A DNA stretch of 64,000 nucleotides from Segetibacter koreensis DSM 18137 (GTDB lineage Bacteria; Bacteroidota; Bacteroidia; Chitinophagales; Chitinophagaceae): NCBI RefSeq assembly GCF_000374045.1, contig NZ_KB893385.1, positions 62,001-126,000 of the forward strand. The letters are read 5' to 3'. Numbering within the stretch: the first letter of the stretch is position 1; each line of letters starts with the position of its first letter. This document shows, in pieces, positions 1 through 64,000 of this stretch. The position numbers and the translations under genes were made by a program. A model generated the notes under the pieces. The model saw nothing but the letters and a program-made list of their open reading frames with translations. It ran no database searches and was not told where the DNA came from.

Positions 1-35
1 CCGATAACTTGTTTTACCTTTCCAACTTTCGACAT
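1..35 (-). CDS. atpD: Probable F1 ATP synthase beta subunit, first 11 codons only (partial)
   Basis: Reading leftwards from an ATG at 35, the first residues are MSKVGKVKQVIG, which match the usual start of bacterial AtpD (M-x-x-VGK-x-x-Q-V/I-I-G before the P-loop domain). AtpD is the catalytic subunit of the F1 sector. The gene runs off the left edge, so no catalytic motif is visible. A good Bacteroidota -7 box lies about 30 bp upstream, which supports a real gene start here. It is divergent from engB. The identification rests on only 12 residues. Confidence 0.5.
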   Translation of the reverse strand, partial: MSKVGKVKQVI

Positions 36-66
36 ATGACAAATATTTATTTGCTTAAATTTGGCG

Positions 67-74
67 CAAAGGTA
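67..74 (-). promoter_or_regulatory. Bacteroidota -7 promoter box (TACCTTTG) for the leftward atpD-like gene
   Basis: On the minus strand the sequence is TACCTTTG, an exact fit to TAnnTTTG, ending 31 bp before the ATG at 35. I do not see a clear TTG -33 element at the expected distance, so only the -7 box is called. Confidence 0.45.
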
Positions 75-300
75 AGGAAATAAGGCTTTTATTTATTTTA
101 AAATCTGATTGTTTTTTCATTCTTATACATGAGAACGAAAATTATCTCACACTCTCGTGCTTATAAAAATTCTATCTTCTATTTTAAAATAAGCAACTGA
201 ATGGAAGTTTACTGACAAAATTTCTATAATTACCCTTCGGCTTATTGACCCTATAACTAATTTGCCTCTTCACTTTGTGACTAATCCATAACTTGCAACT

Positions 301-951
301 ATGTATATTAAATCTGCTGAATACATTATTTCAAGTCCTGATTATACTAACTGCCCTGCGCCTGACAGGCCAGAATATGCTTTTATTGGCCGCAGCAATG
401 TTGGAAAATCTTCTTTAATAAATATGCTGACAAATAATCAGAAACTTGCTAAAACTTCCGGCTCTCCGGGAAAGACGCAGCTTATCAATCATTTTGGAAT
501 AGAATCGTGGAAAGGAGATGAAGCACCCGCAGGGCATGTAAAGCCTGATATATGGTATATAGTTGATTTACCGGGATATGGTTTTGCTAAAGTATCACTA
601 AGCAGCCGGAGAAAATGGGAACAAATGATTGAGAACTACCTGAGAAAACGGGAAACACTTGTAAATGTGTTTTTACTAATAGACAGTCGTCATTCGCCCC
701 AAAAAATTGACCTTGATTTTACAGAACAACTACGAAAATGGGAAGTTCCTTTTACAATCGTATTTACAAAATCTGACAAAGAAAACCAACGAACGGTATC
801 GGCCAATGTAAAAGCATTTTTTGAAGCGATGAGAAAAACATGGCAGTTTCTGCCCCAAAGTTTTGTAAGTAGTGCAACTAAAAAACAGGGAAGAGATAAA
901 ATTCTATCGTTTATACAAGAATGCAATGAACAATTTTACAAGGGAGAATAA
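301..951 (+). CDS. engB: Ribosome biogenesis GTP-binding protein YihA/YsxC (EngB)
   Basis: A 216-residue TRAFAC GTPase of normal EngB length. Visible motifs are the P-loop GRSNVGKS at 30-37, the G3 motif DLPGYG at 89-94 and the G4 motif TKSD at 156-159; the threonine-containing switch I segment lies between. EngB binds 50S precursors and is needed for late large-subunit assembly in the cytoplasm. The start ATG at 301 gives the family's typical short N-terminal strand before the P-loop. It is divergent from the atpD-like gene, with 265 bp between them. Confidence 0.95.
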   Translation: MYIKSAEYIISSPDYTNCPAPDRPEYAFIGRSNVGKSSLINMLTNNQKLAKTSGSPGKTQLINHFGIESWKGDEAPAGHVKPDIWYIVDLPGYGFAKVSLSSRRKWEQMIENYLRKRETLVNVFLLIDSRHSPQKIDLDFTEQLRKWEVPFTIVFTKSDKENQRTVSANVKAFFEAMRKTWQFLPQSFVSSATKKQGRDKILSFIQECNEQFYKGE

Positions 952-1045
952 TGGAATCTCTTTTTGAAAATAATTAATGACACGCGGTCTTTATAGGTCT
1001 ATTACCACTAACGGAAACCGACTTTAAACAATACACTCCAGTTCT

Positions 1046-1519
1046 TTAATTGACTACTTTATTTGCGCAACTGCTGCTGGCAAAGGCCTCAGGTTTTGCT
1101 TTAAAGGCGAAACCCATCCCGAGTATATAACCCATTGCTTCGCGAAGCGCATCGTTACTTTTAAATTGCGGATTGGTGTTAATATCAGCGTGTACTTCCA
1201 TATCGATATCGTACATAGTAAAAAGATTACATAGTTCGTATGCAATCTCAATACTTTTGGCTACTTCCACCAACATTCTCTCTTTAATCGTGTACTTATG
1301 GCGCGTCTTCTCATTGCATATATACATAAACCCCCCGTGACCTTCTCGAAGAAAAACAATAACAGTTGCAAACTCTGTTTCGATACCTTTTACCTGGCTG
1401 TCTGTGCCTATACACACTTTAAGCCTGTTTCCGGCTGATGTTTCATTTTTAATAACCGTTTCTACTGCCTCTTTGATCGGAAGGTGAAGAGGTTCTCCGC
1501 TAAACTTTCTCCAAAGCAT
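1046..1519 (-). CDS. YkuK-like (DUF458) ribonuclease H-fold protein
   Basis: A 157-residue protein with the RNase H-like strand IGTDSQ near residues 38-43, followed by a segment rich in conserved charged residues (NEKTRHKYTIKERM) and HADIN near 110. This arrangement is that of the DUF458/YkuK family, first named from Bacillus. The family has an RNase H fold and retains acidic residues, but its biochemical role is not established. ATG start at 1519. The neighbouring upstream region holds the 98-bp tandem repeat, so it is probably transcribed on its own. Confidence 0.75.
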   Translation of the reverse strand: MLWRKFSGEPLHLPIKEAVETVIKNETSAGNRLKVCIGTDSQVKGIETEFATVIVFLREGHGGFMYICNEKTRHKYTIKERMLVEVAKSIEIAYELCNLFTMYDIDMEVHADINTNPQFKSNDALREAMGYILGMGFAFKAKPEAFASSSCANKVVN

Positions 1520-1642
1520 AAATAATAAGTTTATGGTAATTTACCTATTATTTTCTATTTCTATTGCATTTATCGTATTATTTTATTATTTTATTAGAAT
1601 TTTTTATATTCGAAGGAAGAGAGAATATCACTAATTGTAATA

Positions 1643-1843
1643 AACAAGGTCTTAAGTTGTGTTACGAAACCACCAAACAAGAGAGGTAAATGTTATTCTG
1701 ATTATGCCAAGATATGATTGAAAAGATTTCTAGCAGTTGCAACAAGGTCTTAAGTTGTGTTACGAAACCACCAAACAAGAGAGGTAAATGTTATTCTGAT
1801 TATGCCAAGATATGATTGAAAAGATTTCTAGCAGTTGCAACAA
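1643..1843. repeat. Perfect 98-bp tandem duplication (two full copies plus 5 bp)
   Basis: Positions 1643-1740 and 1741-1838 are identical over all 98 bases, and the next five bases (AACAA) start a third copy. The unit has no long reading frame and I see no TAnnTTTG box in it on either strand. It fills most of the 366-bp gap between the DUF3108 stop and the YkuK-like start. Perfect identity indicates a recent duplication or active homogenisation. Confidence 0.95.
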
Positions 1844-1885
1844 AAAACTTAAGCAACGTTTATACAATTAGAGTAACAAATAAAA

Positions 1886-2677
1886 CTATCGAAAACTTAT
1901 TAAAGAACTTAATGGATACCTGAGGTTGTCGTAACTCATCATATCTACTTTAACTGAGCCAACCAATAGAGGGCTTTCAATTCTTAAAGGTATTTTGTTG
2001 CCATCGTCACTTACATAAACAGTCATTCTTTCACCGCCTTCGAATATCGTTCCCTTTAAAAGCAACGGTTTAAATTTTATTGCATGAAATTTTCCATACT
2101 GGGTTTTTACTGTTTGCTTTCCCTCGTACCGGATGTACATATTATAAATTTCATTGTCTAAAAACATGTAAAACGGAATCTTATCGCCCGGCTTATATCT
2201 ATTAAAGTCTATGTTACGTGCATAAAATACGGAACTAACTACATCTTGAATACAATTGGGAACTTTGTATACTCCCTGTGTTGTTATGGCAGTGTTCGCA
2301 GCGTGGTTAAAAGTAATGTTCTCATACTTTTTATAACCGCCTTCGTCAACATTGCGAATAAATTTATAGGGATTTAATGTAACGGTATCGATATAAGTTT
2401 CGTACCGGTCTCTGACCTTAAAAATCCAATCGTATTTGCTGTTTGTTGCGCCTGTACCTACAATATGATAAACGGGCTTATTAAATAATCTTTCAGTAGT
2501 GACTCCAATATTTGCCGTTCCTGCATTTACATAAAGACCAAGGGCATTATAAAAAACTATAAGACTCACCCTTTCACCTGCATGAAAACTATTGTTACGT
2601 ATACCACAGAAATCATCACCTGCAGTCAGACGAGCGGTAAAAGAAAACAGTACAATAACCAATAAAATTTTTTTCAC
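1886..2677 (-). CDS. DUF3108 domain-containing exported protein
   Basis: A 263-residue protein with an N-terminal signal peptide (KKILLVIVLF, then a small-residue cleavage region near 18-20). The body matches the DUF3108 pattern: an early FHAGE-(R/K) segment, a middle stretch on conversion from a diacyl-like lipid-binding beta structure, and a late VYVSDDGNKIPLRIE segment. The start codon is GTG at 2677. DUF3108 proteins are periplasmic or outer-membrane associated and of unknown function. The upstream flippase-like gene ends one base before this start, so the two are probably cotranscribed and may act together on a membrane lipid or glycan; that link is inference. Confidence 0.75.
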   Translation of the reverse strand: MKKILLVIVLFSFTARLTAGDDFCGIRNNSFHAGERVSLIVFYNALGLYVNAGTANIGVTTERLFNKPVYHIVGTGATNSKYDWIFKVRDRYETYIDTVTLNPYKFIRNVDEGGYKKYENITFNHAANTAITTQGVYKVPNCIQDVVSSVFYARNIDFNRYKPGDKIPFYMFLDNEIYNMYIRYEGKQTVKTQYGKFHAIKFKPLLLKGTIFEGGERMTVYVSDDGNKIPLRIESPLLVGSVKVDMMSYDNLRYPLSSLISFR

Positions 2678-2678
2678 G

Positions 2679-3713
2679 CTACTTGCTTCTAAATAATTTT
2701 ATCCCCAAAATAAACAAACTCCCTGCCAAAGCAGGTACAACTAAGTTAATAAGCCAAATGGTAGTAGCAGTCAATACAATACCTATGGTATTGGTGCTAA
2801 AAACCCCAAACAGAAAAATACTTATTTTTCCTCGCACTCCCAACTCTGCCAAAGCAATTGTAGGTATGATCGCCAAAACAAGAAACATAACTGATATCAG
2901 CCAAAAGGCGTTCCACGCACCAATATCAACTTTAAAAACCTGCAATAACAAAAGGTATTGCACCACAAATACCATGTACCTTAAAAATGAAATCAGCAAC
3001 ACTTTTAACAGTTCGCGCCAGCCAAAGTTTTCAAGCTTTTGAATAAAGTATGAATATTTCGCGACAAAAGGAATTTTTTCCAAGAGCCTGATGAGCCAGC
3101 TTATTTCAAAATAAACAGATAGTAAAGCTATGGTAATACCAATCGAGCCATAAGTAATTATATTTACAATAGGCATTGACAATACAAAAATTTGTTTAGT
3201 TGCATTATAAAAGTGACTTTGTATTACAAAAAGACCAATTGTTCCTAACAGCATTGTTATGATTAACTGGCTCATACTACCTACAAATGTCAGCGTCACA
3301 GCTCTTATCCGATTCCCTTCCTTTACGTACAATATCCTTCCTACATACTCACCTGACCCATTCGGTGTATTCATTGCGAGAGAAACACTTAAGCCTGATA
3401 AAATAGCCTTGAAAGCTCTGAAAAACGAGATCTCCTGTATGTGATTAATAAGAGTCTTCCATTTCAGCGCCTCGCAGCTCCAGTTACCCAGCATAAGAAG
3501 AATAACCAGTAACGCTTTCCAGGCATCATTGCCAAACAGTGATAGTTTTATTTGCTGAAAGGAATGTTGCCAATCCTTCTGATGAACTATGTTGCGATAT
3601 ATAGAAACAGATAAACCGATGAAGAGTAAGGGACCCAGAAAATAGTTGATAAATATCTTTAGGCTTTTGTTCAGAGTTTTAAAATTTCGCAAACGTACAA
3701 AATATAATTCCAA
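2679..3713 (-). CDS. Lysylphosphatidylglycerol synthase TM-region / flippase-like (UPF0104) membrane protein
   Basis: A polytopic membrane protein with about eight hydrophobic segments and the family's signature around residues 120-135 (NTPNGSGEYVGRI) and near 290-296 (AELGVRG). The family includes the membrane domain of MprF and AglD-type proteins and is linked to lipid or lipid-linked glycan transfer. No in-frame ATG exists at the N-terminus: the open frame begins at TTG 3713, and a TACGTTTG box at 3690-3697 (minus strand) sits inside the first codons, so the true start may be some 10-15 codons further in. It lies 1 bp from the DUF3108 gene. Confidence 0.75.
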   Translation of the reverse strand: MELYFVRLRNFKTLNKSLKIFINYFLGPLLFIGLSVSIYRNIVHQKDWQHSFQQIKLSLFGNDAWKALLVILLMLGNWSCEALKWKTLINHIQEISFFRAFKAILSGLSVSLAMNTPNGSGEYVGRILYVKEGNRIRAVTLTFVGSMSQLIITMLLGTIGLFVIQSHFYNATKQIFVLSMPIVNIITYGSIGITIALLSVYFEISWLIRLLEKIPFVAKYSYFIQKLENFGWRELLKVLLISFLRYMVFVVQYLLLLQVFKVDIGAWNAFWLISVMFLVLAIIPTIALAELGVRGKISIFLFGVFSTNTIGIVLTATTIWLINLVVPALAGSLFILGIKLFRSK

Positions 3714-3894
3714 ACCCTTTACCAGTTAAAACATTACTATAATTAGACAACGAAGACAAAGAAAACCTAGTCTGGCTTTAAAAGTTAGCAGACTTTGTAA
3801 AACAGGTATCCTTTTCTCAGTACAGGTACCTATGAATTGGTTGATCAAAATTTAAATCAGCAGTTAAACCGAGATAAAGTATTTTCACACTTCA

Positions 3895-4461
3895 ATGATG
3901 AAAAAGGGAAATGTTATATTAGGAATTGATCCTGGAACGTTGTTTATGGGTTATGCATTGATGGAAGTGACTGCAGGTAAGCCGCAACTCCTTATGATGG
4001 ATGTGCTTAAACTATCGGGCAAAAAAGATGCCTATGAAAAATTGCAGAAAATTCATTTAAAGGTTTGTGAACTCATTATACATTATAAACCAGATACGTT
4101 TGCTATAGAAGCTCCTTTTTACGGAAAAAATGTGCAAAGCATGCTTAAACTTGGCAGAGCCCAGGGAGTAGCAATTGCGGCAGCCATGCAGGCAGGATTG
4201 AGCGTAACCGAATATTCCCCAAAAAAAGTAAAGCAATCTATAACCGGCAACGGAAATGCTGACAAAGACCAGGTCTGGAAAATGCTGCAGCGTATACTGA
4301 GTCTTGAAGAAAAACCTGATTCGTTTGATGCGACAGACGCGTTGGCTGTTGCCTTATGTCATCATTACCAATCCAGTTCTGTATTAGGCAATTTAACAAA
4401 AGGTCTTAAAGGATGGGAAGACTTTATTGCTAAAAACCCGGGAAGGGTTACAGGCAAGTAA
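3895..4461 (+). CDS. ruvC: Crossover junction endodeoxyribonuclease RuvC
   Basis: A 188-residue Holliday junction resolvase. The catalytic acidic residues are visible: D12 in GIDPGT, E72 in AIEAPF and the D145/D148 pair in DATDAL. It cuts four-way junctions symmetrically together with RuvAB in recombinational repair. Length is typical; there is a short C-terminal tail. The start is one of two adjacent ATGs. ruvA and ruvB are not in the window, so it stands alone between convergent and divergent neighbours. Confidence 0.95.
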   Translation: MMKKGNVILGIDPGTLFMGYALMEVTAGKPQLLMMDVLKLSGKKDAYEKLQKIHLKVCELIIHYKPDTFAIEAPFYGKNVQSMLKLGRAQGVAIAAAMQAGLSVTEYSPKKVKQSITGNGNADKDQVWKMLQRILSLEEKPDSFDATDALAVALCHHYQSSSVLGNLTKGLKGWEDFIAKNPGRVTGK

Positions 4462-4504
4462 TTATCTCTTACAACTTACATATTCCAGATTGATTTAAAC
4501 GAAA

Positions 4505-4536
4505 TAAAAAAAGCCGGATGTTTAAAAAATCCGGCT
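4505..4536 (-). terminator. Rho-independent terminator of the Bax-inhibitor-like gene
   Basis: An 8-bp perfect stem (4512-4519 with 4529-4536) and a 9-nt loop. Read on the minus strand, the stem is followed at once by a run of seven T. It lies about 32 bp past the stop of the leftward gene and also faces the end of ruvC, for which it lacks a T-run. Confidence 0.8.
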
Positions 4537-4567
4537 AAAGTTATGCGTTTCTCTTTTTTTGGATACC

Positions 4568-5335
4568 TTAATCTCTACGTGAAAAACGACTAAGAAGTTT
4601 AAGAATTTCTATATATAGCCAAACTATGGTAACCATAAGGGCAAAAGCACAGTACCATTCCATATATTTTGGAGCACCCATTTGAGCACCTTGCTCTATC
4701 ATATCAAAATCCATAATAAGATTAAGAGCAGCTATTACCACCACAAAAAGGCTAATGCCTATTCCCAACATGCTTCCATTTCCAACCATCATAAAATCCA
4801 TTTGCACACCAAACATGCGGACAACCCAGGTAGCAAGATAAAAAATTCCTATACCGATCATCGATGTAAAAAGAACGGATCTGAACCTTTCGGTTACCCT
4901 GATTATACGAAAATTATATAGCAAAAACATAGCGACTGCCACCCCAAGGGTAAGCCCTACAGATTGCATGATAAGGCCTGGATATCTTGCACTAAAGGCT
5001 TCGTTCATTATGGCAGAAATTGCTCCTAAAAACAAACCTTCAAGCAGTCCGTAAAGAGGCGCAAGGAAAGGAGCCCAGCTACGTTTAAATGTAATAATAA
5101 GCGCTACAACCAATCCGCCAAAAACACCGGCCAGCATTAAAGGCATCATTGTTTGTGCTTTACCCTGGTAGTACAAATGCCACGTAAAGCCTGCACCTGC
5201 AATTACCATTAAAAATAAAAAACCGAATTTATTCATTGCGCCCCGGGCAGTCATTACTCCTTGTTGCTGATCTGCCAGGCTTGTATTAAAAATCTTTTCT
5301 GTTAAAGTAGGATTTCCTGATTTTAAAAATTGCAT
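4568..5335 (-). CDS. Bax inhibitor-1 / YccA family membrane protein
   Basis: A 255-residue protein with seven hydrophobic segments after a 40-residue cytoplasmic N-terminus. The run PLYGLLEGLFLGAIS in the middle and the late NLIMDFDMIEQG segment are hallmarks of the Bax1-I/YccA branch (Pfam Bax1-I). Family members are inner-membrane proteins linked to calcium leak and membrane stress in a few studied cases; the function here is unknown. ATG start at 5335, with a TATATTTG -7 box 37 bp upstream and a clean terminator, so it is a monocistronic unit. Confidence 0.85.
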   Translation of the reverse strand: MQFLKSGNPTLTEKIFNTSLADQQQGVMTARGAMNKFGFLFLMVIAGAGFTWHLYYQGKAQTMMPLMLAGVFGGLVVALIITFKRSWAPFLAPLYGLLEGLFLGAISAIMNEAFSARYPGLIMQSVGLTLGVAVAMFLLYNFRIIRVTERFRSVLFTSMIGIGIFYLATWVVRMFGVQMDFMMVGNGSMLGIGISLFVVVIAALNLIMDFDMIEQGAQMGAPKYMEWYCAFALMVTIVWLYIEILKLLSRFSRRD

Positions 5336-5371
5336 AATGCTATTTATTTATTGTTTTGGTTCAATAATCAA

Positions 5372-5379
5372 CAAATATA
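5372..5379 (-). promoter_or_regulatory. -7 promoter box (TATATTTG) of the Bax-inhibitor-like gene
   Basis: The minus strand reads TATATTTG, an exact match to TAnnTTTG, 37 bp upstream of the ATG at 5335. No TTG was found at -33. Confidence 0.4.
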
Positions 5380-5540
5380 AATCACACATTGTTACTGGTT
5401 TGAAAAAAATGACAGAGAGAGTTGAAAGTTACTGTTAACATTTTACTCAATGTTTTATTAATAAAGGCAATTTATATAATTATTAAGAATACCGGGGATG
5501 TAAAATGCAAAACGCCACTTAATTCTCCCCTTACTTGTAG

Positions 5541-5548
5541 TACTTTTG
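5541..5548 (+). promoter_or_regulatory. -7 promoter box (TACTTTTG) of the oxidoreductase alpha gene
   Basis: TACTTTTG matches TAnnTTTG and ends 23 bp before the ATG at 5572, giving a short leader. No TTG at the -33 distance. Confidence 0.5.
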
Positions 5549-5571
5549 CAAATTGTTTAATATTTGGATAA

Positions 5572-7425
5572 ATGAACACTAAAGAAGAAGTTTTACAGGA
5601 CGTAGTTATAAAATTTGCAGGTGATAGCGGAGACGGAATGCAGTTGACAGGAAGCCAGTTTACGAATAATACTGCTTTATTGGGTATAGACCTCGCAACT
5701 TTTCCAGACTTTCCGGCAGAAATACGTGCCCCTATAGGTACATTGCCTGGTGTTAGCGGTTACCAACTTCATTTTAGCAGCAACAGAATTTTTACTCCGG
5801 GAGACGAATGCGACGTATTGGTAGCAATGAATGCAGCTGCGCTAAAAGTAAATCTAAAGAATTTAAAAAAAGGCGGAAGGATAATCGCAAACACCGACGG
5901 TTTTGATGCTAAAAATTTAAGACTTGCTAACTATCCTGATGGAATCAACCCTCTTGAAGATGATAGCCTCACCAATTACCAGGTAATTAAGATAGATGTT
6001 ACAAAGCTTACGCGTGAGGCATTGAAAGAATTTGAAATGGGTACCAAGGAAAAAGACCGTGCAAAAAACATGTTTGTATTAGGTTTTTTATACTGGATGT
6101 ACAACCGAGATATGGATAATACTATCAGTTTTTTAACAGAGAAATTCGGAAAAAAAGATATTATTCTTCAAAGCAATATTAAAGCCTTAAGGGCTGGGTA
6201 CAATTATGCTGATACTACAGAAACATTTACCACGCGGTACCATGTAGACAAGGCAAAGATGCAAAAAGGGAGTTACCGCAATATAATGGGTAACCAGGCC
6301 TTAAGTTATGGCCTCATTGCTGCCAGTCAAAAAAGTGGCTTGCAATTATTTTTAGGCTCTTATCCCATTACACCCGCTTCTGATATTTTGCATGAATTAA
6401 GTAAGCATAAGGCTTTTGGAATTAAAACTTTCCAGGCGGAAGATGAGATTGCTGCAATAACATCAGCAATTGGCGCAAGCTATGGTGGGTTGTTGGGAGT
6501 AACTACGACTTCAGGCCCCGGTATGGCATTAAAAGCTGAAGCGATGGGTTTGGCAGTAATGCTTGAAATTCCTTTAGTAATTATAAATGTACAAAGAGGA
6601 GGTCCATCGACTGGTTTGCCTACAAAAACAGAGCAAAGCGATTTGTTGCAGGCTTATTATGGCAGAAATGGAGAATGTCCGATGCCTGTAATTGCCGCCT
6701 CCACTCCCAGCGATTGTTTCAATGCTATTTATGAGGCGGTAAGAATTTCTGTGCAGCATATGACTCCGGTTATTTTTTTAAGTGATGGTTTTATAGCAAA
6801 TGGAGCAGAACCGTGGAAGTTTCCTAAAAGCAGTGATCTGCATAAAATAGAGGTAAAGTTCAAAACTGATCTTGGAGACCATGAAGAGAAATTTCAGCCA
6901 TATTTAAGAGATGAAAAGCTGGTACGTCCCTGGGCTATACCCGGCACGCCTGGCCTTGAACATAGAATTGGTGGCATAGAAAAGCAAAATATTACCGGAA
7001 ATGTTAGTTACGATCCCGACAATCACCAACTGATGGTGAAGATAAGAGAAGAGAAGGTGGAGAAGATTGCCCAGCACATACCCGAACAAAAATTAGATAA
7101 CGGCCCCGCTAAAGGAAAGGTACTTATACTTGGCTGGGGAAGTACGTATGGCGCTATTAAAAGTGCTGTGCAGGAGTTGCTAAACGAAGGTTACACAGTT
7201 GCTCATGCCCACTTACGTTATGTTCGTCCTTTTCCAAAAAATCTGGGTGATATGCTAAAAAACTATGAGCATATATTAATTCCGGAAATCAACAATGGAC
7301 AATTAATAAAAATAGTACGTGATAAATATCTTGTTGATGCAAAAGGTTATAATAAAATAATGGGAATACCGATAACAAAAGGTGAGTTAATCGAGGAAGT
7401 CAAAAGGATAATCGAGGAAGAATAA
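5572..7425 (+). CDS. korA: 2-oxoacid:ferredoxin oxidoreductase, fused gamma-alpha subunit (KorA type)
   Basis: A 617-residue fusion. The N-terminal gamma domain (about 10-190) starts with the glycine-rich GDSGDG at 17-22; the alpha (pyrimidine/domain I) part begins near 240 with YPITPAS near 263, QAEDE and TTTSGPG near 312, then domain II towards the C-terminus. This is the 2-oxoglutarate/2-oxoacid:ferredoxin oxidoreductase architecture, which oxidatively decarboxylates a 2-oxoacid to an acyl-CoA with ferredoxin as acceptor. The TPP-binding beta subunit normally encoded just downstream is absent: the next gene is a leftward acyltransferase-like gene. The partner must be elsewhere. Confidence 0.9.
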   Translation: MNTKEEVLQDVVIKFAGDSGDGMQLTGSQFTNNTALLGIDLATFPDFPAEIRAPIGTLPGVSGYQLHFSSNRIFTPGDECDVLVAMNAAALKVNLKNLKKGGRIIANTDGFDAKNLRLANYPDGINPLEDDSLTNYQVIKIDVTKLTREALKEFEMGTKEKDRAKNMFVLGFLYWMYNRDMDNTISFLTEKFGKKDIILQSNIKALRAGYNYADTTETFTTRYHVDKAKMQKGSYRNIMGNQALSYGLIAASQKSGLQLFLGSYPITPASDILHELSKHKAFGIKTFQAEDEIAAITSAIGASYGGLLGVTTTSGPGMALKAEAMGLAVMLEIPLVIINVQRGGPSTGLPTKTEQSDLLQAYYGRNGECPMPVIAASTPSDCFNAIYEAVRISVQHMTPVIFLSDGFIANGAEPWKFPKSSDLHKIEVKFKTDLGDHEEKFQPYLRDEKLVRPWAIPGTPGLEHRIGGIEKQNITGNVSYDPDNHQLMVKIREEKVEKIAQHIPEQKLDNGPAKGKVLILGWGSTYGAIKSAVQELLNEGYTVAHAHLRYVRPFPKNLGDMLKNYEHILIPEINNGQLIKIVRDKYLVDAKGYNKIMGIPITKGELIEEVKRIIEEE

Positions 7426-7631
7426 ACCTCCATCGTCCTCACTAATGGCAACTTTTTAAGAATTAAACATGGTTGTTTGTTGTGTACTCTAGACCCTACT
7501 TACGAAACGATTAGTTAATATAACAGATAAAACGCTGTAAGTAGCCAAAACTGGGACAAAAGGATGAATAAAGATTTCAGCAAAAATATGTTCTCAGAAA
7601 ATTAAAAGAAAGGTTGCTAACCTGGTAAACA

Positions 7632-8228
7632 CTAGATAATTAGTGGAGCAATGTTACGCGGCTTTTTTCGTTTTGTTCGAGTCGATTCCAACCTAATTCT
7701 TATATATTGTTGCAACAAGCAGGGATAAATATTGTAAATGATATTGTTTAGTGCAATTATAATAGCCCAACGGGCATAATTATTTTTTAAAGCATAAATA
7801 ATTACAAAAAAGAAAAACAAAAACACAACAAAGTGGAATTTCTCCAGCATATACGTTTGCTGGATGGCTTTATAAATGCCGTTTTGTCTCTGAGAGATTG
7901 CTTTATATCCAGGAAATCTTTTTCTTACAAATTTATTTATTATGTCTCCGTTTTGGGTAAAGCGATTTATAAAAGCGACCCCCGTTTTTCTGTAAAAAGC
8001 AGGTGTTTTTCCCGGCAAGATGTTATTAAAAAACGCTTTTGGAAGAATTGCAGACAAAAGGCTTACAATTAGGAAGTAACCAAATGTTTTCCAGTCAATA
8101 CATCTGTAACAAAAAACTGAAATTGGGGTAAGATTTAAAACAGACCAAAAAACGTTTGGTATGACGTTACACGCTGCCACAATTCTTTTTATTCTTGCTG
8201 CATTTGCTGTTTCATCTGCCTTTTTCAT
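7632..8228 (-). CDS. CrtO-like glycosyl-4,4'-diaponeurosporenoate acyltransferase family protein
   Basis: A 198-residue protein with an N-terminal hydrophobic stretch, a middle basic region, two adjacent membrane segments near 130-165, and the C-terminal motif NIIYNIYPCLLQQYIRIRL. The motif (N-x-YP-x-LLQ-x-Y-x-R-x-R) is characteristic of the CrtO family, whose staphylococcal member adds a fatty acid to the staphyloxanthin precursor. No carotenoid genes lie nearby, so the acceptor in this organism is unknown. The call is by family pattern only. Confidence 0.5.
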   Translation of the reverse strand: MKKADETANAARIKRIVAACNVIPNVFWSVLNLTPISVFCYRCIDWKTFGYFLIVSLLSAILPKAFFNNILPGKTPAFYRKTGVAFINRFTQNGDIINKFVRKRFPGYKAISQRQNGIYKAIQQTYMLEKFHFVVFLFFFFVIIYALKNNYARWAIIIALNNIIYNIYPCLLQQYIRIRLESTRTKRKKPRNIAPLII

Positions 8229-8528
8229 ATTAGTTTACACTGACTGCTTTTATCCGCGGTTCAGACATTATTCAAATGACTTTAAACAGTTATTTTATTG
8301 CGCTAAAAAGTAAGTGTTAATTCTTACGAAACCAAAACGCATGAAGATTATTTTATCTAAATTGCTATAATTCAAGCTCTGTAAGCTTTTGACATATTTG
8401 TTAACATTCGGTGGATTCTTATCTGTTGCTTTAGAAGCAAAACACCAATATTTTCGTAATCCCGCTTTTGTTTTTTGCAGGGATCCAATGTTCTTAAAAC
8501 CTTCATTCTTATTTAAAATTTTTTGCTA
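8229..8528. other. Intergenic region upstream of nrdJ, no gene
   Basis: About 300 bp between divergent genes. It holds a small bulged hairpin (8459-8465 with 8477-8484) 45 bp upstream of the nrdJ ATG. I looked for a cobalamin riboswitch, including the B12 box, and did not find one. Confidence 0.5.
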
Positions 8529-11500
8529 ATGACCGCCACAAAAACCACCAAAGGACTACAGTTTAGCCGCCGCTTTACCAAAGAAGGTATGTCTCCTTTT
8601 GACATGTTTACATATGACTACCGAACCAGTATTATCCGTAACCCTTCGGGTGAGGTTGTATTTGAAATGAAAAATGTTGAAGTTCCTGCACAATGGAGCC
8701 AGATAGCAACAGATATCATTGCTCAAAAGTATTTTCGTAAGGCGGGCGTTCCACAACCCGATGGGAGTCTGGGCAGAGAAACTTCCGCAAAGCAGGTTGC
8801 ACATCGTATGGCTAACTGCTGGAGAGTATGGGGCGAACGTTATAACTACTTCAATAGCACCGAGGATGCTCAGATTTTTTATGAAGAATTGGTATATACT
8901 ATTTTAAACCAGGCTTGTGTTCCTAACAGTCCGCAATGGTTTAATACAGGACTATACGAGAGTTATGGTATTTCAGGCAAGCCGCAGGGTCATTATTATG
9001 TAGATCAGAATGATGGACAACTTAAGAAGTCTACATCTGCGTATGAAAGGCCTCAGCCTCATGCATGTTTTATTTTAAGTGTAGAAGATGATCTTGTTAA
9101 TGATGGTGGTATAATGGATTTATGGGTTCGCGAAGCAAGAATTTTTAAATATGGTTCCGGAGTGGGAACAAATTTTTCCAGCATAAGGGGTGAAGGAGAA
9201 AAGCTAAGCGGTGGCGGCACTTCGAGTGGGTTGATGAGTTTTCTTAAAATTGGCGACCGTGCAGCAGGAGCTATTAAAAGTGGCGGTACAACACGCAGGG
9301 CAGCCAAAATGGTTTGTCTAGACCTTGATCATCCGGAGATTGTAAATTTTATAGACTGGAAGGTTGAAGAAGAAAAAAAGGTAGGTGCTCTCATAGCTGC
9401 AGGTTATGCAAGCGATTACGAGGGAGAAGCTTACCGCACTGTTTCGGGTCAGAACTCCAATAACTCCGTGCGTATTCCTAATGAGTTTTTTGAAAAACTT
9501 GAAAAAGGTGAAGAATGGGAATTAAAAGCTAGAACAGACGGTCATGTCATGAGAAAAATTTCTTCAAGAGAATTATGGAATAAAATTTCTTATGCAGCAT
9601 GGAGATGCGCTGATCCCGGAACGCAATATAACACTACTATCAATGAATGGCACACCTGTCCCAAAGGTGGCGAGATAAGAGCTTCTAATCCATGCTCTGA
9701 ATATATGTTTCTCGATAACACAGCCTGTAACCTGGCTTCTGTAAACCTGAGAAAATTTCATAACGATGAAACAAATCTTTTTGATGTAGAAGGCTTTGAG
9801 TATACCTGCCGCTTGTGGACAGTTGTGCTGGAAATCTCTGTTTTAATGGCCCAGTTTCCCAGCAAAGAAGTCGCACAACTTTCATATGAATACAGAACTT
9901 TAGGTCTCGGTTTTGCCAACCTGGGAAGTGTACTTATGGTTAGTGGCATTGCTTATGATAGTGAAGAAGCACGAGGTATTGCTGGAGCTATTTCTGCTAT
10001 TATGACCGGTGTAAGCTACCGTACAAGTGCTGAAATAGCAAAGTACCAGGGAGCCTTTGTAAAATATGCAGAAAATAAAGAAGATATGCTGCGCGTAATG
10101 CGCAATCATCGCCTTGCTGCTTACGATGCAGACAGTTATGAAAAACTAAGCATCAAGCCACAGGGAATAAAAGCGCAGCATTGCCCCGATTATATGTTAA
10201 GGGCTGCATGTAAGGCATGGGATGAAGCAGTGGAAATGGGCGAAAAGTATGGTTACCGCAATGCACAAACTACTGTTATTGCTCCAACCGGTACCATTGG
10301 TTTGGTAATGGATTGTGATACTACGGGCGTTGAGCCTGACTTTGCGTTGGTAAAGTTTAAAAAATTAAGCGGCGGTGGTTATTTCAAAATAATTAATCAA
10401 TCAGTTCCACAGGCATTAAAAAACCTTGGATATAATGCAAAAGAAGCAAATGCAATTATAAAATATGCTGTTGGTTCAGGAACGTTTGATGGGGCTCCTT
10501 TTATAAATCCTCAATCACTTAGTGAGAAAGGATTTATTGCAGAAGAAATTAATAAATTAAGTCAGGCAGTAAAAGCTGCTTTTGAAATAAGTTTTGTTTT
10601 CAATCGTTTTGCCCTTGGTGAGGCTTGTTTGGAAAGACTCGGCTTTACTGCTACAGAATATAATGACTGGAACTTTAACCTTCTTGAAGCGCTTGGATTT
10701 ACAGATGAGCAAATTGATGCTGCAAATGATTATATATGTGGAACCATGACTGTAGAAGGTGCGCCGTATTTAAAAGAAGAGCATTTACCGGTTTTTGATT
10801 GTGCCAACAAATGCGGCAAAAAAGGAGAAAGATTTATACACGCTTATGGTCATATTCGTATGATGGCAGCTACACAGCCCTTTATAAGTGGGGCTATCTC
10901 TAAAACAATTAATTTGCCGAACGAGGCAACAGTTGAAGAGATTGCAGATTGCTATATGCTTAGCTGGCAATTGGGTTTAAAGGCAAACGCTTTGTACCGT
11001 GACGGTTCTAAACTTTCGCAGCCACTTAGCAACAAAAGCGACAAAAAGAAGAAAACTGAACAGGCCGAAGAAACCATAGACGTAAAAGAGGAACAGGAAT
11101 CAAACATTGTTGATTTAAGTAAATTGACAGTTGAGGAGTTGCTTGAAGAAGTGACAAAGCGTATGCATGATTCACCTGATACCCAGCTAAAACGTAAGCT
11201 GAGTGATATAGTTCAGCGTAAATCTTTGCCTTCAAAACGTCGTGGCTTTACGCAAAAAGCAAAGATTGGCGGACAGGTAATTTTCTTACGTACGGGAGAA
11301 TACAATGACAACACCTTAGGTGAAATATTCATTGACCTTGCAAAAGAAGGCTCAACACTTCGCAGCCTTATGAACTGTTTTGCCATTGCTGTTTCGGTTG
11401 GTCTTCAATATGGTGTGCCTTTAGAAGAGTTTGTAGAGAAGTTCGTATTTACCAAATTTGAACCGGCAGGAATGGTAGATCATCCCAATATTAAAACCAC

Positions 11501-11861
11501 TACTTCAATCGTAGACTTTATATTCCGCTGCCTTGCTTATGAATATATGGGACGCACTGATCTTGTTCATGTATTAGATAAACCTGAAATAAGCAATCTT
11601 GCCGATGAAACTGATGATAACAATCAAGGCCATGAGATAAGCAGTATAAGGATCACACCTTCTTCCCATAGCAGCGCTCCAACCGCCAAGCAACATAAGA
11701 CGGCATCTGTAAAGGTCGAAGCAGGACTAGATGCAGTAAACGCCGCAGCCAAAACAATGCAGAGTGACGCTCCTGCCTGTAACACTTGCGGACATATTAC
11801 CATACGCAGTGGCACTTGTTACAAATGCCTCAACTGCGGAAACAGTATGGGATGCAGTTAA
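8529..11861 (+). CDS. nrdJ: Vitamin B12-dependent (class II) ribonucleoside-diphosphate reductase
   Basis: An 1110-residue NrdJ, of normal length. Visible: the substrate-region NSPQWFNTG near 142, CFILSVEDD near 178, a glycine-rich GSGVGTNFS near 210, the NPCSEY catalytic segment near 390 and PTGTIGL near 585. A C-terminal TSCPD-type region (about 900-1025) follows a lysine-rich linker, and the protein ends in a zinc-ribbon-like cysteine cluster CNTCG...CYKCLNCG...GC. It makes deoxynucleotides from ribonucleotides using adenosylcobalamin, independent of oxygen. A TTG two codons upstream is open, but the ATG at 8529 is preferred. Its terminator follows directly. Confidence 0.95.
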   Translation: MTATKTTKGLQFSRRFTKEGMSPFDMFTYDYRTSIIRNPSGEVVFEMKNVEVPAQWSQIATDIIAQKYFRKAGVPQPDGSLGRETSAKQVAHRMANCWRVWGERYNYFNSTEDAQIFYEELVYTILNQACVPNSPQWFNTGLYESYGISGKPQGHYYVDQNDGQLKKSTSAYERPQPHACFILSVEDDLVNDGGIMDLWVREARIFKYGSGVGTNFSSIRGEGEKLSGGGTSSGLMSFLKIGDRAAGAIKSGGTTRRAAKMVCLDLDHPEIVNFIDWKVEEEKKVGALIAAGYASDYEGEAYRTVSGQNSNNSVRIPNEFFEKLEKGEEWELKARTDGHVMRKISSRELWNKISYAAWRCADPGTQYNTTINEWHTCPKGGEIRASNPCSEYMFLDNTACNLASVNLRKFHNDETNLFDVEGFEYTCRLWTVVLEISVLMAQFPSKEVAQLSYEYRTLGLGFANLGSVLMVSGIAYDSEEARGIAGAISAIMTGVSYRTSAEIAKYQGAFVKYAENKEDMLRVMRNHRLAAYDADSYEKLSIKPQGIKAQHCPDYMLRAACKAWDEAVEMGEKYGYRNAQTTVIAPTGTIGLVMDCDTTGVEPDFALVKFKKLSGGGYFKIINQSVPQALKNLGYNAKEANAIIKYAVGSGTFDGAPFINPQSLSEKGFIAEEINKLSQAVKAAFEISFVFNRFALGEACLERLGFTATEYNDWNFNLLEALGFTDEQIDAANDYICGTMTVEGAPYLKEEHLPVFDCANKCGKKGERFIHAYGHIRMMAATQPFISGAISKTINLPNEATVEEIADCYMLSWQLGLKANALYRDGSKLSQPLSNKSDKKKKTEQAEETIDVKEEQESNIVDLSKLTVEELLEEVTKRMHDSPDTQLKRKLSDIVQRKSLPSKRRGFTQKAKIGGQVIFLRTGEYNDNTLGEIFIDLAKEGSTLRSLMNCFAIAVSVGLQYGVPLEEFVEKFVFTKFEPAGMVDHPNIKTTTSIVDFIFRCLAYEYMGRTDLVHVLDKPEISNLADETDDNNQGHEISSIRITPSSHSSAPTAKQHKTASVKVEAGLDAVNAAAKTMQSDAPACNTCGHITIRSGTCYKCLNCGNSMGCS

Positions 11862-11880
11862 GACAGAATAAAAAATCTTC

Positions 11881-11918
11881 AAAAACCCTTGATACTTGTA
11901 TCAGGGGTTTTTCTTTTA
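11881..11918 (+). terminator. Strong rho-independent terminator of nrdJ
   Basis: A 15-bp stem (11881-11895 with 11898-11912, one G-U pair) with a very tight loop; the right arm ends in five T and is followed by CTTTT. It lies 19 bp after the nrdJ stop. Confidence 0.9.
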
Positions 11919-12021
11919 ATCTACTTACCCTATTAATTAATGATGCAGTAGAAAGATACCCATATGGTAATTTTGCCTTTGGCTTCTGTTTAACTACATT
12001 TGAAGTTTACAAAACCTCTTC

Positions 12022-12504
12022 ATGCAAATTTTTTTCTCTTACGATAAAAAATTAGTTATACAAGCACTTCGTTATCATTTTATTAATCGTTCTGAAGTCA
12101 GGCTTTTGATGATATTAGTTAACCTGTTTGCAATATTTTCGGCAGCATTATTCTATTTTCATAAAGTTTCTCCACTTGCATTTTTACTTAGCTCAGTATT
12201 ATGGATAGCTCTAATGATTTCTTTCTGGTTTATTTTACCCAATACTGTTTATAAAAAAGCTTCCACCTTTAAAGATACTTTTAAAATGACATTTGGAGAG
12301 CATCGGGTAAGGTTAGAAAATGAACGGGGTTTTACTGAATGGAATTGGGAGAAATTTGCATCTTACATAGAAAGTCCGCATTTTATTCATTTATACTTTG
12401 ACAGCAAATCTTTCTTTCTGGTACCAAAAAATGCATTAGAAAAAGATGGGAACCTTGAAAGCCTGAGAAGATTACTACACGAAAAAATAGGTAAAAAAAA
12501 ATAG
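12022..12504 (+). CDS. YcxB-like membrane protein
   Basis: A 160-residue protein with two adjacent membrane segments near 30-75 and a C-terminal soluble domain of about 75 residues with W-x-W-E-K-F and FFLVPK-x-AL, the pattern of the YcxB-like family (Pfam YcxB). The function of the family is unknown. Its stop codon touches that of the next, convergent gene with no base between them. Start ATG at 12022; no promoter box is evident in the short gap after the nrdJ terminator. Confidence 0.65.
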   Translation: MQIFFSYDKKLVIQALRYHFINRSEVRLLMILVNLFAIFSAALFYFHKVSPLAFLLSSVLWIALMISFWFILPNTVYKKASTFKDTFKMTFGEHRVRLENERGFTEWNWEKFASYIESPHFIHLYFDSKSFFLVPKNALEKDGNLESLRRLLHEKIGKKK

Positions 12505-12933
12505 CTATAGCATTTTTTCCATATTAAAATGTGGAATGTTTAATTCTTTAAATTCTTTACCAACAATTTTATATCCAAGCTTTTCATAAAATCCTGCAGC
12601 AGTTTTACGCGCATGCATTATAATTTTTTTATTGCCTCTGTCAGCTGCAATATTTTCTGCAAATTGCATTAGCACCCTTCCAATTCCCTTACCCTGCAAA
12701 CCTGCTTTTACGGCCATTTGTCTTAGTTGAACTGTATCTGGGGCAACTTGTATAAGCATACAACATCCTAACATTTCATCATCTTCGTAAGCTGCGATCA
12801 GCAAATTGTCTTTTTCTTTTTCAAGATCTTCAGGAGAAAAAGTAAGACCCAGGGGCTTTCGAAGGATCTGCGTACGCAGATCAACCATCTGTTTATACTC
12901 CTTACTACCGTAATCGATAATTTTTAATGGCAT
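12505..12933 (-). CDS. GNAT family N-acetyltransferase
   Basis: A 142-residue single-domain GNAT enzyme. Motif A, with the acetyl-CoA-binding loop QGKGIG, lies near 80-86 after the strand VQLRQMAV, and motif B (AAGFYEKLGY) near 110-120. The proteins transfer an acetyl group from acetyl-CoA to an amine; the substrate cannot be told from the sequence. It ends exactly where the convergent YcxB-like gene ends, with no terminator hairpin between them, so the 3' ends of the two mRNAs must overlap. Confidence 0.85.
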   Translation of the reverse strand: MPLKIIDYGSKEYKQMVDLRTQILRKPLGLTFSPEDLEKEKDNLLIAAYEDDEMLGCCMLIQVAPDTVQLRQMAVKAGLQGKGIGRVLMQFAENIAADRGNKKIIMHARKTAAGFYEKLGYKIVGKEFKELNIPHFNMEKML

Positions 12934-13292
12934 AATCGCTTTTGCTTACAGTTTATTTAATTATTCCTTACAAAAATATCATTTCTGATCCGTAAAAAAA
13001 GAAGAATGCTAGAAAAAATATCTTATTAACCTTTATAAGGATATATATGATGTAAGGCTCATATTCTTTATAATCTAATGTTAATGCCCTCATCTCAAAT
13101 GGAAAACCTTATTTTAATAAAAGAAACCTTTTGCCAACTAAAGTGTGCTTAATATTCGCAAGGCAAATGGTGCATGTAATTATATCGTTGTATATATACT
13201 ATATAACTTCCTTTTTTAGTTTAATTTATATGCAAAACCAAGCCTTGTTTTTACACATAATAATTGTTTTGAAATAAAAGTGAGGTATTTCC
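12934..13292. other. AT-rich intergenic region, no gene seen
   Basis: About 360 bp between the GNAT gene start and the acpP promoter. No open frame with a plausible start, no RNA gene and no strong hairpin was found. It contains low-complexity TA-rich stretches around 13030-13045 and 13185-13205. Confidence 0.4.
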
Positions 13293-13321
13293 TTGCTTAT
13301 TTACCAAAAATTATATTTTTG
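13293..13321 (+). promoter_or_regulatory. acpP promoter (TTG-N18-TATTTTTG)
   Basis: TTG at 13293-13295 and TATTTTTG at 13314-13321 are separated by 18 bp, a full match to the Bacteroidota -33/-7 consensus, 24 bp before the acpP ATG. The fatty-acid genes fabF and rnc follow and may be served by it. Confidence 0.75.
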
Positions 13322-13345
13322 CATCCGTAACTAAACTTTATAACA

Positions 13346-13582
13346 ATGTCAGACATCGCAACAAGAGTTAAAAAAATCATTGTTGACAAACTCGGGGTAG
13401 ACGAAGCTGAAGTAACTACAGAAGCATCTTTTACCAATGACCTGGGTGCCGACTCTTTGGACACCGTAGAATTAATTATGGAATTTGAAAAGGAATTCAA
13501 TATTTCTATTCCGGATGAGCAGGCTGAAACAATTACAACAGTAGGCCAGGCTGTTGCGTATTTGGAAGAGCATGCTAAATAA
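13346..13582 (+). CDS. acpP: Acyl carrier protein
   Basis: A 78-residue acidic protein with the phosphopantetheine attachment site GADSLDTVE near residues 35-43; the serine of DSL carries the prosthetic group. It shuttles acyl chains in type II fatty acid synthesis in the cytosol. Order acpP-fabF-rnc is widespread in Bacteroidota. It has its own promoter and a 103-bp gap to fabF. Confidence 0.97.
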
Positions 13583-13685
13583 TTGGCATATTCCCTTTAT
13601 TAGCAATAATTATTAATCCGCCTTACATGTGTGCATTTTTGCTGCTGTAGGCGGATTTATCACTTAAAAATTTACATGCTTACGT

Positions 13686-14939
13686 ATGGAATTAAAAAGA
13701 GTTGTTGTAACTGGTATCGGCGCTTTAACACCCTTGGGAAATAATGTTGATGACTATTGGAATGGTTTAATAAACGGTGTATCAGGCGCTGATTTAATAA
13801 CCTTGTTCGATGCATCTAAATTTAAAACCCGGTTTGCCTGTGAAGTTAAAAACTTTCAACCTACTGATTTTCTTGACAAAAAGGAAGCACGTAAAATTGA
13901 TCGTTTCTCTCAAATAGCGATTATTGCAAGCGACCAGGCCATGCTTGACGCAAAACTTGATAAGGATTCAATAAACCCTGATCGTGCGGGGGTAATTTTT
14001 GGAAGCGGTATTGGTGGAATCATGACCTTTCAGAATGAGGTTTCAGATTTTGCCAGGGGAGATGGAACACCACGATTTAATCCTTTCTTCATTCCAAAAA
14101 TGATTTTGGATATTGCAGCAGGCCAGATATCCATGCGACATGGTCTAAGAGGTCCTAATTTTGCCGTTGTAAGCGCCTGCGCATCCTCTACCAATGCAAT
14201 TATTGATGCTTTTAATTATATAAGGATTGGTAAATCTGACATTATTCTTACAGGTGGAAGCGAGAGTGTTATCTGCGAAGCAGGTGTTGGTGGGTTCAAT
14301 GCCATGAAGGCTCTAAGCGAAAGAAACGACGAATATAAGACTGCGAGCCGTCCATACGATAAAGATCGGGATGGCTTTGTAATGGGCGAAGGCGCCGGTG
14401 TACTGGTTTTAGAAGAACTTGAACATGCGCTTGCGCGGGGTGCAAATATATATTGCGAGATAGCTGGCGGTGGAGCCACTGCTGATGCTTATCATATAAC
14501 TGCTCCTCACCCTGAAGGACTGGGTGCAAAAAATGTAATGCTGGCCGCATTAGATGATGCAGGCATGAAACCTGAAGATATAGATTATATAAATACACAT
14601 GGAACATCTACTCCATTAGGAGATGGGGCCGAACTAAAAGCTATTTTACATGTTTTTGGAGAACAGGCCTATAAACTAAACATAAGCTCTACTAAAAGTA
14701 TGACTGGGCATTGTCTTGGTGCTGCTGGTGTTATCGAAGCAATTGCATGCATTAAAACTATAGTGCACGGCATAGTTCCGCCAACTATCAATCATTTCAA
14801 CGATGATCCGGAACTTGATTCCAATTTAAACTTCACCTTCAATAAAGCCCAGCAGCGCACTGTTAATGCGGCTTTAAGTAATACATTCGGTTTTGGTGGC
14901 CACAATGCTGCAGTTATAGTAAAAAAATTTGTAGCTTAA
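13686..14939 (+). CDS. fabF: Beta-ketoacyl-ACP synthase II
   Basis: A 417-residue KAS II condensing enzyme. The catalytic triad is visible: the cysteine in SACASSTNAI near 163-172, the histidine in NTHGTSTPLGD near 303 and the histidine in GHCLGAAG near 340, plus the C-terminal GGHNAA loop. It elongates acyl-ACP with malonyl-ACP. It is followed after 4 bp by rnc, so the two are translationally close. Confidence 0.97.
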   Translation: MELKRVVVTGIGALTPLGNNVDDYWNGLINGVSGADLITLFDASKFKTRFACEVKNFQPTDFLDKKEARKIDRFSQIAIIASDQAMLDAKLDKDSINPDRAGVIFGSGIGGIMTFQNEVSDFARGDGTPRFNPFFIPKMILDIAAGQISMRHGLRGPNFAVVSACASSTNAIIDAFNYIRIGKSDIILTGGSESVICEAGVGGFNAMKALSERNDEYKTASRPYDKDRDGFVMGEGAGVLVLEELEHALARGANIYCEIAGGGATADAYHITAPHPEGLGAKNVMLAALDDAGMKPEDIDYINTHGTSTPLGDGAELKAILHVFGEQAYKLNISSTKSMTGHCLGAAGVIEAIACIKTIVHGIVPPTINHFNDDPELDSNLNFTFNKAQQRTVNAALSNTFGFGGHNAAVIVKKFVA

Positions 14940-14943
14940 CCCT

Positions 14944-15654
14944 GTGGAAATAATTGACAGATTTTTAGGCCGTAAGAAAAATGCTCATTCGCTGCAAAAG
15001 CAACTGGAAAATGTTTTGGGTATAAAAACCCGAAACATTTCTTTATATACCACCGCACTTAGCCACAGATCGGTAAAAGAGAATGCCGATGAAAATAATG
15101 AACGCCTTGAATACCTGGGCGATGCCGTTTTAAGTTCTATTGTAGCAGATTATCTTTTCAAAAAGTATCCTTATAAAGGTGAAGGCTTTCTTACAGAAAT
15201 GCGCAGCAAAATGGTAAATCGGCAGCAACTGAACGATTTAGCTATTAAAATTGGCCTTAAAAAGATAACATTATATAATAAAATTGATGGTTCATTAAAA
15301 GGAAGCCAGATATTTGGCAATACACTCGAAGCTTTAATAGGCGCTTTTTACCTTGATAAGGGCTACCGCAAGACGCAGAAATGGGTAACCAAACACATGA
15401 TTATCCAGCATTTGTATGTTGATGACCTTGAACTTATAGATATAAATCTGAAGAACAAATTAATAGGTTGGGCAACTAAAAATGTAAAATTATTAGAGTT
15501 TCAGACGATCCAGGAAAAACTGGAAAACAATCGAAGGGTGTTTACTATTGCAGTCGTATTAGACGGTGAGCAACTCGCTGTTGGAAAAGGATATAATAAA
15601 AAAGAAGCCAGCCAGATAGCTGCACAATTGGCCATTGAAAAATTAGGTTTGTAA
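14944..15654 (+). CDS. rnc: Ribonuclease III
   Basis: A 236-residue RNase III. The catalytic signature NERLEYLGDAVL lies near 53-64 and the second metal-binding motif (GNTLEALIGAFYLDKGY) near 119-135; a double-stranded RNA-binding domain with KKEASQIAA closes the protein. It cleaves rRNA precursors and structured mRNAs. The start is a GTG at 14944, four bases after the fabF stop; the protein has no upstream in-frame ATG that would not overlap fabF. Confidence 0.95.
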   Translation: MEIIDRFLGRKKNAHSLQKQLENVLGIKTRNISLYTTALSHRSVKENADENNERLEYLGDAVLSSIVADYLFKKYPYKGEGFLTEMRSKMVNRQQLNDLAIKIGLKKITLYNKIDGSLKGSQIFGNTLEALIGAFYLDKGYRKTQKWVTKHMIIQHLYVDDLELIDINLKNKLIGWATKNVKLLEFQTIQEKLENNRRVFTIAVVLDGEQLAVGKGYNKKEASQIAAQLAIEKLGL

Positions 15655-15840
15655 CGTTTTTCTGCCTTTTTTAAAATTTTTAGATTTTTTTCTACCTGCG
15701 GCGAAGATTTTAAATTTTTAGCCGCTGTTGATTTTATCGTTTGCCCGAGTCCTTCAGCAATTATTATGTACGAGTAATTATTTTCTGTAGATATTCCACC
15801 AAATATTACTCTTTTATGACGTCTTTACTCCCCCGCTAAC

Positions 15841-15857
15841 TCTACTGATTTGGTAGA
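15841..15857. promoter_or_regulatory. Palindromic operator TCTAC-N7-GTAGA at the cysH promoter
   Basis: An inverted repeat with five-base arms and a seven-base spacer (TGATTTG), followed by C. It overlaps the TTG -33 element of the cysH promoter, a position suited to repression. The same palindrome with a nearly identical spacer (CAATTTA) lies at 27182-27200 on the promoter of the TonB-dependent receptor that closes this sulfur island. No regulator gene is in the window. What binds here is inferred to be a sulfur-responsive repressor. Confidence 0.6.
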
Positions 15858-15880
15858 CGAATAATTCTGCCTTAATTTTG
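15850..15880 (+). promoter_or_regulatory. cysH operon promoter (TTG-N20-TAATTTTG)
   Basis: TTG at 15850-15852 and TAATTTTG at 15873-15880, spacer 20 bp, 26 bp before the cysH ATG. The -33 element sits inside the palindromic operator. Confidence 0.7.
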
Positions 15881-15906
15881 CACCTCCAATCATTATTCTG
15901 TTTACA

Positions 15907-16647
15907 ATGACTCAGCAATTATCAGATTATATAGCGGATTTACAAATAAAGTCAAAGGACTTGTCGATAGCTGAAATGCTGAAGCAATTAACCCTTTCGC
16001 ATCCCGGAAAAGTTACTTTTTCAACTAGCTTCAGTTGGGAAGACCAGGTTATTTCACATCATATTCTTTCAAATAATCTTCCCGTTAGGATATTCACCCT
16101 CGATACAGGAAGGCTTTTTCCTGAGACTTACTCTGTTTGGAGTCGTACAAATGAGCGCTACACTACTAATATTAAGCCTTATTATCCTGACAATACTTTA
16201 CTTGAACCTTTTGTATCAGAAAAAGGTCCTAACTCTTTCTACGAATCTCCTGAAAACAGGATAAGCTGCTGCCACATTCGTAAAGTGGAGCCCTTACGCC
16301 GTGCGCTAAAGGGAAATGAAATTTGGGTGACAGGCCTTCGTGCAGAGCATTCTCCTAACCGTCATGATCTTGAAGCATTTGAGTGGGATGAAGTTAACGG
16401 GCTGATAAAATTTCATCCATTGGTAAGTTGGACGACAGAAGAAGTGAAGGCTTATATAAACGAGCATAATATACCTTATAATATTTTACACGACAGAGGT
16501 TTTGTTAGTATAGGTTGCCAGCCCTGCACAAGAGCTATTCAACCCGGCGAAGACTTCAGAGCCGGAAGGTGGTGGTGGGAAGACAGTAGCAAAAAAGAAT
16601 GTGGTTTACACGTTCATACTAATAGTAATAACCTTCAACAAGCATAG
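15907..16647 (+). CDS. cysH: Phosphoadenylyl/adenylyl-sulfate reductase, iron-sulfur (APS reductase) type
   Basis: A 246-residue reductase. It has the substrate loop SFSWEDQ near 41-47, the LDTGRLFPETY segment, cysteine pairs C121/C122 and C204/C207 that in this family bind a [4Fe-4S] cluster, and the C-terminal catalytic ECGLH at 231-235. The cluster cysteines mark enzymes that reduce adenylyl sulfate to sulfite with thioredoxin. No APS kinase (CysC) gene or domain is present in the operon, which agrees with direct use of APS. First gene of the sulfate assimilation operon; a 7-bp gap leads to cysD. Confidence 0.93.
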   Translation: MTQQLSDYIADLQIKSKDLSIAEMLKQLTLSHPGKVTFSTSFSWEDQVISHHILSNNLPVRIFTLDTGRLFPETYSVWSRTNERYTTNIKPYYPDNTLLEPFVSEKGPNSFYESPENRISCCHIRKVEPLRRALKGNEIWVTGLRAEHSPNRHDLEAFEWDEVNGLIKFHPLVSWTTEEVKAYINEHNIPYNILHDRGFVSIGCQPCTRAIQPGEDFRAGRWWWEDSSKKECGLHVHTNSNNLQQA

Positions 16648-16654
16648 TGGTAAT

Positions 16655-17563
16655 ATGAGCAAATATCATTTTGATTATTTAGATAATTTAGAATCGGAAG
16701 CGATTCATATATTTCGCGAAGTAGCCGGCCAGTTCGAGCGACCTGCATTATTATTTTCGGGAGGCAAGGACTCTATTACGCTGGTTCATCTTGCGCTAAA
16801 AGCTTTTCGCCCCGGAAAGTTTCCATTTCCTCTGGTGCACATCGATACAGGACACAACTTCCCCGAAGCCTTAGCTTTTCGTGATCATTTAGCAGAAAAA
16901 ATAGGCGAAAAATTGATCGTACGAAATGTTGAGGACACTATAAAGGCAAAAGGCCTCACAGAACAAAAAGGAAAGTTTGCAAGTCGCAATGCCCTTCAAA
17001 CTTTTACTTTATTAGATACGATTGAAGAATTTAAGTTTGATGCTTGCATTGGCGGCGCGCGTCGTGATGAAGAAAAAGCGAGAGCTAAAGAAAGAATATT
17101 TTCTGTTCGTGATGAGTTTGGACAATGGGATCCAAAACTGCAACGCCCGGAATTATGGAATACTTACAATGGAAAAATACATAAAGGCGAAAATGTGCGT
17201 GTTTTCCCTATAAGTAACTGGACAGAGCTAGATGTATGGAATTATATCCGCCGCAATAATATTGAGTTGCCTTCGATTTATTATGCACATGAAAGAGAGG
17301 TATTGGAATACGAAAACCAACTGGTAGCCACAAGTGAGTTCATAAGAGTTGACCCGGGAGATAGTATTGTAAGGAAAACTGTTAGGTATCGCACGGTAGG
17401 TGATATGACATGTACAGCAGCGGTGGAGTCAAACGCAAGTACCATCGAAGATATAATTTCTGAGATCATAGCTACAAAAACCAGTGAAAGAGGTGAAACT
17501 CGCATCGATGACAGGGTTAGTGAGGCAGCGATGGAAGATCGAAAAAAGAATGGATATTTCTAA
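16655..17563 (+). CDS. cysD: Sulfate adenylyltransferase subunit 2
   Basis: A 302-residue protein of the PP-loop ATP pyrophosphatase fold, with SGGKDS at 35-40, HIDTGHNFPE near 70 and the family's long RDE-rich and R-x-R-YRT(V)GD C-terminal segment. With CysN it activates sulfate to APS. The open frame extends upstream into cysH, but the ATG at 16655 gives the standard MSKYHFDYL-type start and a 7-bp gap; earlier ATGs would overlap cysH by 47 bases. Cytosolic; second gene in the operon. Confidence 0.95.
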   Translation: MSKYHFDYLDNLESEAIHIFREVAGQFERPALLFSGGKDSITLVHLALKAFRPGKFPFPLVHIDTGHNFPEALAFRDHLAEKIGEKLIVRNVEDTIKAKGLTEQKGKFASRNALQTFTLLDTIEEFKFDACIGGARRDEEKARAKERIFSVRDEFGQWDPKLQRPELWNTYNGKIHKGENVRVFPISNWTELDVWNYIRRNNIELPSIYYAHEREVLEYENQLVATSEFIRVDPGDSIVRKTVRYRTVGDMTCTAAVESNASTIEDIISEIIATKTSERGETRIDDRVSEAAMEDRKKNGYF

Positions 17564-17709
17564 CTGTTTCAGCGTTGAAGTGAGGAAAGAGAATACAGCT
17601 TTTAGGGCAAGAAAAGGGAAAAATACCAGGATAAGAACCAAAAATACTTTAATTAATAATTAAACAACTTAACTCCCGTTTACCAGGGATTTAGGGCAAA
17701 ACACAAAAT

Positions 17710-17728
17710 CCCCTTTAGGGGTTAGGGG
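17710..17728. repeat. GC-rich palindromic element abutting the cysN start
   Basis: CCCCTTTAGGGG (17710-17721) followed by TTAGGGG, ending one base before the cysN ATG at 17730. An earlier GGGATTTAGGG lies about 20 bp upstream. Similar elements precede cysI and dnaJ. It stands out from the AT-rich surroundings. Confidence 0.6.
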
Positions 17729-17729
17729 C

Positions 17730-18983
17730 ATGGATATATTAAAACTAATAACAGCAGGAAGTGTTGATGATGGTAAAAGTACTTTAATAGGACGTTTACT
17801 TTACGATAGCAAATCAATTTTGATTGATCAGTTAGAGGCGATCGAAAAACAAAGTAAGAATAAGGAACAAGGTGAAATCGACCTGGCTTTGCTTACTGAT
17901 GGTCTTCGTGCTGAGCGTGAGCAGGGAATTACAATAGACGTTGCATACAAGTATTTTTCAACGCCTAAACGCAAGTTTATTATTGCAGATGCTCCGGGCC
18001 ATATACAGTACACTCGCAACATGGTTACAGGCGCAAGCAATTCTGACCTTGTTATTATTTTAATTGATGCCCGTCATGGTGTTATTGAGCAAACACGGCG
18101 TCATTCTATTATTGCTTCCTTGCTTCAGCTTCCGCATATTGTAGTTGCTATAAATAAAATGGACCTGGTTGAATTTAAAGAAGATGTTTATAATAATATC
18201 GTAATTGAATATTCAAAAGTTGCTGCTCAGCTAGGTTTAAAGGACGTTACTTATATTCCTATCTCTGCTTTAAATGGTGATAATATTGTTGACAAGAGCG
18301 ATAAAATGCCTTGGTATCAAGGCGAGTCATTGTTGTCTTTTTTAGAGCAAGTAGAAGTCGAAAAAGATATTAATTATACAGACGCCCGTTTTCCGGTTCA
18401 GTATGTAATAAGACCTCAAACAGAAGAATTACATGATTATCGTGGATATGCCGGAAAGCTTATAAGCGGTGTTTTTGCAAAAGGTGATAAAATAATTGTA
18501 CAGCCTTCTGGTTTGACAAGCAAAATAAAATCTATAGAAATTGGGGGCGAAGAGATAGATGAAGCTTATGCACCGCAAAGTGTTGTGTTACAACTGGAAG
18601 ATGACATAGATGTAAGCCGTGGTGATGTAATAGTGCCGGTTGATAATCTTCCTCATGTAGAGCAGGAAGTAGATGTACTGGTATGTTGGATGGCAAATAA
18701 ACCATTTGCTGCAGGCAATCGTTATTTTCTGCAAATAAATAGCCGTGTCGTAAAAACCGTAGTGAAAGAAATCGATTACAGGCTGGATGTTAACAGTCTC
18801 GAAAAAGATTATAGCATAAAAAGCGCTGCATTGAATGATGTGGTAAAAGCTAAGATTAAAACAGCGTCACCAATTGTATTTGATGAGTATGATAAACTAC
18901 GAGTAAACGGTGGAGCTATTTTAATTGACGAAACAAGTTTAGTAACAGTCGGCGCTTGCATGATACAAACCCTTAACCCGTAA
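17730..18983 (+). CDS. cysN: Sulfate adenylyltransferase subunit 1 (GTPase)
   Basis: A 417-residue EF-Tu-like GTPase with GSVDDGKS at 10-17, DAPGH at 87-91 and NKMD at 142-145, then two beta-barrel domains. GTP hydrolysis drives APS formation by CysD. The length fits CysN alone: there is no C-terminal APS kinase domain as in CysNC fusions, which suits the APS-reducing CysH. It starts 166 bp after cysD, the largest gap in the first half of the operon, with a GC-rich palindrome at its start codon. Confidence 0.95.
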   Translation: MDILKLITAGSVDDGKSTLIGRLLYDSKSILIDQLEAIEKQSKNKEQGEIDLALLTDGLRAEREQGITIDVAYKYFSTPKRKFIIADAPGHIQYTRNMVTGASNSDLVIILIDARHGVIEQTRRHSIIASLLQLPHIVVAINKMDLVEFKEDVYNNIVIEYSKVAAQLGLKDVTYIPISALNGDNIVDKSDKMPWYQGESLLSFLEQVEVEKDINYTDARFPVQYVIRPQTEELHDYRGYAGKLISGVFAKGDKIIVQPSGLTSKIKSIEIGGEEIDEAYAPQSVVLQLEDDIDVSRGDVIVPVDNLPHVEQEVDVLVCWMANKPFAAGNRYFLQINSRVVKTVVKEIDYRLDVNSLEKDYSIKSAALNDVVKAKIKTASPIVFDEYDKLRVNGGAILIDETSLVTVGACMIQTLNP

Positions 18984-19001
18984 AGGACACTAATAAGAGC
19001 T

Positions 19002-19865
19002 ATGGAATTGCAAACAGAACCACATACTCAAAGCATGGATCAACGGGAGTTTATCAACGCAGTCTTTAAACGGAACACAACTTGTTTTAAAGGATTTCCT
19101 GATAAGCAAATTGCAGAAGATTTTATAGATGAATTGTTTTTTTTCCTGTTTGGTACACATAAAAGAAAGTTGGGGGAAGAAAAACTTGTTGAGCAATATG
19201 AAGGCATTAAAAGCACTTTTTCAGCATTGCTTTTCGAACTGGTTAAAAATGAAGAACAGGTAAAACAGCATACTTCCAGTCTGTTTGCTGCTATTCCACA
19301 TACATATAAAAATTTGCTGTTAGACGCAGAAGAAATTTTAAAATTTGACCCTGCTGCTCAGTCTATTGAAGAAGTATTGGTTGCCTATCCGGGGTTTTAT
19401 GCAACCGCAATTTACCGTATTGCCCACCAGTTACATACCCAGGGAATTAAAACTTTACCAAGAATATTGTCTGAATATGCACATAGCAAAACGGGGATAG
19501 ATATACATCCCGGGGCAGAAATTGGCGAGTCATTTTTTATTGACCATGGTACCGGTATTGTAATTGGTGAAACAGCGATAATCGGAAATTGCGTAAAAGT
19601 ATATCAGGGCGTTACGTTGGGTGCATTAAATGTTGCTAAAAGTGCGGCTAGTACCAAACGTCATCCAACTATCGAAAACAATGTAATTATTTATTCAGGT
19701 GCTACGATTTTAGGCGGCGACACAATAATAGGACATGATAGCATTATTGGTGGTAATGTCTGGCTAACTTATAGCGTTCCACCTTTTTCAGTAGTATATC
19801 ATAAAAGTGAAATACAGGTGAGGGATAAAAATCCTTTGCCAGAGGTTTTAAATTTTGTGATATAA
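19002..19865 (+). CDS. cysE: Serine O-acetyltransferase
   Basis: A 287-residue protein with an alpha-helical N-terminal part (about 1-150) and a left-handed beta-helix of hexapeptide repeats (about 165-270), including [25 protein letters not shown] and YQGVTLGA. These are the acyltransferase and active-site strands of the SAT/EpsC type. It makes O-acetylserine, the acceptor for sulfide. Gap to cysN is 18 bp and to cysK 16 bp, so the cysteine-forming pair is cotranscribed with sulfate activation. Confidence 0.93.
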
Positions 19866-19881
19866 CAATATAAAAATAAAG

Positions 19882-20793
19882 ATGAAAGCGCAGAATATAT
19901 TAGAAACGATAGGAAATACACCGCATGTACGTATTAATAAGTTGTTTGGTAATGAATATGAGGTATGGATAAAACTGGAGAAGAATAATCCGGGAGCAAG
20001 TATAAAAGACAGGATTGCTTTATCGATGGTTGAAGATGCAGAAGCCAGAGGCATTTTAAAAGAAGGCAGTGTAATTGTTGAACCGACCTCAGGTAATACA
20101 GGTATCGGACTGGCTATGGTGGCTGCAGTAAAAGGTTATAAGCTAATTGTTGTAATGCCTGAAAGTATGAGCATTGAAAGGAGAAAACTTATGGCACTTT
20201 ATGGGGCCGAGTTTGTACTGACTCCTCGTGAAAAAGGCATGAAAGGAGCTATTGAAACAGCGACAGAAATCGTAAACACAACATCAAATGCCTGGATGCC
20301 TGCCCAGTTTGATAATCCTGCAAATACTGAGATTCACAGGCGTACTACTGCAACTGAGATATTAAATGATTTTCCGGAAGGATTGGATTATATAATTACA
20401 GGTGTTGGTACAGGCGGACATATTACGGCTTTGTGCGAAATACTGAAAGAAAAATTTGCAAATCTAAAAGTATTTGCAGTTGAACCTGCATTATCACCGG
20501 TAATTAGTGGTGGCGCTCCAGGTCCTCACCCGTTACAAGGGTTAGGTGCTGGTTTTGTTCCATCTATCTTAAATACGGCTCTTTTAGATGGTACTATTCA
20601 GATTCAAAAAGAAGAAGCATTTGAATACGCACAACGTGCAGCAAGGGAAGAAGGGATTTTGGTAGGTATTTCTACAGGAGCTGCATTAGCGGCAGTCGCT
20701 CAAAAATTACCATCAATTCCAAAAGGTTCCAGAGTGCTTACATTTTGTTATGATACAGGTGAAAGGTATTTATCTATAGAAGGTTTGTTTTAA
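19882..20793 (+). CDS. cysK: Cysteine synthase (O-acetylserine sulfhydrylase)
   Basis: A 303-residue PLP enzyme. The PLP lysine is K42 in SIKDR, the TSGNTG substrate loop lies at 69-74, and the phosphate-binding GVGTGGH loop near 173-179; the C-terminal STGAA is also present. It combines O-acetylserine and sulfide to cysteine. It directly follows cysE, and the two gene products form a regulatory complex in other bacteria. CysK and CysM cannot be fully separated by sequence inspection. Confidence 0.92.
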
Positions 20794-20881
20794 ACAAATT
20801 TCATAGAAAATGCTGAAAACCAGGAAAAGCTTATTAGGGATTGTATTTCCCTGATCTCCTTTTCCAACAGAAAATTTTATT

Positions 20882-21742
20882 ATGATAACCGGAATACAAC
20901 AGGTGAAAGGGAAAGTGATATTAGCTGCTGCTGGTCCGGGTGACCCTGAACTTATCACTATAAAAACTGCCCGTTATTTGTCACAGGCGGATGTTGTGCT
21001 AACGGACCGCCTGGTTAGTGAAGAAATATTGAACCAATACGTAAAACCTGATGCAGAGATTGTATATGTAGGAAAGCAATGCCGCAGAGGCGTGTCTACC
21101 CCGCAGTCAACCATTAATGAACTGATGGTGCAATTTGCATCGGAAGGTAAACTGGTGGTACGTTTAAAAGGTGGTGATGTATCGATATTCTCAAATATTA
21201 TGGATGAATTAGAAACGGTTGTTTCTAATAATATTCCTTACGAAATTATTCCCGGCGTAACTGCCGCTTTAGGTGCAGCAGCTTATGCGGGCATTCCATT
21301 AACTGCAAGAGGATATTCAACAGCAGTTCGGTTGCTTACTTACTATAAATCAGACGTAGTTACAAACGAATACTGGAAAGAACTTGCCGAAACCGACGAT
21401 ACCCTGGTTTTTTATATGTCGTCAGAAACATTGGATAAACTGGTAGAAAAACTGGTAGAAAATAGCATTGCAGAAAATAAACTACTTGCAGTAATTGAAC
21501 AGGCAACAACTCCTTTGCAAAATGTTCACATTGCAAGTTTATATGAATATGAAGAACGGCTGAAAGGTGTGTCTTTTATTTCGCCGTCATTGGTAATTAT
21601 AGGAAAAGTAGTTGCTCTTAATGAGCAATTTGGCTGGCTAAAAAACAGTAATAGCAGCGAATATTATTTCAAACCGGTTTCTAATCAATTTACAACAATC
21701 GAAAATTCGAATAAAGCAATCTTAAATGCTACAAGAGTCTAA
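20882..21742 (+). CDS. cobA: Uroporphyrinogen-III C-methyltransferase (SUMT)
   Basis: A 286-residue SAM-dependent methyltransferase of the tetrapyrrole methylase fold. Motifs: AAGPGDPELIT near 18-28, VYVGKQ near 60, VRLKGGDVSIF near 94-104 and PGVTAALGAAAYAGIPLT near 128. It makes precorrin-2, the precursor of siroheme for CysI. The C-terminal 30 residues are beyond the usual SUMT end. The next gene, cysJ, overlaps its 3' end by 17 bp, so expression of the flavoprotein is coupled to siroheme synthesis. Confidence 0.92.
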   Translation: MITGIQQVKGKVILAAAGPGDPELITIKTARYLSQADVVLTDRLVSEEILNQYVKPDAEIVYVGKQCRRGVSTPQSTINELMVQFASEGKLVVRLKGGDVSIFSNIMDELETVVSNNIPYEIIPGVTAALGAAAYAGIPLTARGYSTAVRLLTYYKSDVVTNEYWKELAETDDTLVFYMSSETLDKLVEKLVENSIAENKLLAVIEQATTPLQNVHIASLYEYEERLKGVSFISPSLVIIGKVVALNEQFGWLKNSNSSEYYFKPVSNQFTTIENSNKAILNATRV

Positions 21743-23438
21743 ATTAAAAAACCTGCTTGACTATTTATCCACCCTTACTAATGAGGAAACGATTTGGGTA
21801 AGTGGTTACTTGTCAGGAATGCTTTCTAACGGAAAAGTACAGCCCGCAACAGCAGTACCAGCCGCAGAAGCAAAGCCATTGGTAAATAAGATTACTATTA
21901 CTTATGGCACTGAAACAGGCAATTCAAAGAAATTAGCTTCTGAGTTTGCTTCAAAAGCAAAGAAAAATGGAATTAATGCAAAGGTGGTAAGTCTCGACCA
22001 GTATAGATTAAACGACCTCCCAAAGGAAGATTATTTCTTATCCATCGTGAGCACGCATGGTGAAGGAGAACCTCCTGCGGCAGCAAAAAAGTTTTATGAC
22101 CACATTCATTCAAATGGCTTCACACTAGACAAACTAAAATATGGCGTTTTAGCGTTAGGCGATACTTCTTATCCACTATTTTGTACCGCCGGCGAAGATG
22201 TAGATAAGCAATTAGAAAAGCTGGGCGGAAAGCGGATTATACCCCTGCAGAAGTGTGACGTTGATTTCGAAAGCGACGCGAATGGATGGTTTACCCAGGT
22301 TTTGCACCAACTGACTGCTCCGGCTCCCGCAGCAAATACCCAGGTCATTTCTGCTCCGGTAATTAGCAAAAAATCAACTGGCAAAAAGATCTATAACGGC
22401 ACTATTTTAACCAATGTAAATCTTAACGACAGGGGCTCTAACAAAGAAACTCATCATGTTGAAATTGCTGCTGAGGATATAGAATATTTGCCCGGCGACT
22501 CGCTTGGTGTTATTCCTGAAAACCCGTTAAGAATTGTTGAACCGATAGTTGAACTTTTAAATATAGACCGTCAAAAAACCTTTACTTTTCGCAGTGAAGA
22601 AGTAACTGCTTTTGATTTGCTTAAAAAGAAGCTGAATATTTTTTATTTACCAGAAAGGGTAGTTAGTAAATATGCCGCTTTGGTTAACCAGGATATCCCT
22701 TCAACAAAAATTGCTTTGCTTGATTTGTTGAAAATTTATCCATTAAAAGACAATAGCCAATTTGATGAGTTGATAGAAATACTTGAACCTATTGCTCCAA
22801 GATTATATTCTATTTCTTCATCTCCTGAAGCACATAGCGGAGAAGTGCATATAACTGTTGCAAGAGACAAGTTTCATGTAAATGAAGAATGGAAATGTGG
22901 TTTGTGTTCTGATTATTTATCTCAGTTACCAGTTGATAGTAATATCGAATTTTACATTCACAAAAATAATCAGTTCCGTTTACCCGCAGATGATAAAGAC
23001 ATCATTATGATCGGCCCGGGAACAGGGATTGCACCTTTCCGTTCTTTTCTTGCACAACGCGATGCAACAGGTGCAACGGGCCTTAGCTGGCTATTTTTTG
23101 GAGACCAGCATTTTGTAACCGATTTTCTATACCAGACAGAACTTCAAAACTGGAAAGAAACAGGAACACTTACAAAAATAAATGTAGCCTTCTCCCGTGA
23201 CCAGAAAGAAAAAGTATATGTACAGCATAAAATGCTAAAGCATGGAGAAGAATTATACAGTTGGATAAACAGTGGAGCTTCAGTATACGTTTGTGGAGCG
23301 AAAGAACCAATGAGTGCTGATGTAGAAGATACATTAATGCAAATTGTAGAAAAGTTTGGCAATAAAACAATAGAAGAAGCAGTACAATTTATTGAACAAT
23401 TAAAAGAAGATGACAGGTATTTGAAGGATGTGTATTAG
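21726..23438 (+). CDS. cysJ: Sulfite reductase [NADPH] flavoprotein alpha-subunit
   Basis: A 570-residue diflavin reductase: an N-terminal helical cap (1-50), an FMN-binding flavodoxin domain with TYGTETGNS near 57-66, an FAD domain with RLYSISSSP near 358-366, and an NADPH domain with GPGTGIAPFRSF near 423 and a C-terminal region ending in RYLKDVY with the conserved aromatic last residue. It passes electrons from NADPH to CysI. The start overlaps cobA by 17 bp. Confidence 0.94.
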   Translation: MLQESKLKNLLDYLSTLTNEETIWVSGYLSGMLSNGKVQPATAVPAAEAKPLVNKITITYGTETGNSKKLASEFASKAKKNGINAKVVSLDQYRLNDLPKEDYFLSIVSTHGEGEPPAAAKKFYDHIHSNGFTLDKLKYGVLALGDTSYPLFCTAGEDVDKQLEKLGGKRIIPLQKCDVDFESDANGWFTQVLHQLTAPAPAANTQVISAPVISKKSTGKKIYNGTILTNVNLNDRGSNKETHHVEIAAEDIEYLPGDSLGVIPENPLRIVEPIVELLNIDRQKTFTFRSEEVTAFDLLKKKLNIFYLPERVVSKYAALVNQDIPSTKIALLDLLKIYPLKDNSQFDELIEILEPIAPRLYSISSSPEAHSGEVHITVARDKFHVNEEWKCGLCSDYLSQLPVDSNIEFYIHKNNQFRLPADDKDIIMIGPGTGIAPFRSFLAQRDATGATGLSWLFFGDQHFVTDFLYQTELQNWKETGTLTKINVAFSRDQKEKVYVQHKMLKHGEELYSWINSGASVYVCGAKEPMSADVEDTLMQIVEKFGNKTIEEAVQFIEQLKEDDRYLKDVY

Positions 23439-23540
23439 CCTCATCCCCAAGAGGGTGTAAGGGTTACCTATTTCATATCAGTTTTTACAACAATATTTTA
23501 AACAACACTTTCCCTATTTTAAAAGGAGTTCTTAAAAATT

Positions 23541-23556
23541 CCCTTTGGGTGGGGGC
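23541..23556. repeat. GC-rich CCCTTTGGG-TGGGGGC element ahead of cysI
   Basis: CCCTTTGGG (23541-23549) followed by TGGGGGC, 19 bp before the ATG of cysI. It has the same layout as the elements at the cysN and dnaJ starts. A looser version lies just after the cysJ stop (23445-23470). It explains why the open frame extends upstream of the real start. Confidence 0.5.
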
Positions 23557-23574
23557 AAATTCCGGCTCACAATC

Positions 23575-25248
23575 ATGGCTGAAAATAACGAGAACCTTTC
23601 GTCAACCGAGAGGATAAAGATGGCAAGTGATAGTCTTAGAGGAACATTTGTTGAAAGTCTTGCTAATGAGATTACAGGCAGTATAAATGAAGATGATATT
23701 GCACTTGTACGCTTTCATGGAATGTATATTCAGGACGACCGCGACCGCAGGGATGAACGTGCAGAAAAGAAGCTGGAGCGCCTGTATTCCTTCATGATAA
23801 GGTTACGATTAACCGGCGGAGTTATATCTCCTGAACAATATATTGCTCTTCATAATATAGCAGGAGAAAACTCTACAGGTGTTCTTAAGATTACAACAAG
23901 ACAAACCATACAGCTGCATGGTGTTTTAAAATCTAAGGTAAAACCTACACTTAAAGCCTTTAACCAGGCCGGATTAACAACCATTGCTACCTGTGGAGAT
24001 ATAAATCGTAATGTGTTGTGTTCTTCTCATCCGAAGCAATCTCCTCTTCATGCAGAAATATTTGCTTATGCAAAAGATATAGCAACTATGATGTTGCCGA
24101 AAACAAATGCATATTATGAAATATGGCTCGATGGAGAAAAAATAGCTGATAAAGAGCTGGAGGCGGACCCCTTATACCAAAACAGGTATATGCCTCGTAA
24201 ATTTAAAGTGGGTATTGTTATTCCACCTAATAATGATATTGATGTATTAGCTAACGACCTTGCTTTGATTGCAATTGTAGACAATGGTGAACTAAAAGGG
24301 TTCAATATAGCGATTGGCGGCGGCATGTCTGCAACTCATGGCAATCCCGACCATTATCCACGTCTTGCATCTGTTCTCGGTTTTGTCGAGGGCAAAGAAA
24401 AAACATTAAAGGCTGTTTACGAGGTAGCAACCATACAGAGAGACTATGGCAATCGTAGTGATAGAAAAGTTGCCCGATTAAAATATACAGTTGACAGGCT
24501 TGGGTTAGAATGGTGGAAACAGGAGCTTGAAAGAAGATGTGGCTTTGAATTGCAGGAAGCACAGCCTTTTCATTTTGAATCTCGCCGTGATTATTATGGT
24601 TGGGAACAAAATCATGAAGGGTTATGGTATTATACTGTGTTTGTTGAAAACGGAAGAATCCTTGATGATGAAAATGTGGCTTTAAAAACTGCCTTGTTAC
24701 AAGTAGCGCAAACAGGTAAGGCGAACTTCATATTTACTTGTAATCAAAATGTAATTCTTGGTGATATACAACCAGAAGACAAAGCAGCCATTGAAGATAT
24801 TTTGAATAAGTATAGAATCATTGAACACACCAATAACGCATCTGTTATTCGTAAAAATGCTATGGCTTGTGTGGCTTTAAACACTTGCCCGCTAGCCTTG
24901 GCAGAAGGTCAGCGTTATATGCCTACGCTACTTTCAAAAATAGAACCGTTATTAATTAAGCATGACTTAATAATGGAAGAAATAGTAATGCGTATGACCG
25001 GATGTCCCAACGGATGTGCAAGACCTTTTGCAGCAGAAATAGGTTTCGTTGGAACTGCGCTTGGAAAGTACAATCTTCAGTTAGGTGGTGACAGAGTTGG
25101 CCAGCGTCTTAATAAGCTTTATAAAGAAAGCCTAGAAGAAGAAGCTATTTTAACTGAACTTGATAATCTTTTCGAACGATTTGTTGCTGAAAGAATAGAC
25201 GGTGAGACATTTGGTGATTTTACTTTTAGAAAAGTTGTAGCCCCTTAA
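23575..25248 (+). CDS. cysI: Assimilatory sulfite reductase (NADPH) hemoprotein beta-subunit
   Basis: A 557-residue siroheme/[4Fe-4S] protein. The cluster cysteines are visible at about 432 and 438 (CVALNTC) and 477 and 481 (CPNGC). Siroheme-contact arginines sit in ITTRQTIQLHG and the GIGGGMS-like segment (AIGGGMS). It reduces sulfite to sulfide with six electrons from CysJ. The open frame begins at a TTG in the GC-rich element; the ATG at 23575 is chosen because it gives the standard N-terminus. N replaces the P found in many CysI at CVALPTC. Confidence 0.95.
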   Translation: MAENNENLSSTERIKMASDSLRGTFVESLANEITGSINEDDIALVRFHGMYIQDDRDRRDERAEKKLERLYSFMIRLRLTGGVISPEQYIALHNIAGENSTGVLKITTRQTIQLHGVLKSKVKPTLKAFNQAGLTTIATCGDINRNVLCSSHPKQSPLHAEIFAYAKDIATMMLPKTNAYYEIWLDGEKIADKELEADPLYQNRYMPRKFKVGIVIPPNNDIDVLANDLALIAIVDNGELKGFNIAIGGGMSATHGNPDHYPRLASVLGFVEGKEKTLKAVYEVATIQRDYGNRSDRKVARLKYTVDRLGLEWWKQELERRCGFELQEAQPFHFESRRDYYGWEQNHEGLWYYTVFVENGRILDDENVALKTALLQVAQTGKANFIFTCNQNVILGDIQPEDKAAIEDILNKYRIIEHTNNASVIRKNAMACVALNTCPLALAEGQRYMPTLLSKIEPLLIKHDLIMEEIVMRMTGCPNGCARPFAAEIGFVGTALGKYNLQLGGDRVGQRLNKLYKESLEEEAILTELDNLFERFVAERIDGETFGDFTFRKVVAP

Positions 25249-25352
25249 AAATCTATTAGGATTGATTTAGCAAAAACGTTTTAAGTTGATTTTTTAAAAA
25301 ATTTTGAAACTGTTTTTTCCATTTTACAACAAAAACAGTTTGGGAAGAATGA

Positions 25353-26933
25353 ATGATGCCGGAAACTAAGTCAAATATAGAAGAGCAAGTTTTACCTGCA
25401 AGAGTAAAAGAAACAAACAATTTGTTTCCTGTTTTTTTAAAACTGGAACAGATGCGTCTGTTAATTGTAGGAGGCGGAAATATTGGCCTGGAAAAGCTTA
25501 ATACAGTTTTACAAAATTCTCCGTTAACTAAAATTACATTAGTTGGAATAACAATAAAAAATGAGATAAAGCACCTTGCTGCAAAGCATCCTAATATAAC
25601 ATTGCACGAAAGAGCTTTTGTTGTAGATGATTTGGAAGAAGCGGACCTGGTAATTGTTGCAATAGATGATACTTATGCAAGTGCCGAAATAAGTAATGCA
25701 GCAAAGAAAAAAGGAAAACTGGTAAATGCTGCTGATAAACCTGCCCTATGTGATTTTTACTTAGGTTCTGTTGTAAAAAAAGGTAGTCTAAAGATTGCTA
25801 TCTCTACTAATGGCAAATCGCCGACAATTGCAAAACGGCTGAAGGAAGTAATAAATAATATGTTGCCCGACGAGATGGAAAGTGTGCTCGACAACATGGA
25901 AACAATCAGGAATGGAATTGACGGTGATTTTAATGAAAAAGTAAGAAAGCTTAATGACCTTACAAAATTGCTGGTTGCCAAGCAAATTGATTTGGAAGCA
26001 GAACCAAAGCATGAAGAAAAGCAATGGCAAAAAGTTGTTAAGTGGTGTTTGTTCGCTTTTTTATTTATGATAATCGGTCATGGTTTACTTTCTTATATAC
26101 CTTATCATAGAATAATTGAAGGTGTAAGGACCATCCCGGAATATATTGATACAAAGTCTTTTTCAATCATGTTGCTTACGGGTTTCCTTGCTCAAATGAC
26201 CGATGGGTCTTTGGGGATGGGTTATGGCACTATTTCAACAACCTTTCTTTTGGCTAATGGTGTTCCGCCGGCCATTGTCAGTAGCAGAGTTCATTCTGCA
26301 AGAGTTTTTTCAAGTGGCGTATCCGGTTACAGCCATCATCGTTTTGGCAACATTAATAAAAAATTATTTCGTGCCCTTGTTATTCCCGGTGTTGTGGGTG
26401 CGGTAATAGGAGCGATTTTAGCATTTTTAGGTCAAAAATATTCTTCTTACGTCCGCATTCCCCTCTCCATTTATACCTTATATCTCGGGTATTATATTAT
26501 TAGTAAGGCTTTTAATAAAAACAGGTTTCAAAACAAAGTAAAAAAAGCGGGTTGGCTTGCTTCTGCGGGAGGCTTTATGGATGCTTTCGCTGGTGGCGGT
26601 TGGGGTACATTGGTTACAAGCACTTTAATTGCCAAAAGAAGAAGCGCCCGTTACGTAATTGGCTCAGTTTGTCTTGCAGAGTTTTTTGTAGTACTGGCAA
26701 GTTCTATCACCTTTTTTATTTTATTAAAAAGTGTTCCTCTTTTAGATGTTGCAGGCCTTATTATAGGTGGTCTTATTGCAGCACCAATAGCGGCCAGGCT
26801 GGTAGGTAAATTACCTTTAAAAACAATGTTTATTATTGTTGGTAGCTTCGTTATTCTTACAAGTTTAAATACCCTGTACAAAACTTCAAAGCAAGTCTTA
26901 CAGCCCGAGGTGAAGGCAAGTGTTCAACATTAA
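25353..26933 (+). CDS. Fusion: Met8/CysG-N-like precorrin-2 dehydrogenase + TSUP (TauE/SafE) permease
   Basis: A 526-residue protein of two parts. Residues about 25-215 form a Met8/CysG N-domain, with the NAD-binding GGGNIG near 40-45, VIVAIDDT near 101 and NAADKPALCDFY, where the aspartate fits the dehydrogenase/chelatase residue, then STNGKSP. Residues about 230-515 are a TauE/SafE permease with eight or so hydrophobic segments and the repeated GxxGMGYG and GGGWGT motifs. The first part makes siroheme from precorrin-2; the second moves sulfite, sulfate or an organosulfonate. The operon has no other sulfate permease. A second ATG is three bases in. Confidence 0.85.
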   Translation: MMPETKSNIEEQVLPARVKETNNLFPVFLKLEQMRLLIVGGGNIGLEKLNTVLQNSPLTKITLVGITIKNEIKHLAAKHPNITLHERAFVVDDLEEADLVIVAIDDTYASAEISNAAKKKGKLVNAADKPALCDFYLGSVVKKGSLKIAISTNGKSPTIAKRLKEVINNMLPDEMESVLDNMETIRNGIDGDFNEKVRKLNDLTKLLVAKQIDLEAEPKHEEKQWQKVVKWCLFAFLFMIIGHGLLSYIPYHRIIEGVRTIPEYIDTKSFSIMLLTGFLAQMTDGSLGMGYGTISTTFLLANGVPPAIVSSRVHSARVFSSGVSGYSHHRFGNINKKLFRALVIPGVVGAVIGAILAFLGQKYSSYVRIPLSIYTLYLGYYIISKAFNKNRFQNKVKKAGWLASAGGFMDAFAGGGWGTLVTSTLIAKRRSARYVIGSVCLAEFFVVLASSITFFILLKSVPLLDVAGLIIGGLIAAPIAARLVGKLPLKTMFIIVGSFVILTSLNTLYKTSKQVLQPEVKASVQH

Positions 26934-27152
26934 TATCTGTTCGCCATTGCTTCTGTAGTAGATATAGATAATTAATTAAACTTTCTCCTTTAAGAAAGAT
27001 GAGCGAAATACGACCCAACAAATGCTTCATTTGAGTAACTATGCTCATACCAGAATATCTAAAAAAGAATTTTCTTCTTTGAAAACATTTTATAGCCTGC
27101 CCCTTTTTTGCAACCTAAAAAGACTTCCGCGAACTAAGTGTTTAAAATAAAT

Positions 27153-27182
27153 TTGGAAAGTAAAAATAGTGTACTACTTTTG
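27153..27182 (+). promoter_or_regulatory. Promoter of the leader ORF and TonB receptor (TTG-N19-TACTTTTG)
   Basis: TTG at 27153-27155 and TACTTTTG at 27175-27182 with a 19-bp spacer. Transcription would begin near 27188-27190, inside the palindromic operator and about 14 bp before the leader ORF. Confidence 0.7.
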
Positions 27183-27200
27183 TCTACCAATTTAGTGGAC
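27182..27200. promoter_or_regulatory. Palindromic operator GTCTAC-N7-GTGGAC at the TonB receptor promoter
   Basis: Six-base arms with one mismatch and a CAATTTA spacer. It shares TCTAC-(C/T)(A/G)ATTT(A/G)-GT(A/G)GAC with the cysH operator at 15841-15857. It begins at the last base of the -7 box and covers the start point, a classical repressor site. Confidence 0.6.
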
Positions 27201-27202
27201 TA

Positions 27203-27265
27203 ATGAATAAAATTTCTTTTCTGATTCTCGGTCATGCCCCTTCAACAACTACCTGTTGTGGGTAA
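27203..27265 (+). CDS. Putative 20-codon leader peptide ending Thr-Thr-Thr-Cys-Cys-Gly
   Basis: ATG at 27203, stop TAA at 27263-27265. The peptide begins MNKISFLIL and ends APSTTTCCG. Two tandem Cys codons (27254-27259) sit one codon from the stop, just downstream of a strong promoter and 30 bp upstream of the TonB receptor ATG. The layout is like amino-acid-starvation leader peptides: short, just after the start point, with repeated codons of the pathway product at the end. Cysteine-codon leader ORFs controlling sulfur genes are known in mycobacteria; I know of no described case in Bacteroidota. Translation is inferred. Confidence 0.5.
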   Translation: MNKISFLILGHAPSTTTCCG

Positions 27266-27294
27266 CCCCCCAAATTAATCAAGCATATTTTTTT
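27243..27294 (+). promoter_or_regulatory. Candidate attenuator: two mutually exclusive small hairpins and a T-run
   Basis: Hairpin A pairs CAACA (27243-27247) with TGTTG (27254-27258), both in the end of the leader ORF. Hairpin B pairs TTG-x-GGG (27256-27262) with CCC-x-CAA (27267-27273), covering the second Cys codon, Gly and stop. They share 27256-27258, so only one can form. A run of seven T follows at 27288-27294, just before the receptor ATG. The stems are short, so this is suggestive only. Confidence 0.3.
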
Positions 27295-27295
27295 A

Positions 27296-30280
27296 ATGAC
27301 AACAACTGATAAAATGAAACATCTTTTACCGGAAGGTAATTCTTACGCAAAAAAATCTCAAACAATAAAAATCATTCTCTTTTTTTGGCTCTTTATTTCT
27401 CTTGTAAATTTTTCTTTCTCCCAAGGAAATAACCTGATAGAGATTTCAGGAACAGTAGAGAACCAGCAGACAAAAGAACCGTTGGCTTCGGTTAGTGTTC
27501 AAATAAAAGGAACAGTAGCAGGAACAACTACAAACAATCTTGGCCAGTTTACATTTAAAACTAAAAATAAATTCCCGCTTACCCTTGTCTTTTCATCTAT
27601 AGGCTTTGAGCAGCAGGAATTTGAGGTAAAAAGTATTAATTCAAAGCTTTCTATTGCTTTGGTTACACAAACAGTACTTGGAAAAGAAGTGGTAGTTACG
27701 GCATCACGCGTAGCTGAAAGTATTTTAAAATCTCCTGTCGCCATTGAAAAATTAGACATTAGGGCTATACGAGAATCGCCTGCTCCCAGTTTTTATGACG
27801 CACTTGAAAATGTAAAAGGAGTGCAAATGACTACATCAAGCCTTACGTTTAAAGTTCCGAATACACGTGGTTTTAATATTCCCAACAACTTTCGCTTCAT
27901 GCAATTGGTCGATGGTGTAGATATGCAGGCAGCGACATTAGGCGTTCCTTTAGGAAATGCCATAGGCCCAACCGAACTTGACATTGCAAGTATAGAAATT
28001 ACGCCGGGTGCGGCATCGGCCTTATATGGCATGAATGCAATAAACGGAATGGCAAATCTGCTTACCAAAAGCCCGTTTCTTTACCAGGGATTGAGCGTTT
28101 ATCAAAAGACCGGCGTTAACCATGTTGATGGCAAAGACCATGATCCCGGCATTTTAACTGAAACTGCTATTCGTTATGCAAAAGCTTTTAATAATAAATG
28201 GGCTTTTAAGATTAACGGAAGTTACATGCGGGGGATAGACTGGAGATCAAATACAAGACTCGATCAGAATACGAATAACCTTAAAAGTGCTAACCCTGGC
28301 TTTCCTGAATTAAACGGAGCAAATAATGTTGCTTTTGATGGATGGAATAAATACGGAGATGATGCACTTGCCGGCAGCAATGTTGTATCTATCAGTGGCC
28401 TTACCTTAAATGGGCAACCTAACCAGACGCTACGTATTGCCCGCACAGGTTATTGGGAAACAGACTTGGTAAGTCCCAAAGTAGATAATCTGAAATTTGA
28501 TGCTGCAGTTCATTACCGTTTAGGCGAAAATGCAGAATTATCTTACTCGTATCGTTTTGGTAAAATGGATGGAGTTTTTCAACGTGGCAATAAAATACAA
28601 CTCGATAATGTGATTGTGCAAAACCATCACCTTGAACTCAAAGGAAGCAATTACGTAATCCGTAGTTATGTTTCCATTGAAAACACCGGAGATTCTTATA
28701 ACGTAAAGCCTTTGGCCGATAACCTTGATTTGTATAGCGGCGGCAGTAATACTGCGTGGGCGGCCAAGTATAAAAGTGCACTTGTGAAGCAACTAAATAC
28801 TGGCGCGGATCTCGCATCTGCTTCGCAACTTGCACGGCAGGCAGCAGATGCAGGTCGTGTAGAACCAGGAACACCTGAATTTGAAAACTTAAAAAATACG
28901 ATAATAAAGATTAATAATTGGGATATTAAATCGGGCACAATACCTGATGCTCCCGTAACTGGTGGTGCTGCTTTATTACAAAAAAGCCGTTTGTTTCATA
29001 CAGAAGCACAATGGGACTTATCTAAGCAAGTAAAAATCTTTGATTTGTTAATAGGTGGAGATGCCCGCGTTTATCAAATCATCCCTGATGGAAATAACTT
29101 TGTAGATTTTTCACGACCTATTGCAGACCGCAATAAAGCATTACCTGATGGGAGCTTTGGGCACAATGTATATTACAAAAAGTTGGGTGCCTTTACGCAG
29201 GCTACAAAAACTTTTTTCAAGGAAAAATTAAAACTGTTTGGTTCATTGAGGTTTGATTACAATCCTGAATTCGACCCTAAATTTACGCCACGACTGGCTG
29301 CCGTATATACAGTAAATGATAAACACAACTTTCGCTTCACCTTTCAGCAAGGCTATCGTTTTCCTGCACTTTTTGAAGCCCTTTCTTATGTAAATAATGG
29401 CAGGGTTAAGCGCGTAGGTAGCTTATCATATATTAATGAAGGCTTAGGTTACCTGGAAAACAGCTACACCCAGGCTTCAGTCATCAATTTTAATGCTGCC
29501 GCAAGCGCTGCAGGTAACAGTGACTCTGCGGCTTTAGCAAACAGAAGTTTACTTAAAGTAGCAAACTTACCAAAGGCACGACCAGAGAAAATTAATTCTT
29601 TCGAAGTTGGTTATAAAAGTGTTCTTTTTAATAATAAACTGGTATTAGATATCGATGCCTACAGTAACCAGTATAATGGTTTTCTCGGTCAGGTACAGGT
29701 ATTTGTGCCAAAGGGACAAACAGTTGGTACAGATGCGTCTATACTTGCAATGTTAGACAGGAACAGAGATGCTACAACCGCAACAGCTACTACTGCCTCA
29801 AGTAATGGCCAGGACCGTTACCGCGTTTACACAAATGCGACAAACACTTATCATAATTATGGATCGGCATTGGGAGTTACTTATAATTTTTATAAAAAAT
29901 ATACGGTCTCGGGTAACGTAAACTATAACAAGATGAAATCTAATGCGACTAATGATATTTTTGTTACCGGCTTCAATACTCCTGACTGGTCAACTAATCT
30001 CTCATTTGGTAATCGCGCTATTGTAAAAAACATTGGTTTCAATATTGTGTGGAGATGGCAAAATGCTTTTTTATGGGAGAGTCCTCTTGTAACCGGAAAA
30101 GTTTCAGCTTACAGCACTATGGATGCCCAGGTTACTTTCAGGGTTCCGAAGGCAAAGGCAAACATTAAAGTGGGAGGTTCTGATATTTTCAATCACCGCT
30201 ACTTGCAATATGCAGGAGGTCCTACATTGGGAGGCTTGTATTACGTAGCGATTACTTTTGATAACCTCTTAAATAATTAA
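27296..30280 (+). CDS. TonB-dependent outer membrane receptor (sulfur-island associated)
   Basis: A 994-residue receptor: a basic and hydrophobic signal peptide ending near FSFSQG, a carboxypeptidase-regulatory-like beta domain (about 48-130, with ISGTV and TTTNNLGQF), a plug domain (about 135-255, with VPNTRGFN and ALYGMNAINGMANL), and a 22-strand-type barrel to the C-terminus. It imports a substrate across the outer membrane using TonB energy. Its position after the sulfate operon, shared operator and Cys-rich leader suggest a sulfur compound, by inference. The next in-frame ATG (27314) is also a possible start. No SusD partner is adjacent. Confidence 0.9.
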   Translation: MTTTDKMKHLLPEGNSYAKKSQTIKIILFFWLFISLVNFSFSQGNNLIEISGTVENQQTKEPLASVSVQIKGTVAGTTTNNLGQFTFKTKNKFPLTLVFSSIGFEQQEFEVKSINSKLSIALVTQTVLGKEVVVTASRVAESILKSPVAIEKLDIRAIRESPAPSFYDALENVKGVQMTTSSLTFKVPNTRGFNIPNNFRFMQLVDGVDMQAATLGVPLGNAIGPTELDIASIEITPGAASALYGMNAINGMANLLTKSPFLYQGLSVYQKTGVNHVDGKDHDPGILTETAIRYAKAFNNKWAFKINGSYMRGIDWRSNTRLDQNTNNLKSANPGFPELNGANNVAFDGWNKYGDDALAGSNVVSISGLTLNGQPNQTLRIARTGYWETDLVSPKVDNLKFDAAVHYRLGENAELSYSYRFGKMDGVFQRGNKIQLDNVIVQNHHLELKGSNYVIRSYVSIENTGDSYNVKPLADNLDLYSGGSNTAWAAKYKSALVKQLNTGADLASASQLARQAADAGRVEPGTPEFENLKNTIIKINNWDIKSGTIPDAPVTGGAALLQKSRLFHTEAQWDLSKQVKIFDLLIGGDARVYQIIPDGNNFVDFSRPIADRNKALPDGSFGHNVYYKKLGAFTQATKTFFKEKLKLFGSLRFDYNPEFDPKFTPRLAAVYTVNDKHNFRFTFQQGYRFPALFEALSYVNNGRVKRVGSLSYINEGLGYLENSYTQASVINFNAAASAAGNSDSAALANRSLLKVANLPKARPEKINSFEVGYKSVLFNNKLVLDIDAYSNQYNGFLGQVQVFVPKGQTVGTDASILAMLDRNRDATTATATTASSNGQDRYRVYTNATNTYHNYGSALGVTYNFYKKYTVSGNVNYNKMKSNATNDIFVTGFNTPDWSTNLSFGNRAIVKNIGFNIVWRWQNAFLWESPLVTGKVSAYSTMDAQVTFRVPKAKANIKVGGSDIFNHRYLQYAGGPTLGGLYYVAITFDNLLNN

Positions 30281-30364
30281 ATACGAAATAACAGTCCTTT
30301 TTATGTAATTGCTGAATGACGCGATTTTGGCAATAGCAAAAATAAAAGTTACGCTTATAGGGAG

Positions 30365-30403
30365 AAAAGGCGGATTTGTAAAACCATAACAAATCCGCCT
30401 TTT
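30365..30403 (+). terminator. Strong terminator of the TonB receptor
   Basis: A 15-bp perfect stem (30365-30379 with 30389-30403) with a 9-nt loop; the right arm ends in four T. It lies 85 bp past the receptor stop and closes the sulfur island. The rest of the 400-bp gap to the next gene (30404-30686) shows no gene. Confidence 0.9.
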
Positions 30404-30686
30404 CTAATGTATAGCAAGCAATTCATTTTCCCACATCTTCCTTCTGGCACAGGTGAACGGCATTTGGCAAGCGGTTTATTAAAATGTAAAAATAAGCCGA
30501 GAAAAAATTACTACGAAAGGTGCCTATTTCTGCTGATAATAGTTATTGACTTAGCAAAATAATTTAGAGCAGCTAAGCAAACAGACGAAGGAATTTCAAA
30601 ATATAGCGGACTTTTTAAACAAGTAGAATAACGAGTTGTTAGAGGATACAAGATTTAAAATAACTATTAGAATTTAAATCAATTAG

Positions 30687-31439
30687 ATGAATAAAAAGAT
30701 ATTTACCCTTATTATAACGATCCTTTCATACATCTCTTCATTTGCTCAAACTACTAAAAGCACAGCCACTCAGCGGCAGACGTGGATAGCTTTTTCTAAC
30801 CAAACAAGGCTATCGGACAAGTGGGGTTTTTGGGGCGATTTTAATTTGCGTACAAAAGAAGAGTTTACTCAAAATTTGTCTCAAATAATTTTGAGGCCTG
30901 GTCTTACTTATTATGCCAATGACAACACTAAACTTACTGTTGGCTATGCTTATGTGGTCAATTATCCTTCAGAAGCTGATAAACATTTTTCACAGCCCGA
31001 GCATCGTATATGGCAACAGTTACAATGGCATACGAAGTATACCAAAACAAAACTGATGCAATGGATAAGGCTGGAAGAAAAATATCGTCATAAAATACTG
31101 AATGATTCAACTTTGGCAAATGGATATAATTTCAACTATAAATTTCGATACAACCTCTTTTGGGATGTTCCCTTAAGACAAAGCCCCAATAATAAGGTTT
31201 CGTTTATAGTAAATGATGAAGTGCACATCAACTTTGGTAAACAAATCATCTACAACTACTTTGACCAAAACCGATTCTTTATCGGTTTTAAATTTGATTT
31301 TAATAAACACGAGAACCTGCAATTGGGTTACATGAACCAATTTCAACAATTGCCGGAAGGAAACAAATACAGGAACAACCACATTATACGGGTGTTTTTT
31401 GCTCAAAACCTTGACTGGCGAAGAAAAAAGGCTTTATAG
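30687..31439 (+). CDS. DUF2490 domain-containing protein
   Basis: A 250-residue exported protein with a signal peptide (NKKIFTLIITILSYISSFAQ, cleavage at SFA-Q) and the DUF2490 pattern: TWIAFSNQTRLSDKWGFWGDFNLR near 30-55, LRPGLTYY, VGYAYV, QPEHRIWQQLQW and LRYGYMNQF-like repeats. The alternating short beta strands suggest a small outer-membrane barrel. The function is unknown. It stands alone after the TonB-receptor terminator; no promoter box was evident within 50 bp. Confidence 0.75.
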   Translation: MNKKIFTLIITILSYISSFAQTTKSTATQRQTWIAFSNQTRLSDKWGFWGDFNLRTKEEFTQNLSQIILRPGLTYYANDNTKLTVGYAYVVNYPSEADKHFSQPEHRIWQQLQWHTKYTKTKLMQWIRLEEKYRHKILNDSTLANGYNFNYKFRYNLFWDVPLRQSPNNKVSFIVNDEVHINFGKQIIYNYFDQNRFFIGFKFDFNKHENLQLGYMNQFQQLPEGNKYRNNHIIRVFFAQNLDWRRKKAL

Positions 31440-31736
31440 TACTTGAACGTAGAATCTCTGTATTCCCCAATAAGTTTTAACATGTACATAACTTTTCTCA
31501 CTTCCATTTTTATATCTATAACATTGCAAAAATTAAAGTGATCTAAAGTTTTATTGATAACTTGCAATAATATAAAAAGAAAGGAGTTATACTCATACTT
31601 TCTGTTGTTGAACCAAACTTGAAAATTTAATTTTTTATTGAATAATAGTTTCAGGTGGAATTCTTGCAATGTTGGCTAAACTTTTGTAATATTAACAATT
31701 GTAAATACTTTATTTCATTTCGAGGCAATAATAACT
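31440..31736. other. Intergenic region, no gene seen
   Basis: About 300 AT-rich bases between two exported-protein genes. A leftward 88-codon open stretch overlaps here but has no family resemblance or start context. A near-consensus AACTTTTG (31678-31685) may be the -7 box of the next gene. Confidence 0.3.
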
Positions 31737-32087
31737 ATGAATAAACTTTACTTAATCATTATTTTTTCCTTTCTCACTATTTTTTCCAAATCCCAAACCG
31801 GTAAAATTAGCGAGGTGAGTTTTTCGTCTGATGTCTCGGCAAAAGTTGTGAGGTTTTATCCAAATCCGGCTACAACAATTATAAATTTTGAATTTTCGAA
31901 ACCTGTGCAAAAAGATTATATTTTGCAGGTATTTAATTTTGTAGGGAAAAAAGTTTTCGAATCAAATGCTTCTTTTCAAAAGACATCAGTTTTACTAACA
32001 GATTTTTATAGAGGAATATATATTTTTCAATTGCGCGATAAAACAGGCCGAATAATAGAATCGGGTAAATTTCAGGTAAATAAATAA
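31737..32087 (+). CDS. Signal peptide plus stand-alone T9SS type A sorting domain
   Basis: Only 116 residues: a signal peptide (MNKLYLIIIFSFLTIFSKSQ), about 18 linker residues, and a full type A C-terminal sorting domain, recognised by RFYPNPATTIINFEF near 37-51 and the closing GIYIFQLRDKTGRIIESGKFQV. In the type IX secretion system this domain directs cargo proteins across the outer membrane and is then removed and replaced by a lipid anchor. Here there is almost no cargo. It could be a relic of a larger protein, or a small secreted peptide. It has its own terminator. Confidence 0.85.
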   Translation: MNKLYLIIIFSFLTIFSKSQTGKISEVSFSSDVSAKVVRFYPNPATTIINFEFSKPVQKDYILQVFNFVGKKVFESNASFQKTSVLLTDFYRGIYIFQLRDKTGRIIESGKFQVNK

Positions 32088-32118
32088 GCTTTTAATCCGT
32101 ATCGAATTTCAATAGTTT

Positions 32119-32148
32119 AAAATCACCTTGAAAAAAAGGTGATTTTTT
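32119..32148 (+). terminator. Terminator after the T9SS-domain gene, possibly bidirectional
   Basis: An 11-bp stem (32119-32129 with 32136-32146) and a 6-nt loop, right arm ending in six T. The left side is A-rich, so it may also end the leftward methyltransferase mRNA. Confidence 0.85.
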
Positions 32149-32180
32149 ATTTAAATAAATGCGACTAAAAATACTTTTTT

Positions 32181-33353
32181 CTATAAAACCTGAACGATCA
32201 AAAACTTAAGATAATTTGTGTTTTCTATGCCCCAAATAATTGGGTGATCACTTGCCTGGGCTTTAAATGTCACTTGCCTTAATTTTCGTTTTGCATCTTT
32301 TGCCGCCAAATATATTGTTTCTATAAAAAGTTCGGGCGATACAAGATTCGTGCAACTGCTTGTAACTAAAAATCCTCCCGGTTTAACCAATTTCATTCCC
32401 CTAAGATTAATTTCTTTATACCCGGCAATCGCTTTTTGAATATTTTCCCTGCTTTTTGTAAAAGCCGGAGGGTCAAGCATTACCACATCAAACTGCCGTT
32501 TTTCACTTCCCCATAATTTAAGAACATCAAAAGCATTTACTGCCTGAAAACTGCAAATATCACTAAGGCCATTTAGTTCAGCGTTTTTTGTTGCCTCTGC
32601 TACAGCTCTTTCCGAAATATCAAGCCCTACAACACTTTTAGCCCCATAATGAGCAGCATAAATTTCAAAAGTTCCCGTATATGTAAACACTCCTAAAACA
32701 TCGGCACCTTTTACTATGTGTTCAATAGCCCTTCTGTTGTCTTGCTGGTCTAAAAAGTAACCCGTTTTTTGACCATTTTCAATATCAACATAAAATCGCA
32801 AACCGTTTTCGTTAATAATAATATTAGTATCAAAAGGTTCAGACAAAAACCCTTTTTTCTGTTCCAAACCTTCCAATTCCCTTACTGGCACATCATTTCT
32901 TTCATAAATACCTTTTGGTTTAAAGATGTTATTAAGGGCTTTAACAATAGCCTCCTTCCAAACTTCAATACCGTAAGCAAGAGTCTGAATAACAAAATAG
33001 TCATTAAATTTATCGATAATTAAAGCTGGTAGAAAATCTGCTTCGCCAAAAACAAGACGGCAATTTTCTGTATAACCAATCTTTTGCCTGTAATCCCATG
33101 CATTTTTAATTTTTCTAAAGAAAAAACTCTCATCAATTGTTTCATCTTTATCTCTCGTAAGCAGCCTTACAGTTATCTGAGATTTGGGATTAATATAACC
33201 CTTCCCTACAAACTTCTGATCACCTGTGTACACTTCAACTATATCTCCCGGGTTAACGTTGCCATCAATTTTCTCAATTTCGTTTGCAAATATCCACGGA
33301 TGGCCGTTGGCAATCCTTAACCCTATCTTTTTCCGCAAAAATATCTTTGTCAT
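32181..33353 (-). CDS. Class I SAM-dependent rRNA methyltransferase, RlmI-like
   Basis: A 390-residue protein: a PUA domain (about 1-75, with GHPWIFANEI), a middle domain, and a Rossmann methyltransferase domain with VLGVFTYTGTFEIYA near 215-229, DISERAV near 242 and the NPPY-like DPPAFTKS near 289. The catalytic cysteine SSCTN near 329-333 marks the m5C RlmI/RlmL-type family, which methylates 23S rRNA. The usual DLF of motif I is VLGVF here. Its start is divergent from grpE with 113 bp between. Confidence 0.85.
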   Translation of the reverse strand: MTKIFLRKKIGLRIANGHPWIFANEIEKIDGNVNPGDIVEVYTGDQKFVGKGYINPKSQITVRLLTRDKDETIDESFFFRKIKNAWDYRQKIGYTENCRLVFGEADFLPALIIDKFNDYFVIQTLAYGIEVWKEAIVKALNNIFKPKGIYERNDVPVRELEGLEQKKGFLSEPFDTNIIINENGLRFYVDIENGQKTGYFLDQQDNRRAIEHIVKGADVLGVFTYTGTFEIYAAHYGAKSVVGLDISERAVAEATKNAELNGLSDICSFQAVNAFDVLKLWGSEKRQFDVVMLDPPAFTKSRENIQKAIAGYKEINLRGMKLVKPGGFLVTSSCTNLVSPELFIETIYLAAKDAKRKLRQVTFKAQASDHPIIWGIENTNYLKFLIVQVL

Positions 33354-33424
33354 TTTGCAAATATAATTTTACAATATTGTCTTTCTAGCTTTATAAAAAT
33401 GTCAATTTGACTTTCAAACTCTTT

Positions 33425-33452
33425 TTGGCAAAGTGTTTGACCTTTACCTTTG
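33425..33452 (+). promoter_or_regulatory. grpE promoter (TTG-N17-TACCTTTG)
   Basis: TTG at 33425-33427 and TACCTTTG at 33445-33452, spacer 17 bp, 14 bp before the grpE ATG. No CIRCE-type repeat was seen in the upstream region. Confidence 0.7.
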
Positions 33453-33466
33453 CGAAAAAGTAAATT

Positions 33467-34030
33467 ATGGAAGAAAAAGACACGACGCAGGAAGAAAGCA
33501 AACTGATGGATGATATCGATATAAATTCTGATGACAGCATTCCCGGAACTTCTCACTTAAGTGAGACAATGACTGACGAGAATGAGGTTACGAAGATAAA
33601 AGCCGAACTGCAGGAGCAAAAGGATAAATATCTGCGCCTGGTTGCCGAATTCGATAATTTTAAAAGACGTAATGCCAAAGAAAGGATTGAACTGATACAG
33701 ACAGCTGGAAAGGAAGTTATTACTTCTATGCTCGACGTGTTGGATGATTGTGACAGGGCGGAGAAACAAATGCAAACTACTACTGATCTCGCTCAAATAA
33801 AAGAGGGAGTGCAGCTTGTATTTAATAAGTTGAGAAATACTTTGCAGAGTAAGGGTCTAAAGGCAATGGAAAGTATAAATACAGAGTTTGATGTAGAAAA
33901 ACACGAAGCCATTACTGAAATTCCGGCTCCTACTCCTGATTTAAAAGGGAAAGTGGTAGACGAAGTTACAAAAGGTTATTATTTAAACGATAAGCTCATT
34001 CGCTTTGCTAAAGTAATTGTAGGCAAATGA
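33467..34030 (+). CDS. grpE: Nucleotide exchange factor GrpE
   Basis: A 187-residue protein with an acidic, disordered N-terminus (1-45), a long coiled coil (about 40-100, with EFDNFKRRNAKE) and the beta-rich head (about 125-187, with EKHEAITEIPA and GYYLNDKLIRFAKVIV). It speeds ADP release from DnaK. dnaJ follows after 151 bp. dnaK is not in the window. Confidence 0.95.
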   Translation: MEEKDTTQEESKLMDDIDINSDDSIPGTSHLSETMTDENEVTKIKAELQEQKDKYLRLVAEFDNFKRRNAKERIELIQTAGKEVITSMLDVLDDCDRAEKQMQTTTDLAQIKEGVQLVFNKLRNTLQSKGLKAMESINTEFDVEKHEAITEIPAPTPDLKGKVVDEVTKGYYLNDKLIRFAKVIVGK

Positions 34031-34155
34031 AATCTGCAATCCTTTTGGCCCGTTTGGCCAAAAAGTAAAACCGGGCGCAAAGGCAGGTAGATCTGTAAAA
34101 TGATAATAAAACCTGCTTTATAACGTTTGAAGCATAAAAAATAAGATTATTAAAA

Positions 34156-34176
34156 CTCCCCATTAGGGGATGGGAG
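34156..34176. repeat. GC-rich CCCC-ATTA-GGGG element ahead of dnaJ
   Basis: CTCCCC, ATTA, GGGG then ATGGGAG: a palindrome 5 bp before the dnaJ ATG at 34182. Same style as the cysN and cysI elements. It also holds an in-frame ATG (34170) that I judge not to be the start. Confidence 0.5.
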
Positions 34177-34181
34177 TCTAT

Positions 34182-35354
34182 ATGTCAACTAAAAGAGATT
34201 ATTACGAGGTGTTAGGGGTCAGCAAGTCTGCAGCAGCTGATGAAATAAAGAAAGCTTATCGTAAGGTAGCTATGCAATTTCATCCGGATCGCAACCCGGG
34301 AGATAAAGAAGCTGAGGAAAAATTTAAAGAGGCTGCCGAGGCTTATGAAGTTTTAAGCGACGTAGACAAAAAGGCGAAATATGATCGTTATGGACACCAG
34401 GCGTTTGCTCCCGGTTCCGGCGGTTTTGGTGGCGGACATGCTTCTAATATGGAAGACATCTTCAGCCAGTTTGGAGACATTTTTGGCGAAGATATCTTTG
34501 GGAGTTTTTTTGGCGGCAGTGGCGGTGGCAGAAGCCGTGGAGGCGGCAGAAGAGCAACCGGACAAAGGGGCAGCAATCTTCGTGTAAAGCTGAAATTGAA
34601 CTTTGAAGAAATTGCGAAAGGTGTTACTAAAAATATTAAGGTAAAGAAATATGTAAGCTGCAGCACGTGTAGCGGCACCGGAGCAAAAGATAAGGGGAGT
34701 GTACAAACCTGCAGTACGTGTAATGGTAACGGCCAGGTAAAGAAAGTGCAAAATACTTTTTTAGGGCAGATGCAGACTGTTAGCACTTGTCCTACCTGTA
34801 ATGGTGAAGGAACAACTATCACTGCAAAATGTCATGTATGCAAAGGTGAAGGCCGCGTATATGGAGAAGAAATGGTAAGTCTTGATATACCTGCAGGAGT
34901 TCAGGAAGGTATGCAACTTAGCCTTAGCGGAAAAGGAAATGCAGGAGAAAGAGGCGGAGCAAACGGCGATCTTATTATACTAATCGAAGAGGAAGCACAT
35001 CCATCACTTCACCGCGACGGGCTGAATGTTGCTTATGATCTTTTTATTACTTTTCCTGACGCTGTTTTTGGAACGAATGTAGAAGTACCGACTATTGATG
35101 GAAAAGCAAAAATAAAAATACCTGCAGGCACACAAAGTGGTAAAATCTTCAGGCTGAAAGGTAAAGGTTTCCCTGAAGTAAATGGTTATTCTAAAGGCGA
35201 TCAACTGATACACGTAAATGTATGGACGCCTCAAAACGTCAGCAGTGACGAAAAGTCGATGTTGGAAAGAATGAACGACAGCAATAACTTTAAACCACAT
35301 CCTGATAAAAATGATAAAAGCTTTTTTGAAAAGATAAAAGAAGCTTTTAATTAA
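34182..35354 (+). CDS. dnaJ: Molecular chaperone DnaJ
   Basis: A 390-residue DnaJ: J domain 1-70 with the HPD motif in MQFHPDRN, a glycine/phenylalanine linker (about 75-125), four CxxCxGxG zinc repeats (about 150-215) and the C-terminal substrate-binding beta domains. It brings clients to DnaK and stimulates its ATPase. The ATG at 34182 ([12 protein letters not shown]) is chosen over the in-frame ATG at 34170, because it gives the standard J-domain start. Follows grpE. Confidence 0.96.
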
Positions 35355-35384
35355 ATGAGATTGACGTGTGATTTGAGAATATTT

Positions 35385-35418
35385 AAAAACGCCGAATGCA
35401 AATGTATTCGGCGTTTTT
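35385..35418 (+). terminator. Terminator of dnaJ, usable in both directions
   Basis: A 13-bp perfect stem (35385-35397 with 35406-35418) with an eight-nt loop that may pair further. Runs of A and T flank it on either side. It lies between dnaJ and the convergent Dph6-like gene. Confidence 0.9.
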
Positions 35419-35436
35419 ATTGTAAGCTTCTTATCA

Positions 35437-36087
35437 TTATTCTGCGTGCTGCAAATGGCAGAACCAATAGGCATCGTGCAAAACCGCATCTGATACTTTC
35501 ACCTCCAACCTTTTAAAGAATAACGGGCAGTTTAATACCAGAGTATGATATTCGCCATTTTCACCACACGCGTCTATGCCAATTTTTTCTAGTTCATCAA
35601 CTAATGCGAGGGTAAGTGTTTTTCCTAAAAAATCTTTTCCCATTGTTTCATTGCAGCTAACTATAATAGTTTCAATTCCACCTGTCAGCATTTCATTCAC
35701 TAATCTTCGACGGTCTTGTTTCCAAAGAGGTAATATTGCCTGCAAACCAGCTTTTTCACAAACTTTTTCTTCCCAGTCCCTATGATCTTGTAAATCTATA
35801 TCACCAAACACCGAATACTGCAAATGGTATTCGGTTGTTAATTGTTGTAAAGCGTGAACGAAATTTGCTTCATACTGCTGCCAGCTGCTTGCAATAAGAT
35901 GAATAGGTAATCCTGCGGCCTGTGCCTGCGCCTTTAGAATCTCTTCTGGTATTCCATGACTTCTTGAAATTTTTCCGGCTTCATTTAATACACTTAATAA
36001 AACCTTTGGCGTATATCCTTGTCTTATTGCCTGCATTAATGCAAAACAACTGTCTTTACCACCACTCCAGCTACAGGTTGTATTCAT
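35437..36087 (-). CDS. Dph6-like ATP pyrophosphatase (diphthine-ammonia ligase family)
   Basis: A 216-residue PP-loop protein with SWSGGKDS at 7-14, a helical middle part with GDIDLQDHRDWEEKVCEKAGL near 95-115 and the closing GENGEYHTLVL motif near 185-195, all typical of the MJ0570/Dph6 family. In eukaryotes and archaea the enzyme amidates diphthine on EF-2. Bacteria lack diphthamide, so the bacterial member's amide-forming substrate is not known. ATG at 36087; neighbours are unrelated. Confidence 0.8.
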   Translation of the reverse strand: MNTTCSWSGGKDSCFALMQAIRQGYTPKVLLSVLNEAGKISRSHGIPEEILKAQAQAAGLPIHLIASSWQQYEANFVHALQQLTTEYHLQYSVFGDIDLQDHRDWEEKVCEKAGLQAILPLWKQDRRRLVNEMLTGGIETIIVSCNETMGKDFLGKTLTLALVDELEKIGIDACGENGEYHTLVLNCPLFFKRLEVKVSDAVLHDAYWFCHLQHAE

Positions 36088-36194
36088 TATTTAAAACTAT
36101 TCTTATCAAAATGTATTAAAAATTCTTTTTTTAAGATTCTTTATTCCTTGCATTTCAAGGCTGCTGTAAACAGGATGATAGCCCTCTGCGAACA

Positions 36195-36677
36195 TTACAA
36201 ATTGGTCATTTCTCTCTCATACTCCTCATCTATCAACAGGTTCTTCCCGTCAGCAGCGGTAGTTGCTAATACATCGCAACGATTGTTAAAGGGATTATCG
36301 GCATGGCCTTTTACCCATTTAAAAGTAATTTGGTAATCTTTAGCAAGTTTGTAAAAACGTAACCATAGGTCTTTGTTTTTTTTACCCCCGGCAAAGTTTG
36401 TCTTAATCCATTTATCGAGCCATCTCTCTTGTATGGCTTTTACAATGTATTGGCTATCTGTGTAAATGGTTAATGGAATATTTTTTTTTGTAAGGCTTTC
36501 CAGCGCAGTGATTACAGCCAGCAACTCCATTCTATTGTTGGTTGTTCTGCGATAGCCGGCAGAAATTTCTTTACGTTTATCGCCCCACATTAATATTGCT
36601 CCGAAGCCTCCAGGTCCAGGATTACCCCTGCTTGAACCGTCAGTATAAATTATAAGTTGATGACCGTTTGACGACAT
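36195..36677 (-). CDS. rnhA: Ribonuclease HI
   Basis: A 160-residue RNase HI. The catalytic residues D13 (YTDGSSRGNPGPGG), E51 (NRMELLAV), D74 (YTDSQY) and D135 are all present, with H125 in the flexible loop (VKGHADNPFNNRCD). It removes RNA from RNA:DNA hybrids. Its start lies one base after the phzF stop, so the two are cotranscribed. Confidence 0.95.
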   Translation of the reverse strand: MSSNGHQLIIYTDGSSRGNPGPGGFGAILMWGDKRKEISAGYRRTTNNRMELLAVITALESLTKKNIPLTIYTDSQYIVKAIQERWLDKWIKTNFAGGKKNKDLWLRFYKLAKDYQITFKWVKGHADNPFNNRCDVLATTAADGKNLLIDEEYEREMTNL

Positions 36678-36678
36678 A

Positions 36679-37464
36679 TTACAAATAATATTCTCCTTTT
36701 AAATATAACTTTGCATATCCCGCCATGGTTACACGCTCTCCTTTGTCTTCGCAGAACAACTCACCTTCTCTTGCTGATAATTGTTTTGCGGTCAGTATAG
36801 TTTTGTTTAATTCTTTTGACCAATAAGGAATGAGGTTACAATGAGCTGAACCAGTAACGGGGTCTTCACCTATAACGCTATTAGGAACAAAAAAACGGGA
36901 AACAAAATCAACTTCATCTGAAGCAGCAGTAACAATGACGCCGACAACATCTAACTGGTTAAGAAATTTAAAATCAGGAATGATTTGCTTAATAGATGCT
37001 TCATCTTCATATACTAAAAAATAGTCTCTTGACTTTAACACCTTTGCCGGTTTAATATTTATTCCTTTTAATAAAGCTTCCGGCACCTCACAAGGCTGAG
37101 GCATTCTCGTGGGAAAATTCAATTCAATCAAATCTCCTTTTTTTCTCACTTCCAGCACTCCGCTTTTTGTTCGGAATTTAATAACTTCCCCTCTATAATC
37201 GAGATAATTAAACAGCACAAAAGCGGTAGCCAACGTAGCATGGCCACAGAGATCTATCTCGAACTCTGGGGTGAACCAGCGTAAATGATACCCTTCCCCT
37301 TCTTTTACAAAAAAAGCAGTTTCGCTAAGGTTGTTTTCTGCTGCAAGCTTTTGCATTATTTCATCGGGGAGCCATGTTTCTAAAGGACAGACTGCAGCTG
37401 GGTTGCCTCCAAAAAGCTTTGAAGTAAATGCATCGACCTGGAATATAGTAAATGGAGTAGACAT
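36679..37464 (-). CDS. PhzF family isomerase/epimerase
   Basis: A 261-residue protein of the diaminopimelate-epimerase-like fold. Signature segments: VDAFTSKLFGGNPAAVCPL near 10-28, NNLSETAFF near 44-52, RWFTPEFEIDLCGHATLA near 62-79 and GEDPVTGSAHC near 195-205. The glutamate of SETAF is the catalytic acid/base in PhzF. The true substrate is unknown; phenazine genes are absent. It is the first gene of a two-gene unit with rnhA. Confidence 0.88.
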   Translation of the reverse strand: MSTPFTIFQVDAFTSKLFGGNPAAVCPLETWLPDEIMQKLAAENNLSETAFFVKEGEGYHLRWFTPEFEIDLCGHATLATAFVLFNYLDYRGEVIKFRTKSGVLEVRKKGDLIELNFPTRMPQPCEVPEALLKGINIKPAKVLKSRDYFLVYEDEASIKQIIPDFKFLNQLDVVGVIVTAASDEVDFVSRFFVPNSVIGEDPVTGSAHCNLIPYWSKELNKTILTAKQLSAREGELFCEDKGERVTMAGYAKLYLKGEYYL

Positions 37465-37603
37465 AGAGTTAAATATACTTTCGCACTTTTTTTTAATTTA
37501 AAACTGTTTTCGACGGCTATAAGAATTGCGCAAAAGAACAATAAAAAAAGAATTAAGTAGTAAATAGTTGAAAGCAAGTAATTAATAATTACTGTGAAAG
37601 ATG

Positions 37604-39229
37604 TTACACTTGTAATAACCCCAAATTAAAATCTGCCATTTTCGGATTATGATTTGCTGCAGAGATCCCTTCTGAAATAACTTTTCGGGTATCAGCCGGA
37701 TCAATGATTTCATCTACCCAAAGACGTGCAGCAGCATAATATGCAGTGGTTTGTTTTTCATATTGTTTTTTTAATTGGTTCAATAATTCCTGTTCTGCCT
37801 CCGGTGTCACTTGTTCACCTTTAGCCTTCATACCTGCTACTTGTATCTGCAACATGGTTTTTGCTGCCTGTTCTCCACCCATTACGGCAATTTTAGCACT
37901 TGGCCATGCATAAATAAACCGTGGGTCATAAGCTTTACCACACATGGCATAATTTCCTGCACCGTAGCTGTTACCAACAACAATGGAAATTTTCGGAACC
38001 ACTGAATTAGCCACTGCATTTACCATTTTCGCTCCGTCTTTTATTATTCCTGCATGTTCGCTGCGGCTGCCGACCATAAAACCTGTTACATCATGCAGAA
38101 AAACAAGAGGTATTTTCTTTTGATTGCAATTCATAATAAATCTTGCTGCTTTGTCGGCGCTATCATTATAAATTACTCCTCCCATTTGCATTTCACCTTT
38201 TTTATTCTTTATTATCAGTCTCTGGTTGGCTACAATACCAACTGCCCATCCATCAATTCTTGCATAGCCGCAAAGTATTGTTTTTCCATAATGCTCCTTA
38301 AATTGTTCAAACTCACTATTATCAACAATTCTTTCTATAATTTCAACCATGTTGTATGGTTTCATATTTCCGGGAGGAAGTATACTTAATATTTCATTCG
38401 GGTCTTTTTTTGGAGCTGCAGGAGATATACGGCTAAAACCTGCAGTTTGGGGCTTAGCGATCTTACTTATTATTTTTTTTACCTGCTTCAGGCACTCCTG
38501 TTCGGTCGAAAATTTATAATCGGCCGTGCCACTTATTTCATTATGCATAGCTGCTCCACCAAGTACCTCCGGACTTACATCTTCACCAATGGCTGCCTTT
38601 ACAAGATAGGGACCAGCGAGGTAGATACTTGCCCCTTCCACCATTATTGTCTCATCGCTCATTATTGGCAGGTATGCCCCACCTGCAACACATGCACCTA
38701 AAACTGCTGAAATTTGCGTAATACCCATCGCACTCATACGTGCGTTGTTTCTGAAAATTCTACCAAAGTGTTCTTTATCGGGAAAAATTTCATCCTGCAA
38801 CGGTAAAAAAACACCGGCACTATCTACAAGGTAAATTATAGGCAGATTATTCTCCATCGAAATTTCCTGCATCCTCAAATTCTTCTTTCCTGTAATGGGA
38901 AACCACGCTCCTGCTTTTACGGTCTGGTCATTAGCGACAATTACGCATTGTCTTCCGCTGACATACCCCACTCCTGCTACTGAACCGCCTGCCGGACATC
39001 CACCTTGTTCCGGGTACATCTCGAAACCTGCAAAAGCCCCTAATTCAATAAATGGCTTGTCATTGTCAATTAAATAAGAAATCCTTTCTCTGGCAGTCAG
39101 CTTATTTTTTTCGTGTTGTTTTTCAATTGCTTTGCTTCCACCGCCCCATTTTATCTTTTCATAATGCTGATTTAAATTACTGATCGCCATTTTCATGGCA
39201 TCTTCATTCTTATCAAATTCAATATTCAT
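37604..39229 (-). CDS. Acyl-CoA carboxylase carboxyltransferase subunit, methylcrotonyl-CoA carboxylase-beta type
   Basis: A 541-residue biotin-dependent carboxyltransferase with the crotonase-like double domain. The oxyanion-hole segments GGCPAGGSVAGVGYVSGR, GACVAGGAYLPIMSDE near 180 and the late VVGNSYGAGNYAMCGKAYDPRFI with WPSAKIAVMGGEQAA are those of the MccB branch rather than PccB. The partner biotin-carboxylase subunit is not adjacent. The probable role is in leucine/isovalerate breakdown. A 42-bp gap separates it from the EcsC gene, transcribed in the same direction. Confidence 0.85.
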   Translation of the reverse strand: MNIEFDKNEDAMKMAISNLNQHYEKIKWGGGSKAIEKQHEKNKLTARERISYLIDNDKPFIELGAFAGFEMYPEQGGCPAGGSVAGVGYVSGRQCVIVANDQTVKAGAWFPITGKKNLRMQEISMENNLPIIYLVDSAGVFLPLQDEIFPDKEHFGRIFRNNARMSAMGITQISAVLGACVAGGAYLPIMSDETIMVEGASIYLAGPYLVKAAIGEDVSPEVLGGAAMHNEISGTADYKFSTEQECLKQVKKIISKIAKPQTAGFSRISPAAPKKDPNEILSILPPGNMKPYNMVEIIERIVDNSEFEQFKEHYGKTILCGYARIDGWAVGIVANQRLIIKNKKGEMQMGGVIYNDSADKAARFIMNCNQKKIPLVFLHDVTGFMVGSRSEHAGIIKDGAKMVNAVANSVVPKISIVVGNSYGAGNYAMCGKAYDPRFIYAWPSAKIAVMGGEQAAKTMLQIQVAGMKAKGEQVTPEAEQELLNQLKKQYEKQTTAYYAAARLWVDEIIDPADTRKVISEGISAANHNPKMADFNLGLLQV

Positions 39230-39271
39230 AATTTTTAAGGGTTACTAACAAAGATAGACACGACCAGTGTT

Positions 39272-40024
39272 TTATAAAGATGAATTCGCGCTTTTACTTA
39301 TCCAAAACGTTTTTTGCCATCTCATTCGATAGGCATTCATAGCAGTTCTTCCTAATTTAGTTATAAGCCGATAATTTACAACTGCGCCTACCGGGGCTCC
39401 GATTATAGGAATTAGTTGTACCATTTTCGCTATATCAATATAATCACGATACTCCTGTTGAAAAGTTCTCCAATCAAAATCATGAATATCCTGCGGTAAT
39501 CGGCTGCTGATATTTTCCCAGTCCTGCATTTTCATAAAAACTTCTTTCCTTGTTTCATCGCTACAAAAAGCTAGTTGAAAAATATATAGTATAAATAGCC
39601 TTTCCCTATAATCCCTCGTGTCGAAGCCATAAACAGAAGCGATTTCATAAAGTAACTTTATTTTTATTCCTATTAATAAAGGAAAATCTGCTAATCCTAA
39701 TAATATTCCACCAGCACCCGTTATTCCACCTTCTGCCGCAGCTGTGTGTTTATAAAGTTTTATTTTTTCGATTGCAATGGCATCACGCAATTCAAGGCTT
39801 CCTTCTGTTCGTGCACTTGCGGTAGTTACTTGTGAACCAAAAAGAACGGCTCTAAACATTTGCTTGATGGTTGTAGTAATAGCAGCATGAGCTTTTTCGG
39901 GAATTAAATTATTAATTTTAGTCTGAAGCTTTTTAGCTAATCGATTAAAATACCCCGGATTTCGCAACATTGCTTTTTGCCACATCGTCACTTGCTTCTG
40001 AACTTGCAATTCGTAATTATTCAT
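39272..40024 (-). CDS. EcsC family protein
   Basis: A 250-residue protein related to Bacillus EcsC. A basic N-terminal third, a glycine-rich membrane-proximal segment (EGGITGAGGILLGLADFPLLIGIKIKLLYEIASVYG near 95-130), and a final hydrophobic part (VQLIPIIGAPVGAVVNYRL). EcsC family members are peripheral or integral membrane proteins of unknown function. The open frame starts with TTG at 40027, one codon before the ATG preferred here. Confidence 0.8.
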   Translation of the reverse strand: MNNYELQVQKQVTMWQKAMLRNPGYFNRLAKKLQTKINNLIPEKAHAAITTTIKQMFRAVLFGSQVTTASARTEGSLELRDAIAIEKIKLYKHTAAAEGGITGAGGILLGLADFPLLIGIKIKLLYEIASVYGFDTRDYRERLFILYIFQLAFCSDETRKEVFMKMQDWENISSRLPQDIHDFDWRTFQQEYRDYIDIAKMVQLIPIIGAPVGAVVNYRLITKLGRTAMNAYRMRWQKTFWISKSANSSL

Positions 40025-40108
40025 CAAAAGTTTTTAATGATTTTAATAGTGCCAGCATTAATTTCTTATGGCGACGTAGCTTGTTCAGTGCTTTGTCTTT
40101 GATAAACC

Positions 40109-40864
40109 TTATTTAATTTTCAACACATTTTTTTCTCCGTTTTCGAGTTGCTTCAGTTGATCAAAACTGAGGTCTAACACCTCATAAATAGTTGTTGTAT
40201 CTGACAGCGAATAATGCCACCACTCTGTACTTAATGCATGAAAGCCAAACTTTTCCATTGTTGTTTTTAATAACTGCCTGTTTTGCAATACATTTTCCGG
40301 TAGTTTCTTATAATTATGATATGCCCTTTCAGAAAAATCGTCGAATTTGGTTGGCATTTCAAGTTCCTGCCCTGATGGAATTTTGACTAAAGTTACGTCA
40401 ACTGCAGTTCCCCGGTTGTGGCCACTCCCTTTTGCAGGGTTGGCTGCATATCTTTCATCAGGAACTGCTTTCCACATCTCTTTTGTTACAGAATACGGAC
40501 GGTAGGCGTCAAAAAACTTAAGCGCTAAACCTTTTGTTACTAAATCTTCCTGTACTTTTTTTAAAGCATATGCAACTGTTAGACGCCCATACGCGTCAGG
40601 GTTAGTATATAACTTTTTGTGAGTGAAATTGCAATCTGTTGAATATTTAAAGTCTGTTATAAGAGGAGTTATATAGTTTTTAAGAGCAACTATTCTTTTA
40701 TTTTCCTTTTTTTTAATACTTATTCGATATTCTCCTACATTAGAAATGACTAGTAAACTGGTCTTTGAAAAGTTGTTAACAACTTGTGAACAAGCAGACG
40801 GTGAACAAGTTATAACAAATAAAAGAGTGTGAATAAGAAAGTTTCCCTTATTTTCGTGTCTCAT
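40109..40864 (-). CDS. M15 family D-alanyl-D-alanine dipeptidase (VanX/DdpX type)
   Basis: A 251-residue zinc peptidase. Metal ligands and catalytic residues are visible: SGHNRGTAVD (His and Asp) near 160-169 and EWWHY (Glu base and His) near 223-227; DAYRPYS holds the conserved Arg. It cleaves D-Ala-D-Ala. The N-terminus chosen (40864) gives a hydrophobic signal segment ending ITCSPSACSQ, which could be a lipobox. The longer open frame would overlap the divergent RlpA-like gene. Probable role in wall recycling. Confidence 0.85.
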   Translation of the reverse strand: MRHENKGNFLIHTLLFVITCSPSACSQVVNNFSKTSLLVISNVGEYRISIKKKENKRIVALKNYITPLITDFKYSTDCNFTHKKLYTNPDAYGRLTVAYALKKVQEDLVTKGLALKFFDAYRPYSVTKEMWKAVPDERYAANPAKGSGHNRGTAVDVTLVKIPSGQELEMPTKFDDFSERAYHNYKKLPENVLQNRQLLKTTMEKFGFHALSTEWWHYSLSDTTTIYEVLDLSFDQLKQLENGEKNVLKIK

Positions 40865-40910
40865 TGGTGCCAGAGGTAATTTAATTTGAAAACTACTAAA
40901 TCTGCCAAAT

Positions 40911-41300
40911 TTGAAAAAATTCATTTTTTTGGTCCTGTTCATTCCAATTTTGGGAATTTCCCAAAGCAAGAAAGAACCTGGAAAACAGCTGAAAGGCTTC
41001 GCTACTATTTATGCAAATCGCTTTATTGGACTTCGCACGGCAACTGGAGAAATTTTTAAACATAGCAATTTAACCGCTGCAAGTAATAATTTCAAAATCA
41101 ATAGTTGGGTCAAGGTTACAAATCTTAATAACATGAAATCTGTTATTGTAAGAATCAATGACCGCATGCATCCACGGATGGCCAAAATGGGTCGAATTGT
41201 TGACCTTACTAAAGCTGCTGCAAGACTTTTGGGTAATTTTGATGGAATCGTTGATGTAAAAGTTGAAAGCATTCCTGAACCTATCGCTTCTATCGATTAA
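40911..41300 (+). CDS. Septal ring lytic transglycosylase RlpA-like protein (DPBB fold)
   Basis: A 129-residue exported protein with a TTG start and a signal peptide (KKFIFLVLFIPILGISQS). The double-psi beta-barrel has GFATIYANRFIGLRTATGEIF near 29-49, LTAASNN, VTNLNN, VIVRINDRMHPRMAKMGRIVDLTKAAARLL near 82-110. RlpA cleaves glycan strands lacking stem peptides, but this short form has no SPOR domain and lacks the usual G-A-S-WYG start to the motif. Divergent from the dipeptidase gene. Confidence 0.75.
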   Translation: MKKFIFLVLFIPILGISQSKKEPGKQLKGFATIYANRFIGLRTATGEIFKHSNLTAASNNFKINSWVKVTNLNNMKSVIVRINDRMHPRMAKMGRIVDLTKAAARLLGNFDGIVDVKVESIPEPIASID

Positions 41301-41471
41301 AAATCAATATCCTTTATTTTTGGAAAATAGGTTTAACAAGGTAAGGATTAAAAGTATTTATTCTTCCTGACTGTATTGTCATGCCCCAACTTCTGAAGGC
41401 AAAGAACTGGTTTTTTACCCCATTTCGTATTTTAAAAGATTGCTGTATATTGCTGCTAACTTGAATTAAAT

Positions 41472-42215
41472 TTATTTTCCTGCAGTCTTGTATTTTTTTA
41501 CATATTCTTCCATTTCTATAGCATTTGTAATTGCTGCGCCACCTATATCGTTATTGAAATAAATAAACGCTTGCTTAGTGCTTGAATTAGTTTCAATCTC
41601 ATCCGAGATCTTTTTAAGCGTTGCAATATCGTATTTTGAGCTGTAAAGGTGTGGCACTCCATGAAACCTAAAATATACGGTCTTTGTGTTTTGAACAACT
41701 GCCTCAGGCAACTCCGGATGACTCATGCTACAAAAAGTTATATTATTTTCGGCAAGTTTATTATAAACGTGGGCAGTCCACCAGCTTTCATTTCTAAACT
41801 CCAGCACGTTAGTAAACGCAGGGTCAAGGCTGTCTATTATCTGATCGAGTTTTTCTTCTTTAAAAGCCATCCTTGGCGGCATTTGAAATAATATACAGCC
41901 TAATTTTTCTTTTAAACCTTCCTGAGTTGTTCCATAAAAATCATCCAGCATCTGTTTTGTATTATTAAATTGCCGGTAATGAGTAATGGCGCGGGGCACC
42001 TTTACTGAAAAACTAAATAATGCCGGACTCTTTGTATACCATGTTTCTAAAAAGGATAATCGCGGAAAACGATAGAAGGTTACATTTAATTCAAGGGTTT
42101 TAAAGTGATTGCTATAATAGTCAAACCATTTGCTTTGTGCAAGTTTTTCCGGATAAAAAATACCTTTCCAATGCTTATAGTGAAATCCAGAGCAGCCTAT
42201 CCACCATTTTGTCAT
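41472..42215 (-). CDS. DUF72 (YecE-like) protein
   Basis: A 247-residue TIM-barrel-like protein of the DUF72 family. Family segments are WIGCSGFHYKHWKGIFYPE near 4-22, LNVTFYRFP, FSVKVPRAITHY, ILFQMPP, LEFRNESWW near 125-133, YFRFHGVP near 175 and YFNNDIGGAAITNA near 215. Function unknown. The start is set to the ATG at 42215; the open frame includes a TTG three codons upstream. Confidence 0.82.
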   Translation of the reverse strand: MTKWWIGCSGFHYKHWKGIFYPEKLAQSKWFDYYSNHFKTLELNVTFYRFPRLSFLETWYTKSPALFSFSVKVPRAITHYRQFNNTKQMLDDFYGTTQEGLKEKLGCILFQMPPRMAFKEEKLDQIIDSLDPAFTNVLEFRNESWWTAHVYNKLAENNITFCSMSHPELPEAVVQNTKTVYFRFHGVPHLYSSKYDIATLKKISDEIETNSSTKQAFIYFNNDIGGAAITNAIEMEEYVKKYKTAGK

Positions 42216-42512
42216 ACTCAACAACTATTAATATTATGGAAATGATGCAATTTTAAAACCATGAAAAATAAATTGTATTTCGGTAAACAGGCGTTTGGCA
42301 AGTGAAAGTTAGGTTATTAATAAACTAAACAAAGATGTTTTAAAATAATCTCAGCCTATGTAAACCACTTTAAGAACAGCAATAATTCGATTTAAAAACG
42401 ATGATTTTTACCATAAATAGGAAATATAAAGTTTATACTGAAGTGTTGCAATTAACTCCATCTTTTCTTCCTTATAATTTTTTCACTTTCTTTGCGTGAC
42501 AATTACGGTTTC

Positions 42513-43502
42513 ATGAACAAAAAGACAATTGCCTTTGTGACTGGAGGCTACAGCGGTGAGGCTGTTATCAGCTATAAAAGTGCTGTTACTATTGAGAAAA
42601 ACATTGATAAAGATAAATACAGTGTTTATAAAATTGACATGCATCCGACAGGGTGGTGGTATGAAACAGAGGAAGGTGAAGAGGTCGCTGTAGATAAAAA
42701 TGATTTTTCTATAACCGTAGAAGGCAAAAAAATTACCTTCGATTCCGTTCTTATTGGCATTCATGGCACACCTGGGGAGGACGGAAAATTGCAGGGATAC
42801 TTTGATATGCTGAAAATTCCCTACACCAGTTGTAATGCTGCCACTTCAGCTTTAACTTTTAACAAGAGATATACAGTTGCAGTTGCCGCTTTTGGGGGCA
42901 TAAGTGTTGCCAAATCGCTACTTATTTTTAAACACAGTCCTGTTGCCGCCTCTGTAATTTTAGAGCAACTTCAGTTACCCGTTTTTGTAAAGCCCAATAA
43001 TGGCGGAAGCAGCATAGGTATGAGTAAGGTCACGAAGCCTGAAGAGCTCGAAGGTGCGTTGCAAAAGGCTTTTAATGAAGACGACCAGGTTTTGGTAGAA
43101 GAGTTTATAAAAGGCAGAGAATTTACAATTGGGGTTTTTAAAAATAACGGAAACATTATTACATTGCCAATTACTGAAGTGATCAGTAAAAAAGATTTTT
43201 TTGATTACGAAGCGAAATATGTAGCAGGCATGAGTGAGGAAATAACACCTGCGGCAGTGGATGAAGCAATTGCAGAAAAAATAAGGAATAAAGCAAAATT
43301 AGCATATCAACTGCTGAACTGCCGTGGAGTTGTAAGAATAGATTTTATTTTTAACGAAGTTGAACAGCAACCGTATATGCTGGAAATAAACACGGTACCT
43401 GGCCAGAGTGAAGCGAGTATTGTACCTAAACAGGTGTTGGCAATGGGCTGGACCTTAAAGGAGTTTTATTCAGCATTAATAGAAGAATCGTTTAAGTATT
43501 GA
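42513..43502 (+). CDS. ddl: D-alanine--D-alanine ligase
   Basis: A 329-residue ATP-grasp ligase. Motifs: GGYSGEAVISYKS near 11 (the Ddl N-terminal signature is GGRSAE-like), GIHGTPGEDGKLQGYFD near 82-98, PVFVKPNNGGSSIGMSKV near 156-173, EEFIKGREFTIGV near 193 and LEINTVPGQSEASIVP near 290. It makes the dipeptide end of peptidoglycan precursors. The open frame starts seven codons earlier at TTG; ATG 42513 is preferred. A TTTCTTTG box about 20 bp upstream resembles a weak -7 element. PASTA and rhodanese genes follow on the same strand. Confidence 0.93.
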   Translation: MNKKTIAFVTGGYSGEAVISYKSAVTIEKNIDKDKYSVYKIDMHPTGWWYETEEGEEVAVDKNDFSITVEGKKITFDSVLIGIHGTPGEDGKLQGYFDMLKIPYTSCNAATSALTFNKRYTVAVAAFGGISVAKSLLIFKHSPVAASVILEQLQLPVFVKPNNGGSSIGMSKVTKPEELEGALQKAFNEDDQVLVEEFIKGREFTIGVFKNNGNIITLPITEVISKKDFFDYEAKYVAGMSEEITPAAVDEAIAEKIRNKAKLAYQLLNCRGVVRIDFIFNEVEQQPYMLEINTVPGQSEASIVPKQVLAMGWTLKEFYSALIEESFKY

Positions 43503-43526
43503 TTTTTAAATTTATAAAAATAATTA

Positions 43527-44363
43527 GTGTTTACATTCATAACTCATAAGCCTCTTTGGGTCAATATACTGGTAGTTATCGTTTTAACTGTGCTGTTAGT
43601 TTTGGTGTTTTTTGGCTCCCTCGATTATTTAACGAAACATAATCAATACCAGAAAGTGCCACCTGTTGTTGGAAAAAATGTGGATGCGGCAAGAAAAACA
43701 CTGGAAGAGAAAGGCTTTGAAGTGGAGATACAAGATAGTTTATATATTGACACAGTCCCACGCCTTGCGGTTATAAAGCAAAGCCCAGCCGGTGATGCTA
43801 ACGTGAAAGTTAACCGCACTATTTATCTCACAATTAACCGGGCGCAACCTCCACTTATAGAAATGCCAAACCTTATTGGATTTTCTATTCGCAATGCTCA
43901 AATGTATCTTGAAAATCTTGGTCTACACCTTGGTGACACTACTTTTAGGCCTGATATTGCTAAAAATGCAGTTTTGGAACAACTGTATAAGGGGAAACCA
44001 ATAAAAGCAGGCACAAAAATTTTTATGGGCAGTACAATAAGTTTTGTCTTGGGAAATGGAGTAGGTACACTTGAGATGGCTGTTCCTGATTTAATGGGTA
44101 AGCGTTATAGCCAGGCAAAATCAATGTTACGAAGCCTTGATCTGAATTTTACTCCTGTTTTTGACCCTGATGTCTCTGATACTCCCGGCTCTTATGTTAC
44201 CAGGCAAAGTCCCCAGAAATACTCTGAGTCTGCCGATGGCGAAAAACGTTATAACAGAATTAAACCAGGGCAGACAATTGATATCTGGCTTAGTACAAGA
44301 CCTCTAATAACAGATAGCAGTGAGGCAAAATCAAATGCAGACTCTTTGATTAATCACCGATGA
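43527..44363 (+). CDS. PASTA domain-containing membrane protein without a kinase
   Basis: A 278-residue protein with a short cytoplasmic N-terminus, one membrane span (about 12-34) and three PASTA repeats outside (starts near VPPVVGKNVDAARKTL, MPNLIGFSIRNAQMYL and VPDLMGKRYSQAKSML). PASTA domains bind peptidoglycan fragments. It lacks both the serine/threonine kinase and transpeptidase domains that usually carry PASTA repeats. The start is GTG at 43527, 24 bp after ddl, so the two are probably one transcript and the protein may report on wall synthesis. Confidence 0.85.
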   Translation: MFTFITHKPLWVNILVVIVLTVLLVLVFFGSLDYLTKHNQYQKVPPVVGKNVDAARKTLEEKGFEVEIQDSLYIDTVPRLAVIKQSPAGDANVKVNRTIYLTINRAQPPLIEMPNLIGFSIRNAQMYLENLGLHLGDTTFRPDIAKNAVLEQLYKGKPIKAGTKIFMGSTISFVLGNGVGTLEMAVPDLMGKRYSQAKSMLRSLDLNFTPVFDPDVSDTPGSYVTRQSPQKYSESADGEKRYNRIKPGQTIDIWLSTRPLITDSSEAKSNADSLINHR

Positions 44364-44392
44364 TATTTTCAACCAGTTAAAAACATTGTTAT

Positions 44393-44701
44393 ATGAGACA
44401 AATTTCTGTAGATGAATTAAAAGCTCGCATGGATGCTGGCGAAAAGCTTAATGTTCTTGATGTAAGAGAAGACATTGAAAGAGCTGATTTTAACATCGGT
44501 GGCACTCATTTTCGACTGCGCAGGATTCAAGATATGGCCATAGAAGATATTGAGAATTTAAAAGATGAAGAAGTTATAGTGTATTGTCGCAGTGGTAACC
44601 GAAGCCAAATGGCTTGCCTCATGCTAGAGCATATGGGTTTTAAGAATACTGTAAATGTTGCTGGGGGAACTTTGGACTGGATTGAAAAGTTCGGAAGATA
44701 A
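44393..44701 (+). CDS. Rhodanese-like domain protein
   Basis: A 102-residue single rhodanese domain. The active-site loop CRSGNRS near 66-72 has the catalytic cysteine, and VLDVRE near 21-26 and GGTLDWIEK near 91-99 are conserved. It probably moves sulfane sulfur, but the donor and acceptor are unknown. It follows the PASTA gene by 29 bp and is the last gene of the ddl unit. Confidence 0.88.
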   Translation: MRQISVDELKARMDAGEKLNVLDVREDIERADFNIGGTHFRLRRIQDMAIEDIENLKDEEVIVYCRSGNRSQMACLMLEHMGFKNTVNVAGGTLDWIEKFGR

Positions 44702-45037
44702 AACGTGTACCGAAACTGAGAAGGATTTAATAGCTTGTTTTAGATCTATGTATAATAATACGTAAAGGTTCTTTTTGTATATTCAACTTTAAAGTATTAA
44801 TTGCCTCGTTTCTAGCCTTTTATTGAATATTTTCAGCAATCCAACTGCCTCCTAAAAGGCTTTTTTCCCTCCCCCAATGAGGAAAGTAAAATTTAATCGA
44901 TAAATTAATAAAAAAAGGTCATTCACTTTTGGTGTTCTAACTACTTTTTCTATCTTTACCATGGTTTTTCATAGGATATTGGATTTTAAAAACGGGGCTG
45001 GATGTTTATCCTGGCCCCTTTGCTTTTATAACACTTC
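44702..45037. other. Convergent intergenic region with the uvrC terminator
   Basis: No gene is seen. Near its right end is a bulged GC-rich hairpin (44994-45018) which, read leftwards, is followed by GTTTTTAAAA and so should end the uvrC transcript. A short AAAAGGCTTTTTT stretch lies near 44855. Confidence 0.5.
44989..45018 (-). terminator. Terminator of uvrC
   Basis: A GGGGC/GCCCC outer stem with an inner GGAT/ATCC stem and a small bulge, 20 bp past the uvrC stop, followed on the minus strand by five T. Confidence 0.7.
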
Positions 45038-46852
45038 CTATTTTTCACTTTCCCGTTTAAAATAACTTGTAATTATTGTAGCTTTTGATAAACCGATAAT
45101 TGCAGCTAATTCGTCAGTAGATTTTGTTTGAATACTTTTTACTGATTTAAATGTTTTTAATAACATTTCGGCAGTTGATTTACCAATTCCTTTAATATCT
45201 TCCAACTCATTTTTAAAAGTGCCTTTACTTCTTTTTTGACGGTGAAAATTTATTCCGAACCTATGCACTTCATCTCTTATCCGCCGTATAAGTTTCAGGC
45301 TTTCGCTGTCCCAAGGCAATTTTATTGATTCCATGTCACCTGGAAAAAATATTTCCTCTTCGTTTTTTGCCAGCCCGACAACGGTTACTTCACTTTCAAG
45401 ATTTAGTTCCTTTATACTTTCCATAGCCGATGAAAGCTGGCCTTTACCACCATCTATAATAATTAATTGGGGTAGAGATTGCTCCTCTTTTACAAGTCTG
45501 CTGTAGCGCCTATAGACAACCTCCTTCATAGTTGCAAAGTCGTTTATGCCCTCTACTGTTTTCACATTATAATGCCGGTAATCTTTTTTACTTGGAATAC
45601 CATCTCTGAAACAAACCATAGCGCTGACAGGATAACTGCCTTGAAAGTTAGAGTTATCAAAACATTCAATATGTACGGGTACTTCTATAAGCTGCAGGTC
45701 TTGCTGCAACTGGTATAGTACTTCCTTCTTTTGGAGGTCGCTTTTACCTTCCAGTTGCAATATTTTTTTCTTCCGTAATTCTTCAGTAAAATAATTGACG
45801 TTTTTTACTGAAAGATCTAAAAGTTTCTTTTTTTCACCTCCTTTTGGTACCGTTACCGTTACTTCTTCCACAGCAAAATCAATTTCAAAAGGCACAATGA
45901 TTTCATTGGCCAAGCTGTTAAATGTTTCTCTCAATTGCATTATAGCAAGAGGTAGTACTTCCTCTTCGTTTTCTTCAAGCTTGGTTTCTATACGTACTGT
46001 ATGTGTCTGAACAATTGATCCATTATACACCATCAGGTAGTTTACATAAGCAGTATCACCATCTTTTAAAATAGAAAACACATCAAGGTTAGATAAGTGT
46101 TTGCTCACGATTACAGAACGCTCCTGGTAACTCTCCAGATGTTCAATTTTTTTACGCAACAACTCTGCCTTCTCAAAATCAAGATTCGACGCAAATTGAC
46201 TCATTTCAGATCTAAAATGTTGAATGACCGGCTGAATGTTGCCCTTCAAAATGTTGCGAACCTGTTGCAAGGCCTCTGCATATTCCTGTTCCGATTGTTT
46301 TCCTTCACACGGCCCCTTGCAGTTACCTAAATGGTACTCGAGGCAAACCTTAAATTTACCTTTTTGTATATTAGTCGGCGCCAGGTTTAATTTACAGGTA
46401 CGTAAAGCCACATTTTGTTTAATAAAATTAAGCAACTCTCTGACTTTGGCAACCGATGTAAAAGGGCCTAAATACTCTGACCCATCATTTATTTTTGTTC
46501 GCGTAAGAAATACCCTTGGAAACGGTTCTTTTTTAATTACGATGTAGGGAAATGATTTATCATCTTTTAAATCGATGTTGAACTTTGGCTTAAATTGTTT
46601 TATCAGCGAATTTTCCAGTAAAAACGCATCTGCCTCACTATTGGTTATGGTAAATTCAACTCTTCTTATTCGTTGAACAAGTTCGTGGGTTTTATAGTTA
46701 GTAAAAGTTTTTGTAAAGTAACTACTGGTACGCTTTCTAAGGTTTTTTGCTTTTCCTACGTATAGCAGTTCATTTTGGGCATCAAAATATTTGTAAATGC
46801 CGGGAAGATGAGGTATGGTATGTGCAATTTGCTGAAATTCCTGTGAGGTCAT
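45038..46852 (-). CDS. uvrC: Excinuclease ABC subunit C
   Basis: A 604-residue UvrC: GIY-YIG nuclease domain at the N-terminus (GIYKYF near 18-23, YVGKAKNLRKR near 31-41), a UVR motif near 205-240, the RNase H-like second nuclease domain with CFDNSNFQGSYPVSAMV near 395 and IIDGGKGQLSSA near 459, and a C-terminal helix-hairpin-helix (LEDIKGIGKSTAEMLL near 560). It makes both cuts in nucleotide excision repair. It lies 13 bp after the lipoprotein gene. Confidence 0.96.
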   Translation of the reverse strand: MTSQEFQQIAHTIPHLPGIYKYFDAQNELLYVGKAKNLRKRTSSYFTKTFTNYKTHELVQRIRRVEFTITNSEADAFLLENSLIKQFKPKFNIDLKDDKSFPYIVIKKEPFPRVFLTRTKINDGSEYLGPFTSVAKVRELLNFIKQNVALRTCKLNLAPTNIQKGKFKVCLEYHLGNCKGPCEGKQSEQEYAEALQQVRNILKGNIQPVIQHFRSEMSQFASNLDFEKAELLRKKIEHLESYQERSVIVSKHLSNLDVFSILKDGDTAYVNYLMVYNGSIVQTHTVRIETKLEENEEEVLPLAIMQLRETFNSLANEIIVPFEIDFAVEEVTVTVPKGGEKKKLLDLSVKNVNYFTEELRKKKILQLEGKSDLQKKEVLYQLQQDLQLIEVPVHIECFDNSNFQGSYPVSAMVCFRDGIPSKKDYRHYNVKTVEGINDFATMKEVVYRRYSRLVKEEQSLPQLIIIDGGKGQLSSAMESIKELNLESEVTVVGLAKNEEEIFFPGDMESIKLPWDSESLKLIRRIRDEVHRFGINFHRQKRSKGTFKNELEDIKGIGKSTAEMLLKTFKSVKSIQTKSTDELAAIIGLSKATIITSYFKRESEK

Positions 46853-46865
46853 AATAATTTATCTC

Positions 46866-47450
46866 TTAACTCTTTTCGTTCCATGTAACATTCGTCTCGC
46901 TCGTGTTTTCTTTATTGCCGCTTTTTTGCACCAAACGATTTATCTGGAAGCTTTGGCTGGGTTTCCAGCTTAATTGCTCAATAGCAGAACTGTCTGCATA
47001 ATTGAAAAACTTACGAATAAAAATGCGTTTTACAGTTTGCCCGTCTTCCTGCAGCAATACGTCTATGTTTTGAATTTCTAATTGTTTATCATCTGCAGTA
47101 TAACTTAGCGTATAACTCTTTGTAGTCTGATCGTAAAATATATTTTCGGTGTAATGCTTTTTAAGGCCTTTATCATTTATATCAGGCTGAAGAAATTGAG
47201 CAGAAATCTGGTTAAAAACAGTAGTGTTAATAGCAGTAGAATCTTTCTTTCCGCCGCTGACATGTATCTTATAAATAAAATAAGGAGTTTTATTTACTTC
47301 TGCAATCTGTGATCTAATGTATTGATTAACCTGAAAAAAATGAGTTGTATCATTTTTTCCGGCGTCATTTGTCTTTGTGTTACTTCCATTTTGCTTACAG
47401 GCACAGTAAAGGAGAGGATATAAAAGAAACAAAAACGTGGCTTTATTCAT
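46866..47450 (-). CDS. Hypothetical lipoprotein
   Basis: A 194-residue protein with a short signal segment (NKATFLFLLYPLLYCAC) ending in a plausible lipobox (Y-C-A-C), then a polar, Asn/Thr-rich linker and a beta-rich domain of about 150 residues. I do not recognise a family. It is between the sigma-linked membrane protein and uvrC, transcribed in the same direction, with 95 bp to the former. Function unknown. Confidence 0.65.
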   Translation of the reverse strand: MNKATFLFLLYPLLYCACKQNGSNTKTNDAGKNDTTHFFQVNQYIRSQIAEVNKTPYFIYKIHVSGGKKDSTAINTTVFNQISAQFLQPDINDKGLKKHYTENIFYDQTTKSYTLSYTADDKQLEIQNIDVLLQEDGQTVKRIFIRKFFNYADSSAIEQLSWKPSQSFQINRLVQKSGNKENTSETNVTWNEKS

Positions 47451-47545
47451 TATGCAAAAATAGCATAACGAACCAAGGCTAAAAAAAGGACGATGTTAAA
47501 GAACAAACCAAAAGTGAGTATTTAATATAAAAACTATTACCCCAA

Positions 47546-48994
47546 TTAAAAAGTCTTTGACAATCCGATTTTGATACCATAGTCCATAAGATGCTCCTTG
47601 ATAGGATATTGTGGAATGAAGGTTGAGTAAGGCTGGTAGCGTAACTGAGGCCCGATCTGCCATTTAAAATAACCGGCCTTAAAGCTTACAAAAGTTTCTA
47701 TATTACTGTTAATATTAAAACTGCGTACCATCTCAGGATTCTCACTATAATTTTTAAAATTAGTCGAGATCAGATAGGCATTGCGATTTATAAGATAAGT
47801 GGGTTGAATGCTTCCTGCTACATTAAGCTGAATCGTTTTATTACCTATTATTTCCCACTCAATACCAACCGGAATAGCAATTTGATAATACCGATTAACT
47901 AATTCTGCAGAATAAAAACCATTGCTGTTTCTATAAATTGCAAGGGTATTAACAGTATCTATGCCGTGGTTTCCAACCAATGCAATACTGGCAAGTTCGG
48001 TACTTGAACGATAAGCTTCAATGCTGTATTGACGCACATTAAATTGAAGGCCCGATTTAATTCTAACATTATTAGAAAGATTATAGAGAATACTTATACC
48101 CGCTTCGAGGCCATTTCCTGGCTTGTGCCTGACTACATTGTTGACATCTGCAACATAATTTAAGCCTACAGGACCCGCACCAGCCCCATCTTTTAGCACT
48201 GATCTGTCTTCTAACAGCTTGCGGTAACTGATAGAAGGAGCTATATAAATTTGAAAGCCAAATTTATTCTTTAAGCTTTTAGGTTTTTTAGTTGTATATA
48301 GAGCGATATCATCTTTATGGTCCTTCAGGAACTGATCAACCATGTTTTTATCATTGTCCTCTTTAGCCAGGCGTTCATTTTCAGCCAAAGGTTTTATTTT
48401 TCCTGGTGCAATTATTATTTCATTTCTCTGTATTGTTGGTAGCGCAGGTCTTCCCTCTTTAGTTGCTTCTAAAGTACCTGCAGATGATGGATTAGCCGCT
48501 ACTTCATGCTCGCCCAGCAGCTCTGTTGCTATATTATTTTTACTGCTAACATTTAATACAACGGCTTTGTTTACCTCTTTTTCAACTCTCTGCTTAAAAG
48601 TAGAGGTAGAAGTAACTGAAGCAACAGGTTTATCAATTAGTTGATTTTCAACTACTGAATCAAAACTGGTCTTTTCTTTATACAGTGATGGGGAAGACGT
48701 CAGATTATCTAGAACGATAATATTATGTTGAGAATTAGGATGTGCAGCGCTTTTAATTTCATTATTTAAAGGTGGTACAGTAAATATGTCAGGTTGGGGT
48801 GTAAAATAAACACAAATGGCAATAGTGACGCTTAAAAGTGTAAATGCAGCAACCGTTAAACCGGGCCATTTTTTATCACCGTGCAGTTTTTTATTTATAT
48901 CTCTCCATACGGTGTCAGTAGGATACATACGATGGTTTCTTACCTCTTCCTTCAGAAACTCTTCGAAATTGTTTTGGTTAAAATTGTCTTCCAT
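47546..48994 (-). CDS. Sigma-linked transmembrane protein with outer-membrane-type beta C-terminus
   Basis: A 482-residue protein. An N-terminal soluble segment of about 45 residues (EEFLKEEVRNHRMYPTDTVWRDINKKLHG) and one membrane span near 48-67 look like an anti-sigma arrangement; a 160-residue polar, low-complexity linker follows; and the last 200 residues are short alternating strands, ending in a hydrophobic phenylalanine (LSKTF) as in beta-barrel porins. It starts 15 bp after the ECF sigma gene. It is probably that sigma factor's partner, though a direct interaction is inferred. Confidence 0.6.
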   Translation of the reverse strand: MEDNFNQNNFEEFLKEEVRNHRMYPTDTVWRDINKKLHGDKKWPGLTVAAFTLLSVTIAICVYFTPQPDIFTVPPLNNEIKSAAHPNSQHNIIVLDNLTSSPSLYKEKTSFDSVVENQLIDKPVASVTSTSTFKQRVEKEVNKAVVLNVSSKNNIATELLGEHEVAANPSSAGTLEATKEGRPALPTIQRNEIIIAPGKIKPLAENERLAKEDNDKNMVDQFLKDHKDDIALYTTKKPKSLKNKFGFQIYIAPSISYRKLLEDRSVLKDGAGAGPVGLNYVADVNNVVRHKPGNGLEAGISILYNLSNNVRIKSGLQFNVRQYSIEAYRSSTELASIALVGNHGIDTVNTLAIYRNSNGFYSAELVNRYYQIAIPVGIEWEIIGNKTIQLNVAGSIQPTYLINRNAYLISTNFKNYSENPEMVRSFNINSNIETFVSFKAGYFKWQIGPQLRYQPYSTFIPQYPIKEHLMDYGIKIGLSKTF

Positions 48995-49009
48995 TTACTG
49001 AAATGCTTT

Positions 49010-49591
49010 TTATGCCTTTTTAACTCCCGCCAGCAAGGAAAACTGCGTTTTGGGTTTTTCAAGAATATTTTTCTTAACAAGAATATTTTCCAACATGGAT
49101 TTTGCGCGCGTATACTGGCTTCGGCTTGTGCTCTCCTCTATATCAAGCATAACGGAGATTTCTTTATGACTATATCCCTCTATTGCATACAGGTTGAGAA
49201 CGGTTCGGTAGCCTATTGGCAATAGCCGGATGCATTCGGTTACTTGTTTTGCCTGCATAATCGAGGGAATAGTTTCTTCCTTTATATAAACAAATCCCGC
49301 AACTTCCAAATCCACGCTTTCATTAAATTTTTTATATTTTTTTAAAAAATTAATACAGGTATGAACTATTATTCTTCTTATCCATCCTTCGAAAGCTCCT
49401 TTATTTTGGAAAGTATGTATTTGGGTAAATACTTTTATAAATCCCTCCTGCAACATATCTTCTGCATCTTCACGGCTATGAGCAAAACGGTAACAAACGG
49501 ACAGCATTTTAGGGCTGAACCGGTTATACAATTCCCTTTGCGCAGAGGGATCATTGTGAAGACAACCGGCAATTATATATTCTTCTGTCAT
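49010..49591 (-). CDS. ECF RNA polymerase sigma factor
   Basis: A 193-residue sigma-70 family protein with region 2 (about 25-90, including YRFAHSREDAEDMLQEGFIKVF) and region 4 (about 125-175, with LLPIGYRTVLNLYAIEGYSHKEISVMLDIEESTSRSQYTRAK). It redirects RNA polymerase to a small regulon in response to an envelope signal. The open frame extends 12 codons upstream; ATG 49591 (MTEEYIIAGC) gives the standard ECF start. Its operon mate is the membrane protein 15 bp downstream. Confidence 0.9.
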   Translation of the reverse strand: MTEEYIIAGCLHNDPSAQRELYNRFSPKMLSVCYRFAHSREDAEDMLQEGFIKVFTQIHTFQNKGAFEGWIRRIIVHTCINFLKKYKKFNESVDLEVAGFVYIKEETIPSIMQAKQVTECIRLLPIGYRTVLNLYAIEGYSHKEISVMLDIEESTSRSQYTRAKSMLENILVKKNILEKPKTQFSLLAGVKKA

Positions 49592-49957
49592 GAACCATGT
49601 TAATAGTATACCCCTAAAATAAGACAATAAAATGAATCAATTGCTGCTTTTTATTTTATTTTTTTTTAAAGCTCAAAAACCCCTGTTTCACCTTTTAGAA
49701 AAGAAGTTTTCAGGCAGTTGCCAGGTGTTGAAAATTGCCGTCTTCCAATAGCATTCATTCTTAAATATTGTTCGATTTTTACAATCATTCTCAATATAAT
49801 CGGTATAAGAGCTTACGTTTTTTTTACGCAAGATGTTATCCTTTTTAAAAGTGTGATGACAAGAAAAAAGTATTGTATCTTGATGTTTTTAAATCAATGA
49901 TTAAGATAGTTATTAACTCATTTTAAATTTTTTCTGTTTCTAAAAGTTGATTACAAT
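49592..49957. other. Divergent intergenic region, no gene seen
   Basis: About 365 bp between the sigma gene and the universal stress protein gene. I found no RNA gene or strong hairpin. It is AT-rich, with poly-T stretches near 49650-49665 and 49815. Confidence 0.35.
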
Positions 49958-50812
49958 ATGAATACAATTCTGGTTCCTACTGACTATTCCGCTTCAGCAA
50001 AAAATGCCGCTTTATACGCCATACATCTTGCTTCGCAATTAAAGGCTCAGAAAATCATTTTATACAACGCCTTTCAGCCCCCGCCTGTTATTACTGAAAA
50101 CACTGCAATGCCAACTGCTACCGCACCATTCTTTGATATCGAAAGCCTGCGTGATATGAGCAGTACCGGGATGACGCATTTTAAAAAATCAATCGAAGGT
50201 TTTTGTCCTTCCGAATTAAAACTAGAGCAACTGACAGAATTCGCTGCTTTAGATACTAATATAAATAATCTTTGTAAGAAGACCGGTGCAGATCTCATTA
50301 TAATGGGTATAACCGGAACCAGCAAAATTGAAGAGGTATTAATAGGCAGCACGGCCTTAAGCGTAGTGAAGAATACAAAAACTCCTGTAATTGTTGTTCC
50401 TGCAGAGGTAACATTTACTCCCATTGAAAATGTAATGCTAGCTTGTGATTTTACAAAAGTGGCAGAGACAACGCCGGTTCAACCTATAAAAAACATATTG
50501 GACGCAACTAAAGCTGCCTTATATGTAGTAAATATATACAGCAGCGACAAAGAAATCACCTCGGTAAAAAGCTATGAGCAGGAATTATTGCATTCACTGT
50601 TGCGAGAGTATAATCCTAATTTTCACTTCGAATACAAAGAAGACTTTATAACAGGTATCAATGATTGCGTTGAGGAAAAGAATATTAATCTAATTATTAC
50701 CATCCCAAAAAAGCATGGTTTTTTAGAAGGGTTATTTAAAGAACGGCATATAAAGAAATTAGCTTTTCACAGTCATGTACCGGTAATGTACGTTCACCAG
50801 GAAGATTTATAG
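49958..50812 (+). CDS. Universal stress protein, two tandem USP domains
   Basis: A 284-residue protein made of two USP domains (about 1-150 and 155-284). The first has LVPTDYSASAKNAALYAIHLA and the ATP-type closing motif GITGTSKIEEVLIGSTALSVVKNTKTPVIVVP; the second lacks a complete G-x-x-G nucleotide motif. USPs bind ATP or adenylates and help with starvation and stress. It is a single gene, with no partner nearby. Confidence 0.9.
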   Translation: MNTILVPTDYSASAKNAALYAIHLASQLKAQKIILYNAFQPPPVITENTAMPTATAPFFDIESLRDMSSTGMTHFKKSIEGFCPSELKLEQLTEFAALDTNINNLCKKTGADLIIMGITGTSKIEEVLIGSTALSVVKNTKTPVIVVPAEVTFTPIENVMLACDFTKVAETTPVQPIKNILDATKAALYVVNIYSSDKEITSVKSYEQELLHSLLREYNPNFHFEYKEDFITGINDCVEEKNINLIITIPKKHGFLEGLFKERHIKKLAFHSHVPVMYVHQEDL

Positions 50813-50941
50813 GGGAAATATTTGATGTATTGTGACATCCATTTGTCCCATTTTCAACCCTTCACACAAGCACTAAAACGCGTTTTATTTCATTTAAGAA
50901 ATGTACGATACCTTCGGCACAAAAATCTGTAATTAATTTAC

Positions 50942-52444
50942 ATGAGTGTTATTCAAAAGCAAAGTATCAGGTCTTCTATTGTTATAATGATTGGTTTTGC
51001 TATCGGTGCCATTAATTTAATTTTAATTCAACCAAAAGTTCTTACTGCAGAGCAGTACGGACTTACAAGAATAATTACTGACGCGGGCATCACACTTGCC
51101 TCAATGTGTACGTTAGGTTCTATACCTGTAATTAATAAATTTTTCCCTTTTTATAAAAGTTATCTTAATCCTAAGAACAACGACCTTCCTTTTATCACCC
51201 TTATCATTTGCCTCATCGGATTTGTGATAATGTGTATAGCAGGTTACGCTGTAAAAGATATTATAGTAAGAAAGTTTAGTGAGCGGTCTCCCCTCTTTGT
51301 CAGGTACAGTTACCTGGTGTATCCTTTCGGCTTTTTTATGCTAATGTTTTTATGGCTTGAAAGTTTTAGCTGGTCTTTTAGAAAGGGCGTGATTTCAAAT
51401 AGTTTAAGAGAAACAGTTGCCCGGATAATATTCACTTTTTTGCTACTTTTTTTTAGTCTTCATATTATAAACATATCACAGTTTCTCACTGCTTTTTCGT
51501 TTTCTTATATTCTGCCTGCGGCTATTTTATTTTTTGTTTTAAGAAGAACCAAAGAATTCATTTTCATTCCTACTATAAGCTCGGTTACAGTTCGAATGAA
51601 AGGCAGAATGATAAATTTTGGTCTTTTTATTTTTGGTGCACAATTTCTAAATCTTTTATCACGCACTGTTGATACATTTATCTTGTCTTCAAAATCTGCC
51701 CGTGGCCTCAGTGATGTTGCTGTTTTTACCATTGCTACCTATGTCGTTACTATTTTGGAAATTCCCCAAAGAAGCATAACATCTATATCGGTACCTGTAT
51801 TGGCAGAGGCCTGGAAAAATAAAAATATTACGCATATAAAAAGTATATATAGAAAAAGCGTAAGCAATCTCTTAATTATAGGTCTTGTAATGTTTTGCAT
51901 TATTTGGGTTAACACCCCGAATCTTTCTCGTTATCTGGGAAAAGACTTTACAGGTATTGAAAAACTTGTTCTGCTAATGGGCATCGGAAAACTTATAGAT
52001 CTCGGCACCGGTGCCAATGCTCAAATTATTGGTACATCCAGCTATTGGAAAGTTGATTTTACCACCAATGTGCTTTATACCATTCTTGCATTGCCTCTTA
52101 ACTATATCCTTATTTCCCGCTATGGATTAACAGGCGCTGCATATTCGACCCTCATTTCGCTCACTTTTTATAATGCGATGCGCTTTGGTTTTCTTTGGTA
52201 TAAGTTTAAAATGCAGCCCTATTCGTGGCCAAATTTAATGGTAGTGGCAATTGCATTTGTATGTACAGTAATAGTGTATTACATCCCACAAATTTCGTCA
52301 CCTGTCATTGATACAATTATCAGAACCATTGTATTTATTTGCTTGTTTACACCCGCCATTTATTTCACTCATATTTCCAACGAAATAAATGATTTAATCT
52401 TAAATTATCTCAATAAGGCAAAAAGTATAATAGCAGGTAAGTAA
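50942..52444 (+). CDS. Oligosaccharide/lipopolysaccharide flippase family protein (Wzx-like)
   Basis: A 500-residue integral membrane protein with 12-14 hydrophobic segments and the polysaccharide biosynthesis family layout, beginning with SIVIMIGFAIGAINLILIQPKVLTAEQYGL, where the E-x-Y-G/F-L motif is typical. It moves undecaprenyl-linked sugars across the inner membrane. No glycosyltransferase genes are close, so the glycan is unknown. It ends 10 bp from the convergent mqnA stop. Confidence 0.85.
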   Translation: MSVIQKQSIRSSIVIMIGFAIGAINLILIQPKVLTAEQYGLTRIITDAGITLASMCTLGSIPVINKFFPFYKSYLNPKNNDLPFITLIICLIGFVIMCIAGYAVKDIIVRKFSERSPLFVRYSYLVYPFGFFMLMFLWLESFSWSFRKGVISNSLRETVARIIFTFLLLFFSLHIINISQFLTAFSFSYILPAAILFFVLRRTKEFIFIPTISSVTVRMKGRMINFGLFIFGAQFLNLLSRTVDTFILSSKSARGLSDVAVFTIATYVVTILEIPQRSITSISVPVLAEAWKNKNITHIKSIYRKSVSNLLIIGLVMFCIIWVNTPNLSRYLGKDFTGIEKLVLLMGIGKLIDLGTGANAQIIGTSSYWKVDFTTNVLYTILALPLNYILISRYGLTGAAYSTLISLTFYNAMRFGFLWYKFKMQPYSWPNLMVVAIAFVCTVIVYYIPQISSPVIDTIIRTIVFICLFTPAIYFTHISNEINDLILNYLNKAKSIIAGK

Positions 52445-52454
52445 TGTAGTTTCG

Positions 52455-53189
52455 CTATAAAAAAGACAAGAACTTTTCCAGTCCTTTCCGCTTTTCTTCA
52501 GTCAATACGTAATTTATATTTTTGGTATAGTAGGTTTTAAGATCGTACAAAGGCGAAAAATTCTCAGCCACTACTGCGTCTATATTTTCCAAACCTGTTT
52601 TGTTAGCTTCGTTAAATGGTTTTATAAATTCAACTGGTAATTTTTTGTTAGCTACCCAAGCCGCGAACACAAATGGCAAACCAGTAAATTCAATCCACGT
52701 TTCGGCAAGATCATAGATGTACGGCGATATTTTTCTTTGCTCAAAGGCCCTGTCGCCTATTACAACACCAGCCGTTGTACCTTTTATGTCATCTCTGAAG
52801 TTCTCTTTTGCTTCCTCAAATACTACAGGAAGTTTCCAGTAATGTTTTATTAAAACTCTTGCCAGCGCTACTGATGTTTTGCTCTGGTAATCTAAAACAA
52901 CTTTCTCAATTTCGTCAAGTGGAACTTCACTGAATAAACAAACAGATGCCACAGCACTCTCCGCCCCTATACAGTAATCACTGATAATGTAATGTTCTTT
53001 AAGTTTTGGTATAATTGCTACTGGCACAAGTCCAACATCAATTTCATCATTCAGCAACATCATGGCTATTTTTGCCGGGTATTCTTCTGTAATTTCCATA
53101 CCGTTTATCTGTAATCCATGCTTAAAAGCGTACATCAAAGGCTTTGTATTCAGATAACTTACCGCACCTACCTTTATAGTCTTCTGCAA
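52455..53189 (-). CDS. mqnA: Chorismate dehydratase MqnA (futalosine pathway)
   Basis: A 244-residue periplasmic-binding-protein-like enzyme. Motifs: VGAVSYLNTKPLMY near 7-20, IDVGLVPVAIIP near 51-62, VLDYQSKTSVALARVL near 99 and VIGDRAF near 142. It removes water from chorismate in the first step of menaquinone synthesis by the futalosine route. The start is TTG at 53189; no in-frame ATG is available, and a TTTCTTTG box 30 bp upstream fits a -7 element. Other mqn genes are elsewhere. Confidence 0.9.
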   Translation of the reverse strand: MQKTIKVGAVSYLNTKPLMYAFKHGLQINGMEITEEYPAKIAMMLLNDEIDVGLVPVAIIPKLKEHYIISDYCIGAESAVASVCLFSEVPLDEIEKVVLDYQSKTSVALARVLIKHYWKLPVVFEEAKENFRDDIKGTTAGVVIGDRAFEQRKISPYIYDLAETWIEFTGLPFVFAAWVANKKLPVEFIKPFNEANKTGLENIDAVVAENFSPLYDLKTYYTKNINYVLTEEKRKGLEKFLSFL

Positions 53190-53392
53190 TTCATCTAATT
53201 TTGAGGTGCAAAGAAAATGAATTTTATGTAATGGGCGATTGTGCTGCTATTAAACGTTGTGTCTTCACTGAATTCATTTCAGTGTCGCTCACCTGGTCAA
53301 TCTGGGCTTAAACAGCAAAGTTTTAAGCCAAGCACATAATTTTTTGGCGATTATTTTAAAATAAAATGTAGCAATAAAGGAAATACACATAC

Positions 53393-54739
53393 ATGGAACT
53401 AACTAATCTTACAGCCATATCTCCTATTGACGGACGATACAGAAAGCAAATTGCGTTTCTTGATGAATACTTCAGTGAATACGCACTTATAAAATACCGG
53501 GTGTTGGTAGAAATAAAATACTTTTTCTTTTTGGCCGATAACAAGTTTTTTACTGCAGATAATAAATGTCGCCAGGTGCTGCTAAAAGTTGCAGATAAGT
53601 TTTCTGCTGAAGATGCCCAACAAATAAAAAAGATCGAGGCGATCACAAATCACGATGTAAAAGCGGTTGAATATTTTTTAAAGGAGCAACTTGAAAATGC
53701 GGGTGTAAATGATGTAAAGGAATGGATACATTTTGGTCTTACTTCGCAGGATATTAATAATACTTCTATCCCGCTAAGCTGGAAAGATTGTATGGAAAAC
53801 GAATACCTGCCGTCTGTAATAAACCTTAAAAAACATTTGCAGGATTTTGCGGTTCAATGGAAAAATATTTCCATGCTTGCTAAAACCCATGGCCAACCTG
53901 CATCGCCAACAACTTTAGGCAAAGAGATAATGGTATTTGTAGAAAGGCTTCAAAACCAAGTTGATTTATTTTCTTACGTTCCTTATTCGGCAAAATTTGG
54001 GGGCGCTACCGGCAACCTTAACGCGCATGCCGTCGCATTTCCCTCAAAAGATTGGATTATGCTGGCTAATAATTTTGTTGAAGGTATTCTAGGTCTTCAA
54101 CGTATGCAATTCACTACCCAAATAGAACATTATGATAATCTTGCAGCTCATTTCGACTGTATAAAACGCATCAACAATATTCTAATAGATTTTTGCCGCG
54201 ATGTCTGGACTTATATCAGTATGGAATATTTTAAACAAAAAACTAAAAAAGGAGAAGTTGGCAGCAGCGCAATGCCTCATAAGGTAAACCCAATAGATTT
54301 TGAAAATGCAGAAGGAAATCTTGGAGTTGCAAATGCTTTATTAGAACATCTTTCTGCAAAATTACCAGTAAGCCGATTGCAAAGAGATTTAACGGACAGT
54401 ACTGTTTTACGAAATCTTGGCGTACCTGTTGCCCATACGCTCATAGCTATAAAATCTATAGAAAAAGGCTTGGAAAAGTTGTTATTAAACGAGACTAAGA
54501 TAAATGAGGATCTTGAAAACAATTGGGCAGTTGTGGCTGAGGCGATACAAACTATTTTACGCCGGGAGAATTACCCTCAGCCCTATGAAGCATTAAAAGA
54601 ATTAACAAGAGGTAAAACTTCAATAACAAAAGAAGATATACAACGGTTTATTGAAACACTGAATATAAGTGCAACAATAAAAGATGAATTAAAAAATATA
54701 ACTCCCCAAAATTACGTAGGAGTTACTGCTGAATATTAA
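53393..54739 (+). CDS. purB: Adenylosuccinate lyase
   Basis: A 448-residue fumarase/aspartase superfamily lyase. The signature loop GSSAMPHKVNPIDFE lies near 287-301; KTHGQPASPTTLG near 164 carries the catalytic histidine region, and TSQDINNT near 119-126 the substrate-binding threonine/serine. It acts twice in purine synthesis. Its length suits the bacterial PurB of the E. coli type. The short region after its stop contains a long perfect inverted repeat. Confidence 0.95.
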   Translation: MELTNLTAISPIDGRYRKQIAFLDEYFSEYALIKYRVLVEIKYFFFLADNKFFTADNKCRQVLLKVADKFSAEDAQQIKKIEAITNHDVKAVEYFLKEQLENAGVNDVKEWIHFGLTSQDINNTSIPLSWKDCMENEYLPSVINLKKHLQDFAVQWKNISMLAKTHGQPASPTTLGKEIMVFVERLQNQVDLFSYVPYSAKFGGATGNLNAHAVAFPSKDWIMLANNFVEGILGLQRMQFTTQIEHYDNLAAHFDCIKRINNILIDFCRDVWTYISMEYFKQKTKKGEVGSSAMPHKVNPIDFENAEGNLGVANALLEHLSAKLPVSRLQRDLTDSTVLRNLGVPVAHTLIAIKSIEKGLEKLLLNETKINEDLENNWAVVAEAIQTILRRENYPQPYEALKELTRGKTSITKEDIQRFIETLNISATIKDELKNITPQNYVGVTAEY

Positions 54740-54781
54740 TTTCATCATTTGACTTTAACGTTTACCTGTCGTTACTTTTTC

Positions 54782-54835
54782 AGTATCAGCCAGGTTGGGA
54801 GAATTACACCTTCGTCTCCCAACCTGGCTGATACT
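54782..54835. repeat. Perfect 20-bp inverted repeat with a 14-nt loop
   Basis: 54782-54801 and 54816-54835 are exact reverse complements. The right arm is the last nine codons of the Gfo/Idh tail on the minus strand, whose stop codon lies in the loop; the left arm is an inverted copy of that coding sequence. It starts 42 bp after purB. There is no T-run on either side, so it is not a standard terminator, though it could stabilise an mRNA end. Confidence 0.95.
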
Positions 54836-55016
54836 CGGGACTCCAGTATTTCATTGCTTCATTATCATTTAAAATATGCCCGTTTTGGGGATCGATATGT
54901 AAAGTATGTCCCGAACGCAAAGTAATATTACCTAGTTGCACAAGTAACGTACTTTGGTGGCCACTTACTATATCTGAGTTCACTTTGGTGCCCTTTCTAA
55001 TGCCATCAAAAAAGTT
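54804..55016 (-). pseudogene. Truncated C-terminus of a Gfo/Idh/MocA family dehydrogenase
   Basis: The minus strand encodes about 70 residues that begin NFFDGIRKGTKVNSDIVSGH and continue with STLLVQLGNIT and a late PEYQPGWETKV before the stop. The pattern (N-F-x-D-G-I-R ... S-D-I-x-x-G-H-x-S-x-x-L-x-x-L-G-N-I) is that of the end of exported Gfo/Idh dehydrogenases of Bacteroidota. A TAA precedes the first residue in frame, and no N-terminal part lies upstream, where the methyltransferase gene begins. It is not a copy of the intact dehydrogenase at 56530, whose C-terminus is different. Confidence 0.75.
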
Positions 55017-55159
55017 TTATACTTCCATAAACTTTACAGGTCAAAAAAATCTCTTTGTTGTAAATTATAGATTAACTATGGATACTTATCTTTTACAATT
55101 TGAACAACAGTTGGTAGACCACATAGTCTTTCACTAAATAAACCTATATTTTGTAAAAC

Positions 55160-55179
55160 ATAAAGATTATAATCTTTAT
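55160..55179. repeat. 20-bp perfect palindrome after the methyltransferase gene
   Basis: ATAAAGATTA and its exact reverse complement without a spacer, starting 9 bp past the stop on the minus strand. It may serve as a weak terminator (GTTTTAC follows), or as a protein site. Confidence 0.4.
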
Positions 55180-55187
55180 TTCTCGCT

Positions 55188-56243
55188 TTAGTATCTGGGT
55201 TTACTTGCGTATATAAGTCCGTAATCCATCAGAGTAGGAATATTTTCGGATGAACAAACAAGGCCTGCCCGGGAAAGCCATGTTCGATACTCGTGTCTGC
55301 TGTATGCCCTGCCCTTTGTTCCTAAAAAAAGTATGGCAGAATAATCTGTTACAGCAAGCGGACCATCAAGCGTATCATTAAGAAAAGCATCATGAATCCA
55401 TAACTCGCCGGCAGGGTTAAGGGCTGCTGCAAATTTTTTAGCGAGAAATTCACACGTCTTTGTTGGCCAATCGTGAAAAACACTCGCAGCCAGCAAAAGG
55501 TCTGCACGCGGGAGATCATCAGTAAGCATATCCCCAGGCATGAACTTCACCCGATCTTTTATCGTCTTAACTTCATTACCTCCATTATTACAAAAATCCT
55601 CCAGTAGCTCTGCAGCCACTTTCAATACCTCGGGACGGTCAAAGATGGTGGCATATGACAATGGATTTGCGGCGAGCCACTCATAAGTATAAAATCCTGT
55701 TCCGCCTGCAATGTCGAGAAAATGCCCTTCCCGTTTAGTTATTTTAGCCGCCACTACTGGGGAAAGATAACGAGCACGTCCCGCCAGTGCCAACGTAAAA
55801 AAACGTGCTGCATCAGGATCATCCATTGGTGAAGGGGCCTCTTCATCTTTTACATACGAAAAACCTTCAGAAGCATTTTCAGGACCATCGTTTCGTAACC
55901 ACTCGCTTATTTGCAATACACCCGTATCATGTTTTTCTAAGCCCGTGTAGCCAGTCAGGTTTGAGGGGTGAGTCGCAGTTAAATACTTTCCCAGTTCAGT
56001 AAGTTGCAATTGTCCTTCTGCATTATATTCTATCATATCCATAGCACAAAGAGCAGGAAACAAAACCATTGCAGGCCTATCTTTTAATTGCAGCCTTTGC
56101 CTCAATTCATCTATTGAGGTAGGGCCTTTACTTAATTCTTCGAAAACACCAAGATGGTGAACAGCAGCGACTAAAAGATGAGAGCTGGCTTTAGCTCTTA
56201 AATGACGGGTAATAGGAGCAAGATCAAGTAAAGGAATTGACAT
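55188..56243 (-). CDS. O-methyltransferase-like SAM-dependent methyltransferase
   Basis: A 351-residue enzyme: an N-terminal winged-helix dimerisation domain (about 10-100, with LVAAVHHLGVFEELSKGPTSIDELRQRL) and a Rossmann methyltransferase domain with the SAM-binding DIAGGTGFYTYE near 178-189, FDRPEV near 202 and GDMLTDDLP near 239. It resembles acetylserotonin/hydroxyneurosporene-type O-methyltransferases and their C-methylating relatives. The substrate is unknown. Codon use and base composition look somewhat GC-richer than the neighbours, which could mean transfer. It lies between a dehydrogenase relic and a dehydrogenase gene. Confidence 0.8.
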   Translation of the reverse strand: MSIPLLDLAPITRHLRAKASSHLLVAAVHHLGVFEELSKGPTSIDELRQRLQLKDRPAMVLFPALCAMDMIEYNAEGQLQLTELGKYLTATHPSNLTGYTGLEKHDTGVLQISEWLRNDGPENASEGFSYVKDEEAPSPMDDPDAARFFTLALAGRARYLSPVVAAKITKREGHFLDIAGGTGFYTYEWLAANPLSYATIFDRPEVLKVAAELLEDFCNNGGNEVKTIKDRVKFMPGDMLTDDLPRADLLLAASVFHDWPTKTCEFLAKKFAAALNPAGELWIHDAFLNDTLDGPLAVTDYSAILFLGTKGRAYSRHEYRTWLSRAGLVCSSENIPTLMDYGLIYASKPRY

Positions 56244-56529
56244 TTGTTTTTTCTATTGCAGATAGTTAAAGTAAAAAACAGGAAATTATAAAATTTTTAC
56301 TACTTGAAAAATTACTTTTCTTTAAATACCTGCCTATCCGTTGATATCCTCTTGCATTTGCCATAACATTTACCTTGCAGATATACCTTTACCGTTAATT
56401 ACAAAGCATCTTCAACTAAATTTTAGCCATATTTGTACAATTACCAATATAAAAATTCAAAACTTCAATAAAAATCATTTAATTACACAAAATTATTTTC
56501 TATTTCATTTTTTAAAAAGACATTCCTCT

Positions 56530-57966
56530 ATGAATGAGAGCTTACCAGAAAATTCTTCGAGAAGAAATTTTATCCGTGACACCTCTTTGGCGGCTACCGG
56601 ATTTTTTATTGTACCTCGCCATGTATTAGGACGGGGATTTGTTGCTCCAAGCGACAAATTAAATATTGGCTCTATAGGGGCCGGAGGCAAAGGTGAAAGC
56701 GATATAGCGAATTTTTACAAATCAGGAAATGCAAATATTATTGCATTGTGCGATGTTGATGATCGTTCATCAAAAAAAACCAGGGAAGCTTTTCCTAAAG
56801 CAAAATATTACAAAGATTTCAGGGAAATGCTTCAGAAAGAAGGCAAGAATATTGATGCTGTTTCTGTTTCTATTCCAGACCATGCCCATGCTGTTCCTGC
56901 ATTGATGGCTATGCAAATGGGTAAACATGTATACGTACAAAAACCATTAACGCATGACATTTTTGAAGCAAGAGTATTAACTGAAGCTGCCCGTAAATAC
57001 AAAGTAGTAACCCAAATGGGTAACCAGGGATCTTCAGGAGATGGAGTGCGCTTAATGCAGGATTGGTATAATGCAGGATTAATAGGAGATGCTCATACAG
57101 TCAGATGCTGGACCAACCGCCCGGTATGGCCACAAGGCAATGGATATCCAAAAACAAAAGACCCAATACCGGCGGAACTAGATTGGAACTTATGGCTTGG
57201 ACCAACTCAATTTCATGAGTATCACACGGCCTTTGTTCCTTTTAACTGGCGAGGTTACTGGGATTTCGGAACCGGGGCTTTAGGCGATATGGGTTGTCAT
57301 ATCATTGACCCTGCGTTTAAAGTGGTCGGTCTTGGTTATCCATCAGAAGTAGAATGTAGTGTTGCAGATATTTACGAGCAGATGTGGACTCCCGCTTACC
57401 ATCCTGAAAGTTGCCCGCCTGCTTCATCTATCAAAATGAAGTTTCCAGGAAAAAATGGAAAGCCTGATGTAAAACTTACATGGATGGATGGAAACATAAG
57501 ACCAGAGCGTCCGGAAGAACTGGGAGCGGATGAAGAAATGGGAAATGCCGACGGCGGTGCCATAATAGAAGGAACGAAAGGAAAAATGATGTGTGGATGT
57601 TATGGAGAAAATCCGACATTGTTACCTACATCAAAAACCAAAGAAGTGGGAAATGTTCCTAAAACAGTTGAAAGGGTGCCTGGCGGACAGGAAGGTCACT
57701 ATGCACAATGGGTAAACGCATGTATTGCAGGATATGGCAAAGGAAAAACAAGCTCTCATTTCGACTACGCGGGTCCGCTTACAGAAACAGTGCTTTTTGC
57801 AAACCTTGCCCTACGTAGCTGGAATTTGAAAGATGCTGCAGGAAAGTTGTTTCCAGGAAGAAAGAAATTGTTATGGGATGCTGCAAATATGAAAATTACC
57901 AATTTTGATGAAGCCAACCAGTTTGTAAGACGACAATACAGAGATGGATATTCATTAAAAGCCTAA
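56530..57966 (+). CDS. Gfo/Idh/MocA family oxidoreductase, Tat-exported
   Basis: A 478-residue protein. The chosen ATG (56530) gives a Tat signal with SSRRNFIRDTSLAATGFF near 9-26; the upstream 63 codons of the open frame have no family resemblance. The NAD-binding GSIGAGGKGESD lies near 47-58, the CDVDDR near 75, and the KPLTHDIFEA catalytic-lysine segment near 138. The C-terminal half is the GFO/IDH_MocA domain of the secreted sugar oxidoreductases of Bacteroidota. The substrate is likely a sugar or an inositol-like polyol. Own terminator follows. Confidence 0.9.
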   Translation: MNESLPENSSRRNFIRDTSLAATGFFIVPRHVLGRGFVAPSDKLNIGSIGAGGKGESDIANFYKSGNANIIALCDVDDRSSKKTREAFPKAKYYKDFREMLQKEGKNIDAVSVSIPDHAHAVPALMAMQMGKHVYVQKPLTHDIFEARVLTEAARKYKVVTQMGNQGSSGDGVRLMQDWYNAGLIGDAHTVRCWTNRPVWPQGNGYPKTKDPIPAELDWNLWLGPTQFHEYHTAFVPFNWRGYWDFGTGALGDMGCHIIDPAFKVVGLGYPSEVECSVADIYEQMWTPAYHPESCPPASSIKMKFPGKNGKPDVKLTWMDGNIRPERPEELGADEEMGNADGGAIIEGTKGKMMCGCYGENPTLLPTSKTKEVGNVPKTVERVPGGQEGHYAQWVNACIAGYGKGKTSSHFDYAGPLTETVLFANLALRSWNLKDAAGKLFPGRKKLLWDAANMKITNFDEANQFVRRQYRDGYSLKA

Positions 57967-58010
57967 GTTGAAAGAGACATTAAAACTAATAAGGTTTTTG
58001 AACTGCTAAT

Positions 58011-58041
58011 AAAAATGCTCCCAAAAACAGGGAGCATTTTT
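58011..58041 (+). terminator. Terminator of the Gfo/Idh dehydrogenase gene
   Basis: A 12-bp stem (58011-58022 with 58030-58041) with a 7-nt loop; the right arm ends in five T. The left arm starts with five A, so it also works leftwards for the ScyD/ScyE-like gene. Confidence 0.9.
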
Positions 58042-58141
58042 ATTCTTATATATATTCAAGAAATAATAGCTAAAAAATTTGCTAAACTATCTTTGAATGA
58101 AAGAGATGTAGAAATTTCAAAAAGTTCAAATTTCGCTCCTT

Positions 58142-59278
58142 CTATTTTAATCCATCTAATTTGAAATTTGTATCACACAAACAATTTCTTAAACTAATTT
58201 GCAAGATTTCTCCTCCGCCGATAGCAATTGGTCCAAAACCAATATTAGATACATATAATTTGTCATCGGGGCCAATGGTTAAACCAGTAGGCAGGGAAAG
58301 TGATGAAGTAATTATTTCTTTTGCACCGGAAGGATTTAAACGTACGATACTACCTGCTCCGGGAGTTGGAAATTGATTGCCTGTAGTATTTTGAAGTACA
58401 TATAACCTGTCTTGTTTGTCAAAAGCGATTCCAAGTATTGTGGTAAAGCCGGTCGCCCAAACACTTATATTTCCCGATGGTGTAATCTTATAAATACTTG
58501 AACTGCCATCTTTAATTGGAAATGGATGGAGATTGCCTACATAAAAATTGCCTTTGTGATATGTGACAACAGTAGGAACAATATGTCCCTGGCTGGCAGA
58601 TATATCTATAATGCGGCTAATATTTCCATCCGGTGTAATTTTATCTAACTCACCATGATTTGCTTCTATAGCATAAAAATTTCCTTCCACATTAATCATG
58701 CTATACCAATCTCCGTCTGGTTCGAAATCATCAGCCTCCGGATGTTTTACGGGATGATCCTGTATAAACTTACTAAGATTTGCTATCGAGGTCAATTTTC
58801 CATTGGCATTCACCCTAACAATCCCATTTGGTATTTTTGGTACTCCATGAGAACATCCGGCTCCTGTTATAAGTGCATAAAGGGAATTGTCTATAAAAGC
58901 TACATCTCCAACCCCACTGATGTCACCGAGGTTATTGATACTTGACGGGAATTGATCAGATAGCGTTTTGCGCTCTCCATTTGAATTGATCCAGGAAATA
59001 CGACCTCCTGTTGTACTTCCCTTATAAGGGCCAACAGGAGCGGGAACTTGCATGCATTGTTTGCCAGAGGAAGATGTACCTCCAATGCCTCCCTCTGCTA
59101 CATAAAGATTTCCATCAGGCCCAAATTTCAAACCCCTTGGATTGTTTAGTCCTGTCGCGAACAATTTCACGGTTGCTAAAGGAGCATTACTGTCGCATTC
59201 AAGTTGTTTGTGACATGATGTTAATAGCAGAGCTGTGGCAGTTATTACTGCAAAATGCCACGTAATTTTTGTCTTCAT
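58142..59278 (-). CDS. ScyD/ScyE family lipoprotein (NHL-type beta-propeller)
   Basis: A 378-residue lipoprotein with a lipobox (LLLTSC, cysteine near 22). The repeats of about 45-50 residues, with the NPRGLKFGPDGNLYVAEGG, GVGDVAFIDNSLYAL, TGLTIGPDDKLYVSN type of NHL/SMP-30 blades, form a beta-propeller. ScyD/ScyE proteins were named from the cyanobacterial scytonemin cluster, but the family is common in other bacteria and its role is unknown. No scytonemin genes are near. It stands alone, convergent with the dehydrogenase gene. Confidence 0.8.
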   Translation of the reverse strand: MKTKITWHFAVITATALLLTSCHKQLECDSNAPLATVKLFATGLNNPRGLKFGPDGNLYVAEGGIGGTSSSGKQCMQVPAPVGPYKGSTTGGRISWINSNGERKTLSDQFPSSINNLGDISGVGDVAFIDNSLYALITGAGCSHGVPKIPNGIVRVNANGKLTSIANLSKFIQDHPVKHPEADDFEPDGDWYSMINVEGNFYAIEANHGELDKITPDGNISRIIDISASQGHIVPTVVTYHKGNFYVGNLHPFPIKDGSSSIYKITPSGNISVWATGFTTILGIAFDKQDRLYVLQNTTGNQFPTPGAGSIVRLNPSGAKEIITSSLSLPTGLTIGPDDKLYVSNIGFGPIAIGGGEILQISLRNCLCDTNFKLDGLK

Positions 59279-59705
59279 AATAACCTCCTATTTTAATTGA
59301 ATGAATAGATTAGTTAAATGATACCCTTTCAGTAACCCATAAATATTCTATGTAAATAAAGAGAAGAGAAATCAGGCGGTGTAGTATAGGCTTTTTCAAC
59401 AACAGAATTTTGAAAGCAAATAACTACAGAAACTTTTTGTGACCTTTAGTTAATGCAGCTGTCAGAATTCTTGTTTTTCAGAAGATATAGTGTCAGAAGG
59501 TTAGCACTAATTTAAATACTTATTGTAGGCATTTCACATCTTTCTTCCCTATCGTACAATCAATTAAAATGAATTGGTTGTATACTTCTTCGCAGTAAAA
59601 CAGCTTTACATTATACGCCTTTATTAAACTTATAAACCAGAGAATAGCAAAAAGAAATTAGACAAGAAAATTACAATCGATTTTTAAAAAATGCAATAGA
59701 GCTAT
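59279..59705. other. Non-coding, AT-rich region, no gene seen
   Basis: Upstream of the ScyD/ScyE-like gene. No open frame, RNA gene or strong hairpin was found before the tRNA-like scar at 59731. Confidence 0.35.
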
Positions 59706-59730
59706 AATAATTGTGAATAAAAAAATCCTG

Positions 59731-59826
59731 ATTCAAATCCGTCCTGAGGACCGGAAAAAGAAAAGTCCTTCAAATTATGAAGGACCTAAAAACGTTTTTC
59801 GAAGTTGCGGAGACGGCGAGAATTGC
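59731..59826. other. tRNA 3'-end-like scars facing each other across a terminator (possible attachment site remnant)
   Basis: Plus strand 59731-59751 (ATTCAAATCCGTCCTGAGGAC) resembles a T-loop and 3' acceptor half. Minus strand 59826-59806 (GCAATTCTCGCCGTCTCCGCA) resembles the T-loop-to-3' end of a tRNA-Ser-like gene. Between them is an 8-bp hairpin (59765-59772 with 59778-59785) followed leftwards by TTTTCTTTTT, a good terminator for the minus scar. Neither has the matching 5' half. Site-specific integrases leave such 3' halves. I cannot check the donor tRNA. Confidence 0.35.
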
Positions 59827-60030
59827 ATTTACCGTCTTACTGGCTTGACGCAAAGCTTCTTACACTTTAATAATTTTTACAGGTCACTAATAAGTCCCCT
59901 GCAAAATCAATCATTTACACGCTAACTTTAAACGAACTGTTTGCAAAATCGAAATTAGTAAATTTTAGACTAGAAACAGCTTCAATAAAATAGCAAAAGA
60001 TGATGCAGTTTTATTTTAGAGTGTTGATAA

Positions 60031-60138
60031 CCTTTGCCAAAAGTTTACTTGGGACTAGTATATTATGGGACATCAGGAGTGACGGCTGCACCAGCTACTA
60101 GTACCAATTTTCCTGTGGCAAGGAACTTCACACTTTAA
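60031..60138 (+). pseudogene. Possible C-terminal relic of a SusC-type TonB-linked protein
   Basis: A 35-codon frame between stops ends ...YYGTSGVTAAPATSTNFPVARNFTL-stop. The last part (N-F/Y-P-x-x-R-x-F-T/V-x) resembles the closing strands of SusC/RagA receptors, which typically end in PxxRxFxxGLN(V/L)xF, but here the frame stops before the final strand. There is no upstream continuation. Weak and based on pattern only. Confidence 0.25.
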
Positions 60139-60362
60139 TGGTGAACTAAGACTGTAAAAGAACTTTTTTGAAAAATTAGACGCCGAGATTTCATTTGTCC
60201 GAAGTATCATAACAAATTGTCTTTACTTATCTCCAATTGAAGCAATTTCCCATCTTGTCTACACATTTTACTGTGATGCCTACTCCTACTGCAAAAAAGC
60301 TTTCATTACTGAATACATTCGTATGCATTTGATTTAAGTCACATTTAAAAAACATTCAGTTC

Positions 60363-60663
60363 ATGAAAAGAAAGTGGAGGCTATCTCTCGAAGAAAAGAT
60401 AACAATAGCTTGTTTAATTGTTGCTGCTGCCGGAGTTGTGCTTCAGATTATTTCAGGACATCCTTACCCTGAAATTCCACCGGTATTTTTCATTCTGCTG
60501 ATTCCGGCAGGCTTGATTTCTTTTGCCCCGTGGCGATCGACCTATCAGCGCCGTTGCGGCAGGTATTTTTTTATCAGCCGGACTTTTTCTTAGCGGTGCG
60601 TCTCGTCGGCTGACTGACTTAAAAAATCCTGGAGACTCAACTGTTAGAAAGACTTTCCTTTAA
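60363..60663 (+). pseudogene. Small two-span membrane protein broken by a one-base frameshift
   Basis: The first 60 codons (ATG 60363) read KRKWRLSLEEKITIACLIVAAAGVVLQIISG, with a membrane span, up to APWRST near 60543. A single extra base there moves the frame; the +1 frame goes on as ISAVAAGIFLSAGLFLSGAS, then RRLTDLKNPGDSTVRKTFL and a stop at 60661-60663. Joined, it is a 99-residue protein with a matching second membrane span and a polar tail. I do not recognise the family. It may be a true pseudogene or a sequencing error. A terminator follows. Confidence 0.6.
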
Positions 60664-60716
60664 GTGATTTTTATAAAGAGAATATTGCTCGTTTATTGAA
60701 TCCCCCTGGACGTCTG

Positions 60717-60753
60717 AAGTAAGGATTACAGACATGTAATCCTTACTTATTTT
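60717..60753 (+). terminator. Terminator after the frameshifted membrane protein
   Basis: A 14-bp perfect stem (60717-60730 with 60735-60748) with a GACA loop, followed by ATTTTTA. It lies 54 bp past the reconstructed stop. Confidence 0.8.
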
Positions 60754-60877
60754 TACTCAGCTTTAAGGAATACAATACAAGCTTCTCAAATTAAAGCAGC
60801 GATTAAAGTAAATACTGAATTGGTGAATTTGTATTGGGATAGTAATCCAGCAAAATGAAGCAAATTGGGGGCATTGA
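60751..60877 (+). pseudogene. Fragment of a DUF1016 / YhcG-type PDDEXK nuclease N-domain
   Basis: Frame 1 reads FYSALRNTIQASQIKAAIKV (60751-60810) then NTELVNLYWD up to 60840. The reading moves by one base after YW, and the new frame gives IVIQQNEANWGH and a stop. The whole matches the DUF1016 N-domain pattern (I-x-x-AQ-I-K-A-A-I-x-VN-x-EL-I-x-LYW-x-IG-x-x-I-V-x-x-Q-x-x-x-x-WG), with the residues between YW and IV lost. The nuclease domain is absent. Clearly a relic of an accessory gene. Confidence 0.65.
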
Positions 60878-61072
60878 AAACGGCTTCGCCGTGGTTGTAT
60901 GAATAGCTTTTTCCTTTCTAAGGGTCTCCATCATCACTTTATCTTCGCTTAATGCAGCGTTTCCTGCCTTTATAAAGGCTAGCATGATCGTTGTTTAGTT
61001 GTAGCAGAAGCTGAAAATATAGGACGCCTAATTTTAGCTTTACCTTTTCAATTTCATCAGTTTTCTAAAATA

Positions 61073-63028
61073 TTATCTACCAATTTTGAAAGGCTCCGCG
61101 GGCAAACCATATTGATTATATAAATTACAAACAGGATTATCTGCCCAGGCATACCTTACGGCTTCAGGGTTTGCAACTTCAGGACTAGACACTATTACTA
61201 CATTGCCTTTTATAGTTCCCTTTGCCCCATGAAATACATGATCTTCTCCGGCAATTGAAAAGCCTCTTACTAAAGTATCTCCTTGGGTCGTTAATCCGCC
61301 TGCTGCATTTGTAAATTGAATTTCTATCGTTTTACCTGTAATGCCATGTGAGCGGTATTTTGGTCCGGCGTATACAACTTTCTCCCCGTATATTTTGGCT
61401 CTTGCAATCAAAGCCAACCTCTCACCAACCTCCTGTTTCTTTTTTGGGTGTATATCCTTTGCTTCACCCAGGTCTATCGCTACAGCCATTGCAGTGTTTG
61501 TCAATTTCAGGGCCCAGGTTTGTGCCTCTCGTAGTTCCGCCCACGATGATTCCTTTGGCAAACTGTCAATTGCATTGTAATTAGCCAATTGAACAAAATA
61601 AAAAGGAAAGTTTTCCTGGTTCCAATGTTTTCTCCAATCAGTAATAAGCATCGGAAACAAAGTTTTGTATTGTAAAGCCCGTCCGACGTTATATTCACCC
61701 TGGTACCAAATTACACCACGAATACCATAAGGTATGATGGGATTTATCATGGCATTATATAAAACAGTGGGTCTGTTGGGTTCATCGGGAGCATCAGGGG
61801 GCAACAGTGAAGAGTTAGTATAACCGATTTTATAGTACCATTCGCCTGCCAGCGAGATGCTGGCTCCTGACTCTGAGGTAATAGAAAACCTCTCCCTTTC
61901 ACCATATACGCTTGCATACTTCCTATACACAATCAGGCGAATAGTTAGAAAATTTTCTCCTTTTTTAACAAGTTTCGACGGGACATAATACAGACGTTGG
62001 CCAGCTAGTTTTGATCTTCCGACTTCTTGCCCATTAAAATATGTGATATCCTCATCGCCCATTGATCCTATGTTAATTTTCAACCCTTTGTTTTCTTTTT
62101 CTCCAACAATTATCTTTTTCCTAAACCAAACCACCCCATAGAATTCGGGAAGTCCCGCCTCGTCGAAGTAGGCTGGAAGAGTCATAGTGTGCCACGAAGA
62201 AACATCAATATTATTATCTGCCCAAACAGGTCGGTGCTGTTGATATCCCGAATCACGTGAGTCTACCTCAGGTAACCACTGGTGCAATTTCGAGTTGTAT
62301 TGCTGCATCAAATCCCTCTGCGGATGCATTTCTATTTCGTGTACCCCGGCTGCAAATTCCGGTATCGCTTTTAAGGAACTTCCGCTAACCCAGGCCTCTG
62401 CAACTGTTCCTCCATAGGTAGCTTGAATCAAACCAATTGGAACGTGATGACGGGTATAGATGTTTTTTGCAAAAAAATATGCTGCTGCAGAAAACCGCGA
62501 AACAGTTGCAGGAGAACATTTCTGCCATTTTTCTTTGTCGTAAAGTTCCGGTTCTTCTTCCGGAGTATTTGAAGCGCTTTTTTTAAGGTGCATCAGCCTA
62601 ATAGCTGGGAAATTGGCAGTAGCAATTTCCTTTTGATAGTTATTAATTTTACCCCAATCGCCGATTGGCATTTCCATGTTTGACTGACCTGAACACACCC
62701 ATACTTCACCTACCATAACATTGTCTAAAGCAATTGAGTCGCTTCCATTTATAAACAGCATTGTGTAGGGTCCTCCGATTTTTTGCACAGGAAGTTTAAC
62801 CAGCCATTTCCCGGTAGTATCTGCTTTTGTAACGATAGTTTTGCAATTTAGCCGAATAGTAACTTTTGACATTGCAGGAGCAACTCCCCATACAGGTACT
62901 TTAATACCTTGCTGTAATACCATGTTCTCACTAAACATAGAAGATAGCCGAAAGGCCGTTTGCCTTTCCGCATGTAAATAATGTGGCAAGCAAAAACAAA
63001 GAAAAAAGAATAATTTTTTAAAAACCAT
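61073..63028 (-). CDS. Sialate O-acetylesterase family protein
   Basis: A 651-residue exported enzyme with signal peptide VFKKLFFFLCFCLPHYLHA. The SGNH-like hydrolase domain has the catalytic serine in CSGQSNMEMP near 113-122 and IWYQGEYNVGRALQYK near 450; a beta-galactosidase-like jelly-roll insert lies in between (WFRKKI to KIGY). The family removes acetyl groups from sialic acids or plant polysaccharides. The open frame starts at TTG 63043; ATG 63028 is preferred. No sialic acid or polysaccharide-utilization genes are in the window. Confidence 0.88.
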   Translation of the reverse strand: MVFKKLFFFLCFCLPHYLHAERQTAFRLSSMFSENMVLQQGIKVPVWGVAPAMSKVTIRLNCKTIVTKADTTGKWLVKLPVQKIGGPYTMLFINGSDSIALDNVMVGEVWVCSGQSNMEMPIGDWGKINNYQKEIATANFPAIRLMHLKKSASNTPEEEPELYDKEKWQKCSPATVSRFSAAAYFFAKNIYTRHHVPIGLIQATYGGTVAEAWVSGSSLKAIPEFAAGVHEIEMHPQRDLMQQYNSKLHQWLPEVDSRDSGYQQHRPVWADNNIDVSSWHTMTLPAYFDEAGLPEFYGVVWFRKKIIVGEKENKGLKINIGSMGDEDITYFNGQEVGRSKLAGQRLYYVPSKLVKKGENFLTIRLIVYRKYASVYGERERFSITSESGASISLAGEWYYKIGYTNSSLLPPDAPDEPNRPTVLYNAMINPIIPYGIRGVIWYQGEYNVGRALQYKTLFPMLITDWRKHWNQENFPFYFVQLANYNAIDSLPKESSWAELREAQTWALKLTNTAMAVAIDLGEAKDIHPKKKQEVGERLALIARAKIYGEKVVYAGPKYRSHGITGKTIEIQFTNAAGGLTTQGDTLVRGFSIAGEDHVFHGAKGTIKGNVVIVSSPEVANPEAVRYAWADNPVCNLYNQYGLPAEPFKIGR

Positions 63029-63587
63029 AGAGACGACTTTCAAAGTTTAAACTTATTGAAAATATTGGATTGCATAAACACTTAAAGGCAAAACAAAAAC
63101 AGAAGAAGAAAATAAACGGCTTCCTTTCTGGCAGATGGGTTTTGAACATTGAATTGGCCAATTTAAAACTAAATCTTTTTTGAAGCTAGCTTCTGGAGTA
63201 GCACTTAAAATGATGAAAGCAACAATACAGGTCAAACAGTTAAGCTCGATATATCATTACTGATACGAAATATGTCCTCTAAAACGAGCTTGTAGAAACA
63301 ATGTAGCATCAAGGCAATTATTAAAATTGTAGTGATTATGAGTGGGAGATGATTTTGATTTATTTGTCAGAATTTAGCTTCCTGCATCAACGTTTTAAAA
63401 CATGTTAGCCATTGAAGTACTGAAGATATCTCTGTTGCCATCTGGTAGAGCACCACAGTCATCAGCATTACCTAATAAAGTACAGGCAAAAGAACACGCT
63501 TTATTCTACTCACGTTAACAATTATTCATTCAATGAATATAAATTAATCATTTTATTCAAAGCTAGGCACGGCGCCATTATAGCACC
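63029..63587. other. Non-coding region between two leftward genes, no gene seen
   Basis: About 560 bp. There are short open stretches, such as a 37-codon frame from 63402, but none resembles a known protein. No promoter box or terminator hairpin was clear. Confidence 0.35.
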
Positions 63588-64000
63588 TTACCTGACCTTT
63601 CCGGCTGCATTCTTAAGAATTACGTTAGAAAGTATACCAGTATTCACTTCAGTTGGTGAATGTGAGCAGAAGCCGATACCAACATAAAATGGCTCCTTAA
63701 TATGTAGTTGAATTGGCTCGCCTAATTGGTGCATTGGTTCTCCGGCCATGCTTACGAAAATCGCATAGGCATCACCACGTTTTTCTATACCGATGCGACG
63801 AGCGGCCTTCTCATTAATACGCATTTCCTTCAGGCTTTGGTTCTTCTCGGGTCGCCAGGCAAGATGCATGAGGCCAGCTCCATGAAGGGCTACCATGGCT
63901 TCTTTGGAATCATCATCAAGGCTCTGGCGAATGATAACTACCGCCTTCCGGTCGGCATAGCCTGTGGTATCAGGAAAGGTAACGTCAGCAGCGAGTGATA
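63588..64000 (-). CDS. C-terminal part of an exported TolB/PD40-linked DUF1349-like protein (partial, runs off the right edge)
   Basis: The minus frame is open from 63588 to the window end without a start, so a larger gene continues to the right. It encodes about 137 residues: a region like DVTFPDTTGYADRKAVVIIRQ, SKEAMVALHGAGLMHLAWRP, RIGIEKRGDAYAIFVSMAGEP and EPFYVGIGFCSHSPTEVN, then a stop. The pattern, with a concanavalin-like fold and VGIGFCSH, fits the C-terminal module in exported TolB-like PD40 proteins. Family assignment is tentative. Base composition is GC-richer than in the neighbours. Confidence 0.45.
   Translation of the reverse strand, partial: SLAADVTFPDTTGYADRKAVVIIRQSLDDDSKEAMVALHGAGLMHLAWRPEKNQSLKEMRINEKAARRIGIEKRGDAYAIFVSMAGEPMHQLGEPIQLHIKEPFYVGIGFCSHSPTEVNTGILSNVILKNAAGKVR

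Follow-up and report, generated by a model that had tools for sequence, protein, structure and literature searches.

Recurrent cysteine-codon leader ORFs upstream of sulfur-linked TonB-dependent receptor genes in Bacteroidota

Here we describe a recurrent, sulfur-linked and cysteine-codon-rich short open reading frame (ORF) that occupies the position of a leader upstream of TonB-dependent receptor genes in Bacteroidota. The starting point was a 20-codon ORF in a stretch of 64,000 nucleotides (nt) of the Segetibacter koreensis DSM 18137 genome (hereafter, the window). This ORF is likely to be a cysteine-sensing leader peptide, at which ribosome pausing would control the receptor; that it is translated, that ribosomes pause on it and in which direction the response runs are points that we infer. 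The genes that follow such leaders include genes of the cysteine pathway: cysH at 8 of 25 loci and, in the S. koreensis genome itself, sulfatase-type and desulfurase-linked loci. Leaders of this type would belong to a known kind, the ribosome-sensed amino acid attenuators, and are apparently new for Bacteroidota, with features of their own. The least certain part of the explanation is the read-out that would connect pausing to the receptor.

A first-pass annotation of the window had placed a candidate leader between a promoter and a receptor gene of a sulfur island, and this arrangement is borne out. Translation yields the ORF with its Thr-Thr-Thr-Cys-Cys-Gly terminus, a Bacteroidota-type promoter precedes it, a run of seven T (27288–27294) stands near the end of the gap before the receptor ATG at 27296, and the receptor follows directly downstream of a row of cys genes (Table 1). 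The promoter was recognized by eye and presumably belongs to this type, judging from the consensus as generally known; its TACTTTTG element ends 20 nt before the leader ATG, and a scan of 26900–27500 for E. coli-type promoters detected none. Overlooked in the first pass was a palindromic, operator-like box (CTACCAATTTAGTGGACTAA) at 27184–27203. With up to three mismatches, the operator pattern has 5 matches in the window against 0.88 expected, 4 of which are the two strands of the sites at 27184 and 15842. Among the cys genes, cysH and cysD were named from their translations and not by profile, and cysE and cysJ score below the NCBI equivalog cut-offs. A PDB search with the receptor matched only a part of the Colicin I receptor and gave no hint of a substrate, and at the gathering score Rfam returned 0 matches in the window to described leaders or riboswitches.

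Table 1 Features of the leader locus and the adjoining cysteine genes in the window
Feature	Positions	Strand	Remarks
cysH, cysD, cysN, cysE, cysK, cobA, cysJ, cysI, siroheme synthase/TauE fusion	15907–26933	+	Sulfate assimilation and cysteine synthesis
Second operator-like box	15842–15861	+	5' of cysH; no Cys leader seen there
Bacteroidota-type promoter	27152–27182	+	TTTG 27152–27155, 19 nt, TACTTTTG 27175–27182; by eye
Palindromic operator-like box CTACCAATTTAGTGGACTAA	27184–27203	+	Ends on the A of the leader ATG
Leader ORF, 20 codons, MNKISFLILGHAPSTTTCCG-stop	27203–27265	+	ORF translation; C terminus Thr-Thr-Thr-Cys-Cys-Gly
Tandem Cys codons TGT TGT	27254–27259	+	Single Gly codon between the Cys pair and the stop
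Gap from leader stop to receptor ATG, 30 nt	27266–27295	+	C-rich and G-poor
TonB-dependent receptor, 994 amino acids	27296–30280	+	CarboxypepD_reg-like N-terminal domain

The comparison of orthologous receptors that had been suggested as a check supports the leader. We assembled 100 regions upstream of the receptor and its relatives in the same family (Chitinophagaceae), including that of the window, and applied a fixed test for an ATG-initiated ORF of 8–45 codons that contains CC within the 360 nt 5' of the match. The test was passed by 45 of the 100 regions, compared with a mean of 4.2 (s.d. 2.0, maximum 10) in 200 dinucleotide shuffles of the same regions, in which CC ORFs thus arise in about 4% of cases; the reverse strand gave 2 and the next 360 nt upstream gave 7. 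No other homodipeptide behaves in this way: CC occurs 45 times against 4.3 expected, followed by MM (9 against 4.0) and WW (1 against 0.6). Of 107 TGYTGY hexamers in the family regions, 65 share the frame of such an ORF, a number that falls to 10 with a shift of one and to 39 with a shift of two. The leader is not universal, as the fixed test finds none in 55 regions. Some of these CC-less regions hold ORFs that end in RC-stop (L083, L085, L105, L132, L134, L137, L139 and L140), and others, among the part of these regions inspected by eye, have an operator directly 5' of the receptor and no leader (L039, L041, L045 and L050). The set derives from 109 family matches, 10 of which were dropped because they lay near a contig end or had no N terminus (G077, G122, G419, G296, G218 twice, G275, G318, G076 and G260; with 441 nt upstream, G077 was in fact usable); adding one match (G148) gave 100 regions. 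Twelve more-distant receptors (L052–L063) were inspected by eye only, of which L059 and L063 have CC ORFs with no operator in view, and seven further matches that lacked a locus were left out. We also counted substitutions in 95 leader pairs of at least 45% identity: at Cys positions the codon is the same in 186 cases, synonymous in 36 and changed in 78, compared with 476, 159 and 403 at other positions. These counts were set aside because the pairs overlap and Cys had partly guided their choice.

Two other arrangements were seen in the family. A second type of leader carries Cys-Pro-x-Gly near its end (L042, L051, L103, L104, L143 and L146 and, by eye, L049, L147 and others); its Cys-Pro and Gly codons can pair as a small GC hairpin, for example TGCCC-TTT-GGGGGCA, and stretches resembling TGTCCC-nnn-GGGAC were noticed by eye in L142, L145, L148 and L149. 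In genus g72 (L065–L067, L069, L071, L074 and L075), terminator-like hairpins that alternate with operator-like boxes replace the Cys leader ORF, again as judged by eye.

Leaders also occur outside the family. From a profile search of named genomes we took the best 80 loci, of which 79 were usable (L196 was dropped because its upstream part is missing), and 48 of the 79 pass a loose test for CC, terminal RC or CPxG. For the 53 loci that we judged from their titles to lie outside the family, a CC ORF is present in 32 (shuffles 2.7, maximum 7) and CCC in 19 (0.13 in 100 shuffles). Cysteine runs can be long, up to CCCCCC in relatives of the window leader. In Mucilaginibacter, 10 of 11 leaders carry 3 to 6 consecutive Cys at or adjoining the end and one ends in HCC; Hymenobacter leaders include RRCCSR, KRCCCC, RRCCCSR and GRCC; Rufibacter leaders include YCCCCR and PSCCCR; and those of Adhaeribacter include SCCCCYFA and HRCCSCCLAL. 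Among these best 80 loci, the loose test found no leader at the Flavobacterium, Sphingobacterium, Dyadobacter and Spirosoma loci, nor at some of those of Hymenobacter. The named loci are not independent samples because Hymenobacter and Mucilaginibacter make up much of the set; the family and named sets share genomes, and duplicates were removed among leader sequences but not among loci.

A wider criterion (CC or terminal RC, the last Cys within 12 codons of the stop, and a gap of at most 200 nt) identifies leaders at 95 of 179 loci, 87 of them distinct and 9 of these ending in RC-stop. The 87 leaders have a median length of 22 codons, contain 1 to 8 Cys and are followed by a median gap of 79 nt; in 59, the last Cys is 0, 1 or 2 codons from the stop. 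A TAnnTTTG promoter element occurs within 110 nt 5' of the leader ATG in 53 of 87 (mononucleotide shuffles, 5.65), and in 17 of these 53 it ends 19–22 nt before the ATG, a range that includes the 20 nt of the window. Operator-like boxes lie within 130 nt upstream of the leader in 39 of 87 (mononucleotide shuffles, 2.05), between leader and receptor in 19, and in both places in 12.

These features suggest how the locus may work. Transcription would start about 15 nt 5' of the leader, from a promoter that is probably also controlled by a regulator binding the palindrome. A ribosome would translate the leader and, when charged tRNA-Cys is scarce, would pause at the Cys codons beside the stop; with sufficient charged tRNA-Cys, it would reach the stop and leave. 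The position of the ribosome would decide receptor expression, with pausing corresponding to 'on'. Our leading guess for the read-out, to which we give a little less than an even chance, is Rho-dependent termination in the gap, which a paused ribosome may block as in tnaC. We favour Rho over translational control of the receptor start because we found no shared RNA fold in the two genera aligned and no general terminator, and because the sequence just 5' of the receptor is rich in C and poor in G. Over the final 60 nt 5' of the receptor, C exceeds G by 0.129 with a leader (n = 60) and by 0.065 without (n = 77; P = 5 × 10^−5), a difference that fits Rho and is not specific to it; the C-rich gap is weak evidence for Rho.

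The main competitor, a possible but less probable read-out, is translational attenuation, whereby the stretch of Cys codons pairs with, or shapes a fold around, the receptor start, which a paused ribosome frees, a mechanism described for the polycysteine ORFs of mycobacteria. The anatomy matches that of the mycobacterial ORFs, and for ten leaders of Mucilaginibacter the terminal Cys codons have predicted probabilities of 0.60–0.92 of pairing with sequence downstream of the leader, mostly above those of shuffles. Across the 74 of 87 leaders with gaps of 15–130 nt, however, predicted pairing between the Cys codons and the receptor start is 0.102 compared with 0.101 in shuffles, being higher in only 15 of 74 (Wilcoxon P = 0.009, towards lower pairing), and pairing with anything downstream is only slightly raised (0.39 versus 0.33; 38 of 74; P = 0.10). 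Aligned leaders have no real consensus fold, with 0 pairs in 9 of the 11 from Mucilaginibacter and 3 pairs in 10 of the 14 from Hymenobacter. Sequestration of the start site by the Cys codons is thus unsupported over these 74 leaders.

For the window itself, the first pass had proposed two hairpins that exclude each other. Each does form when folded alone: the one at 27243–27258 has 5 bp and −2.4 kcal/mol (z = −4.13; 2 of 200 shuffles of the same 16 nt are as good) and the one at 27256–27273 has 4 bp and −4.6 kcal/mol (z = −0.47). Their mutual exclusion was not borne out: in a fold of 27240–27300 as one piece a shifted version of the first hairpin coexists with a GGG/CCC hairpin that is part of the second. 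The T run begins 14 nt beyond the second hairpin, and the 133-nt window leader has no excess of structure over shuffles (z = +0.61; 145 of 200 as good), which leaves an exclusive-hairpin switch unsupported as the read-out. The original proposal looks right in its core, the Cys leader, and wrong in its hairpin mechanism.

The leader family could be real and the ORF of the window nonetheless a chance or decayed copy. It has only two Cys and no CGATGTTG; its closest relatives, L035 and L036, have leaders quite unlike it; and in another close relative, L037, the nearest preceding ATG does not share the frame of the CC stretch, possibly through decay or an assembly error. Nevertheless, the ORF shows the promoter distance typical of the family, an operator and a near-terminal CC, and CC ORFs are as rare in shuffled regions as stated above, which makes this reading improbable.

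Codon usage in the leaders is distinctive. In the 49 Arg-Cys pairs of the 87 leaders, which were pre-chosen for CC or terminal RC, Arg is encoded by CGA 44 times; in the covered parts of the receptor genes, CGA accounts for 81 of 2,468 Arg codons (3%). The codon after CGA is TGT in 44 of 44 cases, followed by TGT (30), TGA (9) or TGC (5), and the stop after CGA-TGT is TGA in 9 of 9, although TAA and TAG were allowed. Searched for without pre-choice of leaders, the octamer CGA-TGT-TG (CGATGTTG) occurs at 46 distinct sites within 450 nt 5' of the receptors at 179 loci and at 2 in the other 851,544 nt. It is present in 44 of the 87 leaders and absent from 43, including that of the window and the Mucilaginibacter, Rufibacter and Adhaeribacter leaders shown above. 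In the S. koreensis genome (41 tRNA gene matches by Rfam, 40 by ARAGORN), the Arg anticodons include CCT, TCT, CCG and ACG but not TCG, and the only Cys anticodon is GCA, found twice. As there is no TCG anticodon and Cys has GCA alone, decoding probably relies on inosine-A wobble for CGA and on G-U wobble for TGT, and the two codons would form a slow-slow pair. Inhibitory CGA-CGA codon pairs are described for yeast (PMC6301793).

The concentration of the octamer upstream of receptors, and a stop after CGA-TGT that is always TGA, could also mean that what is conserved is a nucleic-acid motif, recognized by a protein or as RNA, and not the peptide or its codons. We consider this quite improbable: each of the 46 sites shares its frame with an ATG-initiated ORF that stops within 15 codons, the following base is T (32), A (9) or C (5) and never G, which would encode Trp, and half of the leaders do without the octamer.

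Classical transcription attenuation with an intrinsic terminator has some local backing and is very improbable as the general read-out. At three loci of genus g86 (L094, L097 and L099) and, weakly, at L208, a terminator-like hairpin separates leader and receptor (4 of 87; shuffles 0.2, maximum 1), and an intrinsic terminator is apparently used in one genus. The scan detects none in the other 83 leaders, and the + strand of the window has no terminator-like site between 26900 and 27500; another scan with different stem rules and loops of up to 11 nt found 2 of 87 (L051 and L208). In L094, L097 and L099, the order of elements is Cys leader, intrinsic-terminator-like hairpin and operator-like box.

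Beyond receptors, cysteine leaders accompany other sulfur genes. Upstream of cysH, at 25 loci that include that of S. koreensis, a CC ORF occurs at 8 (shuffles 1.5, maximum 7; reverse strand 3) and a CCC ORF at 6 (shuffles 0.05, maximum 1; reverse strand 0), for example MEKMKKYMCCCCCCR and MFSNSFIKCMQPCCCC. In the S. koreensis genome, the operator pattern with up to three mismatches has 14 matches, 7 on each strand, at 10 distinct sites, and reversed controls have 3 and 4. Examination of 8 of the 10 sites (L296 and L297 were left out) revealed three further poly-Cys ORFs about 100 nt past an operator, which with that of the window makes four. One, MNILTTNGLLTSFSYNTNVRVSRSACCNSMGCCC, lies about 435 nt 5' of SusC, SusD and sulfatase genes; MKAAIINNTRSENIYNNRFVMNCCCKGCC lies about 490 nt 5' of a fatty-acid-hydroxylase-like gene that is followed by a formylglycine-generating-enzyme-like gene; and MKNGTGLNRKALGGTKRALILQFFSSFQCCCMHSSCIC lies about 150 nt 5' of SusC/SusD, adjoining a class-V aminotransferase family gene that we take to be cysteine-desulfurase-like. 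Gaps of about 150, 435 and 490 nt to the next large ORF are far for a simple leader, and the cysH and desulfurase-like genes of this genome have the operator and no Cys leader that we could see. Together with the leaders of the orthologues, the cysH loci and these three loci support the original idea of a Cys-codon leader for a sulfur-linked receptor. A palindrome of about 20 bp resembling AGTCTACTAA-TTAGTAGACT marks several sulfur-linked promoters, at 27184–27203, 15842–15861, C14 and C15 (L285, L288–L290 and L295), and is probably bound by the candidate regulator.

We also scanned other genomes for an operator followed by the octamer, as well as for a generic ACNACNTGYTGYGG pattern. The combined pattern gave 4 matches in 195 genomes compared with 9 for a reversed-pattern control, and 31 in 294 genomes, for which the control columns hold more. 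Raw counts thus do not exceed the reversed control, and only the subsequent frame test sorts the matches: 14 of 30 operator-plus-octamer loci are in frame with a short ORF, and 7 of these 14 precede a receptor. Of the other seven, we trust L234, L255 and L259, which have the full operator palindrome, and place less trust in L241, L245 (in which a Trp codon follows the octamer), L254 and L256. The octamer leaders of L234 and L255 precede related genes (33% identity), of which that of L234 matches AhpC/TSA in Pfam and that of L255 has no Pfam match; the leader of L259 precedes a PhyH-family gene. Least probable of all is that the nascent Cys-rich peptide senses metal or redox state instead of cysteine supply, to which the AhpC/TSA-related pair might point, because the spacing of the Cys residues is not fixed, their number varies from 1 to 8, single-Cys RC-stop leaders exist and the linked genes include cysH and sulfatase-type loci.

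More broadly, and a shade more tentatively than we propose Rho, the leaders may be parts of a widespread cysteine regulon of Bacteroidota, in which unlinked sulfur loci carry Cys leaders behind a shared operator. The slow CGA-UGU-UG context (inosine-A wobble followed by G-U wobble and by Cys or a UGA stop) may sharpen the pause, and the read-out may work without a conserved RNA structure.

Leaders of this kind have well-known precedents. In trpL, hisL and others, a short leader ORF carries, towards its end, a cluster of codons for the amino acid that the pathway makes; the ORFs described here are likewise short, have a candidate promoter upstream and carry product codons near their ends beyond chance, but we see no shared antiterminator and terminator pair, with terminator-like hairpins in only 4 of 87. 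The tnaC leader of E. coli is Rho-dependent and responds to free tryptophan by nascent-chain arrest. The proposed ribosome held near the leader stop would similarly hide a C-rich, G-poor stretch; here, in contrast, starvation would cause the pause, and the role of Rho is our proposal. Closest in kind are the polycysteine leaderless short ORFs of mycobacteria, reportedly the subject of Canestrari et al. in 2020 (Mol Microbiol 114:93). Polycysteine short ORFs precede cysteine and sulfur genes in mycobacteria, with ribosome speed as the proposed sensor, according to passages of three articles (PMC9031893, PMC13236596 and PMC9094748). As far as those passages go, the likeness extends to contiguous Cys codons in a short ORF before cysteine or sulfur genes and to several sulfur loci in one genome (four in S. 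koreensis). The differences are the phylum, a predicted 5' untranslated region of about 15 nt, with which the start would not be leaderless, no sign in predictions for 74 of 87 leaders that the Cys codons hide a downstream start, the octamer CGA-TGT-TG in about half of the leaders, outer-membrane receptors among the targets and the link to a palindromic operator. In Bacteroidota, leader ORFs with suspected attenuation are described upstream of amino-acid biosynthesis operons in Flavobacterium psychrophilum (PMC9723704), as are short ORFs, likewise suspected of attenuation, in 5' leaders of Bacteroides thetaiotaomicron (PMC7366714); a cysteine case is not named in the main-text passages of either. 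The first-pass remark that no described case was known to it in Bacteroidota agrees with the literature matches listed, among which is no polycysteine or cysteine leader attenuation in this phylum, subscription papers being mostly outside the search.

If our reading is correct, ribosome-based sensing of cysteine extends from mycobacteria to a second phylum, and a read-out that requires no conserved RNA structure would be a different way of attenuation. The dozens of natural leader variants would then provide material on how pausing can be read out without a shared terminator, and the CGA-TGT-TG context is a sharp clue to codon-pair pausing in bacteria. For the organisms themselves, such leaders would explain how the scavenging of sulfur by receptors and sulfatases could follow the supply of cysteine.
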